Shown piece after piece: positions 1-39,184 of a stretch of DNA of 39,184 nucleotides. How positions within the stretch are numbered: position 1 is the first letter of the stretch; each line of letters opens with the position of its first letter. The position numbers and the translations under genes are program-made. Below the pieces are notes generated by a model, which saw nothing but the letters and a program-made list of their open reading frames with translations, was not told the DNA's origin and did no database searches. The stretch is from a virus: positions 1 to 39,184 of IMG/VR virus record IMGVR_UViG_3300037189_018230; one strand, 5' to 3'.

Positions 1-87
1 CTGCTCGCAGCAAGGGCGGTCATGGCCGTGCTGCTCGCAGCAAGGGCGGTCATGGCCGTGCTGCTCGCAGCAAGGGCGGTCATGGCC
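1..87. repeat. 30-bp direct tandem repeat, 2.9 copies
   Basis: Units 1-30 and 31-60 are identical, and 61-87 matches 27 of 30 bases. On the minus strand each unit encodes ten residues in frame (TAMTALAASS) near the visible end of the partial tail gene. The array touches the window edge, so the true copy number is unknown. It could be a real coding minisatellite or an assembly artefact at a contig end. Confidence 0.85.
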
Positions 88-356
88 TCCGGCGACGAAA
101 GCACCAGCTCGAAACTCTGCCGGTTGCTGGCGTCCAGCAGGTAAGCATCCAGCTCGGCGCTGGTCATGGTTTCCAGCGGGGCGACGGCTTCGGGGGTGAT
201 GGAGTCAAAGCGATTCACGCTGTCGTAAGCCTTCAGCAGCGCCGATTGCAGGATCAGGTCGGTGTCGCTGGAGTTGGCCACGTCGGCGGCCGTCAGCCGC
301 CCTTTCACCTTGGCCAGGTATTGGGTTCGGAAATCGGTCAGGTTGGTGCTGGGCAT
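1..356 (-). CDS. partial tail-region protein with Ala-rich repeats
   Basis: This open frame starts at the ATG at 354-356 and runs off the left edge with no stop, giving 118 visible codons. A strong Shine-Dalgarno (AGGAGG) sits four bases before the start, and the upstream gene's stop overlaps it, so it belongs to the tail operon. The product begins MPSTNLTDFRTQYL and contains about 80 residues of ordinary sequence. It then enters a ten-residue repeat (TAMTALAASS) read from the 30-bp DNA repeat. I do not recognise the family. Position after the fibre-like genes suggests a tail or baseplate accessory protein. Confidence 0.7.
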   Translation of the reverse strand, partial: MPSTNLTDFRTQYLAKVKGRLTAADVANSSDTDLILQSALLKAYDSVNRFDSITPEAVAPLETMTSAELDAYLLDASNRQSFELVLSSPEAMTALAASSTAMTALAASSTAMTALAAS

Positions 357-365
357 GGTTCCTCC

Positions 366-707
366 TTACAGGCCGGCATAGACGAGCGCCGAGAGCGCAG
401 CGAGCTGCTGCGCCACGGCGTCGTTCTGTGCGGTCAGTTGGGCGTTGATGGCAGTGTTCTGTGCCGACAGTTGGCTGGCGACCAGGGCATTGACGGCGCC
501 GATCTCGGTGCGGGCGGCCTTGATGGCACCGACCAGCTCCTGGACGCTGTCGAGGGTGAGGTCGTCGCTGGTCAAGAGCGTGTCCAGGGCGGCGATCTTC
601 TGATCGAGCACCGTGAAGGCGTCCCGGATACGGATCACGTCTTCGGCCAGGCTGTTGTCGGGATGCGGCAACGGCAGGCTCAGGTGGGGGGTGAGGATTT
701 CAGGCAT
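366..707 (-). CDS. small tail-region protein, predicted coiled coil
   Basis: 113 aa. The N-terminal 35 residues look extended (MPEILTPHLSLPLPHPDNS). The rest is helix-rich with repeated Gln/Ala/Leu patterns (SAQNTAINAQLTAQNDAVAQQ), typical of a short trimeric coiled coil in phage fibres. It lies between two tail-fibre-type genes in the late operon; its TAA overlaps the ribosome site of the next gene. No known family is recognised. A fibre connector or trimerisation element is an inference from composition and place. Confidence 0.7.
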   Translation of the reverse strand: MPEILTPHLSLPLPHPDNSLAEDVIRIRDAFTVLDQKIAALDTLLTSDDLTLDSVQELVGAIKAARTEIGAVNALVASQLSAQNTAINAQLTAQNDAVAQQLAALSALVYAGL

Positions 708-717
708 TCCCTACCCC

Positions 718-1932
718 TTACAGGACGATGACGCGCAGGTTGCGCACGCGGGGCCGGGCGGCGCTGTTGCCGCCGAGCGTCAGCTTGACCTTGACCATCG
801 CCTCGCTGATGGAGGCCAGTTCGTGCGTCATTTCCATCCAGCCATCGCCCATAGCCTTGCTGGACTGGTAGGCCACGGCCTGGAAGGTGTCGCCGGCATC
901 GACGCCCGAGGCGGCCACCGTGACGCTGGCGCCGGCCGGGATCAGGGCGTCGAAGATGACGCGCACGCGGGCATTGTTGCCGGCGGGGATCGCCCGGCTC
1001 ACGTAGTCGGCGGTCTCGGACACCTGGCCGCTGACGAGCTGGGTGCCGGGGAACAGCACCGGGGAAGCCGCCTCGGTACCGAGCAGGCTGGCCGAGACGC
1101 TGACGTTGCCGGTGATCGGGGCCGGCAGGCGCACGGGCTGGCCATCGGCGACCTTGACGGTACTGCCATCGGGCAGGCCCAGGCTGTACTCGGCGCGGGC
1201 AGCGGCCGTGGGGCTGTCGGCCAGGGACAGCAGCATCAGGTCGGTGGCGTTGGTCACCGCGACGTTGCCCAGGGCGACGGTCTTGGCGGTTTCGGTGTAG
1301 CTGGCCGCCAACAGGCGGAAGGCCATGTCGCGGTCTTGGTGCGGAGTCCAAGTGCTGGCGTTGCTGGAGGACAGCAGGACGCCGACCTGGTAGGGCTGGC
1401 TGGTCACCCAGCGGCCTGCGGTGTTGTCCCATTTGCCCAACTCGGCGATGGCCAGGGAGGTGTCAGCGTCGTCGCAGAGCACCACGAGGGCGTATTCGGA
1501 ACCGGAAAGGAGCTGCACCGGGGCCGGGAACTGGATGCGGGTGTGGCCGGAGAGCGCGATGGACGCCGGTTGCAGGCGGGTCTCGGCGAGCACCGTCTTG
1601 TTGGGCACGCCGGCCGTGGTCTCTCGCACTTGCACCACCACCGGGCTGGTGCCCTTGGCCGTGAACCACAGATCGACGCCGCCCACTTGGGTGTCGGCGT
1701 TGAGGGTGAAGGTCTGCGCCAGCGGGTCGGTGTTCTGCCACCACAGCGTGGTGGTGATCCGGGTGATCTGCTGCCGGGTGTCGGTTTGCAGTTCGCCCTG
1801 GCCGATGAACACGGCCTCGCCACGGCTGCCTCCGGCGCCGACGAACTCGACGCGCTTGCTGCCGGACGGGACGTTGGCCGGGATGGTGAATTTGCCGGCG
1901 AGCAGGCCGGCGCTGTTGGCATTGAGAGTCAT
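718..1932 (-). CDS. tail fibre / baseplate-associated beta-rich protein
   Basis: 404 aa, starting at the ATG at 1930-1932 with AAGGAG upstream. The sequence is rich in Thr, Val, Ser and Gly with alternating hydrophobics and no cysteine cluster or membrane segment, as expected of beta-structured virion fibres. Residues 65-220 (WWQNTDPLAQTFTL; VQVRETTAGVPN) resemble jelly-roll modules of phage fibre proteins. It follows the large DUF4815-like gene, an arrangement seen in other chimeric myoviruses. It probably forms part of the tail fibre or host-contact apparatus; receptor specificity cannot be read from the sequence. Confidence 0.7.
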   Translation of the reverse strand: MTLNANSAGLLAGKFTIPANVPSGSKRVEFVGAGGSRGEAVFIGQGELQTDTRQQITRITTTLWWQNTDPLAQTFTLNADTQVGGVDLWFTAKGTSPVVVQVRETTAGVPNKTVLAETRLQPASIALSGHTRIQFPAPVQLLSGSEYALVVLCDDADTSLAIAELGKWDNTAGRWVTSQPYQVGVLLSSSNASTWTPHQDRDMAFRLLAASYTETAKTVALGNVAVTNATDLMLLSLADSPTAAARAEYSLGLPDGSTVKVADGQPVRLPAPITGNVSVSASLLGTEAASPVLFPGTQLVSGQVSETADYVSRAIPAGNNARVRVIFDALIPAGASVTVAASGVDAGDTFQAVAYQSSKAMGDGWMEMTHELASISEAMVKVKLTLGGNSAARPRVRNLRVIVL

Positions 1933-1947
1933 GGTTCGTCTTTCTCC

Positions 1948-3891
1948 TTACAGGGCGGCCGGCGTGACGCTGATGCCGTCGAACTTGAGGCTGGCCAGCG
2001 CCTCGTTGGGGCCGAAGCCGGATACCGAGAAATGCACCTCGATGGGCCGCAAGGTCTCGATGGCCCGGCGGCTGGAAGACAGGAGCACGTCGGAGGTGCT
2101 CTGGCTGACGCTGGAGCGGTTGCCGCTGCCGACCGTCAGGCGCTCGGTCACCGGGCTGGCCCAGGTGGTTTGCAGCTCTGTCCAGCGATCCACCGCCGGG
2201 GTGAGCGTGACGGCGGCCGGGATGGGGTCGAAGGCGAGATACGGATTCACCTTCATGCTGCCGGTCCGCATCGTCTGCTCCAGGGTGGCCGTGAGGTTGA
2301 AAGCCAGGCTGGTGCGGGCCGTCACGTCGTTCGGCACGGCGGCGACGGTGGCGGTGATCGGCAGGGTCAGCTCGCCGGCCACGATGGCGGCGGTCTGCGG
2401 GCTGCCGGCGTCGCGCATGTCGTCGGACAGGAAGGGATCGACGAACAGGCCCTTCTTGGTGCCGCTCTCCCGCAGTTGGGCGTCCGAGGTGAGGCGCTGC
2501 TGGGCGATCAGCTCGGCCATGCGGTCGAGCTTGGTCTGGATGGTGGCGAGTTCCGACATGGGCACCACCCGCACGCCGTCATTGGTGACCGTGCGGCCGG
2601 TGGTCCAGGTCTGGCTGATGGTGGCCAGCGGCAGCAGGTTGCTCGGCACGGCCGGGGCCTGGGGGTTCCAGTCGGCGGCGACGCCCTTGATCCATACCAG
2701 CTCGCCCTCGGCGCCGATGGCCAGGCGGTCGATGCGCGGCAGCTTCTGGCTGTAGTTGACCAGCACGAGCGACCCGACGACGGCGCCTTCGACGGTAAAG
2801 CCGGTGTCGTCCTCGGAGGCGGGCTGCACGGTGGCGATGAACTGGTATTTCGCCGTGTAGGTGCTGCCGGGCGCCGGTTCGGCGCCGGTCAGGCTCCAGT
2901 CCACTTTGCCGGCGGTGAGCTTGTAGTCGGTGCCGGCCACGTAGGTGGTGCCGCCCTGTTTCACTTCCAGGAGGCTGATGACGGAAGTGTCGGGCAGCGG
3001 GTCTTGGGCGCCGGTATAGCCGCCGTGGGTCAGCGTGACAGTGACTTCCTTGGTGATACGCACCTGGCTGATGGCGGCGACCGGGGTGCGGTCTAGGTTG
3101 ATGCGCTGGGCGTCGGCCGTGGTGCTGGTGTGCGGCTCGCTGTCGATCTGCCGGAGGTCGGGCGCGGCCAGGTAGATCAGGCGGCGGGAGGTGGTCAGCT
3201 CGACGCCGTAGCCATTGACGCGGGCGCGGCCCTCGCTGACGGTATAGACCTGCTCGCCGGTTTGCAGGTCGGCGGCGGCAGCGACGGTGAGGCCGCCGAC
3301 CACGTAGGAGCCGCCGGAAGAGTCGCGGTCGTAGCGGGCGAGCGCCTGCGTCACGCCGTCCAGGTTGGGCGGCGGTTCCTTGGCCCGCAGGATGCCGTTC
3401 TCGACCTGATAGACCGGGAAGAACTCGCCGTTCTGACCGTCGCCGGCAAAGCCCCACACGGCCTCGATCTTGAGGCGGGCGGCGCCGGGCTCCTGGTAGT
3501 TGCGGGTGCCAACGGCCGGGTCGCGCAGGCTGGGGTCTTCCAGCTCGGTGATGACCGCCTCCTGTAGGTAGAGGCCCACGGCGATCACGCCCACGACCGG
3601 GACGAGGATGCTCCTGGGGGCGACGCCGCGCACGGCGCCCTTGAGATAGACGGCGCCGGCTTCGCAGGTGGTTTCCCCGGTGTCGGCATTGACGATGACG
3701 CGGGCGTCGCGGATCACGTCGCCGTCGCGGAACAAGGCGTCGGCGACGCCCTGGATGCGGGCGGCAACGTTGGACTGCACTTCGTTGAACTCGGACGACT
3801 GCACCGCGAAACCGGCCCGAAAGAGATGCTGGTCGAAGTTCTTCGCCGGGTCGAAGCGGTTGTAGTAGCCCTCGGGCATGGTGGTCGGCAT
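1948..3891 (-). CDS. large tail protein, DUF4815-like
   Basis: 647 aa. The N-terminus (MPEGYYNRFDPAKNFDQHLFRAG, split here only by length limits at positions 5-27) and the following region with LKGAVRG and VGLYLQEAVI match what I know of the DUF4815 family. That family occurs in phages next to P2-like gpI and is thought to be a baseplate or fibre-anchoring structural protein. The start at 3891 has GGAGAGG just upstream; an internal ATG four codons later is an alternative. The stop is fused to the next gene's ribosome site. The middle and C-terminal parts are beta-rich with no enzymatic motif. Family assignment is from memory of sequence pattern. Confidence 0.75.
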   Translation of the reverse strand: MPTTMPEGYYNRFDPAKNFDQHLFRAGFAVQSSEFNEVQSNVAARIQGVADALFRDGDVIRDARVIVNADTGETTCEAGAVYLKGAVRGVAPRSILVPVVGVIAVGLYLQEAVITELEDPSLRDPAVGTRNYQEPGAARLKIEAVWGFAGDGQNGEFFPVYQVENGILRAKEPPPNLDGVTQALARYDRDSSGGSYVVGGLTVAAAADLQTGEQVYTVSEGRARVNGYGVELTTSRRLIYLAAPDLRQIDSEPHTSTTADAQRINLDRTPVAAISQVRITKEVTVTLTHGGYTGAQDPLPDTSVISLLEVKQGGTTYVAGTDYKLTAGKVDWSLTGAEPAPGSTYTAKYQFIATVQPASEDDTGFTVEGAVVGSLVLVNYSQKLPRIDRLAIGAEGELVWIKGVAADWNPQAPAVPSNLLPLATISQTWTTGRTVTNDGVRVVPMSELATIQTKLDRMAELIAQQRLTSDAQLRESGTKKGLFVDPFLSDDMRDAGSPQTAAIVAGELTLPITATVAAVPNDVTARTSLAFNLTATLEQTMRTGSMKVNPYLAFDPIPAAVTLTPAVDRWTELQTTWASPVTERLTVGSGNRSSVSQSTSDVLLSSSRRAIETLRPIEVHFSVSGFGPNEALASLKFDGISVTPAAL

Positions 3892-3900
3892 AGCCTCTCC

Positions 3901-4383
3901 TTACAGGGTGATGACGTGTTCAAAGGTCTCGCGGGTGGCCGGCGAGCGGTTGATTGGGGTGATGCGCTCCAGGGCGACCAAGGTGCCGGGAGCGACGATC
4001 TGCCCCGGCTCGAAGTAGCGCTGGCCAGCCGGCAGTCCCGCCTGCACCTCGGTGCCGGCAAACAGGGCAACCTCGCGGATCACCGAGGCCGGGGCGTCGC
4101 CGAAGTCGTAGGCGATGCGGAACAGGAGGTGCCGCGTTGGCGTGGCCGAAACGGTGTAGCGCCCGGTCGGGACGATGATTTCGCCGGCCGGGTCTTCGGT
4201 TACAAATTGCACCTGGGTGACCAGACGCCGGCCGACTTCATTGACCAGAGCGGTGGCGTCGATGGGTTCGGGCACCGGAGTGGTGTCCCAAGCTGCATCG
4301 CCCGTACCCCAGGCGAAGTGCAGGGTCTGCGAGGCGAGCGCGGCGGCCAGGGCGGCGCGTCCGCTGTGGGTCAAGGTTGCCAT
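3901..4383 (-). CDS. tail protein downstream of gpI
   Basis: 160 aa, soluble, no signal peptide. It begins MATLTHSGRAALAAALAS and continues with FAWGTGDAAWD and a beta-rich middle (LLFRIAYDFGDAPASVIREVALFAGT). The sequence resembles small phage proteins found between the gpI baseplate gene and fibre genes in P2/Mu-type tails, where they may act as an adaptor to the fibre. Start is fixed by AAGGAG at 4395-4400, which overlaps the gpI stop. The exact role is inferred from position. Confidence 0.7.
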   Translation of the reverse strand: MATLTHSGRAALAAALASQTLHFAWGTGDAAWDTTPVPEPIDATALVNEVGRRLVTQVQFVTEDPAGEIIVPTGRYTVSATPTRHLLFRIAYDFGDAPASVIREVALFAGTEVQAGLPAGQRYFEPGQIVAPGTLVALERITPINRSPATRETFEHVITL

Positions 4384-4396
4384 GTGGCGTTTCTCC

Positions 4397-5698
4397 TTAT
4401 GAAGTCAGGGTTTGGTGAGTGGTGCCGATGTCGCCGCCCCAGCGCCGGTCGTCCCAACCGCCGGCCCAGGGGTAGCGGCTGGCCCGGTCGCCGATGCCCA
4501 CGGTGCTGCCGGTGTGCAGGCGGCCGATGGCCAGTTCGCCCGTGCTCTCGGTCAGCGGCGCGTCCGACCAGCGGAGCGACCCGTCCATGCGCACCTGGCC
4601 GCGCCAGTCGGCGAGGCTGGTATGCAGGCCGTGGCGGCTGGTACGGCCGCCCATCTGCCCGAGGTCGGGCGGGGCAACGGCCGCAAGGCCGTGCGTGACG
4701 ACCCACACCTCTTCAATCGGGGTGCGGATGCGGCCGGGGTCGAAGGCCGACAGCTTCGAGTCGGGGTCCGACCAGAAGAAGCGGTTGGTGGCCGTCTCGG
4801 TGTAGCCGCCGAAGCGGGTGTTTGGCTCGCCGAGACGCCAGTCTTCGGAAAGCCCAAAGGCAGCGCGGGCGATGCGGCGGTGCGGCTTCATGGGCAGCCA
4901 GCGGCCCCATGTACGGGCATCCCAGCCGCCCGTCCAGCGCTTGGGCGGGGCGTTGCCGGCGAGGATGACCGGGTGCAGCAGGCCGAGCGCATTGCCGAGG
5001 CCGGTCAGCCGGCCGCGTGCCACCGGGTGGTTGAGCACCGGGGCATCGCCGAAGCGGGCGGTGCCGTAGCGCAGCACGTCCGGGTAGAGGGTGCGCGAGG
5101 TATGCAGCCGGTAGAGCCGCATGGCGCCGACCGTCTCCGGGCGTTCGGCTTCCAGTCGCTGGGTGCGGCCGAAGCTCAACTTCACGCCGTCGATCCATAC
5201 CCCGGAGTCGTCCGACAGGAAGGCTTCCGACCAGCGGTCGCCGGTCGAGGCATGGAGGACGCGGCGGTCGTAGCCGTGGAATAGCCGGTAGAGCTGCACA
5301 TGAGCCGGGATCGAGGCACCGACCAGGTGCTTGATGGCGGCCAAGTTGTCCGGTGCAAACGGGTTCCCTGGGTCGAGTTGCAGGCGGGCGCCATCCTCTT
5401 CCAGCGTTGCCGTCATGCCGATCCACGACAGCGCCTGTTTCACGGCGGCGGCTGTGCCGCGCACCTTGAGCCAGGGCAGACCAGCGGCGAGCAATGCGCG
5501 TGCGTCCGGGAAGTAGCCGATGAAATCCGACAGGAACCACTCGGACGCCAACCAAGGCACCACTGCGTCGGGCGGCGCACTCTTGAGCCTCCTCGGTGCA
5601 TCGGCGAGCGCATCAAGCAACTGGCGCGGTGCCGTGTCGGCAATGGCCCGCTCCAACGGGGTCGCGTTTGGCGGAAGCATCTGCGAAGGTGTCACCAT
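4397..5698 (-). CDS. I: P2 gpI-like baseplate/tail protein, long form
   Basis: 433 aa, much longer than P2 gpI (about 180 aa). The N-terminal 130 residues carry the gpI pattern: LPPNATPLERAIAD, then WLASEWFLSDFIGYFP and IGMTATLEEDG. The C-terminal extension contains two similar blocks, WTGGWDARTWGRWLP near residue 260 and WAGGWDDRRWGGDIG near residue 415, suggesting an internal duplicated fold. It overlaps gpJ by seven bases, as usual in P2-type operons, and gpI helps close the baseplate around the spike. The extension may dock the fibres encoded downstream; that is inference. Confidence 0.8.
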   Translation of the reverse strand: MVTPSQMLPPNATPLERAIADTAPRQLLDALADAPRRLKSAPPDAVVPWLASEWFLSDFIGYFPDARALLAAGLPWLKVRGTAAAVKQALSWIGMTATLEEDGARLQLDPGNPFAPDNLAAIKHLVGASIPAHVQLYRLFHGYDRRVLHASTGDRWSEAFLSDDSGVWIDGVKLSFGRTQRLEAERPETVGAMRLYRLHTSRTLYPDVLRYGTARFGDAPVLNHPVARGRLTGLGNALGLLHPVILAGNAPPKRWTGGWDARTWGRWLPMKPHRRIARAAFGLSEDWRLGEPNTRFGGYTETATNRFFWSDPDSKLSAFDPGRIRTPIEEVWVVTHGLAAVAPPDLGQMGGRTSRHGLHTSLADWRGQVRMDGSLRWSDAPLTESTGELAIGRLHTGSTVGIGDRASRYPWAGGWDDRRWGGDIGTTHQTLTS

Positions 5699-6528
5699 GC
5701 AACACCCCCGTCGGTGATGGCCATCGTCCCGGCCGTGGCGTACTCATCCGGCGCCATCGTCACGTCGCCGGCCGGCGCGGAAAGCTCGATCCTGGAGACG
5801 CCGGCAACATGGAGTTTCGCCAGCAACCACGACCGGGGAACATCCCGGCCGAGCTGGGTGTAGTCAGTCAGGGCCTCCGGCAAGGCGGTTGCAAGGCGCT
5901 GCGCCAGATCAACCGGGGCGGTCGCCTCGCGGTAAATCGTGGCGATCACGCTGATCGGCTTGGCCTGTGCCTGGCGAACGGTTAGCGGTACGCCCAACGT
6001 GCGTGCATCGTCGGCCGCAAAGGCGGCCCGAACGGCGGCCAGCACATCGTCAGCGCTGGAGCCGCTGGAGATCCACAACGCCACGTCGACAGAACCGGCG
6101 GCAGGCTGCAACACGGCCGCATCAACTACCGCATCGCTCGCCTCCATCGCCTTGGCGCGGTATCGCTCGCTGGTACCGTTACCGGCCAGGGCGGCGATTT
6201 GAAACTGCACGCGCAGGCGCAGGCGGTCGTCGAGTTCGTCGTTCTGCCGCACGACACCGTAGAAGGCGGCGAGCTGGTCAAGGTCGCCACCGGTAGCGAA
6301 GGCCAGCAGGTTGGATTGAGCAGCATCGTTGATCCGCGCCCGGATCAGCATTTCACGATAGGCCGCCAGCTCCAACAGCTTGACCACCGGATCGGATTCG
6401 AGCGAGGCCGTCCATTCCGGGTACAGACGGCGGAAGTCGGTCAGAAGCTCCTGATAGATCGTCTCGAAGTCGAGTTCTTCGACAACATCCGGGGGAGCGA
6501 TTGTGGTCAGGTCAATGGTTTGGGTCAT
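5692..6528 (-). CDS. J: baseplate assembly protein J
   Basis: 278 aa, close to P2 gpJ and Mu gp47-type lengths. The N-terminus (LDFETIYQELLTDFRRLYPEW) followed by SDPVVKLLELAAYREMLIRAR and the GGDLDQLAAFYGV segment is the classic Baseplate_J signature. The protein forms the wedge of the contractile-tail baseplate. Its start overlaps the gpW stop (ATGA) and its end overlaps gpI, so V-W-J-I are translationally coupled. This strongly supports a myovirus tail even though sheath and tube genes are outside the window. Confidence 0.9.
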   Translation of the reverse strand: MTQTIDLTTIAPPDVVEELDFETIYQELLTDFRRLYPEWTASLESDPVVKLLELAAYREMLIRARINDAAQSNLLAFATGGDLDQLAAFYGVVRQNDELDDRLRLRVQFQIAALAGNGTSERYRAKAMEASDAVVDAAVLQPAAGSVDVALWISSGSSADDVLAAVRAAFAADDARTLGVPLTVRQAQAKPISVIATIYREATAPVDLAQRLATALPEALTDYTQLGRDVPRSWLLAKLHVAGVSRIELSAPAGDVTMAPDEYATAGTMAITDGGVAW

Positions 6529-6860
6529 GCGACAACCTCCAGCAGGACGGTTTCACCTCGGTATTCGCCTGCGATGGTCAGATTCACTTGGCCGTCAATG
6601 ACGGACACCACGGTGATGCGCCGCAACTTGAGGCGCGGTTCCCACCGGCCAAGGGCGCGGGCAACCTCTGCCTGCACTGCCGAAATCCACCCCTTGTTGA
6701 CGGGCAGATCGACCATGCGCGGCAGATGCGATCCGTACTCAGGTCGCATGACGCGGCTACCCACCGGAGTGGTGAGGATGTCGGCGATGGACTGCCTCAA
6801 ATGCTCGACGCCCGTCATGGCCCGGCCGGCGTTTCGGTCAAGTCCGACGAGCGCTGACAT
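6525..6860 (-). CDS. W: baseplate assembly protein W (gp25-like)
   Basis: 111 aa, the expected size for P2 gpW or T4 gp25-like proteins. It contains HLRQSIADILTTPVGSRVMRPEYGS, the hallmark of the GPW_gp25 family, near residues 19-43. The family has a lysozyme-like fold but is structural and links wedge proteins in the baseplate. GGAGTAAG precedes the start at 6860. It sits between a 63-residue gene and gpJ, and its stop overlaps the gpJ start. Confidence 0.9.
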   Translation of the reverse strand: MSALVGLDRNAGRAMTGVEHLRQSIADILTTPVGSRVMRPEYGSHLPRMVDLPVNKGWISAVQAEVARALGRWEPRLKLRRITVVSVIDGQVNLTIAGEYRGETVLLEVVA

Positions 6861-6863
6861 GGC

Positions 6864-7055
6864 TTACTCCCCGGAGACGCGCTCGAATTCGGGATGCTTG
6901 TCGAGGTAAGCGACCAGCGCCGGGTCGTTGGCGACGATGCGCCCCTTCTCGACGGCGAAGGTGCGCCCGTCTTCGAGAACAATGGTGCGGCTCTTGAACG
7001 CCTTGTCGGCGAATACCACCGGGGCGGTGGAATTGGTTTCGTTCGTCTTTGCCAT
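6864..7055 (-). CDS. small conserved tail-operon protein
   Basis: 63 aa; the start at 7055 has AGGAGG nine bases upstream. The sequence has a Thr/Asn-rich leader, then FKSRTIVLEDGRTFAVEKGRI and ALVAYLDKHPEFERV. I recognise it only as the kind of short protein often found between gpV and gpW in P2-like chimeras. No catalytic residues are apparent. A strong leftward terminator at 7066-7097 lies immediately before it, so its expression may depend on readthrough or antitermination. Confidence 0.7.
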   Translation of the reverse strand: MAKTNETNSTAPVVFADKAFKSRTIVLEDGRTFAVEKGRIVANDPALVAYLDKHPEFERVSGE

Positions 7056-7065
7056 GATGGCCTCC

Positions 7066-7097
7066 TGAAAAAGAAAACCCCGCTCGCTGGCGGGGTT
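7066..7097 (-). terminator. rho-independent terminator inside the late operon
   Basis: Stem AACCCCGC (7076-7083) pairs with GCGGGGTT (7090-7097) around a six-base loop, and on the minus strand a T-rich run (TTTTCTTTTTC) follows. It lies between gpV and the 63-residue gene, in the middle of genes that must all be expressed late. It may work as an attenuator that sets lower levels for downstream baseplate and fibre genes. Confidence 0.75.
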
Positions 7098-7119
7098 GGT
7101 GGGTGATTCGTTGTTGCGG

Positions 7120-7770
7120 TCAATGCGAGTGGTGGTTCGAGTTACCCCCAGCGTCCATGATGCTGCCGGTCGCCGAGACGTTGCCATTGACCAAGATGTC
7201 GCCCTCGATACTGGCGCCGGCCCCGCCGCCACCCTTGCCTACCAGCCCCTTGAGGTAGGTCAGCAACTTCTTCACAAGCACGGTGCCGGTGAAGGTGCTG
7301 TCGGCAGCATCAACAAGCAGCTTTGGCGTCGTCAGCGTCGTGCCGTCATCGCGCAGTTCCAGCGTGGTGGCGCCGATGGTCAGCACGATGCGCCCCCCGG
7401 CAGGCACCGACAGCATGTATTCGTGCGCCTCGTGGTCGTAATGCTCACGGGCGCCATCCGGCCAGTCCTGAGCCGTGATGTTGGGTCGGTTGTCGTTGGC
7501 CTGGCTGTGCTGGTCTGTGTAGAAGCCCGGCATCACCATGCCTTGCTCTGGCTGCCCGGAAGGCGACAGGATCATGGCCTGCTCGCCGACCGACGGCGGT
7601 CTCCAGTGGCGTACCTGCCCGGCGGCCAGCGACCCCCAGGGCAGCCACGTCGACACCCAATCCCCGGAGCGCACACGCACGCGGGCCGATTGGTAATCCA
7701 CGTCTTCGATGGTGCCGGCCATCAACATGCCGGACAGCATGCGATCGGTTTCTGACTCCGCGAAGCTCAT
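7120..7770 (-). CDS. V: baseplate spike protein V
   Basis: 216 aa. The N-terminal OB-fold region (MLMAGTIEDVDYQSARVRVR; SGDWVSTWLPW) and the following VGEQAMILSPSGQPEQGMVMPGFY match the Phage_base_V / P2 gpV family, which forms the trimeric membrane-piercing spike. The C-terminal part is Gly-rich beta-helix-like and ends in NHHSH. P2 gpV binds an iron ion at its tip through HxH residues, so this tail plausibly does the same. The start at 7770 overlaps the stop of the upstream gene (ATGA). Internal GTG or ATG alternatives further out add only six residues. Confidence 0.88.
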   Translation of the reverse strand: MSFAESETDRMLSGMLMAGTIEDVDYQSARVRVRSGDWVSTWLPWGSLAAGQVRHWRPPSVGEQAMILSPSGQPEQGMVMPGFYTDQHSQANDNRPNITAQDWPDGAREHYDHEAHEYMLSVPAGGRIVLTIGATTLELRDDGTTLTTPKLLVDAADSTFTGTVLVKKLLTYLKGLVGKGGGGAGASIEGDILVNGNVSATGSIMDAGGNSNHHSH

Positions 7771-8315
7771 GGCTTCTGTTCTCCCCAATCGGCCGGCGGC
7801 TCGCTGCCTACAGGCCAGTAACCAGCCTCATTTCCGGCGCCGGTCTCCGGGTACATGCCGAGCATGACCGTAAGGCCTGACTCATCCGGGTACGGCCATG
7901 CCGATTCGCCGAGGTGGAATTCATGCGTCCATTCGACGACCCACACCATGTAGCCGTCGAGTTCAGGCTTGAATGCGTCCTCGCCGATCTGCACGAGCTG
8001 GGCGACGCTGATTCCAAGCCCCCAGGTTTCGTGCGTGATCGCCACAGCGATACGGGCGGCCAGCTCACGCACCTGCATGTCGGCATTGGCCTGATTCGGG
8101 TCGATGATGGCGCGGGCCTGGAATCGTCCGATCAGCGCCGTCTCGCCGCTCCCCGGATCATCGCCGGGTTCCATTTCGGCCAGTTCCACAAGCACCGCTG
8201 GGATGTGGATTCGCCGCTGGATTACCGGATAGGCATCGACCGTCGGCACGCCGACGAGTTTTGCGCGCAGCCCGGCCACAATGGCGGTATGCAGTTGAGC
8301 GAGGTTATCGAGCAC
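7767..8315 (-). CDS. tail completion/terminator-type protein
   Basis: 182 aa, likely GTG start at 8315 that overlaps the end of the upstream gene. The N-terminus (MLDNLAQLHTAIVAGLRAKL) followed by IPAVLVELAEMEP and FQARAIIDPNQ looks like small tail-terminator proteins (lambda gpU functional analogues) that sit after gpZ-like genes. The C-terminus is acidic and Pro-rich. Placement between the gpZ-like gene and gpV supports a role in capping the tail tube. The family call is tentative. Confidence 0.65.
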   Translation of the reverse strand: MLDNLAQLHTAIVAGLRAKLVGVPTVDAYPVIQRRIHIPAVLVELAEMEPGDDPGSGETALIGRFQARAIIDPNQANADMQVRELAARIAVAITHETWGLGISVAQLVQIGEDAFKPELDGYMVWVVEWTHEFHLGESAWPYPDESGLTVMLGMYPETGAGNEAGYWPVGSEPPADWGEQKP

Positions 8316-8838
8316 GGCCGATTGCCTTCTGGATTTCGTAATTCACTTCTTGTCGAAGCACGACCAGCAGCCGTTCCTCGGCGCGAGCTGCCGCGTCACG
8401 GAACGCGGTTTCGCCGTGGTCTGACCAGTCGTATTTCACCTGTTCGTAAGGGAGTCGCCCTTCCCCCGTGCGCCGATAGACCGGGCCATCGGGGGCGATT
8501 TTCTTCATCAACCACGCACCGTCGAACCGGAAGCGGCCAGCGGTCACGCCCTTGCGCGTTTGCCGAGTCTTGCCCAACCGGTTCGCTTCAATGGCATTCA
8601 GTCCCAGCCACACCTTGCCGGTGTCGCGGGAACGCAGGAAAAAGTACAGGCGCTGCCGGAGCAGTTTCTGCGGGATGCGTGTTTCTTTGCTGACTGCCTT
8701 CGCCGTCTGACTCTTGACCCAATTCGCCGTCTTGCGAAGCGTTCGCCGCCAAGCGTTCTGCATCGCGGCCGGCGGCAGGCCATGCATCAGGTCGAGCACC
8801 TGCTTTACGTCGATCTCGACCTTGATTGTGCTGCTCAT
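8305..8838 (-). CDS. Z: minor tail protein Z-like
   Basis: 177 aa, very basic. The segment NAWRRTLRKTANWVKSQTAK followed by TRIPQKLLRQRLYFF and WLGLNAIEANRLG is the pattern of the lambda gpZ family (prophage minor tail protein Z). In lambda, gpZ is needed to attach tails to heads productively. It lies directly after the FII-like gene, matching the lambda order. It overlaps that gene by four bases (ATGA). Confidence 0.82.
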   Translation of the reverse strand: MSSTIKVEIDVKQVLDLMHGLPPAAMQNAWRRTLRKTANWVKSQTAKAVSKETRIPQKLLRQRLYFFLRSRDTGKVWLGLNAIEANRLGKTRQTRKGVTAGRFRFDGAWLMKKIAPDGPVYRRTGEGRLPYEQVKYDWSDHGETAFRDAAARAEERLLVVLRQEVNYEIQKAIGRAR

Positions 8839-9134
8839 GTCGATGGCCTCAAAACTAGAACGGTAACGCCGGTACCGTCAGGCTCGACGGCGACGACTTC
8901 GTACCCGAGGCCATCGAAAACGACTTGGGCGCCGTTCTCAACACCGCCAGCGTCAGCATCCTGCACGACCAGGTGAGGCTCGACGATGCCGGTGTTGAGC
9001 CTGCCCACTTGAGGGGCAAGCCAGGGCGCGGAGAACATCCCGCGTACCGGCCGCCCATCGACTTGGGCATCGTCCGCCAAGGCGTCGAAGATTGCCTCGT
9101 CCATGTCGGCAGCCAGTTCGCGGAATGCGCTCAT
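8835..9134 (-). CDS. head-tail joining protein, FII-like
   Basis: 99 aa, close to the 117 aa of lambda gpFII. It begins MSAFRELAADMDEAIFDAL and has a beta-rich rest (ENGAQVVFDGLGYEVVAVEPDG), the usual pattern of short head-tail attachment proteins. It follows the major capsid gene after three bases and precedes the Z-like gene, exactly where FII-type genes sit. Assignment depends on position as much as sequence. Confidence 0.72.
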   Translation of the reverse strand: MSAFRELAADMDEAIFDALADDAQVDGRPVRGMFSAPWLAPQVGRLNTGIVEPHLVVQDADAGGVENGAQVVFDGLGYEVVAVEPDGTGVTVLVLRPST

Positions 9135-9137
9135 GGC

Positions 9138-10133
9138 TTACACCGTGAGCTTGACGATTGCGCGGGGACGGGTGCAAAGGTGGATCGGGTTGGACTGCGA
9201 CTCCAACTGCACCCCTTTGTCGAATGGCATGCGCTCCTGCTTGGAGTAGTACGGCAGACCGTTGGTATTGACCGTCTCCATGTAGTCGGCCGGGGCGTAG
9301 CGGGTGATGAACAGCTCCGGGACGCCTTCGGGCACGGCATAGGCTTCGCTGTCGCCAACGAAGGCAATGCTGCCGACCTTGCCACGGTAACGCTCGAACA
9401 CGCAGCCGCCGAACTCGAAAGCCTCACGCGGATCGCCACGCAAGGAAGCCGCCATCTGCGTGTTGAGGTAGGTCTCCTTGACCGCCTTATGCACAATCAG
9501 CTTGCGCCAGAACTCCTTGCCGCACAGGATGCGAACGCCGGTGAACGTCTGGCCGAGCAGAGCATCCTCGATCAAGTCGAGCAGGTCGTTGCACTTCAAG
9601 CGCAGCTCGGTGGTCGCCTGATCCAGATCGAAGTCGAAAGTCTGCTGGGAAAGGCCGAAACGGTCGAAAATGTTGAGCAGGACGGTGTTGCCGTCGGCGT
9701 CCAGGATCAGGCCCTTGATCGCGCCGATGCGGTGGAATTCATGGGTTGCGTCCAGTTGCCGGCGCATCTTGGCCAGGCGCTTGTTCACCACGGTCTGCAC
9801 GGCATCGAGTTCGGTTTCAGCGCCGAAGGCTCGAATCCCCTGAATCTCGTCGGCGTTGATGGTGGCGCGTTCCGGCAGATGAATCGTGTTGAACGGGATC
9901 ATCTGGCGCTTGCTGCCCTGAACGACCAGAGCGGGCTGGCCGCGTTGACCGGCCGGAACCAGCGCGAGGGTGTCACCGTCCTTTTCGATCTGGACGGTGG
10001 TGGTGCTGATGCCTTCCTCGTCGAAGAGGTTCAGGCCAGCGATGCGGCCCGGAACGACGGGCTGCTCGTTGATGGAAGCGGTCAGAGTGGATACCGAGAA
10101 GGCATCGTCTTCGAAAATCGTAATTTCAGCCAT
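9138..10133 (-). CDS. E: major capsid protein E
   Basis: 331 aa, the size of lambda gpE (341 aa). N-terminal FEDDAFSVSTLTASIN, then VPGRIAGLNLFDEEGISTTTV, and later LPERATINADEIQGIR and IGAIKGLILDADGN match the Phage_cap_E family. It forms the hexamers and pentamers of the icosahedral head. It is preceded by the decoration protein gene, the lambda order D-E, and its start at 10133 is the first residue that fits the family. Confidence 0.93.
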   Translation of the reverse strand: MAEITIFEDDAFSVSTLTASINEQPVVPGRIAGLNLFDEEGISTTTVQIEKDGDTLALVPAGQRGQPALVVQGSKRQMIPFNTIHLPERATINADEIQGIRAFGAETELDAVQTVVNKRLAKMRRQLDATHEFHRIGAIKGLILDADGNTVLLNIFDRFGLSQQTFDFDLDQATTELRLKCNDLLDLIEDALLGQTFTGVRILCGKEFWRKLIVHKAVKETYLNTQMAASLRGDPREAFEFGGCVFERYRGKVGSIAFVGDSEAYAVPEGVPELFITRYAPADYMETVNTNGLPYYSKQERMPFDKGVQLESQSNPIHLCTRPRAIVKLTV

Positions 10134-10171
10134 GTTGATGGACTCCTGATTGATGTCTGGTCGGCGTCCGT

Positions 10172-10516
10172 TTAGCGGACGATGATGTTGCGCGCCTTGA
10201 GGTCGGCAGCGCCGGCAGTGTCAAGGCCGGTCAGGCGAGCGGCGGACACTTCGGCGAGGCGCACAACCGCCACGCCAGCCCGTGCATTGGCGGACGCCGG
10301 AAGCGGGGCATAGAGGACGCCAACGGCGACTTCGGTACCGTCGGTTGCCGCGTTGCTGTACGGGGCGTATTCGCCCGTGGCAGTCTCGATGCCGAGCACC
10401 TGGCCGGCCGGCAGTGCGTCGCCGGCAGAAACGGTGATGGCTTCACGCGAGATTTGGCCGCTGCCCTCGGAAATGAGGAACTCGGCCGTGTGATTGGCTT
10501 CGTGCTTGATGGTCAT
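10172..10516 (-). CDS. D: head decoration protein D
   Basis: 114 aa versus 110 in lambda gpD. It carries SAGDALPAGQVLGIETATGEY and GVLYAPLPASANA, which fit the HDPD family that trimerises on expanded capsids and stabilises them after packaging. Its start overlaps the end of the protease/scaffold gene (ATGA). Confidence 0.88.
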   Translation of the reverse strand: MTIKHEANHTAEFLISEGSGQISREAITVSAGDALPAGQVLGIETATGEYAPYSNAATDGTEVAVGVLYAPLPASANARAGVAVVRLAEVSAARLTGLDTAGAADLKARNIIVR

Positions 10517-11739
10517 TGTTCAGCTCCTTTCGAGGGCTTGGTTTGCGACGCCTTCACGGGTGCTTTCGCTTTCCGTGCGGCATAGATGGCAGACGGGTTC
10601 GGAGCCTTGGCTTTCGCTTTCGGCTTGTCTCCGTCGGCCGGTTCCTTGTTGTCGATTTCCTTGCCGCCGGCCAGAACGATCTTGTCGAACAGGCGGGCGC
10701 GCACGGAATCGGCAGAAAGCCCGGCCTTGACGTAATCGACCGCCAGCTCGGGCAACTTTGCTGTCACGCACAGGTCGCGGATGGCCTGGACGCGCTCAAC
10801 TTCTGCGGCAACAGCCGCTTCATCGGTCAGCGGTGTGTTCATGATTAGCACCTCAGCAATTTCAGGGATTCCCGCTTTCAGGCAGGCTTGAGTGATCCGG
10901 GCGGCAGCCTTGGCAACCGCCTGCGCCGGATCGGGCGCAGGGTCGTTTGCACCGGTTTTCGGTGGTTCCGTTTCGGTTTTTGTGCTTTCCGTTTCGCTTT
11001 CCTGGCCTTCCGTTTCGCCGCCTTCCGGCTCCGATTCAGATTCCAGCAATGCTTTCGGTGGGTGCTTGAAGCGAGCCAGGACGCCGGTAGCGCCACGGCA
11101 GGCTTTCATCTCGACCGTTTCGCCGACGACATCCGCGAGGCCCAGCGCGACGGCTTCCTCGGCGGTAAGCCACGTTTCATCGTCAAGCATTCGCAGCAAC
11201 TCGGCGTCCTCGATCGATGGCGCCTTGCGGCGGTAGGCGGCAAGAATCCCGTCCCGCGCCTTATCCATCATGTCGGCGGTCTTGCGTAGTTCCTCGGCAG
11301 TTCCGTAAGCGAACGTCCAAGGGTTGTGAATCATCATCATGGCGTTGCTGGCCATGACAACCTGGCTGCCGCCGCAGGCAATGACGCTTGCAGCCGATGC
11401 CGCCAACCCGTCGATCCGGACAGTGCAGCGGTTGCCGAGACGCACCAGCGCGTTGTGGATGGCAAACCCGTCGAACACGTCGCCGCCGGGGCTGTTGATT
11501 GCCACCGTGACTTTCGCTGCCCCGTCATCGACAGCTTTCAGGTCTTCAACGAAGCGGGCTGCGCTGATTCCCCACAGGCCGATTTCGTCGTAGATCAGCA
11601 CCTCGACCGAGGACGGCTTCCCATCCTCGCCGGCCTTGGCTTCGATGCGGTACCAGCTCCGACCGGCGGATGCCTGCGGTTCGTTGGCCTTGGCAAAGAT
11701 GCGCGGCGGATGTGCCGGGCACATGGTTTGATGTGTCAT
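10513..11739 (-). CDS. ClpP-like prohead protease with scaffold-like C-terminus
   Basis: 408 aa. Residues 45-200 form a ClpP/S49-type serine peptidase: INSPGGDVFDG (81-91), GLAASAASVIACGG with the likely catalytic Ser115, and MIHNP with His138. The protein matures the procapsid by cutting scaffold and portal. After residue 215 comes a long acidic, low-complexity linker (ESESEPEGGETEG...) and a helical, Lys/Ala-rich tail ending KPSKGAEQ, probably the scaffold, as lambda gpC carries Nu3 in its C-terminus. It lies between portal and D, overlapping both by four bases. Confidence 0.9.
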   Translation of the reverse strand: MTHQTMCPAHPPRIFAKANEPQASAGRSWYRIEAKAGEDGKPSSVEVLIYDEIGLWGISAARFVEDLKAVDDGAAKVTVAINSPGGDVFDGFAIHNALVRLGNRCTVRIDGLAASAASVIACGGSQVVMASNAMMMIHNPWTFAYGTAEELRKTADMMDKARDGILAAYRRKAPSIEDAELLRMLDDETWLTAEEAVALGLADVVGETVEMKACRGATGVLARFKHPPKALLESESEPEGGETEGQESETESTKTETEPPKTGANDPAPDPAQAVAKAAARITQACLKAGIPEIAEVLIMNTPLTDEAAVAAEVERVQAIRDLCVTAKLPELAVDYVKAGLSADSVRARLFDKIVLAGGKEIDNKEPADGDKPKAKAKAPNPSAIYAARKAKAPVKASQTKPSKGAEQ

Positions 11740-13223
11740 GGTTGTTCCTCTTTGTAAGTCGGCTCGCCTTGACCGTCCCGACGGCGGGCGTCGGAGTCAT
11801 AGGCCAGGCCGAGACGGTCGGCGCGGGCGTTGTCTGCTGCGGTTTCGGCGTCGATCAACTCGGCGTCGTAGCCTTGGCGCAGGGCAACCTCGGAGCGCGA
11901 TGTGAAGCCGGAGCGCACTTCCATGCGCTTGGCCTGCACGTCCTGCACCGGGTGGATGTATGCCCAACCCTGCGGCACCCAGCGGGTACGCAGGTACGCC
12001 CGGCGGTTCCGGGTGTAGTCGGGCAGATCAATGGCAGCCGACAGCACCGCCATGTCCAGCCATGCCGCACGGGTTGGCCGGCAAAGCTGATGAACGAAAA
12101 CCCCGAACTGCCGCTGCTCGATCCGGCGGCGGAACTCGTTGAGCACGACGCGAATTACCCGGTCGTTCACTTCGCGCAGGTCGCCGGTCAGCAACTCGAA
12201 CGGCAAGCCGGCACCGGCCGCTGCGGCGAGCAGTTGCTGCCGCATGAAATCCGGGTAGGTGTTGCCGGCGTCGGGCGGGTCTGAAAATTCGACTTCCTCG
12301 CCCGGCAGCAACTCCTGCATCGTGCCAGGCTCCAGACCAACCATCGGCGTGAAGTCGTCGGCGTCGGTGACAACGGACTGCCCGGTCACCGGATCAATTT
12401 CCGGTTCTTCCGGCGCCGGCTTGCGGATGAAGCCAGCAAAGAGGTTGGCGACCTCCTGCCGGAACAGCACGGCATCGTCGAAATCATCGAGCGATTTCAG
12501 GCGGGCAAGCACAGGCGCGAGCACCGGGACGCCGCGCAACTGTCCGGGGCGCAGCGGCTCGAAAATGTGCAGCACCTGCTCAGCCGGCACCCGCACCAGC
12601 TCGTTGTAGCCAGCGGAAGGTTCCGGGCCGTCGCCTGGGTGGCTTCGGTACATCCAGTACGCGACGCGCTGGCCGATACCGTTGTACTCGATCCCGGCCC
12701 GGATCACGTTTCCGTTGCTGCGCTTCTCGTGCTTGTCGTGCGGGACGAATTCAGGCTCAAGGGCTTGCAGTTGCAGCGGCACCGCGAGACCGTCTTCCGG
12801 CCGGCGCGGACGGATGCGAACGAAGCACTCGCCGGATTCATAGACGGCCCGACAGACCAGCGCCTGCAACCCGTAGAAATCGGTGCGGCCGTCGGCGTCG
12901 GCTTCCTCCGTCCAGTCGTTCCACAGTTCTTGCAGGGCCGCCCGGATGGTGTCGTCCTTGTGCCTCGGCTTCGGCGTGATGCCCGTCCCGATGGTGTTGG
13001 AAACCAGTCGGTCGATGGCAGAAAAGCCGTAGGGGTCGTTGCGCGTCGCCGCCCGCGAGCGATTACGCAGGGAGCGCAGGCCGCCGAGGGATGCCGATGT
13101 CGGCCCGGAGTCGGGCGCTTTCCAGGCGGCAGAACGGCGACCGGTGCCGGCCCCGTCATAGCTCGCCTTGAGGCGATTCGGCAGCAGGAACCCCCGGCGT
13201 GCGAGAGTCGGATAAGAGGCCAT
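11736..13223 (-). CDS. B: portal protein, lambda B family
   Basis: 495 aa, in the range of lambda gpB (533 aa). It starts MASYPTLARRGFLLPNRL at 13223, one base from the gpW stop; the longer frame to 13262 would run into gpW. Family features include NDPYGFSAIDRLVSNTIGTGI, ESGECFVRIRPRR, GIEYNGIGQRVAYWMY and HIFEPLRPGQLRGVP. The dodecameric portal is the DNA gate and the docking site for terminase and tail connector. The order gpW-portal-protease is that of lambda. Confidence 0.93.
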   Translation of the reverse strand: MASYPTLARRGFLLPNRLKASYDGAGTGRRSAAWKAPDSGPTSASLGGLRSLRNRSRAATRNDPYGFSAIDRLVSNTIGTGITPKPRHKDDTIRAALQELWNDWTEEADADGRTDFYGLQALVCRAVYESGECFVRIRPRRPEDGLAVPLQLQALEPEFVPHDKHEKRSNGNVIRAGIEYNGIGQRVAYWMYRSHPGDGPEPSAGYNELVRVPAEQVLHIFEPLRPGQLRGVPVLAPVLARLKSLDDFDDAVLFRQEVANLFAGFIRKPAPEEPEIDPVTGQSVVTDADDFTPMVGLEPGTMQELLPGEEVEFSDPPDAGNTYPDFMRQQLLAAAAGAGLPFELLTGDLREVNDRVIRVVLNEFRRRIEQRQFGVFVHQLCRPTRAAWLDMAVLSAAIDLPDYTRNRRAYLRTRWVPQGWAYIHPVQDVQAKRMEVRSGFTSRSEVALRQGYDAELIDAETAADNARADRLGLAYDSDARRRDGQGEPTYKEEQP

Positions 13224-13224
13224 G

Positions 13225-13434
13225 TCAGAACCCCTTGCCGGCGTGATAGATGCGCGTGACACGCGAACGGCGCGGATTCGTCGCCTTGCTCAGTTCGGCC
13301 AACATCGCATTCTTGGCCTTTATGAGTTCATCGACCGAGCGGTATTCCACCGTGCGGTCGGCGAATCGGACGACGCTCTCGCCCTTGGCGATGGCGCGGT
13401 CGATCTTGTCGATGTCCTGTTGCGTGATTGCCAT
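13225..13434 (-). CDS. W: head-tail joining protein gpW
   Basis: 69 aa, the same size as lambda gpW (68 aa). It has the family pattern: ITQQDIDKIDRAIAKGESVVRFADRTVEYRS, shown here across residues 3-33, followed by a Lys/Arg-rich C-terminus. gpW plugs the portal after DNA filling and forms the platform for gpFII. It sits between terminase and portal, as in lambda. The name also belongs to the unrelated P2 baseplate W elsewhere in the window. Confidence 0.9.
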   Translation of the reverse strand: MAITQQDIDKIDRAIAKGESVVRFADRTVEYRSVDELIKAKNAMLAELSKATNPRRSRVTRIYHAGKGF

Positions 13435-13448
13435 GATTGGTCAGTCCT

Positions 13449-15359
13449 TCATCGGCGCTTGAGGTAGCTCGATTTCGCTACCCGTCGGGCCTGAATGCGA
13501 GAAGCCCCGCTCGGTGGCGGGGCTTGGCTCGGTTGCGTTGATTCAGGTTTGCGTGGCTCCGGTTTTGGCGCCGGGGCTTGCTTGTCTGGTTGTGGATCTG
13601 CATTGATGGCTTCCACGGCACGGCGGGCCAACACAAGACGCCGCTCGATCTTGAGTCCTTGCAGCGCGGCATACGCATACACCCGGCAATCGAGCGCCTC
13701 GTTTCGTGCTCCCGACGGCTTCTCCCAAGAGCGAACCTCGTTTCCTCGCCGGTCGAACTTCGTCACGCGCCGCTCGACGGTGGCCTGGATGAACCAGCTC
13801 TCGTCGTAAGCCATCGAGAAATGGCAGTAACCCGGCTTGCCTTCGGCAACCTGCCAGCGGGCATAGATAGTGTCCTTGGCGGTATCGACGCCGATCATCC
13901 GCACCGTGTGCCCACGGTACTTTTTCGACTTCGTTTGCCGCTTCGGCCACACCGGGCGAGCGCCGAATTGACCCTTGACCGCCCAAATATTCCGGGCGGC
14001 GCGAGGCGTGGCGTACTCATAGACCTGCTGAACGTGGTGACCACCGGAGTCAATACAGCAGGCGGCAACACGCAACACGCGGCCGTCCTCGGTGGTGAAG
14101 CGGGTTGTCGCCAGCAGATCGTCCAGGCGCTTCCAGATTTCCGGCTCGGCGGGGTTGCCGTTGAGCACGATCGGCTCAATGCCCCACGATTCTTCGCCTG
14201 CGCCCCAGCCGGTGAATTCAACTTCGAGGCGGTCTTTCTGCGTGTCGACGCCACCGGTCACAGTCAGCACACCGGCCGGCAACGTGTCGGCGTCGTAGTT
14301 CTCGCGCCGCTTCGCCAGCTCTTCGGCGTCTGCTCGCTCGCCATCGTCCTCGTAGGGTTCCCCCATCGAGGTGTTCCACCAGGTCTTTTCTTCCTCCGGG
14401 TTGCCCTTGGCCGCGTAGTAGTCGGCGGCAATCTCGGCGAAGGTTCGCCACGGCGAATACAGCTCGTTGATGTGGAAGCCCGGCAACTTGCTATCCGGGT
14501 TTTCCTTGATCCACTGGCCAGCCTCAAGCATGGCCGGCTTGTGAGCATCATCAATCAGGCCGCCACATGCCGGGCAAGACATGCGCGCCGTGCTCGGGTC
14601 ATCGTCGATGATCGAGATATTTTCCCAGCGCAGGACATGCGCCTCGCCGCAATGCGGACACGGCACGTTGTAGCGCCGTTGGTCGCTTCGCCTCCACGCC
14701 CGCTCGATCCGGCTTTTGCCCTTGATTGTCGGCGTTGAAAACAGCCCGACACGCTTGCGCGAGCGGAAAGTGATTGTCCGCTTGCGCGCCAGATTAACCG
14801 GGTCACCTTCGGTACCAGCAGAGGCCGGGTAGCGATCAACCTCATCGCACAGCACGATGCGAATAGGCCGACTTGCAAGCGCGGCCGGCGCGTTCGCGCC
14901 GATCATCGTGACGTGGCCACCCGGAAAGTTCTTCTTCTGGATGGTGTTGCCGGAATCCCGGCTCTTGGCGTCATTGACCTTGCCGCGCAGCACCGGGGTG
15001 TCCCGGATCATCGGCGCGATGCGATCCTTCGAGAAGGTCTCGGCCATCTCGACGGTTGGCTGCACCACCAGAATCGGCGCTGGATCAACGTCGATATGGA
15101 AGCCGATCACGGCCTTGAAGATCAGCGTTTTGCCGACCTGCGATGACGACATGACCGTGATTTCTTCGGCCCCGTCCTCGTTGAAGGCGTCCATGATGCC
15201 CCGTTGATACGGGGCGCGGGCAGAGGTGTATTTCCCCTGCTCGGCACTGTCCTCGGGGGACAGATAGAGGCGTTCGTCAGCCCACTGGCTTGTCGTTATC
15301 TGAGGAGGCGGGGCTGCTACTGCCGCTGCCCGATGCAAGGCTTGTTTCAGCATCTTCAT
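13449..15359 (-). CDS. A: terminase large subunit, GpA family
   Basis: 636 aa, matching lambda gpA (641 aa). Residues 71-78 (SSSQVGKT) are the variant Walker A, 166-178 (IRIVLCDEVDRYP) the Walker B, and two CxxC pairs (CPHC 234-237, CPAC 262-265) form the family zinc site. GGVDTQKDRLEVE (369-381) marks the RNase-H-like nuclease, with Asp372 likely catalytic. It powers DNA translocation and cuts cos ends. I chose the ATG at 15359, which overlaps the small subunit by 83 bases; an ATG two codons later is possible. The C-terminus is Pro-rich and basic. Confidence 0.95.
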   Translation of the reverse strand: MKMLKQALHRAAAVAAPPPQITTSQWADERLYLSPEDSAEQGKYTSARAPYQRGIMDAFNEDGAEEITVMSSSQVGKTLIFKAVIGFHIDVDPAPILVVQPTVEMAETFSKDRIAPMIRDTPVLRGKVNDAKSRDSGNTIQKKNFPGGHVTMIGANAPAALASRPIRIVLCDEVDRYPASAGTEGDPVNLARKRTITFRSRKRVGLFSTPTIKGKSRIERAWRRSDQRRYNVPCPHCGEAHVLRWENISIIDDDPSTARMSCPACGGLIDDAHKPAMLEAGQWIKENPDSKLPGFHINELYSPWRTFAEIAADYYAAKGNPEEEKTWWNTSMGEPYEDDGERADAEELAKRRENYDADTLPAGVLTVTGGVDTQKDRLEVEFTGWGAGEESWGIEPIVLNGNPAEPEIWKRLDDLLATTRFTTEDGRVLRVAACCIDSGGHHVQQVYEYATPRAARNIWAVKGQFGARPVWPKRQTKSKKYRGHTVRMIGVDTAKDTIYARWQVAEGKPGYCHFSMAYDESWFIQATVERRVTKFDRRGNEVRSWEKPSGARNEALDCRVYAYAALQGLKIERRLVLARRAVEAINADPQPDKQAPAPKPEPRKPESTQPSQAPPPSGASRIQARRVAKSSYLKRR

Positions 15360-15807
15360 CGTCGGGCTTCCAGTTGGACAGCTCGGCGAGGGCCTCATAA
15401 ACCATGTTGGTCAGGATTCGCTCCGCTTCCTTCTCTGCTTTGTTCAGTACGGCCGTTGCAGCGCGAGGCGGCAGAGTAAGCATCTTCGCTCGGAAGGCAC
15501 CCACCAACGCCGACCAGCCGCGCTCGGCATCGGCCAGCGATACCAGCTCGCCCTTCATTCGGGCGGTTTCAATTTCGGTCTTTTCTGCTTGCGCCCTGGT
15601 CAGGCGCGTTTTCTCGGATGCCAGGTCGCCGGCTTCGCCGTTCAGCATCCCCTTGATGTGCTTTATGTACCCGACAACGCACGGGACGATTTCGTATTGC
15701 CCTCGGTCTTTCGGCTTCGGGATGATCCCCTCGTTGGCAAGCTGCTGGACGCGCCGGGGCGTCATATCGAGCAGCTTGGCGATGGTGTCGACGGATGCAG
15801 TACTCAT
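15277..15807 (-). CDS. Nu1: terminase small subunit, Nu1-like
   Basis: 176 aa, like lambda Nu1 (181 aa). The first 50 residues form a winged-helix DNA-binding domain (VDTIAKLLDMTPRRVQQLANEGII, positions 5-28), followed by a helical region (SEKTRLTRAQAEKTEIETARMK) typical of Nu1-family proteins. It recognises cosB and positions the large subunit. The ATG at 15807 is selected because upstream in-frame codons extend into the proposed cos region. The C-terminus is Ser/Asp-rich and overlaps the large-subunit start. Confidence 0.9.
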   Translation of the reverse strand: MSTASVDTIAKLLDMTPRRVQQLANEGIIPKPKDRGQYEIVPCVVGYIKHIKGMLNGEAGDLASEKTRLTRAQAEKTEIETARMKGELVSLADAERGWSALVGAFRAKMLTLPPRAATAVLNKAEKEAERILTNMVYEALAELSNWKPDDEDAETSLASGSGSSSPASSDNDKPVG

Positions 15808-15856
15808 GGGATCAAACGAAACGAAACCTAGGGCCAAATCTGGCACTAGCGAAATA

Positions 15857-15878
15857 CTGCGGGTCCGCCGACCCGCAG
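15857..15878. other. cos: candidate lambda-like cos site (cosN)
   Basis: A perfect nine-base inverted repeat (CTGCGGGTC / GACCCGCAG) with a four-base centre lies 50 bp upstream of the Nu1-like gene, where lambda has cosN. Read in the terminase direction, the stretch from CGGCG to TTTCGCTA aligns without gaps to the first bases of the lambda left end, with 18 of 24 positions the same by my count. The predicted 12-base overhang by analogy is GGTCGGCGGACC. Experimental proof is lacking. Confidence 0.6.
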
Positions 15879-16025
15879 GCCGGGCAGATCGCCAGGGTCC
15901 CCGTCCTCTCTTGGCTGCACCGTCTTGGTGCATAGAGAAGCGGGCGAGATCATCGTCCAACTCGCTGGACATCGTGCGCCGTGCCCTTACAGTCCAAGGC
16001 GATGAGAGCCAACGGAGACACCACC

Positions 16026-16262
16026 ATGCACACACAACCTCGCTCGAAGGCTTCGATTGTTCGTGAGCACATGGCAGCAGGCCGCTGGCAGGAAGCTATC
16101 CGCATCGCAGCCCGCTTCCCTCGCCTGGATCAACACCGGGCCGCCATACTCGACGCCCACGGCGCATTCACCAACCCGCGTTTCTTCACGCAGATCGGCA
16201 AGAACGTCGAATCCCTCAAGGAAGCCGGCCGGGTTGCCCTAATCGATCGATTCGGCGAATAA
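16026..16262 (+). CDS. small conserved phage protein, plus-strand
   Basis: 78 aa, starting at the ATG at 16026 (MHTQPRSKASIVREHMAAGRWQ, first 22 positions seen), with GGAGA ten bases upstream. The pattern 'REHMAAGRWQEAIRIAARFP ... FYTQIGK-like' is familiar from small phage proteins near methyltransferase and terminase genes, function unknown. It is the only rightward gene in the left half. Its last 24 bases overlap the methyltransferase 3' end, convergently. The helical, basic composition suggests nucleic-acid or protein binding. Confidence 0.68.
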   Translation: MHTQPRSKASIVREHMAAGRWQEAIRIAARFPRLDQHRAAILDAHGAFTNPRFFTQIGKNVESLKEAGRVALIDRFGE

Positions 16263-17195
16263 CGCCTCGTCCATCTGGACATCGCCGCAGGCATCGGTTG
16301 CGGCCCTTGGATCGCCCTTCACGAACACCAGCACGTTCTGGTGAGTCTTCCCCAGCTTTCGGGACACAGAGAACTGTTTCCCCACGCGGATAGCCAGTGA
16401 GGCGGCGGGCGTTATCAGGATGGCCTCGTTGTAGAGCCGTGCGCCGGCATCCTGAAAAGCTGCGATGGTGTCCGAGACAAAGTTCAGGTACATGCCGCGC
16501 CTGTCCCGCACATCGCCCACCACAAAGCAGGCAAACCGATCAGGCCGCAGCATGGATACCGACCGGGCGATGATTTCGCGGTAGGCCTCCAGGAACTCCG
16601 GGTATCCCATCGTCGAAATGTCGGCCGGGTCATCGGAATAGACCTCAAGGTCGGCATACGGCGGGCACGAGAAAATGAAGTCCGCTTCCACCCCAGCGCA
16701 ATGCCGGTCAATCATCCGGCTGTCACCGCAGTTCCAGACCGGGGAAATGTCGCCATCCGCACCGATTTCCTGCCACTGCTGCCGGTTCGCTTCGACCTGT
16801 TCGGCCCTGATGTCGCAGCCGACATACTGCCGCCCTGTTTTCGCCGCGACGACACCGCGCACAGACCCGCCGGAAAACGGATCGAGGATCAGGCCGCCGG
16901 GCGGGCAAAACCAGCGGTAAGCCAGCTCGCACATCACCGGGTCGAAGATGCTGGTGCCGTTCTGCACCTTCACGTCCGGGTTTGCGTCCAGGAACTCGCG
17001 CCACGTCACGTCATGGCCGACCTTCGCCTCATAGTCGTTTTTCGCGGCATAGACGGCCGGTGGCTGCGATGAAACCGAGAACGTCAGCAACGCCTCGCGC
17101 CCGGCTTCGGAACGCAAGCCCATTTTCAGCCAGGCCTCCTTGCGCTCCATCCACCAGCCACGGCGGGCATCCAGAACAGAGAAAGGCACGACCAT
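16239..17195 (-). CDS. DNA amino-methyltransferase half of a split ParB-methyltransferase
   Basis: 318 aa. Motif I DPFSGGSVRG (105-114) binds S-adenosylmethionine, and FSCPPYADLEV (175-185) is the catalytic motif IV, a SPPY-type variant pointing to N6-adenine or N4-cytosine methylation. The frame stays open upstream of the ATG at 17195 to 17318 and there encodes GFDADEIGQISKAL and SLADRF, the usual linker after a ParB domain. The N-terminal ParB domain lies in the other frame, so this was probably one protein of about 490 aa. Whether the methyltransferase is made alone from 17195 is unknown. Confidence 0.8.
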   Translation of the reverse strand: MVVPFSVLDARRGWWMERKEAWLKMGLRSEAGREALLTFSVSSQPPAVYAAKNDYEAKVGHDVTWREFLDANPDVKVQNGTSIFDPVMCELAYRWFCPPGGLILDPFSGGSVRGVVAAKTGRQYVGCDIRAEQVEANRQQWQEIGADGDISPVWNCGDSRMIDRHCAGVEADFIFSCPPYADLEVYSDDPADISTMGYPEFLEAYREIIARSVSMLRPDRFACFVVGDVRDRRGMYLNFVSDTIAAFQDAGARLYNEAILITPAASLAIRVGKQFSVSRKLGKTHQNVLVFVKGDPRAATDACGDVQMDEALFAESID

Positions 17196-17713
17196 GAAGC
17201 GGTCGGCAAGCGACTTGCTCGCTTCCTCGCGCTGCTGCTCCGGTGTCTCGGTGGTAAGCGCCTTGGAAATCTGACCGATTTCGTCAGCATCGAAGCCCTC
17301 AGAGCCAGATCGAACTCAGCCTCGGCGAGTCCTTCCAGTTCCAGCGACAGCAACTCCTGATCCCAGCCCGATTCCTCGGCAACGCGGTTGTCCAGAATCC
17401 GGTACGCCCGTTTCTGGCTTTCCGTCAGCCCTTCCTTCGCCAGCACCGGGGCGGTGCTCGTATCCGGCCAGCCGGGTATCGTCCAGCCGTGTTTGAGGAT
17501 GCGCTGCGCCGCCAGCAGGCGGCCGTGGCCAGCGATAACTTCGCCGTGCTCGTCGGTCAGGATCGGGAACGTCCATCCAAACTCGCGCAGGCTGGAAACC
17601 AGCTTTGCAAGCTGTTCCTCGCCGTGTTGCTTCGGGTTGCGGGCGTAGGGGGCCAGGGCTTCAAGCGGCCGGGCCTCGATCTGGAGAGATTGGGAGTGCA
17701 GGAGTGCGTCCAT
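17126..17713 (-). CDS. ParB-domain half, frameshifted at residue 138
   Basis: 195 aa. Residues 10-130 are a ParB/Srx-like domain: ARNPKQHGEEQL, then HGEVIAGHGRLLAAQ and AYRILDNRVAEESGWD. Such domains are commonly fused to phage DNA methyltransferases and may help with target recognition. From residue 139 the sequence turns into Arg/Ser/Pro-rich nonsense, because the true continuation is one frame away. A single missing base near 17298 restores the reading ...FDLAL-T-GFDADE. The start at 17713 lies inside the com gene, overlapping it by 53 bases; only a weak AAGG precedes it, so translation likely depends on com. Confidence 0.78.
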   Translation of the reverse strand: MDALLHSQSLQIEARPLEALAPYARNPKQHGEEQLAKLVSSLREFGWTFPILTDEHGEVIAGHGRLLAAQRILKHGWTIPGWPDTSTAPVLAKEGLTESQKRAYRILDNRVAEESGWDQELLSLELEGLAEAEFDLALRASMLTKSVRFPRRLPPRHRSSSARKRASRLPTASWSCLSLFWMPAVAGGWSARRPG

Positions 17714-17873
17714 AGCCTTGCGTCGGTGGTTCGACGCTCGGTGGGCGTTCCTGCACGGCGCTCGTGGCGCTCAACTGGTTGAATGTCCCGCAGCGCGGGC
17801 ATTTGATGTTCAAACGGGCGAAAATTGCTTCTGCCAGCTTCTTGTTGCACTGGCCACATCGAATTTCTTGCAT
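17661..17873 (-). CDS. com: Com-like zinc-finger translational regulator
   Basis: 70 aa, starting at the ATG at 17873 (IRCGQCNKKLAEA). Cys6, Cys9, Cys25 and Cys28 form a four-cysteine zinc finger, and the core IRCxxCNK...IKCPRC matches Mu Com. In Mu, Com binds an RNA hairpin and opens the ribosome site of the DNA-modification gene mom. Here the overlapping downstream gene is a ParB-methyltransferase, an analogous layout. The C-terminal 40 residues are Pro/Ser-rich and probably disordered. The AGGA ribosome site lies partly in a hairpin. Confidence 0.82.
   Translation of the reverse strand: MQEIRCGQCNKKLAEAIFARLNIKCPRCGTFNQLSATSAVQERPPSVEPPTQGYGRTPALPISPDRGPAA
17696..17756 (-). promoter_or_regulatory. 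structured translation-start region of the ParB gene
   Basis: On the transcript, GTGCAGGA (17749-17756) and TCCTGCAC (17696-17703) form a perfect eight-base outer stem around the start. Inside, GCGTCG (17732-17737) pairs with CGACGC (17720-17725) just before the AAGG/ATG. The same GCGTC can instead pair with GACGC right after the ATG (17706-17710), burying the site. This resembles the Com-controlled switch of Mu mom. Function is inferred. Confidence 0.5.
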
Positions 17874-17881
17874 TTTGCGAG

Positions 17882-17901
17882 TCCTATCGTTGGGTGATAG
17901 G
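17882..17901 (-). promoter_or_regulatory. hairpin over the com ribosome-binding site
   Basis: CCTATC (17896-17901 on the transcript) pairs with GATAGG (17883-17888) across a seven-base loop. The AGGA Shine-Dalgarno of com, eight bases from its ATG, overlaps the second arm. The structure could limit com translation. Confidence 0.45.
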
Positions 17902-18037
17902 CTTTGGCCCGCCACGCGCGTGGTGGGGGAGCCTTGGCCAAGACTCGCAGGTCTGTTCTGCGTGTTGCGGCGGCTGCCGGGGTGTTCCTAGCACCTCGGC
18001 GGTCGCTCTCTCTTCTTTCCTCCCGAAGCTCCGGCGG

Positions 18038-18076
18038 AAAACAAAATGCCCCGCCGGCACGAGGCCGAACGGGGCA
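18038..18076 (-). terminator. leftward rho-independent terminator
   Basis: TGCCCCG (18047-18053) pairs with CGGGGCA (18070-18076); on the minus strand the stem is followed by TTTTGTTTT. It is the second of two terminators after the early operon and would protect com and late genes from early transcription unless antiterminated. Confidence 0.75.
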
Positions 18077-18104
18077 CCAACTCACCGCAAGGAGACCAAA
18101 AGCA

Positions 18105-18133
18105 AAAGCCCGCATGGATTAGATGCGGGCTTT
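18105..18133 (-). terminator. leftward rho-independent terminator, long stem
   Basis: A perfect eleven-base stem (AAAGCCCGCAT / ATGCGGGCTTT) with a seven-base loop is followed on the minus strand by TTTTGCTTTTGG. It ends the early operon 54 bases after its last gene. Symmetry makes weak rightward activity possible. Confidence 0.8.
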
Positions 18134-18186
18134 GGACGGAATTACTTCGAGAATGGGGCGAATTAGACCCATTTGTTGAAACGCTG

Positions 18187-18804
18187 TCAAGCCCCCTGGG
18201 CATAATTCATATCAGGCTCGACCAGGCCATCTGCCATGAACGCAGGCTCCAATCGGTTGATCGCCATTTTTTCGAGCACTTCCAGCTTCCCCCTCACCCG
18301 CTTCAATGCATAGGCATAGGTCGAATGATCGAGGCCGAAGTTTTCGGCCATCTGCCTGAACGTCACGTCGACCACGCGCTTATCAACGGCACGGGCCACC
18401 AGCAGATCGACGGCCAGCGGGTTGAAGTTCGAGAAGGACGGCGCCAGCCAGTCGCCCAAGCGCATGATTGCGTCGTACCGCTCGCGGGAAAACACCGGCT
18501 TGCGCTGCCCGTCAGCGAGGATGATTTCGTTGATGCCGTACCTGGCCTGCACAGCCCATGCTTCCGGGGCTGGCAACCGGTCACGAACAGCGGCGCGGAT
18601 CATCGAGCATTGCGCCCGAACCTCCAGGGCATTCAGCCCGCCGAAATTCACCGTCGACGGCTCGCCGGTATTCCACAGGCCCAGCTCCATCATGATGATT
18701 CGCATGGCCTTGGACATGATGCTTTCGACAGACACCTCGTAGGCTTCGATGAGGTACGCAAAGTGCAGCGCCTGCGACGTTGAGCGAAAAATGGCTTGAT
18801 TCAT
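18187..18804 (-). CDS. possible late-gene regulator (last early gene)
   Basis: 205 aa, starting at the ATG at 18804 that overlaps the previous gene's stop. The C-terminal region (TFRQMAENFGLDHSTYAYALKRVRG, residues about 150-175) looks like a helix-turn-helix of the sigma region 4 type; the N-terminal 140 residues are helical and unknown. Being the last gene of the early operon, just before terminators and the late region, fits a Q-like antiterminator or activator. I do not recognise a named family, so that role is positional inference. Confidence 0.65.
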   Translation of the reverse strand: MNQAIFRSTSQALHFAYLIEAYEVSVESIMSKAMRIIMMELGLWNTGEPSTVNFGGLNALEVRAQCSMIRAAVRDRLPAPEAWAVQARYGINEIILADGQRKPVFSRERYDAIMRLGDWLAPSFSNFNPLAVDLLVARAVDKRVVDVTFRQMAENFGLDHSTYAYALKRVRGKLEVLEKMAINRLEPAFMADGLVEPDMNYAQGA

Positions 18805-19007
18805 GCAGTCTCCCTGTAGTCCTTGCAGCGCCGGCCGTGGTTCCGGCGCTTTCCGTTCTTGTCCTTTGCCGTGCAGATGGTCACGGCGGTACCGAACGCG
18901 ACGGCATGCACCTGGTGGATGCAGCCGCGACACGTCCGCGCTTCCTCGGCGAGCAGAATTTCCAGTGGGTCGCGGAACATCATCCGGGAAGGAATCTCAC
19001 GCCGCAT
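18801..19007 (-). CDS. small Cys-containing early protein
   Basis: 68 aa, start chosen at the ATG at 19007, which overlaps the RusA stop (TGATG); longer upstream frame is out of family style. Contains EEARTCRGCIHQV, then TICTA and RRCKDY, a C-x2-C plus two further Cys that may bind zinc. Very basic end (KNGKRRNHGRRCKDYRE). Similar small proteins are common beside RusA in phages; function unknown. Confidence 0.68.
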   Translation of the reverse strand: MRREIPSRMMFRDPLEILLAEEARTCRGCIHQVHAVAFGTAVTICTAKDKNGKRRNHGRRCKDYRETA

Positions 19008-19441
19008 CAGGCAGCCCCCACCGGCAGCTCGCGCACGATGACGACGACGCCAGGCGTCTCCGCATACCGCTTGCGCTTGGAAACCTCGACCACCTGAACG
19101 TCGTCCTTCCAGACAACCCCGTTCATGCCGTCGAAGATGGCCTTTTCCACGTTGTCGATGTCTGGCTTCTTTGTCGGCGCCACTTCGCCACGGCTCGCCA
19201 TACCCTGGCGCTTGAGCGACCACGAAACGGGGATCGGCAACCGGATGTCGAGCTGCACGGACACCGCCCCCAAAAACAGCGAGCGGCCGTTCATGGCCGC
19301 CTGTGCTGAATGGGCTACCAGCCCCTCGTAGTTCACCGTTTTCTCCGGGGTGTAGACGCGGGCGAATTTCCCCCGAGCATCAACCTTTGGCCGCCCTTTG
19401 CCGATTGGCTGGCCAGGAATCACGAACATGACTTCTTCCAT
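19007..19441 (-). CDS. rusA: RusA-family Holliday junction resolvase
   Basis: 144 aa, starting MEEVMFVIPGQPIGKGRPKV at 19441. Family features are the N-terminal GQPIGKGRPK, the KKPDIDNVEKAIFDGMNGVVWKDDVQV core (residues about 92-118) with the catalytic Asp triad (DID...D...DD), and a C-terminal V-E-V-S-K-R pattern. It cuts branched DNA late in replication and recombination to make packageable DNA. It is coupled to genes on both sides by overlaps. Confidence 0.92.
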   Translation of the reverse strand: MEEVMFVIPGQPIGKGRPKVDARGKFARVYTPEKTVNYEGLVAHSAQAAMNGRSLFLGAVSVQLDIRLPIPVSWSLKRQGMASRGEVAPTKKPDIDNVEKAIFDGMNGVVWKDDVQVVEVSKRKRYAETPGVVVIVRELPVGAA

Positions 19442-19623
19442 TGCTCCCTCACATCCTCGATCAACTTGCTGAGCGATGCATCGCCCCGCTTTTTCTTCAC
19501 ATCCTCGTAGTACGCCGCCCGCTGTTCGCGTGGCAGCCGCATTGCCCAACGGGCCTCGCATTCCGCCCGCCACGCTTCGCTCCATGTGCAGTTCGGCTTG
19601 TCGCATGGCGCCCGCCCGCACAT
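19420..19623 (-). CDS. small conserved early phage protein
   Basis: 67 aa, ATG at 19623 overlapping the DnaC-like stop (TGATG). Begins MCGRAPCDKPNCTWSEAWR with three Cys in 12 residues, followed by CEARWAMRLP and a helical Lys-rich C-terminus. This arrangement is often seen between dnaC-like and rusA genes. Possibly zinc-binding; no function known to me. Confidence 0.7.
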   Translation of the reverse strand: MCGRAPCDKPNCTWSEAWRAECEARWAMRLPREQRAAYYEDVKKKRGDASLSKLIEDVREQWKKSCS

Positions 19624-20417
19624 CAGGCCTCGCAGGCCGACGACGGGCGGGAACGCCAGCTCGGCCAATCGAACACAACGACCTCGCCGCCGTCTTCGCG
19701 CAGACGGTCGAACACACGCTCGCCGAGGAAATCGCGCACCTCGTCGGCCGTCAGGTTGGAAAGCAGCAGCGTCGGGCGGCGCTTCTCGTACCGTTCGTTC
19801 AACACATCGAACAGGATCAGCTTCTCGGTTTCCGAGCCGAACTGGACGCCCACCTCGTCAAGGATCAGCAGGTCGGGGAATGCCAGCGCGGCGATTGCTT
19901 CGCTTTCGCTCTCCCGGCTGTCGCGGCTCCATGTGTCCTTGACGCGGCGAATGGCGCGCATGACCGTGGTGAAAAGCACCGTGCGGTTGTCGCGGTGCAT
20001 GATCCGCAGACCGATACCAACGGCCAGATGGTTTTTCCCGGTACCGGGCTTGCCGATGAACAGCGCGCTGCGCCCGGTGGCGAGCACATCGTCGAACCGG
20101 TCGGCGTATTCCGTGGCAAAGGCCAAGGCCATCGCCTGGCCTTCCGTCTCGGCCACGTAGCTCTGGAGGCTGCGATTGCGGAACCGTTCGGGGATGCCGG
20201 CTTCGCCGACTTTGCGCTGCCATGCCTGCCGGCGGGCTTCGCGCTCCCTGGCTTCCGCCTCGATGCGCTCTGCCTCGATGCGATCGGCTTCACACGCCGG
20301 GCACTTCGACCAGATCGATCCGATGAAGCAACGGCTCTCATACGCGCCGTGCTTGAGGCAATCGGCCGGCTTGGTTTTCGGTTGGGCATGAATGCCCATT
20401 TCTGCGATGGAATTCAC
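19623..20417 (-). CDS. DnaC-like helicase loader ATPase
   Basis: 264 aa. A Cys/His cluster (C20, H23, C30, C39, C42) may bind zinc at the N-terminus. The AAA+ core has Walker A GKPGTGKN (123-130; the usual Thr/Ser after Lys is Asn here), Walker B LLILDEVG (183-190) and LLLSNLTADEVRDFLGERVFDRL (217-239) as sensor and arginine-finger region. It loads the host replicative helicase at the phage origin. The gene overlaps the initiator upstream by four bases. The Asn in place of Thr/Ser in Walker A is notable and may reflect real divergence. Confidence 0.9.
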   Translation of the reverse strand: MNSIAEMGIHAQPKTKPADCLKHGAYESRCFIGSIWSKCPACEADRIEAERIEAEAREREARRQAWQRKVGEAGIPERFRNRSLQSYVAETEGQAMALAFATEYADRFDDVLATGRSALFIGKPGTGKNHLAVGIGLRIMHRDNRTVLFTTVMRAIRRVKDTWSRDSRESESEAIAALAFPDLLILDEVGVQFGSETEKLILFDVLNERYEKRRPTLLLSNLTADEVRDFLGERVFDRLREDGGEVVVFDWPSWRSRPSSACEA

Positions 20418-21205
20418 AGCTTTCCCCCTTTGCCGTAGTCGCGGCTGTCGAAGTTTTCAGCGGCAGGCCTGCGCTTCGTCGCGCCGGTCTGCTGCGGCTT
20501 GGATTGGTCGTTGAGAATCGGGACGAGGTAGTTCAGGTGAATGCGCTCGTTGGGCTTCCGCTCCTTGGCGATTTCGGCCACGGCTATGATTTCCTCGTCG
20601 GAGAATCGGCCCAGCAGATCGAGCAGAACAGGCATGTGCGGAGCGGCATCAATGCTGTGCTCGCGCAGCTTCCGGCAGAGAACGCCTGCCCGTGTCGGGC
20701 CTTGGGAAGAACCCACCGGGGTGGCGTTGTCGCCATTCGGAGAGACACCACTACTCTCTTCCTCAGGTGGTAATAGATGTGTACTGGTGTCTGGTGACTG
20801 GTGAGCTTTTTCTTGGGTTTCGATTTCCGAACCTAAATAAAACCCGCCGGGTTTTTCTTGGGTTTCGATTTCCGAACCGATTGGGTTTTTCTTGGGCCGC
20901 CCACCCCTTTTCCCGTTTTCCTGCGCAGCTTTTATTTTTGCCTGGGCCTTGACGATTTCTTCCTCGGCTCGCTGGTTGATGTACATGCCGTCGACCAGCG
21001 TGAAGAACTCACCAAGAACAGCATCAACTGCCTGCTTCTCTTCTCGCGTCCTAGCCCTTGCTACCCGATGCGCCTGGTCGGCCGGGATTCCCTGCTCTGT
21101 GCCGTAGTAACGATCAAGCAGCAGACTGTATGCCCCGTGCTCGATCATGGTGAGGTGCGCCGTGTCCTTCGCGTAATCACCAAGGTGGCGCTCGTAGTAG
21201 TTCAT
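20414..21205 (-). CDS. replication initiator, YdaU/DUF1376 type
   Basis: 263 aa, starting MNYYERHLGDYAKDTAHLTM at the ATG at 21205 that overlaps the Dam stop. The N-terminal 80 residues match DUF1376/YdaU proteins (MIEHGAYSLLLDRYYGTEQGIP). The centre carries a duplicated segment, GSEIETQEK twice, in a low-complexity linker, read from DNA repeats at 20807-20878. The C-terminal part (VLLDLLGRFSDEEIIAVAEIAKERKP) resembles a short helical domain that recruits the loader. It lies next to the DnaC-like gene, as lambda O is next to P. Confidence 0.85.
   Translation of the reverse strand: MNYYERHLGDYAKDTAHLTMIEHGAYSLLLDRYYGTEQGIPADQAHRVARARTREEKQAVDAVLGEFFTLVDGMYINQRAEEEIVKAQAKIKAAQENGKRGGRPKKNPIGSEIETQEKPGGFYLGSEIETQEKAHQSPDTSTHLLPPEEESSGVSPNGDNATPVGSSQGPTRAGVLCRKLREHSIDAAPHMPVLLDLLGRFSDEEIIAVAEIAKERKPNERIHLNYLVPILNDQSKPQQTGATKRRPAAENFDSRDYGKGGKL
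20807..20896. repeat. 27-bp direct repeats in the initiator gene (candidate origin iterons)
   Basis: 20807-20833 and 20852-20878 are identical 27-bp copies 45 bp apart; their first 11 bases (TTTTTCTTGGG) recur at 20886-20896. Between the full copies is a palindrome, AAAACCC-GCC-GGGTTTT (20839-20855), and T-rich DNA continues to about 20940. Iterons plus AT-rich DNA in an initiator gene is how lambda ori is built. Origin function is inferred. Confidence 0.6.
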
Positions 21206-22056
21206 CAGAAAAGCCCCCCTCTGCTGATTGACAGGGCTTCTACACATGCCTGGTTGATCCAGACGACTTCTGTTCTGAACAGACCACCGTCGGCTACGTG
21301 ACGCCGCTCGAAACGCTCCCAATCAGCGTACAAGTCGTTGTCGTATAGATCAGATGGGTATCCAGAAAGGACGACCATTCCCTTGGCCGCGTGAAGCACT
21401 TCGGCGAGCTTGCGGTGCTCGTCGTCGCTCATTTCGTGGCGGTAACCCTGTGTCGATTTCGTCCGCCCCTGAATCCCTGTTCTGGTGCTGAACACATACG
21501 GGGGGTCTGCGTAAATCAATGTCGATTCGGTGTCGTACCGCTCGATAACCTCAAGGGCGTCGCGGTGCTCGATGACAACCCCGCGCAGGCGGTTCGTGAA
21601 TGCAGGAATGGCGTCTGGCCATTTGCCCCACTCGATGCTTGGTAGCGCCCGGCTGTGGCATTTGGCGCGGAATCCAGTCCGGCAACTGCGCGTCGCAGAA
21701 TCAGAGCCGTGCCCCATGAAAGAGCGAACGATGGTCTTGTGAGCAGCGTCGATGTCATCAACTGGTTCGCTGTAGCTCGCGTCGAACTCTTCTCGTGAAA
21801 ACGGCGTCAGCTCGACGCGCCGTTTCAGTTCGGCGGCCTTTTCCAGGTCGCGCATCACGCGGAAAACATTGACGATGCGCGAGTCAAGGTCGTTGTAGAC
21901 CTCGGAATTGACGCGATCCTTGAGCAACAAGACGGATGCCGCCCCGCCAAACGGCTCGACGTAGATCTTGTGATCGGGGAAGAACCCAAGAATCCAGGGA
22001 GCGAGGCGAAACTTGCCGCCGTGGTATCGAAGGACGGGGCGTGTTACATCGCTCAT
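21205..22056 (-). CDS. dam: DNA adenine methyltransferase, D12 (Dam) class
   Basis: 283 aa, starting MSDVTRPVLRYHGGK at the ATG at 22056 (ATGA overlap with the upstream gene). YHGGKFRLAPWI (11-22) is motif X, VEPFGGAASVLL (33-44) motif I and YADPPYVF (182-189) the catalytic motif IV of N6-adenine enzymes. The VFRVMRD and FSREEF elements between are standard D12. No partner endonuclease is nearby, so it is an orphan, probably protecting phage DNA or timing replication. The target sequence cannot be inferred. Confidence 0.92.
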   Translation of the reverse strand: MSDVTRPVLRYHGGKFRLAPWILGFFPDHKIYVEPFGGAASVLLLKDRVNSEVYNDLDSRIVNVFRVMRDLEKAAELKRRVELTPFSREEFDASYSEPVDDIDAAHKTIVRSFMGHGSDSATRSCRTGFRAKCHSRALPSIEWGKWPDAIPAFTNRLRGVVIEHRDALEVIERYDTESTLIYADPPYVFSTRTGIQGRTKSTQGYRHEMSDDEHRKLAEVLHAAKGMVVLSGYPSDLYDNDLYADWERFERRHVADGGLFRTEVVWINQACVEALSISRGGLF

Positions 22057-22313
22057 CTTTCGCCCCCGTGCGTCCGGATGATCGGCTTGGCCAGCTCGTC
22101 GGTAATGACTAAAGGCCACATCGGCTCGAATGCTGGATCGAGCATCGTGCGGAGGTAAATGTAGGAGCCGAACACTACCTCGCTCAAGTCCATAAGCCAG
22201 CCAAGCGACCAGTGGCGCGGATCAACATTCGGGCCATCGCTGTCGATGTCGGCGAGGAATACCGGGCAGACCCCAAACCAGCCTTTATGCGTGTAGATGA
22301 CGGTGTTGCTCAT
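22053..22313 (-). CDS. small hypothetical between two methyltransferases
   Basis: 86 aa, starting MSNTVIYTHKGWFGVCPVFLADIDS at 22313 (first 20 residues plus five seen). Trp- and Asp-rich, with GPNVDPRHWSLGWLMDLSE and a hydrophobic stretch LSEVVFGSYIYL. It overlaps both neighbours by four bases, so it is translated with them. No family recognised; possibly accessory to one of the methyltransferases, by context only. Confidence 0.65.
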   Translation of the reverse strand: MSNTVIYTHKGWFGVCPVFLADIDSDGPNVDPRHWSLGWLMDLSEVVFGSYIYLRTMLDPAFEPMWPLVITDELAKPIIRTHGGER

Positions 22314-24124
22314 GCCGCACCTCCCTGCGCTACAGACAGCGCAACAGCAACGGGGCGCACCCAAATCGGCGTACAGCCGAGGGCGAACGTCTCGCCGCTC
22401 CAGGCGAGCAGAAGCGTCCGCCCCATTTCGCTGGCGATGGCAGCGGCGGCCGGTGGCGGCACAGCGTTCCCGATGCGCTCGCGCCATGCAGAATCGGACA
22501 GGCCGTCCAGTTCGAACTGTTCCTCCGGATCGACGAGGCCTTGCAGCGATGCCAGCTCAAGCGTTGTGAATGGACGGTGCCATGTTCCGTCCTCGGCGAT
22601 GATGCGAGCGACGAGCCTTTCTTCTGCCGACGGCAGCCCCTCATTTCCAGTCGAAAAACCGGAAGCACGAGGATCGGCGACGCTCCAGCGCCCGTTATCG
22701 TGGCAGGCCGATGAACTGACCGCGCCGGCAGACGTATCCCACGGCACGACGCCGTAATGCCCGCCGGTAAGGTAGTGGTCTCCCTTGGACCGATCGAGGC
22801 CAGGGCGAGGGTCAGCGACCGCATAAGCTCCTTGGCCCGTCGTGCTGCCGGAAATCACAGTGCCGGATGACTCGCCCCAGCCCGTGACGCCATACTTCCC
22901 GTAGGTCGGGCCAACGCGGCGAGGATCGGCAACAGCTTGACCTCCGGCGCTTGGGCCTGCGCCGCCAGTAATCGTGCCGGCAGCATGGTCGAAGCGGACG
23001 ACGCGAAAGCAGTTGTTGTGCTTGATGCCGGTGCGAGGATCCGCCACCGAGAACCCGCCCTGAATCGGCGAACGCTGCCCGGTCACTGTCCCGGTCGATT
23101 CATCCCATGCGCGGACGCCGAGCTGGCCATATTCGCCGCCGGCCGGGAAACGTGGATCGGCGACAGAGAAAGAACCGTTGCTTGGCGTAGATCGCCCCGC
23201 CACCGTACCTGTATGGTCTTCCCAGCTATTCACGCCTAGATAGCCGCCACGGAATTCCGGCACGATCAGGTAATCACTCAGCGCACCGTCGACCACAGCC
23301 AGGCGGTTCAGGCTGCGCCAATCAGACCCGGCCTCAACGAACGCGAGGCGAACCCACGTTTTCCATTGCAGCGCCGGCACACGGTGCATGACGCCGCCAG
23401 CAGGATCGCCTGGCAACGGCAGGCGGCCGATAACTTCGCCGACACTCCGCAGCGACTTCTTCTGCGGCTCGTACAGGAACGGCGGCACCTTTTCGATATG
23501 CCTGGCAACCAAAAGGAACCGCTTGCGGCTCTGCGCGAGGCCGCCGAGTTCGCCGCAGTCGTGCGTGGTCTCGGCGACTGCATAGCCATACTGGCGCAGC
23601 AACGCGCCGATTTGGTCAAGGAGATGGCGACCACGCGACGCAATGCGCGGGACGTTCTCGAAAATGATGAGCTCCGGCGGGCTGTCGCCGAAGGCTTCGA
23701 GCATCAACCAGACGCCGCGCAGGGTCAGGCGATTGAGGGCTTGATACTTGTCGGTGCGGCTGCGATTTTCGGACAGCAGGCCGCTGAATCCCTTGCAAGG
23801 GGCGGACAAGAAAACGATGTGCGGGAACTCATGCCCGGCTGCGGCCCGAATGTCCGCCGGGGTGGCTTCGCGCCAATCTGCGGGCGGCTCCTTGCCGTTG
23901 AAGTCGACATACTGCGAGCGGTCGAACAGGTCGAGCGTGGTGGCCTTCACGCCGATACGGCGCTCGAAGTCGCGATTTGCTGCGGCATCGACATCGACAC
24001 TGCCGATGCAGCGGAATTTGGCGACCATGTTGCCGATACGGGCCTCGCCCTTGTTGAACCCGTCGGCCCCGCCACCAATCGCCCCGAACAGGTGGAAATG
24101 GCGGATTTCACGAACATCAATCAC
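22310..24124 (-). CDS. C5-cytosine DNA methyltransferase with five VADPR repeats
   Basis: 604 aa from a GTG at 24124 (GTGA overlap); an ATG 19 codons upstream is possible but overlaps the previous gene. Motif I HLFGAIGGGADGF (11-23), SAPCKGF with catalytic Cys110, IFENVPR (motif VI, 154-160), QSRKRF (198-203) and IGNAVPPP (551-558) define the family. Residues 293-486, where a target-recognition domain belongs, hold five modules of about 38-46 aa, each with W/FD..(T/S/A)GTV and a closing VADPR (321, 360, 398, 436, 482). No endonuclease partner is seen. Confidence 0.9.
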   Translation of the reverse strand: MIDVREIRHFHLFGAIGGGADGFNKGEARIGNMVAKFRCIGSVDVDAAANRDFERRIGVKATTLDLFDRSQYVDFNGKEPPADWREATPADIRAAAGHEFPHIVFLSAPCKGFSGLLSENRSRTDKYQALNRLTLRGVWLMLEAFGDSPPELIIFENVPRIASRGRHLLDQIGALLRQYGYAVAETTHDCGELGGLAQSRKRFLLVARHIEKVPPFLYEPQKKSLRSVGEVIGRLPLPGDPAGGVMHRVPALQWKTWVRLAFVEAGSDWRSLNRLAVVDGALSDYLIVPEFRGGYLGVNSWEDHTGTVAGRSTPSNGSFSVADPRFPAGGEYGQLGVRAWDESTGTVTGQRSPIQGGFSVADPRTGIKHNNCFRVVRFDHAAGTITGGAGPSAGGQAVADPRRVGPTYGKYGVTGWGESSGTVISGSTTGQGAYAVADPRPGLDRSKGDHYLTGGHYGVVPWDTSAGAVSSSACHDNGRWSVADPRASGFSTGNEGLPSAEERLVARIIAEDGTWHRPFTTLELASLQGLVDPEEQFELDGLSDSAWRERIGNAVPPPAAAAIASEMGRTLLLAWSGETFALGCTPIWVRPVAVALSVAQGGAA

Positions 24125-24411
24125 AACAGCCTCCCTTGCTTGAGCCGAATGGGGTTGATGCGGCGGCCGGAAATCCGGCACGGCCGCTGGTCGGCTTCTT
24201 CAATTACCCCCTTCTCCAGCAGCTCATTGACGCGGCCGGCAACGCAGTTGATCGGCATGTCGATGGCACGGGAGATTTCAAGACGCGAAAAAACTGCACC
24301 GGGATGGCGGTGCAGATGGTCAATGATTTGCTGCTGTTTGGCGGTCAGCTTTCCGTCGTCGCGCAGCTCGTGATAGGCGGCGATGCTGGTTTCGCGGACA
24401 GAGGCCTGCAT
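24121..24411 (-). CDS. small winged-helix regulator
   Basis: 96 aa from the ATG at 24411 (TGATG overlap; a GTG one codon upstream is equivalent). The segment LTAKQQQIIDHLHRHPGAVFSRLEISRAIDMPINCVAGRVNELLEKGVIEE (residues about 23-73) is a clear winged helix of the MarR/phage-regulator kind. It lies third in the operon after the Cro-like gene. It may control early genes or act as a replication accessory; the target is unknown. Confidence 0.75.
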   Translation of the reverse strand: MQASVRETSIAAYHELRDDGKLTAKQQQIIDHLHRHPGAVFSRLEISRAIDMPINCVAGRVNELLEKGVIEEADQRPCRISGRRINPIRLKQGRLL

Positions 24412-24983
24412 CACTTGCGCCCCCCCGATGCGAGCATCGATTCGACCTGGTGCAAGGCGCGCTGCGTGGCATCGACAGATTCGGCCAGCTCGCGCTGGGC
24501 GGCGATCAGTTCCTCGTGCGTTGCGCCGTCGACCAGATCGGCAACAGCGCGCTGAGCGTCGCTGTTCTCGGAGATCATCGTGCGGAGCATCCCAACAGCG
24601 TCGATGCCCTCCTTGGCCTCTTCATCAATCGGACGTGCTGCGATCCCAACCCCGCGCAGCAGGTCATCCATGCAGTGCAGGCGGACATCCATCGGCATCG
24701 CCGAGAGAATCGACGGGATGAAGTTCGTCGGCAGCAAGTTGGTATCCTTGCTGGAGTCGTCCGGCCAGCGGAAAACGCGGTCGGCATTGACCTTCCAGCG
24801 TTCAAACGTGTCGGCGGTATGCGGCTCGAACTTGATGCCGGTGACCACGGGGCCGTTCGTGCGTTCGTGGGCCTCGACGATCAACTGAACGACCGTCTCA
24901 CGGCTCCAGCCGTTGACTTTGCGCCATGCGTTCACGTGGTCGAGAACGATGGCAATCCAGGTCTTGTGCGACACGTCTCGCAT
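24411..24983 (-). CDS. second early gene, CII/YdaT-position protein
   Basis: 190 aa. It starts MRDVSHKTWIAIVLDHVNAW at 24983, three bases after the Cro-like stop. The middle (VVTGIKFEPHTADTFERWKVNADRVFRWPDD) recurs in phage proteins located right after cro. The C-terminal 60 residues are helical. The slot after cro is that of CII or YdaT-type regulators, so a regulatory role is plausible but not shown. I do not see a clear helix-turn-helix. Confidence 0.7.
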   Translation of the reverse strand: MRDVSHKTWIAIVLDHVNAWRKVNGWSRETVVQLIVEAHERTNGPVVTGIKFEPHTADTFERWKVNADRVFRWPDDSSKDTNLLPTNFIPSILSAMPMDVRLHCMDDLLRGVGIAARPIDEEAKEGIDAVGMLRTMISENSDAQRAVADLVDGATHEELIAAQRELAESVDATQRALHQVESMLASGGRK

Positions 24984-24986
24984 GAC

Positions 24987-25283
24987 TCAGTCCTCCTTGG
25001 TCAATACAGTGGGGCCATCGACAACAGGACTTGGAGACGCACCATGACAACAGGCGGTATCGCAAGCAAGCTCAGGCCAGATCAGGTGCCAGTCGTCGGG
25101 ACGCAAGTCTTTACGCGACACGGCCCCGGCGGTTGCCTGCTCGATGGAGACGCAGCGGGCCGGGGAGATGGCGGCGGAACCCGATGCCATCTGAGACAGA
25201 AACGAGATGGAAACGCCTAGCGCGTCAGCGAGCCTAGATGCCCCTCCGCGTTCGAGTGTGGAAAGGTAGGTCTTTAGGTTCAT
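24987..25283 (-). CDS. cro: Cro-like / YdaS-family repressor
   Basis: 98 aa from the ATG at 25283 (MNLKTYLSTLERGGASRLAD). Helix-turn-helix at residues 14-40: GASRLADALGVSISFLSQMASG-type, followed by AISPARCVSIEQATAGAVSRKDLRPD, the YdaS/Cro signature. GAGG lies before the start. It is the first gene of the leftward early operon, facing the CI-like gene, and would repress the lysogenic promoter during lytic growth. Longer frame to 25301 adds six residues without support. Confidence 0.88.
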   Translation of the reverse strand: MNLKTYLSTLERGGASRLADALGVSISFLSQMASGSAAISPARCVSIEQATAGAVSRKDLRPDDWHLIWPELACDTACCHGASPSPVVDGPTVLTKED

Positions 25284-25307
25284 GGATGGCCTCAGGAACA
25301 AATGAGG

Positions 25308-25339
25308 GCAGTTTAATAAACACTAAACCATAAAGTCAA
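25308..25339 (-). promoter_or_regulatory. leftward early promoter with operator (PR-like)
   Basis: On the minus strand, TTGACT (25334-25339) and TATTAA (25313-25318) are separated by 15 bp and lead into the cro gene. The operator core GTTTAGTGTTTATTAAAC lies between and over the -10. The 22-bp block 25308-25329 is repeated exactly, inverted, at 27014-27035. Confidence 0.7.
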
Positions 25340-25360
25340 GTTTTTGCTTGTTTATGGTTT
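25325..25360. promoter_or_regulatory. 10-bp inverted repeat between cro and cI
   Basis: AAACCATAAA (25325-25334) and TTTATGGTTT (25351-25360) are perfect inverted copies 16 bp apart, straddling the start regions of the divergent genes. Their GTTTA-like half-sites resemble those in the 22-bp operator. Probable additional repressor-binding site for control of cI itself. Confidence 0.6.
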
Positions 25361-25378
25361 GCTAATCAAAATGCAGAC

Positions 25379-25996
25379 ATGGACAAAGTACAAAACAGGC
25401 GGAACCAGCTAAAGCGATGGTTCGCCAATAGATCACTGCCGGAGCGCGAGAAGAGCTACATATCGCAACTGATGAGCGGCAAAGCTTCGTTCGGAGAAAA
25501 AGCCGCCCGCAGGATTGAGCGTGATTACGGCATGGGTGATGGATACCTTGATTCACTCGATGAAAACACAGAGCCTGGGCCTGACATCCTTGGGCGCGTG
25601 CCGCTCATATCGTGGGTACAAGCTGGCGCTTGGTCAGAGGTGATCGACAACCTGTCTCCCGGCGATGCCGAGGAATGGCTGCCTTGCCCGGTCAGCCACA
25701 GCCCTGCAACGTTTGTATTGCGGGTACGTGGCGAGTCGATGTTCAACCCACATGGCCGCCCATCATTTCAGGACGGCGACCTGATTTTCGTCGATCCTGA
25801 GCGCCCGGCCGAGCACGGTTCACTCGTCGTTGTCCGGCTGGATGACGACAGGGAGGCAACATTCAAGAAACTTGTTGTCGAGGGGGATAGGCGCTTCCTC
25901 CGAGCGCTTAACCCTGCTTGGCCGGAGCCAATGATCCACATCAACGGCAACGCCACGATATGTGGCGTCGTGATCTTCAAGGGGGAAAAGCTATGA
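25379..25996 (+). CDS. cI: CI-like repressor, S24 peptidase
   Basis: 205 aa. N-terminal helix-turn-helix about 8-50 (LMSGKASFGEKAARRIERDYG), then an S24/LexA self-cleavage domain: Ala82-Gly83 as scissile bond in WVQAGAW, catalytic Ser120 in RVRGESMFNP, and Lys163 in ATFKKLV. It keeps the prophage silent and would be destroyed by RecA upon DNA damage, so induction is SOS-linked. The ATG at 25379 has a poor ribosome site, which may mean a leaderless or weakly translated message. Downstream lipoprotein overlaps its stop by four bases. Confidence 0.93.
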   Translation: MDKVQNRRNQLKRWFANRSLPEREKSYISQLMSGKASFGEKAARRIERDYGMGDGYLDSLDENTEPGPDILGRVPLISWVQAGAWSEVIDNLSPGDAEEWLPCPVSHSPATFVLRVRGESMFNPHGRPSFQDGDLIFVDPERPAEHGSLVVVRLDDDREATFKKLVVEGDRRFLRALNPAWPEPMIHINGNATICGVVIFKGEKL

Positions 25997-26520
25997 AAAC
26001 TATCGTGGTTTCCATTGCCATCGTCGCCGCGATATTGAGCGCCTGCGGAGAAAACCAGCAGGCACCGCAGACACAGATCGAACCGACAAAACAAGCAACC
26101 AAGGGCACCGACCGCTACTACGTTCTCGAAGACAACGGCGCGTATGGGTATGAGCGTGCGCTCAGTGAGCATGAAATTAAGCGCGGACAGGGCGCAGCCC
26201 CGATTGTGATGGCGCGATACGTCGGTGAGAAAGACGGAAAATGGCAGGTCGCCATCGAAGACGGAAGCATTATTTCCGTGTTCGAGTGCAGCAAGCCGTG
26301 CGAATTCATCAAGGCGATGGTTTTTGATCTTGATGAGAATGGACGGGCACTGAATGTGGAGCGCATGCGCGGACAGCCTGGCATCTTGGCCTACTCGATT
26401 CTTCAGGACGCCATCAATGGCAAGCTATCCAACAGGATGGGAATCAAAAAAGACAGCAAGATTTACTCCGTTTGGTTCGACGAGAATAAAGGGCCAATCC
26501 TGACCCAGAACGGAAAATAG
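25993..26520 (+). CDS. small lipoprotein in the repressor operon
   Basis: 175 aa. Signal sequence MKTIVVSIAIVAAILSAC ends in lipobox LSAC with acylated Cys18, then a Gln/Thr-rich linker and a globular part (residues 40-175). CSKPCEF suggests a disulphide. Its ATG overlaps the cI stop, so it is made in lysogens. Lipoproteins in this slot often alter the cell surface or block superinfection, but no such family is recognised here. Composition is less GC-rich than the structural genes, in keeping with a moron-type insert. Confidence 0.8.
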   Translation: MKTIVVSIAIVAAILSACGENQQAPQTQIEPTKQATKGTDRYYVLEDNGAYGYERALSEHEIKRGQGAAPIVMARYVGEKDGKWQVAIEDGSIISVFECSKPCEFIKAMVFDLDENGRALNVERMRGQPGILAYSILQDAINGKLSNRMGIKKDSKIYSVWFDENKGPILTQNGK

Positions 26521-26528
26521 CCAAGCCA

Positions 26529-26843
26529 GTGAAAACATCCTCGGCCAAAACCCTGCTCGAAGAAACGGGCAGTCCGATGGACGCTGCGACGCTATTTCGT
26601 GCGCTTGAGTTCGCTGGACTGGTTGAGCAAAAACGCTACGTGTCCTCGTCTGGAAGCGGAGAGATAAAGACATTCTGGTCATTCACTGATGACGGTCTTC
26701 GGCTTGGGGAAAACAAACCAACTATCAGCCCGACAAAGACCGAGCTTAGGTTCTACGAATCAAGATTTCACGATGCTCTGATTGCAGCGGCCGATGCGAT
26801 CATCAACCACGCAAGACTGCACAAGGCGAATCTGATGGGCTGA
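26529..26843 (+). CDS. small third gene of the repressor operon
   Basis: 104 aa from a GTG at 26529, or 88 aa from the ATG at 26577; neither has a strong ribosome site. The pattern MDAATLFRALEFAGLVEQKR...FTDDGLRLGENKP resembles the small wHTH-like C-terminal region of phage antirepressors, weakly. A terminator follows after 22 bases. As the last gene of the lysogenic operon it may be a regulator or an exclusion factor; function unknown. Confidence 0.6.
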   Translation: MKTSSAKTLLEETGSPMDAATLFRALEFAGLVEQKRYVSSSGSGEIKTFWSFTDDGLRLGENKPTISPTKTELRFYESRFHDALIAAADAIINHARLHKANLMG

Positions 26844-26865
26844 ACTTCAGCCACGATGCGCAGCC

Positions 26866-26892
26866 AAAGCCCGCCATTGAGCGGGTTTTTTC
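26866..26892 (+). terminator. terminator of the cI operon
   Basis: CCCGC (26870-26874) pairs with GCGGG (26881-26885), extended by AAAG/TTTT to about nine pairs, followed by TTTTTTCT. It separates the lysogenic operon from the rightward recombination promoter. Confidence 0.8.
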
Positions 26893-26978
26893 TGCCCGAT
26901 CTCTTGATCCGCCTCCTTAGTGAATTCCGGCGCCAAATTTTCCGCCCGTAACCACCAGCATTCGCCACCATCCTAAAA

Positions 26979-27035
26979 GTTTAGTGAAAAGTTTATCTTT
27001 TGCTTGACACTGCGGTTTAGTGTTTATTAAACTGC
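26979..27035 (+). promoter_or_regulatory. rightward early promoter with operators (PL-like)
   Basis: TTGACA (27004-27009) and TATTAA (27025-27030), 15 bp apart, drive the recombination operon. The operator block 27014-27035 is an exact inverted copy of 25308-25329. A second, imperfect site with two GTTTA half-sites lies at 26979-26995. The same repressor probably controls both arms. Confidence 0.7.
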
Positions 27036-27064
27036 GCTCATCAAATCACCGATAGGAGCGCAGC

Positions 27065-27331
27065 ATGACCGACACCAAGCACACCCCAGGGCCGTGGCAT
27101 GAAGGCAGCCACCGCTCAATCGAATCTCAGAGCGGCACCATCTGCGAGGTGTATTCGCACATGGGCATCGCGGAAGCTGATGCAAATCAGAAGCTGATTG
27201 CTGCCGCGCCCGACCTGCTGGATGCGTTGGTTGATGCAGTTAGGTATGCGCAAGGTGGCGACGTTCTGCACCCTGCGGCACTTTCCCGTGCCCGCGCCGC
27301 CATCGCCAAGGCCACCGGGGGCGCAGCATGA
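27065..27331 (+). CDS. small conserved phage early protein
   Basis: 88 aa, GGAG ahead of the ATG at 27065. N-terminal KHTPGPWHEG and the central ANQKLIAAAPDLLDALVDAVR are a pattern very common in small phage proteins, function unknown. First gene of the rightward operon; its stop overlaps the next start (ATGA). Confidence 0.8.
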   Translation: MTDTKHTPGPWHEGSHRSIESQSGTICEVYSHMGIAEADANQKLIAAAPDLLDALVDAVRYAQGGDVLHPAALSRARAAIAKATGGAA

Positions 27332-27618
27332 AAAGCACCTGCCGCCCTCCCAATTTCGCCATTACCGGTACCGATGCAAACACTGCGGCACGGCGGGCCT
27401 GGCTCGCCAGCCTCCAGGGGAAACGCCCGCTCCGCATCCGCGAGCACCTCAAGACCGCGCTCGTCCTCGTCTTGATTCTCGCCGTCTATGGACTCGTCGG
27501 CCACCTCGATCACGAGGACGAATTGCTGCGCCGGGCAGAGCTCGACGCCTACACGAACGCCCTGGCGACCTGCCAGAACGAACGCTTCCTCATCACCGCA
27601 AACACCCAAGGAGAATAA
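27328..27618 (+). CDS. small single-span membrane protein
   Basis: 96 aa. Residues 43-59 (TALVLVLILAVYGLVGH) form one membrane segment preceded by a basic stretch (KRPLRIREHLK), predicting an N-in orientation. The C-terminal 35 residues are charged. It overlaps the preceding gene and sits before the nuclease gene. Candidates are an early membrane-acting or exclusion protein; no family recognised. Confidence 0.68.
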   Translation: MKSTCRPPNFAITGTDANTAARRAWLASLQGKRPLRIREHLKTALVLVLILAVYGLVGHLDHEDELLRRAELDAYTNALATCQNERFLITANTQGE

Positions 27619-27620
27619 CG

Positions 27621-28463
27621 ATGAACGCTCCAGAGCGTATTCACGCCGCCGATCCTATCGGCGTTATCCGGGCCAGTTCCTGGCCCTCTCTGTTCGATTG
27701 CAGCTACCGCTGGTACTGGCAGAACGTCGCCGGACTGCGGATGCCGTCGTCGGGCAATGCCGCCCTCGGCACCGCCGTTCATGCCGGCACGGCGTTGTTC
27801 GACGCAGCCCGCGTCAACGGCGACCCGGTGCCGGTCGATGCTGCGGTCGACGCCAGCCGCGCCAAGCTTGCCGATCCCGGCCAAGACGTTGAATGGGACG
27901 AGAACTTGACGCCGGCCGAGGCCGACAACTTCGCCATCAAGCTCACTGCCCGCTACTGCCAAGAGGTCGCGCCGACCCGCGACTATGCCGCCGTCGAGCT
28001 GGAATGCAACGCACTGGACATCGCCACCAACCACGGCGTCGTTCGCGTAACCGGAACAACCGACCGGGTGCGCGCACTGGCCGACGGACGCGAGGGTATC
28101 TCCGACCTGAAAACTGGCAGCCGCGCCACCGAGAAAGCCGCCGACGGCAGCCGTCGCGCTGTCACCAAGGGGCATCACCTACAGCTCGGCATCTACACCC
28201 TCATGGCCGAACAAGCCACCGGCCGACGCATGGAAGCTCCGGCCGAAATCATCGGCCTTCAGACAACCAAGGAAGCGCCCGTCGCCACAGGGGAAATCAA
28301 GGACGTGAAGACGCCGCTCCTTGGCACCGATGACGCCCCCGGCCTGATCGAGATCGCGGCCCGAATGCTTCGTGACGGGATTTTCCCGCCCAACCCCAAA
28401 AGCATGCTTTGCAGCAAGAAGTATTGCCCCGCCTACGGCACCCGTTGCCACTACCACGAGTAA
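27621..28463 (+). CDS. PD-(D/E)XK exonuclease, RecB-like
   Basis: 280 aa, start MNAPERIHAADPIGVIRASS at 27621. Family elements: SSWPSLFDCSYRWYWQ, GTAVHAGTALFDAA, GTTDRVRALADGREGISDLKTG (the D...DLK catalytic core, near residues 145-165) and QLGIYTLMAEQATGR with the Gln/Tyr pair. A C-terminal Cys set (LCSKKYCPAYGTRC) recalls the Fe-S-binding end of AddB/Cas4-type nucleases. With the following RecT, it should make single-stranded tails for annealing. Confidence 0.88.
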   Translation: MNAPERIHAADPIGVIRASSWPSLFDCSYRWYWQNVAGLRMPSSGNAALGTAVHAGTALFDAARVNGDPVPVDAAVDASRAKLADPGQDVEWDENLTPAEADNFAIKLTARYCQEVAPTRDYAAVELECNALDIATNHGVVRVTGTTDRVRALADGREGISDLKTGSRATEKAADGSRRAVTKGHHLQLGIYTLMAEQATGRRMEAPAEIIGLQTTKEAPVATGEIKDVKTPLLGTDDAPGLIEIAARMLRDGIFPPNPKSMLCSKKYCPAYGTRCHYHE

Positions 28464-28476
28464 GGAGACCCACCAC

Positions 28477-29565
28477 ATGCAACCCGCAACCCCTGTCGCC
28501 ATGACCGAACTCCGCGCCCAAGCCATCGCGCCGCGCACCGCAGACTTTCCCGTCGCTATGGGCTTCGGCAACAACCAGAGCTTCGAGCTGATGCAGCGCG
28601 CCGCCAAGCTGCTCGCAAACTCGACACTGGTTCCCGCTTCGTACCGTGTCGTCAATGAAGACCGCCGTGGCAACGTCACGGAAAACCCGGCAGGCCTGCC
28701 CAACTGCGTCGTGGCGCTGAACATGGCGCAGCGCATGGGAGCCGACCCATTGATGGTGATGCAGAACCTCTACATCGTCGAGGGCCGCCCGGCCTGGAGT
28801 TCGCAGTTCATCATCGCGGCGATCAACAACTGCGGCCGGTATTCTCCGCTGCGCTTCGAGATGTCCGAGCTGGAGCCGGAGCGCGAAATCGAATACACGG
28901 AATACGAATGGCAAGACCAGCCGAACGGTCGCGCCAAGAAGGTCGCCGTCACGCGCAAGATCAAGATTCGCAACCGCACGTGCACCGCCTGGGCTGTCGA
29001 ACGCGAAACCGGCCAGCGCCTTGAATCGCCGGTTATCAGCATCGAAATGGCCGTGCGCGAGGGCTGGTATGGCAAGAACGGCAGCAAGTGGCAGACGATG
29101 TCCGACGTGATGCTGCGCTACCGCTCTGCCAGCTTCTTCGGGAAGCTCTACGCCCCCGAATTGCTCATGGGCCTCCAAACGGCCGAGGAAGTCGGCGACA
29201 TCATCGACGTGACGCCGGAGCCGATCGTTCGCCAGCCGGTCGATGTCGGCACCCTGCGCGCAAACCAGAACGCACAAGAGGCTGTGGTGGCGCACAGCCA
29301 ATACGAGGGCATGGCCGCCGGAAGCCCCGGCGGTGCTGAACAGCCCGAGGACGCTGGCACAGGCCAGGGCGGTAGCGAGGCAACGGGCGCGGAAGGCACC
29401 GCGTCGTCTGATCCCACCGCGCAGTCCTCGTCTGGCAACTGGCAACCGACACCGGAAGAAAAGGCCGAAATCGCGGCCCGCGAACGCGCCGAAGCCGGCG
29501 CTGATGCCCAGCCGCAGCAGGCGACCAGCTCGCGCCGTGGTCGCGGCAATCTGGACATCGGCTAA
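28477..29565 (+). CDS. recT: RecT-family annealing protein
   Basis: 362 aa, AAGGAGA precedes the ATG at 28477. The conserved RecT part is residues 25-250: NMAQRMGADPLMVMQNLYIVEGRPAW and then SSQFIIAAINNCGRYSPL, WYGKNGSKWQTMSDVMLRYRSASFF. The C-terminal 110 residues are Gln/Ser/Gly-rich and probably disordered, ending RRGRGNLDIG. It pairs complementary single strands and partners with the nuclease gene immediately upstream. Confidence 0.9.
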   Translation: MQPATPVAMTELRAQAIAPRTADFPVAMGFGNNQSFELMQRAAKLLANSTLVPASYRVVNEDRRGNVTENPAGLPNCVVALNMAQRMGADPLMVMQNLYIVEGRPAWSSQFIIAAINNCGRYSPLRFEMSELEPEREIEYTEYEWQDQPNGRAKKVAVTRKIKIRNRTCTAWAVERETGQRLESPVISIEMAVREGWYGKNGSKWQTMSDVMLRYRSASFFGKLYAPELLMGLQTAEEVGDIIDVTPEPIVRQPVDVGTLRANQNAQEAVVAHSQYEGMAAGSPGGAEQPEDAGTGQGGSEATGAEGTASSDPTAQSSSGNWQPTPEEKAEIAARERAEAGADAQPQQATSSRRGRGNLDIG

Positions 29566-29577
29566 TAGGGGCGGGAC

Positions 29578-29775
29578 ATGAATCAGAGAGTCCAAGACCT
29601 CTACGACGAGCGCGACTTCGAGGAACTGCTCGACAGCGCGCAGGCGAATGCCGCGAACGATTGGGAGGAAACCTTCGTCCGCGACATGAAGGCGAAATAC
29701 GAGGAATTCGGCCGTCGGATGTATCTGTCCGACGCGCAGAAGGAACACCTCGAACGCATCGCTTCCGACGAGTAA
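29578..29775 (+). CDS. small acidic helical protein
   Basis: 65 aa, strongly charged and probably helical (YDERDFEELLDSAQAN; MYLSDAQKEHLERIASDE). It lies 12 bases after recT and 10 before a methyltransferase gene, in the same operon. No family recognised. Confidence 0.65.
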   Translation: MNQRVQDLYDERDFEELLDSAQANAANDWEETFVRDMKAKYEEFGRRMYLSDAQKEHLERIASDE

Positions 29776-29785
29776 GGGGGGAGCG

Positions 29786-30520
29786 ATGCGAGTAGAAAAC
29801 GAAGTGCTCACAGTCCTTAGCCGCGCCGCTACCCAAGGCAACGCCCTGACGCTTGTTGGCCAGCTTGACCGTCGCCTCTACGACCGCACGAACAAGGTGC
29901 TTGAGGCTGCCGGCGGCAAGTGGAACCGCAAGGCAAAAGCCCACCTGTTTGATGGCGACGCCGCCGATGCCATCGAGCAGATCATCCTGACCGGCGAAAT
30001 CACCATTCCGCAGGATTTCGGCTACTTCCCGACGCCCGAACCAATCGTGGCACGACTGATCGAGCTGGCCGAGATTGAGCCGGGCATGACGGTTCTGGAG
30101 CCGAGCGCAGGTCAAGGGAACATCGCCAAGGCCGTGGCCGACATCGCCAAGGTGGATTGCGTCGAGCTGCTCCAGAAGAACGTTGAGGCCTTGCTTGCCG
30201 GGGAGTTCGCCCGCGACGTGATCATGAGCGACTTCCTTGCCTTGGTTCCGGCGCCGACCTACGACCGCGTGGTGATGAACCCGCCGTTTGCCAGGCAAGA
30301 CGACATCCGCCATGTCACCCATGCGATGCGCTTCCTCAAGGAAGGGGGGCGTCTGGTTTCCGTTATGGCCGCCAGCATCCTGTTCCGCGACAACCGCCTC
30401 ACCGCAGACTTCCGCGCACTGATCGACGAGCGCGGGGGCGACATTGAGGAATGTCCGGAGGGGGCGTTCCGTTCGTCCGGGACGATGGTTCGCACGGTCA
30501 TCGTGACCATTCCGAACTGA
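29786..30520 (+). CDS. class I DNA methyltransferase, NPPF type
   Basis: 244 aa, start MRVENEVLTVLSRA at 29786. After a 75-residue N-terminal module (LYDRTNKVLEAAGGKWNRKAK), motif I EPSAGQGNIAKAV (105-117) and catalytic MNPPFARQDD (164-173) place it among N6-adenine methyltransferases related to TaqI/Eco57I types. SVMAASILFRDN is the usual motif VI-VIII region. No endonuclease is present. It precedes the methyltransferase-like gene at 30531. Confidence 0.88.
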   Translation: MRVENEVLTVLSRAATQGNALTLVGQLDRRLYDRTNKVLEAAGGKWNRKAKAHLFDGDAADAIEQIILTGEITIPQDFGYFPTPEPIVARLIELAEIEPGMTVLEPSAGQGNIAKAVADIAKVDCVELLQKNVEALLAGEFARDVIMSDFLALVPAPTYDRVVMNPPFARQDDIRHVTHAMRFLKEGGRLVSVMAASILFRDNRLTADFRALIDERGGDIEECPEGAFRSSGTMVRTVIVTIPN

Positions 30521-30530
30521 GGCCGGCGAC

Positions 30531-31361
30531 ATGATCCACCGCAAGAACCTCATCAAGTTGATCGAAGCCAACGGCCGCCAACACGGCACCTGGCAGGTAT
30601 TCAGCGACTTCGTTGAGATGGCAGCGATCAGTCTCAGCAACGCGGTGGATCGGGCACAAAGCGAAGAGCGCGAGGCGCGCTATCTGGAGATCGTCCGCCG
30701 TTATTCGCGGGAGGAAGTCGAACGCTTCCCGCAGATGCTCGGCGAACTAGTGATGGAGTTGGAGAACGGGCCGGCCGACGTGCTCGGCCAAGTCTTCATG
30801 GAAATGGAGCTGGGCAACAAGTGGCACGGCCAGTTCTTCACCCCATACGAGGTCTGCCGGCTGATGGCCGGGATGATGGTGGATGACAACATGCGGGAGC
30901 TGATTGAGGCGCGGGGATTCATCCGAGCCAACGAGCCGACCTGCGGCGGTGGGGCAATGATTATCGCCTTGGCCGAGGAAATGCAGCGGGCCGGCATCAA
31001 TTACCAGCGCCATCTGCACGTCGTCGCGCAGGACTTGGACATCAAGGCCGTGCACATGACCTACGTCCAGCTCGCGCTCCTGCACATCCCGGCCGTGGTC
31101 ATTCAGGGCAACACGCTGGCACTCGAAGAACGATCCCATTGGTACACGCCGGCCCATGTCTTGGGCGGTTGGAACTGGAAACTCAAGGCAGCCGAGCGCC
31201 GCGACGAATCGCCGCGTGAAGAGTCCGCCCCCATCGTCATCGACAGCGCCCCCGTCATGCCGGCGCTCAAAACCGAAATCGAAGATCCACAACCCGCGCC
31301 AGCCGTTACCGCAGGCCGGCGCAGCAAAGCCGCAAACACCAATCAACTCTCACTTTTCTAG
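30531..31361 (+). CDS. methyltransferase-like protein with clamp-binding tail
   Basis: 276 aa. GQFFTPYEVCRLMAGM (100-115) and EPTCGGGAMIIALAEEM (135-151) are motif X and I of HsdM-like N6 methyltransferases, but the expected NPPY/F motif is missing: in its place is GNTLALEERSHW (193-204). The C-terminal 55 residues are low complexity and end in NQLSLF, a good match to the beta sliding-clamp binding consensus QL(S/D)LF. It may be a non-catalytic DNA-associated factor that docks on the host clamp. It follows the active-looking methyltransferase by 10 bases. Confidence 0.78.
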   Translation: MIHRKNLIKLIEANGRQHGTWQVFSDFVEMAAISLSNAVDRAQSEEREARYLEIVRRYSREEVERFPQMLGELVMELENGPADVLGQVFMEMELGNKWHGQFFTPYEVCRLMAGMMVDDNMRELIEARGFIRANEPTCGGGAMIIALAEEMQRAGINYQRHLHVVAQDLDIKAVHMTYVQLALLHIPAVVIQGNTLALEERSHWYTPAHVLGGWNWKLKAAERRDESPREESAPIVIDSAPVMPALKTEIEDPQPAPAVTAGRRSKAANTNQLSLF

Positions 31362-31372
31362 GAGAAAACACC

Positions 31373-32092
31373 ATGAATGCACCGCAAGACTTCCGTTCCA
31401 TGACCGCCGACTCCATCGGCAAAGACCTGCTCTCCGCGCTGCTGTCGGAAATCCGCCTGCTGCCTAAGCCGTGGGATCAGATCGCCAAATCCAAGCAGGA
31501 CGACATCATCGACCGTCTGCGCAAGCGCGTCGAAACCAACGTGAAGATGGCCGTTCATCTGCTGTCCAGCCAGGGGCGCACTGTGGTGGTCGGCGACCTG
31601 GAGCAAATCACCATCAAGGACGGCGCCAAGGCAGTTATCAAGATCGGCCGCAGCGCCGAATCCCTGCACGACCTGTACGACGCCCAGGGCAAGGCCGTCC
31701 TCGTGATCGTCTCCGATGCCGGCGAGCACACCGGAGGTATGGATGGCATTACCGGCGAGGAAGATCAGCGGGCGATGGACTTGGGGCATGAGTACCACGA
31801 CAACGACGGCGGCGGCATGGACGATGCCGGCGAGCACACCGGGGACGTGATCGAGGGCGAAGTCCTCGGGCTTCCGGCGCCTGGCGATACCACCCCGACG
31901 GAAGAAGAACTCCAGCAGGCCTACGAGGACGGGAACAAGGCTGCCGAGGAAGGCAAGCCGCAGAGCGACTGCCCGATCATTCGCAGCGAGTTGGTCGTCG
32001 AGTGGATTCGCGGCTGGAAGGCGTACCACGAAGACAACCCCGGCGATCAGGCAGGCGATGAAGAAGGCTCTGGCGAAGGCGAGACGAAATGA
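31373..32092 (+). CDS. hypothetical with C-terminal RMF-like domain
   Basis: 239 aa, AGGAG before the ATG. Residues 1-110 are helical then beta (VVVGDLEQITIKDGAKAVIKIG) with no recognised fold. Residues 115-165 are acidic with DAGEHTG twice. Residues 183-219 (AYEDGNKAAEEGKPQSDCPI...EWIRGWKAY) follow the pattern of ribosome modulation factor: G-x2-A-x3-G, CP, W-x2-GW. RMF dimerises ribosomes in stationary phase. Whether this domain binds ribosomes is untested. Confidence 0.7.
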   Translation: MNAPQDFRSMTADSIGKDLLSALLSEIRLLPKPWDQIAKSKQDDIIDRLRKRVETNVKMAVHLLSSQGRTVVVGDLEQITIKDGAKAVIKIGRSAESLHDLYDAQGKAVLVIVSDAGEHTGGMDGITGEEDQRAMDLGHEYHDNDGGGMDDAGEHTGDVIEGEVLGLPAPGDTTPTEEELQQAYEDGNKAAEEGKPQSDCPIIRSELVVEWIRGWKAYHEDNPGDQAGDEEGSGEGETK

Positions 32093-32304
32093 ATCTGCCC
32101 ATCATCAAACCCGAAAACACACTCCGCGACGCGATCAAGGAAATGGCCGACATGAACGCCGGCATGGTTCGGGTGGTTTTCTCCAGCGTGGATGAAAACG
32201 CTACCGGGGCAATCATTCTGCTGCGCGGCGAGGACACCCAACGCTACATCGACGCCATCGACAAGGTGGAATCAGAACTGGAGGTAGAAGGACATGAAGG
32301 TTGA
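32089..32304 (+). CDS. small hypothetical
   Basis: 71 aa, overlapping genes on both sides (ATGA start; its end overlaps the ATPase by 11 bases). It is rich in Asp/Glu, with NAGMVRVVFSSVDENATGAIILLRG as a beta-like middle. No family known. Tight coupling to the ATPase suggests a small partner or regulator of it. Confidence 0.65.
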   Translation: MNLPIIKPENTLRDAIKEMADMNAGMVRVVFSSVDENATGAIILLRGEDTQRYIDAIDKVESELEVEGHEG

Positions 32305-34063
32305 ACAACTCTCCATCACCAACGTGATCGGGGCACGCCGGGCCGACATCCGGCCGACCGTCCCGGTCACGATGATTGCCGGCGCGAATGGGGCCGGCAA
32401 GACCAGCCTGCGCGATGCCATCGCCCTGGCACTGACCGCCGACCTTTGCCGCGTTGCGCTCAAGAAGGAAGTCGGCGCCCTGGTTACCGACGGCCAGCCC
32501 GACGGAACGGTAGAGCTGATTGTCGACGGCGAAGTGTTCGCCGTGACAATCACCGAAGCCGGCAAGGTCATCGACAATCAAGCCGGGCGCGACACGCCGC
32601 TGGAGCTGCCCTATATCCTCGACGGCTCGCGCTTTGCTCGTGCATCGGCAGACGAGCGCCGGGGGCTGCTGTTCGGCATAACCGGCTGCGCTGCCACTCC
32701 CGACGAGGTGAAAAAGCGCCTCATGGCTCGCGGGGTGGATGAGGCCCGCGCCAACAGCATCACGCCTTACCTGCGGGCTGGGTTCCCGGAGGCGCAGAAG
32801 GAAGCCCAGGCGAAGGCCCGCGAAGCCAAGGCAAGCTGGCGCACCGTGACCGGCGAAACCTACGGCGACAAGAAAGGGGCAAGCTGGAAGGCCGAAGGCG
32901 GCGACGTTGCCGCACTCAAGGCAGAGGCCGCGCTGAAAGCCGACGACGCGGCCGAGATCGACAGCCAACTGGAAGCCGCCAACCAGCAGCTCGGCGCGCT
33001 CCAGTCCGACGCCAACAAAGCGAAGTCCCGCAATGCCGAAATCGACGGGCTGCGCGAGAAGGCCGAGCGCATCGATCGCATCCAGGCCAAGCTCGACAAG
33101 GATCGTACCGACCGGCACGAGTGGGAGAAGAAGGTCGAGGAAACGAAGCTGGCGGCCCACGGCATTCGCGCCGGCTCGACTGCTTGCGCCTGCCCGGAGT
33201 GCGGCGCCGCGCTGATCTTCGCGCAGGGCCGCCTGATTCCTCATGGCGACATGCAAGGCAATGACGACGCGGCCGTGAAGTTGCCGGAATACGAACGGGC
33301 GCTGAACCTGCTCGACAGCGCCGTGAAGAACGGCGAGCGCGACCTTGCCGCAGCATTGTCCGCCAAGGAACAGCTCAAGCATCTGGAAGCCGATGCAGCC
33401 GCAGCGCCGAGCGATGGCGCACTGCTCGAAGCGAAATCCAAGGTCGATGAACTGCGCGCCAGCCGGAAAGAAGCGCAGGCCAAGCTCGAATCGGTACGCG
33501 ATGCCGAGCGCAAGGCAGCCGAGGCCGAGAGCAAGACCAAGGCAGCCGCCCAGCACCATGCGAACGTGCAGGCATGGGACAAGATCGCCGAGCACCTGGC
33601 CCCGACCGGCATCCCGGCCGAAATCCTCGCCGATGCTCTGCGGCCATTCTCTGACCGGCTGTCGATGACATCGAAGCTGGCCGGCTGGAAGCTGCCCGTG
33701 ATCGACGGCGACATGAACATCGCCGTCGGTGGCCGCCCCTACGGCCTGCTATCCGAATCGGAGAAATGGCGCGCTGACTGCCTGCTGGCCGAAGCCATCA
33801 GCCACGTTTCCGGCCGTCGCCTTCTGGTGCTCGACCGCATGGACGTGCTCGATGCGCCGGGCCGCAATGACCTGATTTTCTGGCTGGCCGACATGGCGGA
33901 CGCCAACGCATTCGACACCGCCCTTGTGCTCGGCACGATGCGCCGTGACCAGCTCGAAAAGGCACTGCCGGGCCTGCCGGATAACTTCGGCGTGTTCTGG
34001 ATGGAAGGAGGGAATCTGGAGGCCATGAGCGCGACGGCGAAGGCTGCGGAGGTGGCAGCATGA
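32294..34063 (+). CDS. SbcC/Rad50-like ATPase with CxxC hook
   Basis: 589 aa. Walker A GANGAGKTS (30-38), a long coiled coil (about 165-430) interrupted by ACACPECGAAL with Cys300/Cys303, a candidate zinc hook, then an ABC signature LLSESEKW (485-492) and Walker B RLLVLDRMDVLD (509-520). In canonical Rad50/SMC ATPases Asp is followed by Glu, here Arg515. It probably works on DNA ends or recombination intermediates with RecT and the nuclease. No SbcD-like nuclease gene is seen nearby. Confidence 0.85.
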   Translation: MKVEQLSITNVIGARRADIRPTVPVTMIAGANGAGKTSLRDAIALALTADLCRVALKKEVGALVTDGQPDGTVELIVDGEVFAVTITEAGKVIDNQAGRDTPLELPYILDGSRFARASADERRGLLFGITGCAATPDEVKKRLMARGVDEARANSITPYLRAGFPEAQKEAQAKAREAKASWRTVTGETYGDKKGASWKAEGGDVAALKAEAALKADDAAEIDSQLEAANQQLGALQSDANKAKSRNAEIDGLREKAERIDRIQAKLDKDRTDRHEWEKKVEETKLAAHGIRAGSTACACPECGAALIFAQGRLIPHGDMQGNDDAAVKLPEYERALNLLDSAVKNGERDLAAALSAKEQLKHLEADAAAAPSDGALLEAKSKVDELRASRKEAQAKLESVRDAERKAAEAESKTKAAAQHHANVQAWDKIAEHLAPTGIPAEILADALRPFSDRLSMTSKLAGWKLPVIDGDMNIAVGGRPYGLLSESEKWRADCLLAEAISHVSGRRLLVLDRMDVLDAPGRNDLIFWLADMADANAFDTALVLGTMRRDQLEKALPGLPDNFGVFWMEGGNLEAMSATAKAAEVAA

Positions 34064-34698
34064 AAGAGCGCCCTATCCTGTTCAGCGCGCCGATGGTGCG
34101 CGCCATCCTCGAAGGCCGGAAGAGTCAGACGCGGCGGGTTGTGAAAGACACCGGGCTGTATGCCATCGAGGACCACCACGGCGCTGAGACGGCAATGCGC
34201 GAGCGGAGAAACCTTGCGACGCGTTGTCCCTACGGCCAGCCCGGAGACCGGCTGTGGGTGCGCGAGACGTTCCAGCCGCTGTTCGCCGATGGCGTCGAAA
34301 ACCATTCGGAAACCGACTGGAAGACCGGCAAGGGCTATGCCATCAGCTACCCGGCAACGGACGGTATTCAGGAGTTCCTTGACCTGGACGACAACATCAG
34401 CAGCGCCTGCAAGCCATCCATCCACATGCCCCGCTGGGGCAGCCGCATCATGCTGGAGATCACCGGCGTCCGCGTCGAGCGGTTGCAGGACATCAGCGAT
34501 GACGACTGCCTTGCCGAAGGCATCGCCCAGGTCGTGCGCGAGAGACTGCCGAGCATTCAGCAGTGCGGCGAATACGACGCCATCGATGTTGATCCCGTGG
34601 CCGAGTATCGGGCGCTGTGGGAAACGATCAACGGCTCCGGTGCTTGGGATGTTAATCCGTGGGTGTTTGCCGTCGGGTTCAAGGTGGTGCAGCCATGA
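34060..34698 (+). CDS. conserved phage protein, ASCH/PUA-like pattern
   Basis: 212 aa. N-terminus KERPILFSAPMVRAILEGRKSQTRRVVK, then CPYGQPGDRLWVRETF, SIHMPRWGSRIMLEITGVRVERLQDIS, and the C-terminal ALWETINGSGAWDVNPWVF. This set of motifs is a familiar phage family with an ASCH/PUA-like fold; some are named morphogenetic, but evidence is weak. RNA or modified-DNA binding is possible. ATGA overlaps link it to both neighbours. Confidence 0.78.
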   Translation: MKERPILFSAPMVRAILEGRKSQTRRVVKDTGLYAIEDHHGAETAMRERRNLATRCPYGQPGDRLWVRETFQPLFADGVENHSETDWKTGKGYAISYPATDGIQEFLDLDDNISSACKPSIHMPRWGSRIMLEITGVRVERLQDISDDDCLAEGIAQVVRERLPSIQQCGEYDAIDVDPVAEYRALWETINGSGAWDVNPWVFAVGFKVVQP

Positions 34699-34895
34699 TC
34701 GAGAATAGCGAACGCGCCTCTGCCATCCACCGCGCCCGCGTCTATCTGCGCGAGGCCCGGTCACGGGCTGGCAACCCTGCCCAGCGCGGGTTCTGCTTTG
34801 TCCTGCTTGGCTGGGCCGCCAACGCCCGCCGGCAGGCCGTGCAGGCAATGCGCCAGCAGCCCATCCAGGGCGACCTGTTCGGGGGTGCAGCATGA
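34695..34895 (+). CDS. small basic protein ending in QGDLF
   Basis: 66 aa, ATG at 34695 overlapping the previous stop. Helical and basic (ASAIHRARVYLREARSRAG; ANARRQAVQAMRQQ). The C-terminus [12 protein letters not shown] contains QGDLF, close to the beta-clamp binding consensus Q-x-D/S-L-F. It might bind the sliding clamp; otherwise unknown. Confidence 0.62.
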   Translation: MIENSERASAIHRARVYLREARSRAGNPAQRGFCFVLLGWAANARRQAVQAMRQQPIQGDLFGGAA

Positions 34896-35209
34896 CACGC
34901 CACGCCACCGATTACGGAGCCTACGAGGTCACGCCGTTGCCCGGTCAGCCGCAAGTCGCGGTGTGCCACGGGTTCATGGTGCCGCAGGACATGCGCGGCC
35001 GTGGATACGGCCACATGCTCAAGGCCCATCAGGGAGCAACCCTACGGGCGCAACTGCATGACTTCGCCATCTGCACGGTCGCCTCCGGCAACGCTGCCCA
35101 GCAGCGAGTCCTTGAGGCTGCCGGCTGGAAAAAACTGGCCGAATTCGAGAACACCCGCAGCGGCGAGACAACCGAGCTGTGGGGCCACAACGTGAAGGGG
35201 GCCGAGTAA
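34892..35209 (+). CDS. GNAT-like acetyltransferase
   Basis: 105 aa, shorter than typical GNATs (about 140-160). [20 protein letters not shown] (28-47) is motif A (R-G-x-G-x-G) for acetyl-CoA binding; [20 protein letters not shown] is the usual end of the fold. The substrate is unknown. It sits between the QGDLF protein and SSB, an unusual place for an acetyltransferase. Confidence 0.7.
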
Positions 35210-35676
35210 TGGCGTCCGTCAACAAAGCGATCCTCGTCGGCAACCTCGGCAAAGACCCGGAGATGCGCTACATGAGCGGCGGCGACGCGGTGTGCAACAT
35301 CACCATCGCCACTTCTGAAAGCTGGAAGGACAAGAACACCGGGGAGAAGCGCGAAATCACCGAGTGGCACAAGGTCGTTTTCTACCGGAAGTTGGCCGAA
35401 ATCGCCGGCCAGTACTTGAAGAAAGGCAGCAGCGTCTATATCGAGGGCCGGATCAAGACCCGGAAGTGGCAGGACAAGGACGGGAACGATCGCTACACCA
35501 CCGAGATCGAGGCCACCGAAATGCAGATGCTCGGCAGCCGTCAGCCCGGCGGGCAGTCCGACCAAGGCGGATACCAGCCGCCCCCATCGCGCCCGGCCGG
35601 CGGCAATGCCGGCCAGCAGCAACGCCAACCCCAACGCCAGGCGTATGACGACCTCGGCGATGACATACCTTTTTAG
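35209..35676 (+). CDS. ssb: single-stranded DNA-binding protein
   Basis: 155 aa, ATG at 35209 overlapping the previous TAA. The OB-fold is clear: [55 protein letters not shown] (residues about 50-90). A Gly/Gln/Pro-rich linker leads to the tip DDLGDDIPF, which recruits host repair and replication proteins. It protects single strands for RecT and replication. Confidence 0.95.
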
Positions 35677-35690
35677 CGGGAAGCACGACC

Positions 35691-36533
35691 ATGAACGACC
35701 TGAAAAAACTCATCACCGCCCACCTCCGCAAGACCGAGGAAGCGACAGCCAAACAGATCGCCGCAGCAATCGGCTATCGGGAATCGCAGAGCAGCGTGAA
35801 CAACGTCCTGAATGCGCTGCGCACCGAGGGAACCGTTGAGTGCGAGAAGCGCAAGGGAAAAGGAAACGAGCTGATTTACTGGCTGGCCAGCGCCGCGCAT
35901 GAAGATGAAGATGCGATGTCGGAGGCCGACGCCAATCTGCTCGCCCTGGCCAACCGCGAACTCAGTGAGCGCCTCCGGTTCCTGCTGGATGCAATCGGGG
36001 CCGTCGACGATTCCGGCGATGGCGTGATCGCTGCCGCTGCGATGGCCAAGATTCACCGCGAGAAGGCGAAGCTCGCGGAGGGCTTGGAATCCGGTGGCCG
36101 AGCCCTCAAGGAGCGAAACGACGAACTGGAGAAAGAGGCCAAGAAGTTGCGCCACGACCTCAAGAACGCCGAGGCCGGCGGCACGATGATGAAGGAACAC
36201 GCCGAGCGCGCCGAGAAGCAACGCGACGCATGGCGCGAAGCAATCGGCGAAATCAGCGGAGAGGACACGCCGATCAACGCGGCATCCTATATCGCCGGCC
36301 TCAAGCGTCGCATCGCCGAGCTGGAAGCTAAGGCAGCCATTCCTGCCGCGCCGAAGGTTCAGCAGAAGCGGCAGGCGACGCCGCGCCGACCTTTCACCGT
36401 TACCGGACTGACCGGGTATCACGCGCAGAACGGCCGCGTGACGCTGTTCGTGGATCGCCGCCTGTCCGCCCGCAGCATCACACTACCGGCCGACCGGCTC
36501 AACCAACTGGCAGAGATGGCGCGGGGTGCGTGA
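35691..36533 (+). CDS. HTH plus coiled-coil early protein
   Basis: 280 aa. N-terminal 65 residues form a winged helix (ATAKQIAAAIGYRESQSSVNNVLNALRTEGTVE). Residues 95-220 are a charged coiled coil (ALKERNDELEKEAKKLRHDLKNAE), and a beta-rich end (RVTLFVDRRLSARSITLPADRL) follows. Related layouts occur among phage early proteins of unknown function. It may be a DNA-bridging or regulatory factor. Confidence 0.72.
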   Translation: MNDLKKLITAHLRKTEEATAKQIAAAIGYRESQSSVNNVLNALRTEGTVECEKRKGKGNELIYWLASAAHEDEDAMSEADANLLALANRELSERLRFLLDAIGAVDDSGDGVIAAAAMAKIHREKAKLAEGLESGGRALKERNDELEKEAKKLRHDLKNAEAGGTMMKEHAERAEKQRDAWREAIGEISGEDTPINAASYIAGLKRRIAELEAKAAIPAAPKVQQKRQATPRRPFTVTGLTGYHAQNGRVTLFVDRRLSARSITLPADRLNQLAEMARGA

Positions 36534-36745
36534 TGGTCAGCAGGAGCCACACCGGGCACCGTTGCGGCGAGACGCATCACCGCGCCCGCCTCACCGACGA
36601 CCAGGTGCGCGAAATGCGGCGGCTCTATGAGGACTGGAAGGCCAAGGGGTCGCGGAAAGGCTACGCGACCTTGGCCGCCATCTTCGGCTGCGGCGAATCG
36701 ACGGCCAGAGACATCATTACCTACCGGACACGGTGGGCAGCATGA
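36533..36745 (+). CDS. small HTH protein
   Basis: 70 aa, ATG at 36533 (TGATG overlap). HRARLTDDQVREMRRLYEDWKAKGSRKGYATLAAIFGCGESTARDIITYRTRW (residues about 17-69) looks like a resolvase-type helix-turn-helix. It is coupled to the next gene by ATGA, suggesting a joint role with AlpA in control of excision or of int. Confidence 0.72.
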   Translation: MVSRSHTGHRCGETHHRARLTDDQVREMRRLYEDWKAKGSRKGYATLAAIFGCGESTARDIITYRTRWAA

Positions 36746-36993
36746 CGAAACAGACAGGAGAAAACGAAGTGAGCGAAAAAATCATCCGCCTGCCCAAGGT
36801 CAAGGAAATGGTCGGGCTGGGCACCACGGCGATCTACGAGAAGATGAAGCGCGGGGAGTTCCCGAAACAGATCAAGCTCGGGCGCTTGTCGGGCTGGGTC
36901 GAGTCGGAGATTCAGGCATGGATCAGTCAGCAGATTCGTCAGAGTCGGACGGATCAGCCGGCGAACTCGTCGCCTCATGCTCAGGCAGCTTGA
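36742..36993 (+). CDS. alpA: AlpA-like excisionase/regulator
   Basis: 83 aa from the ATG at 36742; a GTG at 36769 has a better ribosome site (AGGAG, eight bases away) and gives 74 aa. IIRLPKVKEMVGLGTTAIYEKMKRGEFPKQIKLGRLSGWVESEIQAWI (about 15-62) is the AlpA/MerR-like winged helix, used as excisionase or int activator. It ends inside the integrase gene, on the other strand, overlapping 71 bases. Confidence 0.88.
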   Translation: MTKQTGENEVSEKIIRLPKVKEMVGLGTTAIYEKMKRGEFPKQIKLGRLSGWVESEIQAWISQQIRQSRTDQPANSSPHAQAA

Positions 36994-38194
36994 GCGTCGA
37001 ACCGGTGTCGCGCTCCGGAATGCTATCGATCCAGTCGGCCCAGGCCTGCATCATTTCACGCCGCTCGGTCATGTATTCGGCGTGGTTGTAGGCCGCCTTC
37101 GTCTTGTTTTCCTCGACGTGGGCGAGCTGGAGCTCAATCACCTCGGGACGGAATCCCATTTCATGCAGTTGAGTCGAGGCGGTGGCGCGGAAATCGTGCC
37201 CCGTCCAAAGGCCCGAAGCGTAGCCCATGTGCTCAAGGGCGCGATTGATCGTCGTCGCGCTCATCACATCATCCGGGCGCCGGAAATTCGGGAACAGCCA
37301 CAGGCCTGCCCCGGTAATCCGTTTCAGGTCATCCAGTAGGGCAATCGCCTGCCGCGCCAGAGGGACGACGTGAAGCCGTCGTTTTTTCATCCGCTCAGGC
37401 GGAATCTTCCACTCTGCCGCCTCAATATCGAACTCGGCCCACGGCGCCTTGCGTAGCTCGACCGTCCGCACGAAGGTGTAGAGCATCAGCCGCATGGCAA
37501 TGACGGTCGTTCTGTTGCCGCCATACTTCGTCAGCCGCGCCTTGAAGTCGCCGATCTGGTCGGCCGACATCGGCTTGCTGTGATTGACCTGCGGCCGTTG
37601 GATTGCCCCCTTGAGGGCCGCTGCTGGGTCGCCATCGGCCCTCAACGTCACGACGGCATGACGGAATATCGCCGAGCACCACTGCCGCAGTTGCAGGGCG
37701 TATGTCTCTGCCCCGCGCCGCTCCATCGCCTGCAAGATTTCGAGCAAGTGCGCCGCCGTGACATTGCGAATCGGCAGGCGGCCGATTTTCGGGAAAGCGT
37801 TCTGCTCAAGGCAGCTCGTCGCCTGCTTGTGGTAGTACGGTGTCCACTTTTCCTTCTTCCGCTCCAACCACTCGCGGGAAACGGCCTCGAAGGTGTTGGC
37901 CCGTTCGTGGGTCTGACGAATCTTCTCCGTCTTTTTCTCGTGCGTCGGGTTGATCCCTTGCTTGACCAGCTCGCGCAGGCGCTCCCGTTCTCGCCGGGCT
38001 TCCGACAGTGAAACCGATGGATACTCGCCTATCGTGTAGCGCCCGTCCTTCTCCGGGGTCAGCCAGTACCGGTAGCGCCAGATTTTCGCCCCCGTCGGCC
38101 GGATGTCCAGATACAGCCCGTTCCCGTCGTTGAGGGTGATTGGCTTGTCGCCTGGCTTGGCGTTCCTGATCTTTGTGTCTGTCAGCGCCGGCAT
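36923..38194 (-). CDS. int: tyrosine integrase, P4 family
   Basis: 423 aa from the ATG at 38194 (MPALTDTKIRNAKPGDK). N-terminal DUF4102-type arm-binding domain (1-90), core-binding domain, then a catalytic domain with Arg in YTFVRTVELRKAPW, Lys in MKKRRLHVVPL, HDFRATASTQLHEMG (H-x2-R), LAHVEENK and Tyr in KAAYNHAEY. It inserts and removes the phage genome. The start overlaps the GIY-YIG stop (TGATG), so the two are translated together. The acidic C-terminal tail past NVKLPEH-like residues is unusual and overlaps AlpA. Confidence 0.93.
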   Translation of the reverse strand: MPALTDTKIRNAKPGDKPITLNDGNGLYLDIRPTGAKIWRYRYWLTPEKDGRYTIGEYPSVSLSEARRERERLRELVKQGINPTHEKKTEKIRQTHERANTFEAVSREWLERKKEKWTPYYHKQATSCLEQNAFPKIGRLPIRNVTAAHLLEILQAMERRGAETYALQLRQWCSAIFRHAVVTLRADGDPAAALKGAIQRPQVNHSKPMSADQIGDFKARLTKYGGNRTTVIAMRLMLYTFVRTVELRKAPWAEFDIEAAEWKIPPERMKKRRLHVVPLARQAIALLDDLKRITGAGLWLFPNFRRPDDVMSATTINRALEHMGYASGLWTGHDFRATASTQLHEMGFRPEVIELQLAHVEENKTKAAYNHAEYMTERREMMQAWADWIDSIPERDTGSTLKLPEHEATSSPADPSDSDESAD

Positions 38195-38883
38195 CACTTC
38201 ACCCCGGCCAGCTTGAGAATCTTGTCGAGGCTCAATGGGGCGCATGGCGTCCCGGACTGCTCGCCATTCAGCGGCGGACGCAGGACATGGATGTAAAGCG
38301 ACTCCAGCAGATCGAGGGCGGATTCATCACAGGCAACGAAGCCGAAGCGGTCGAATTCCTTCTGCGCCCGATGCTGCAAGATGCGGGCATGGACATTGAC
38401 CGACTGCCCGACATAGACCACGACGCCACGGAGGATCAGAAAATAGACGCCGCAGGTATCGGCGACACTTTCGCTTTGCGTGACGATCTCTTCCTCGGTA
38501 AGCAGAGTGGCCCCGGTCAATGACTTAGCATGGCCTCGCAACGCATTGACCATCTCGGCCTGATTCACCTGTGCCGCGAGTATCGCCCGCCGGGCTTCGA
38601 GGTCGGCGACGATCGAGCGCAGCTCGTCGGCCTTCGCACGCAAGCACTCGACGGCAAACTTTCCATCCGGCGGAGGGGTGATGGCGTGGCAGTGCGCCCG
38701 CGCCCTGGCCACAAGATCAAGCAGACGGAAGCGGCCGTCACGGCTCTGGAATGGCTGACCAAGGCGCTCGAATCTGCCCGCGTAGCTCGCGGCAAGAATG
38801 CCGTCGATCATGGCGTATTTGTTGAGTTCCTTGGGCTTCAACCACGCCCTGAATGCCTCTCTTGGAATGAAATCTGGCCGCAT
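38194..38883 (-). CDS. GIY-YIG domain protein coupled to integrase
   Basis: 229 aa. Residues 1-140 are helical and charged, with no recognised domain. A GIY-YIG fold occupies 144-208: CGVYFLI (GVY as GIY), VVYVGQS (YVG as YIG), Arg167 in HARILQH, Glu194 in LLESLYIHVLRPPLN. Key catalytic residues are retained. Its 3' end overlaps the int start. A GAGGTG ribosome site precedes the ATG. A nuclease acting near att, or a moron, are both possible. Confidence 0.82.
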   Translation of the reverse strand: MRPDFIPREAFRAWLKPKELNKYAMIDGILAASYAGRFERLGQPFQSRDGRFRLLDLVARARAHCHAITPPPDGKFAVECLRAKADELRSIVADLEARRAILAAQVNQAEMVNALRGHAKSLTGATLLTEEEIVTQSESVADTCGVYFLILRGVVVYVGQSVNVHARILQHRAQKEFDRFGFVACDESALDLLESLYIHVLRPPLNGEQSGTPCAPLSLDKILKLAGVK

Positions 38884-39184
38884 TTTCCACCTCGATTACC
38901 GGATACAAGGTGATCTTACTGGATTTTGTCCGGCAGGTTGTCCGGTTTTTATCCGGCTGCTGGCGAATATTTGCGAAAGCAGGCGAAAGAACAAGCCGGG
39001 CAAACCACCCGCAACGCCCGGTTTTTACTGGATTTTTGCAGGATTTCGGCGGAAACTGGCGAAAGACAGCGAACGATTGCCAGATGCTCTATGATAATTG
39101 TCGATCATGAGCAACATGAGTGAATCCTTGGGCGGCGCGGAGCCTGCACGGCAAAGTTAGTATTCTCGCCCAGATCGTGCTTCA
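38884..39184. other. gene-free right end, possible attachment-site arm
   Basis: 301 bases with no supported gene. TTGTCCGG-type motifs occur at 38926, 38938 and 38949, and GCGAA motifs at 38963-38967, 38973-38977, 38983-38987, 39059-39063 and 39070-39074, in helical phasing that suits integrase or excisionase binding. A hairpin with T run is at 38996-39026. No tRNA was found. The att core is not identified. Confidence 0.45.
38996..39026 (+). terminator. possible rightward terminator near right end
   Basis: CCGGGC (38996-39001) and GCCCGG (39016-39021) with a 14-base loop, followed by TTTTT. No rightward gene ends here, so it may be an incidental hairpin. Confidence 0.4.

Follow-up and report, generated by a model that had tools for sequence, protein, structure and literature searches.

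A probable Com-operated translational switch with tandem hairpins before a ParB-methyltransferase gene, and a candidate leader RNA upstream of com, in a viral genome

Introduction

To our knowledge, control of a gene through an interaction of Com with RNA is known from one case, mom. In bacteriophage Mu, the zinc-ribbon protein Com is encoded by an ORF that overlaps the modification gene mom, and the start codon of mom lies in an inhibitory stem that adjoins and overlaps the Com hairpin (PMC6483171). SELEX, EMSA, and SHAPE experiments defined the target of Com as CC(N)2-3GAG within the loop of a hairpin, and the motif selected in vitro is NGAGNNCC(N)2-3GAGNNCC (PMC6483171). How Com reads the RNA was left open, and there is no structure of the complex (PMC6483171). 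The native Mu site, GAAUGCCUGCGAGCAUCCC, is a single hairpin built as GA-[4 bp]-C-N-GA-[4 bp], and its loop is CC(N)GAG (PMC6483171; Mu sequence L121).

The presence of com before a DNA methylase gene is already annotated in phages B3, KS5, AP3, and others and is widespread. In B3, KS5, AP3, Mana, and a Comamonas plasmid, a D12/Dam-type or N4/N6 methylase gene begins within com (KS5: PMC3091744). In a phage-associated promoter element of Pseudomonas syringae (pDC3000A), com and Com-type hairpins lie upstream of the levansucrase gene lscB, with the com stop codon 11 nt before the lscB start. A premature stop in com left levansucrase and levan production unchanged in P. syringae (PMC3899960).

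Here we analyze a 39,184-nt stretch of DNA, the window, which is IMG/VR virus record IMGVR_UViG_3300037189_018230 (positions 1 to 39,184). The window features described below are all on the minus strand. The window shares with Mu com-mom a zinc-ribbon Com from an ORF that overlaps a modification gene, the hairpin form given above, and a start codon in a predicted inhibitory stem adjoining and overlapping a Com hairpin. It differs from Mu in having a ParB-methyltransferase gene instead of mom, a tandem pair of Com hairpins spaced by about 22 nt where Mu has a single hairpin, and a structured leader before com; our leader model (R2) has no match in the Mu com-mom stretch. The B3, KS5, AP3, Mana, and Comamonas plasmid loci all have tandem hairpins like the window, but their methyltransferases belong to other families that lack the ParB part. 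The P. syringae element resembles the window in its com and hairpins upstream of a target but not in the target itself, and R2 found no leader there. Relative to the Mu switch, the tandem sites and the ParB-methyltransferase target are new, and novelty is greatest for the leader. Literature searches found no description of the hairpins or the leader RNA, although the original Mu papers (Hattman; Wulczyn and Kahmann) may mention hairpins.

Com and its tandem hairpins

The com gene (17661..17873) begins with the ATG at 17873, and its stop codon ends at 17661. The 70-amino-acid product matches the Com family of zinc-ribbon proteins (PF10122, E = 7.3e-13, 48.2 bits against a cutoff of 22.9) and phrog_6417, “translational regulator” (E = 1.5e-17), and its four cysteines, C6, C9, C25, and C28, are invariant among 25 homologues. 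A sequence-only reading of this DNA had claimed a four-Cys Com homologue overlapping the start of a modification gene. This is confirmed by the PF10122 match and by the methyltransferase ATG at 17713, which lies within com, in another frame, 53 nt before the com end. In many phage records com is unannotated (e.g., L136, L143, and further search matches), and the RefSeq label for its product is “DNA-binding transcriptional regulator,” whereas Mu-type Com has been shown to bind RNA.

Two hairpins lie in tandem in the com coding sequence, each with the pattern GA-[4 bp]-C-N2..4-GA-[4 bp] that the native Mu site also shows. Hairpin I (17757..17772) is GA-GCGC-C-AC-GA-GCGC-C (GAGCGCC AC GAGCGCC). 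It fits the in vitro selected motif, its loop is CC(N)2GAG, and it forms in the predicted free RNA with P = 0.98. Hairpin II (17733..17750) is GA-ACGC-C-CACC-GA-GCGU-C (GAACGCC CACC GAGCGUC). Its loop, CC(N)4GAG, exceeds the SELEX range by one base, and it is latent in the free RNA, with P of about 0.

In an alignment of 80 com genes (A4), the eight hairpin pairs were paired in 98.3% of cells compared to 81.6% after shuffling. Double-change cells in the stems numbered 100 versus 16 in shuffled alignments, a count reached by none of 500 shuffles, although sequence relatedness inflates this and all other shuffle tests reported here. Sliding the hairpin partner by 1 to 3 columns lowered pairing to 10 to 59%, and RNAalifold run on the same alignment returned exactly hairpins I and II. 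When every codon was redrawn from pooled synonymous codons, the number of hairpins in com coding sequences fell from 143 to a mean of 4.05 (maximum of 11), and an origin by chance or codon bias was rejected on this basis. The double changes are numerous and varied enough that, despite relatedness, there is little doubt that the aligned hairpins represent real RNA structure.

A covariance model (R1) was built from this alignment; the E values of both R1 and R2 are rough due to short calibration. R1 matched com of phages KS5, AP3, Mana, Carl1, TJ1, UMP151, Mcat3, and B3 and of two plasmids, the Comamonas plasmid and pDC3000A, at E < 1e-9, and none of these had been used in building the model. 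Across 399 Burkholderiales genomes, all R1 matches at E <= 4.6e-7 with a returned locus were com genes, and the first match outside com appeared at an E value of about 3e-5. Searches of the window and 17 loci against Rfam gave no credible match at the tandem hairpins or the com leader. We infer that Com of the window binds hairpins I and II, with two copies bound.

The start of the methyltransferase gene

The gene downstream of com is not mom but consists of a ParB-like part followed by an N6/N4-methyltransferase part. The ParB-like N-terminal part is in the ORF at 17126..17713 (phrog_620, E = 1.9e-39; phrog_498, E = 4.7e-37), which departs from the frame of the methyltransferase gene near 17300. 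The C-terminal part is in an ORF at 16239..17195 in another frame (PF01555, E = 2e-12; phrog_12517 and phrog_498). The two parts are joined near 17300, with the frame change within 17290-17310, and they form one continuous ORF in a relative, L002. About 2.4 kb upstream of its ParB-methyltransferase, L002 contains another ParB-like sequence, which is more divergent (36% identity; L002:733-1137).

In the predicted free ensemble, an outer stem closes over the methyltransferase start. Its 5′ arm, GUGCAGGA (17749..17756), pairs with UCCUGCAC (17696..17703), which is within the methyltransferase coding sequence. This stem had been drawn in the sequence-only reading, and it proved to be a perfect 8-bp helix with P of about 1 that has compensatory changes in L002 and L036. 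Inside it, GCGUC (17737-17733) pairs with GACGC (17724-17720) as an inner stem (17720..17737, P = 0.999) that is GUGUC/GACAC in L036. The weak Shine-Dalgarno sequence AAGG and the AUG (17711..17719) are enclosed, and the GG of AAGG and the U and G of AUG are paired in this closed state. The 184-nt RNA whose folding had been proposed as a check folded better than shuffled sequences (z = −2.36; 3 of 200 shuffles as good).

The core of the earlier proposal, a Com-type two-state RNA over a modification gene other than mom, is supported by the covarying hairpins and by the compensatory changes in the outer stem, but the switch as drawn is not. It had GCGTC choosing between GACGC copies before (17724-17720) and after (17710-17706) the ATG, and all three elements are present. 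However, pairing with the first copy, which was said to leave the start open, is the inner part of the closed state. The drawing also missed that GCGTC is the 3′ arm of hairpin II (17750-17733) and that a second Com-type hairpin (17772-17757) lies just 5′ of it. Of the stems for which covariation had been asked, the outer stem keeps compensatory changes in the three ParB-class relatives, while pairing with the second GACGC is not conserved.

A long stem closing the methyltransferase start is predicted in the free RNA of all four ParB-class loci (the window, L002, L036, and L037). The outer stem is UGCAGGAACR/YGUUCCUGCA in L036 and L037 and GUGCAUGAGCG/CGCUCAUGCAC in L002, and in each case it encloses a start-codon stem and an inner stem. 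Across these four sequences, 84.3% of cells in the start-hiding stem were paired compared to 24 to 41% when slid, and six pairs had double changes, a number reached in 8 of 500 shuffles. The changes that support the start-hiding stem are few, as the searches yielded just four ParB-class sequences. Three elements of the closed stem recur in hairpin II: the 5′ arm of the outer stem (or the sequence continuing it), the start-pairing loop, and the 5′ arm of the inner stem. Since these are parts of the 5′ half of the closed stem, hairpin II and the closed state are mutually exclusive. The two states are likely the start-hiding stem and the hairpins held by Com.

When the Com hairpins were forced, accessibility of positions −14 to +5 rose from 0.39-0.47 to 0.63-0.68 in all four ParB-class loci. 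The closed state was better than the Com-hairpin state by 12 to 22 kcal/mol, the spread reflecting how strictly the hairpins were imposed. Spontaneous co-transcriptional formation of hairpin II was considered and is unsupported, as its probability in truncated transcripts was at most 0.32. As opening is costly and hairpin II hardly forms, the energy must come from Com binding or from ribosomes passing through com.

Across the wider set of com loci, stems of at least 7 between the hairpin II region and the start were found in 29% of loci versus 9% of controls in which the downstream parts had been swapped. A start-hiding stem of this kind in all loci was therefore rejected in favor of a class-dependent one. 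Native starts of all classes were less accessible than those of chimeras (P = 2e-5, a value inflated by relatedness), but their relief by the Com hairpins was not significantly greater than in chimeras (P = 0.13). The Pseudomonas Dam-type class and L038 showed little relief by Com hairpins.

Model and alternatives

We consider it probable, on sequence comparison and predicted folds, that translation of the ParB-fused methyltransferase in the window is controlled by Com through a leader like that of Mu com-mom, but with two Com hairpins. Without Com, the mRNA would fold the methyltransferase start into the long stem 17756-17696, with hairpin I beside it. Com made from the upstream ORF would dock on hairpin I, and a second Com would capture hairpin II, which takes both its arms and its loop from sequence in the 5′ half of the stem. 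The stem would then be unable to close, the methyltransferase start would be exposed, and its translation would rise on Com binding. The structured com leader, potentially able to hide the start of com, may set when com is made. The unchanged phenotype of the P. syringae com mutant counts against this model.

The repeats in com might instead reflect conserved tail peptides of Com together with codon bias, given that hairpin I encodes LSAxSA and hairpin II encodes ERxxSV in the ParB class. This explanation is scarcely credible, as synonymous resampling destroys the hairpins (143 versus 4.05) and both strands of the stems change even as the tail peptide varies. The toggle of GCGTC between the two GACGC copies, both of which the window does contain, is very unlikely and was rejected on energy and conservation. 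Pairing with the post-ATG copy is less stable by about 10 kcal/mol, has P of about 0, and would expose the AUG more rather than close it; that copy is absent from L036 and L037.

The hairpins could also bind Com in an autoregulatory role, or to affect the stability or processing of the com mRNA, with the methyltransferase merely translated from an overlapping start. Their location within the coding sequence of com itself agrees with this, as do the weak or absent start-hiding stem in several classes (L038 and Pseudomonas Dam-type loci) and the P. syringae com mutation without effect on the downstream gene. We nevertheless regard it as improbable: hairpin II ends about 13 to 22 nt before the downstream start in most loci, the Mu hairpin of the same type serves activation of mom translation (PMC6483171), and the ParB-class stem carries compensatory changes. 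A different doubt concerns this genome, where the module may be decaying such that the switch controls no active enzyme, the methyltransferase frame being broken in the window and intact in L002. Decay seems possible but rather unlikely, since the leader, com, and hairpins are all intact. The two gene halves are also otherwise well conserved (77% and 73 to 74% identity to L002), so the frame break is as likely to come from an error in assembly or sequencing as from a real mutation.

The leader upstream of com

The RNA upstream of com has a structured leader of about 150 nt (17871..18025), recognized by a match to covariance model R2 and by covariation. It consists of P1, a long hairpin P2 with GGUGC..AACACC, P3 (GCAG/CUGC), P4, and a crossing helix, P5. 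The R2 match (94.4 bits, E = 2.4e-31) was the only strong one in the window, which is itself one of the 42 training sequences. Across these 42 leaders, P1 to P5, including the crossing P5, were paired in 91.6% of cells, and double-change cells numbered 136 versus 50 after shuffling, with none of 500 shuffles reaching the observed count. P1 to P4 were paired in 90.7% of cells in a further 40 sequences, with 171 double changes versus 53; this set contains no rows of the training alignment, but its model-made alignment leans toward R2. The com leader is probably pseudoknotted (P1xP5), judging by this covariation.

A leader segment, UGCGAGUC (17942..17949), overlaps the 3′ strand of P3 (17950-17947) and is complementary to GACUCGCA (17876..17883), just upstream of the com start codon. 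This alternative pairing was present in 90.9% of cells of the 42 leaders (0 of 500 shuffles). It was weaker in the second leader set, where the best stem reached 6 in 75% of sequences versus 40% when swapped. The complementarity suggests a second start-hiding switch, on com itself, that is less secure than the leader helices.

R2 matched 32 of 399 Burkholderiales genomes. Among the 30 R2 loci returned, 20 had com and 10 did not. In all 10 loci without com, the leader was directly before an ORF resembling the Dam-type (D12) methyltransferases of com loci, a family assignment named by Pfam for L084. R2 also matched phages B3, KS5, AP3, UMP151, and TJ1 and Moraxella phage Mcat3, while it had no match in the Mu com-mom stretch, Chuche, an E. 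coli com-mom plasmid, or pDC3000A. A scan with a 14-base leader pattern was uninformative, since most of its matches would be expected by chance.

We lean toward the view that this leader represents an undescribed cis-regulatory RNA family placed before DNA modification genes in phages of Beta- and Gammaproteobacteria. Such a leader of about 150 nt, probably pseudoknotted, would be able to conceal the start of whichever gene follows, either com or directly a Dam-type methyltransferase gene, and would respond to some signal. Com and the tandem hairpins would then be an optional second relay between the leader and unrelated modification enzymes.

The best Rfam match in the window, Thr_leader at 18179-18099, is upstream of the com leader and below the gathering score, as is the score of a weak NiCo match on the other strand of L030. 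Terminator-like stems, each with a T-rich stretch after it, are found just upstream of the leader, at 18179-18099 and about 18070-18040, and the subthreshold Rfam matches near 18100-18180 were set aside, as they overlap a terminator-like stem. In leaders including those of L041, L049, L086, and L107, the P4 hairpin is often a perfect palindrome, one example being CUCUCGCGAGAG, which could allow kissing-loop dimers or form a protein site.

com loci and their downstream genes

In the loci retrieved first, the gene that follows com usually overlaps it in a different frame. By clustering, the distinct products of these following genes fall into 58 Dam/D12-type proteins, 23 N4/N6 methyltransferases, 9 ABC-ATPase/GNAT proteins, 6 ParB-methyltransferases or related methyltransferases without ParB, 2 C5 proteins, and 1 Mom, along with a few others that include one further D12 protein. 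The layout of com before a modification gene is not unique to the phage of the window; the ParB-fused variant, found in only four loci, is the rare part. A genome-contig scan together with a protein search of the 399 genomes found only the L002 relative as a Com/ParB-methyltransferase pair, and a scan for ParB domains found no additional ParB-methyltransferase with com.

If the model is true, phages have attached a portable RNA-protein switch to Dam-type, N4/N6, C5, GNAT, and ParB-fused enzymes, and the timing of phage DNA modification could therefore be predicted from sequence. The roughly 80 natural hairpin variants offer material for working out how Com reads RNA, and the tandem hairpins might also serve as new orthogonal tags for RNA binding. 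The leader has no match in Rfam and would add another regulatory RNA, for whose signal a search is now possible.

In one class of loci (L010, L029, L048, L073, L086, L090, L108, L155, L163, L167, and L322), com is followed by a short, conserved ORF of about 50 amino acids and, where the locus extends, by an ABC-ATPase/GNAT-like protein of about 380 amino acids. This class is a candidate for an undescribed DNA modification pathway. A formyltransferase-like gene follows in the locus of this class in Pseudomonas phage Komp_PAO1_1. com and its hairpins also occur before genes other than modification genes, namely, levansucrase in P. syringae (L142, pDC3000A) and a GDSL-type hydrolase in a viral contig (L076).
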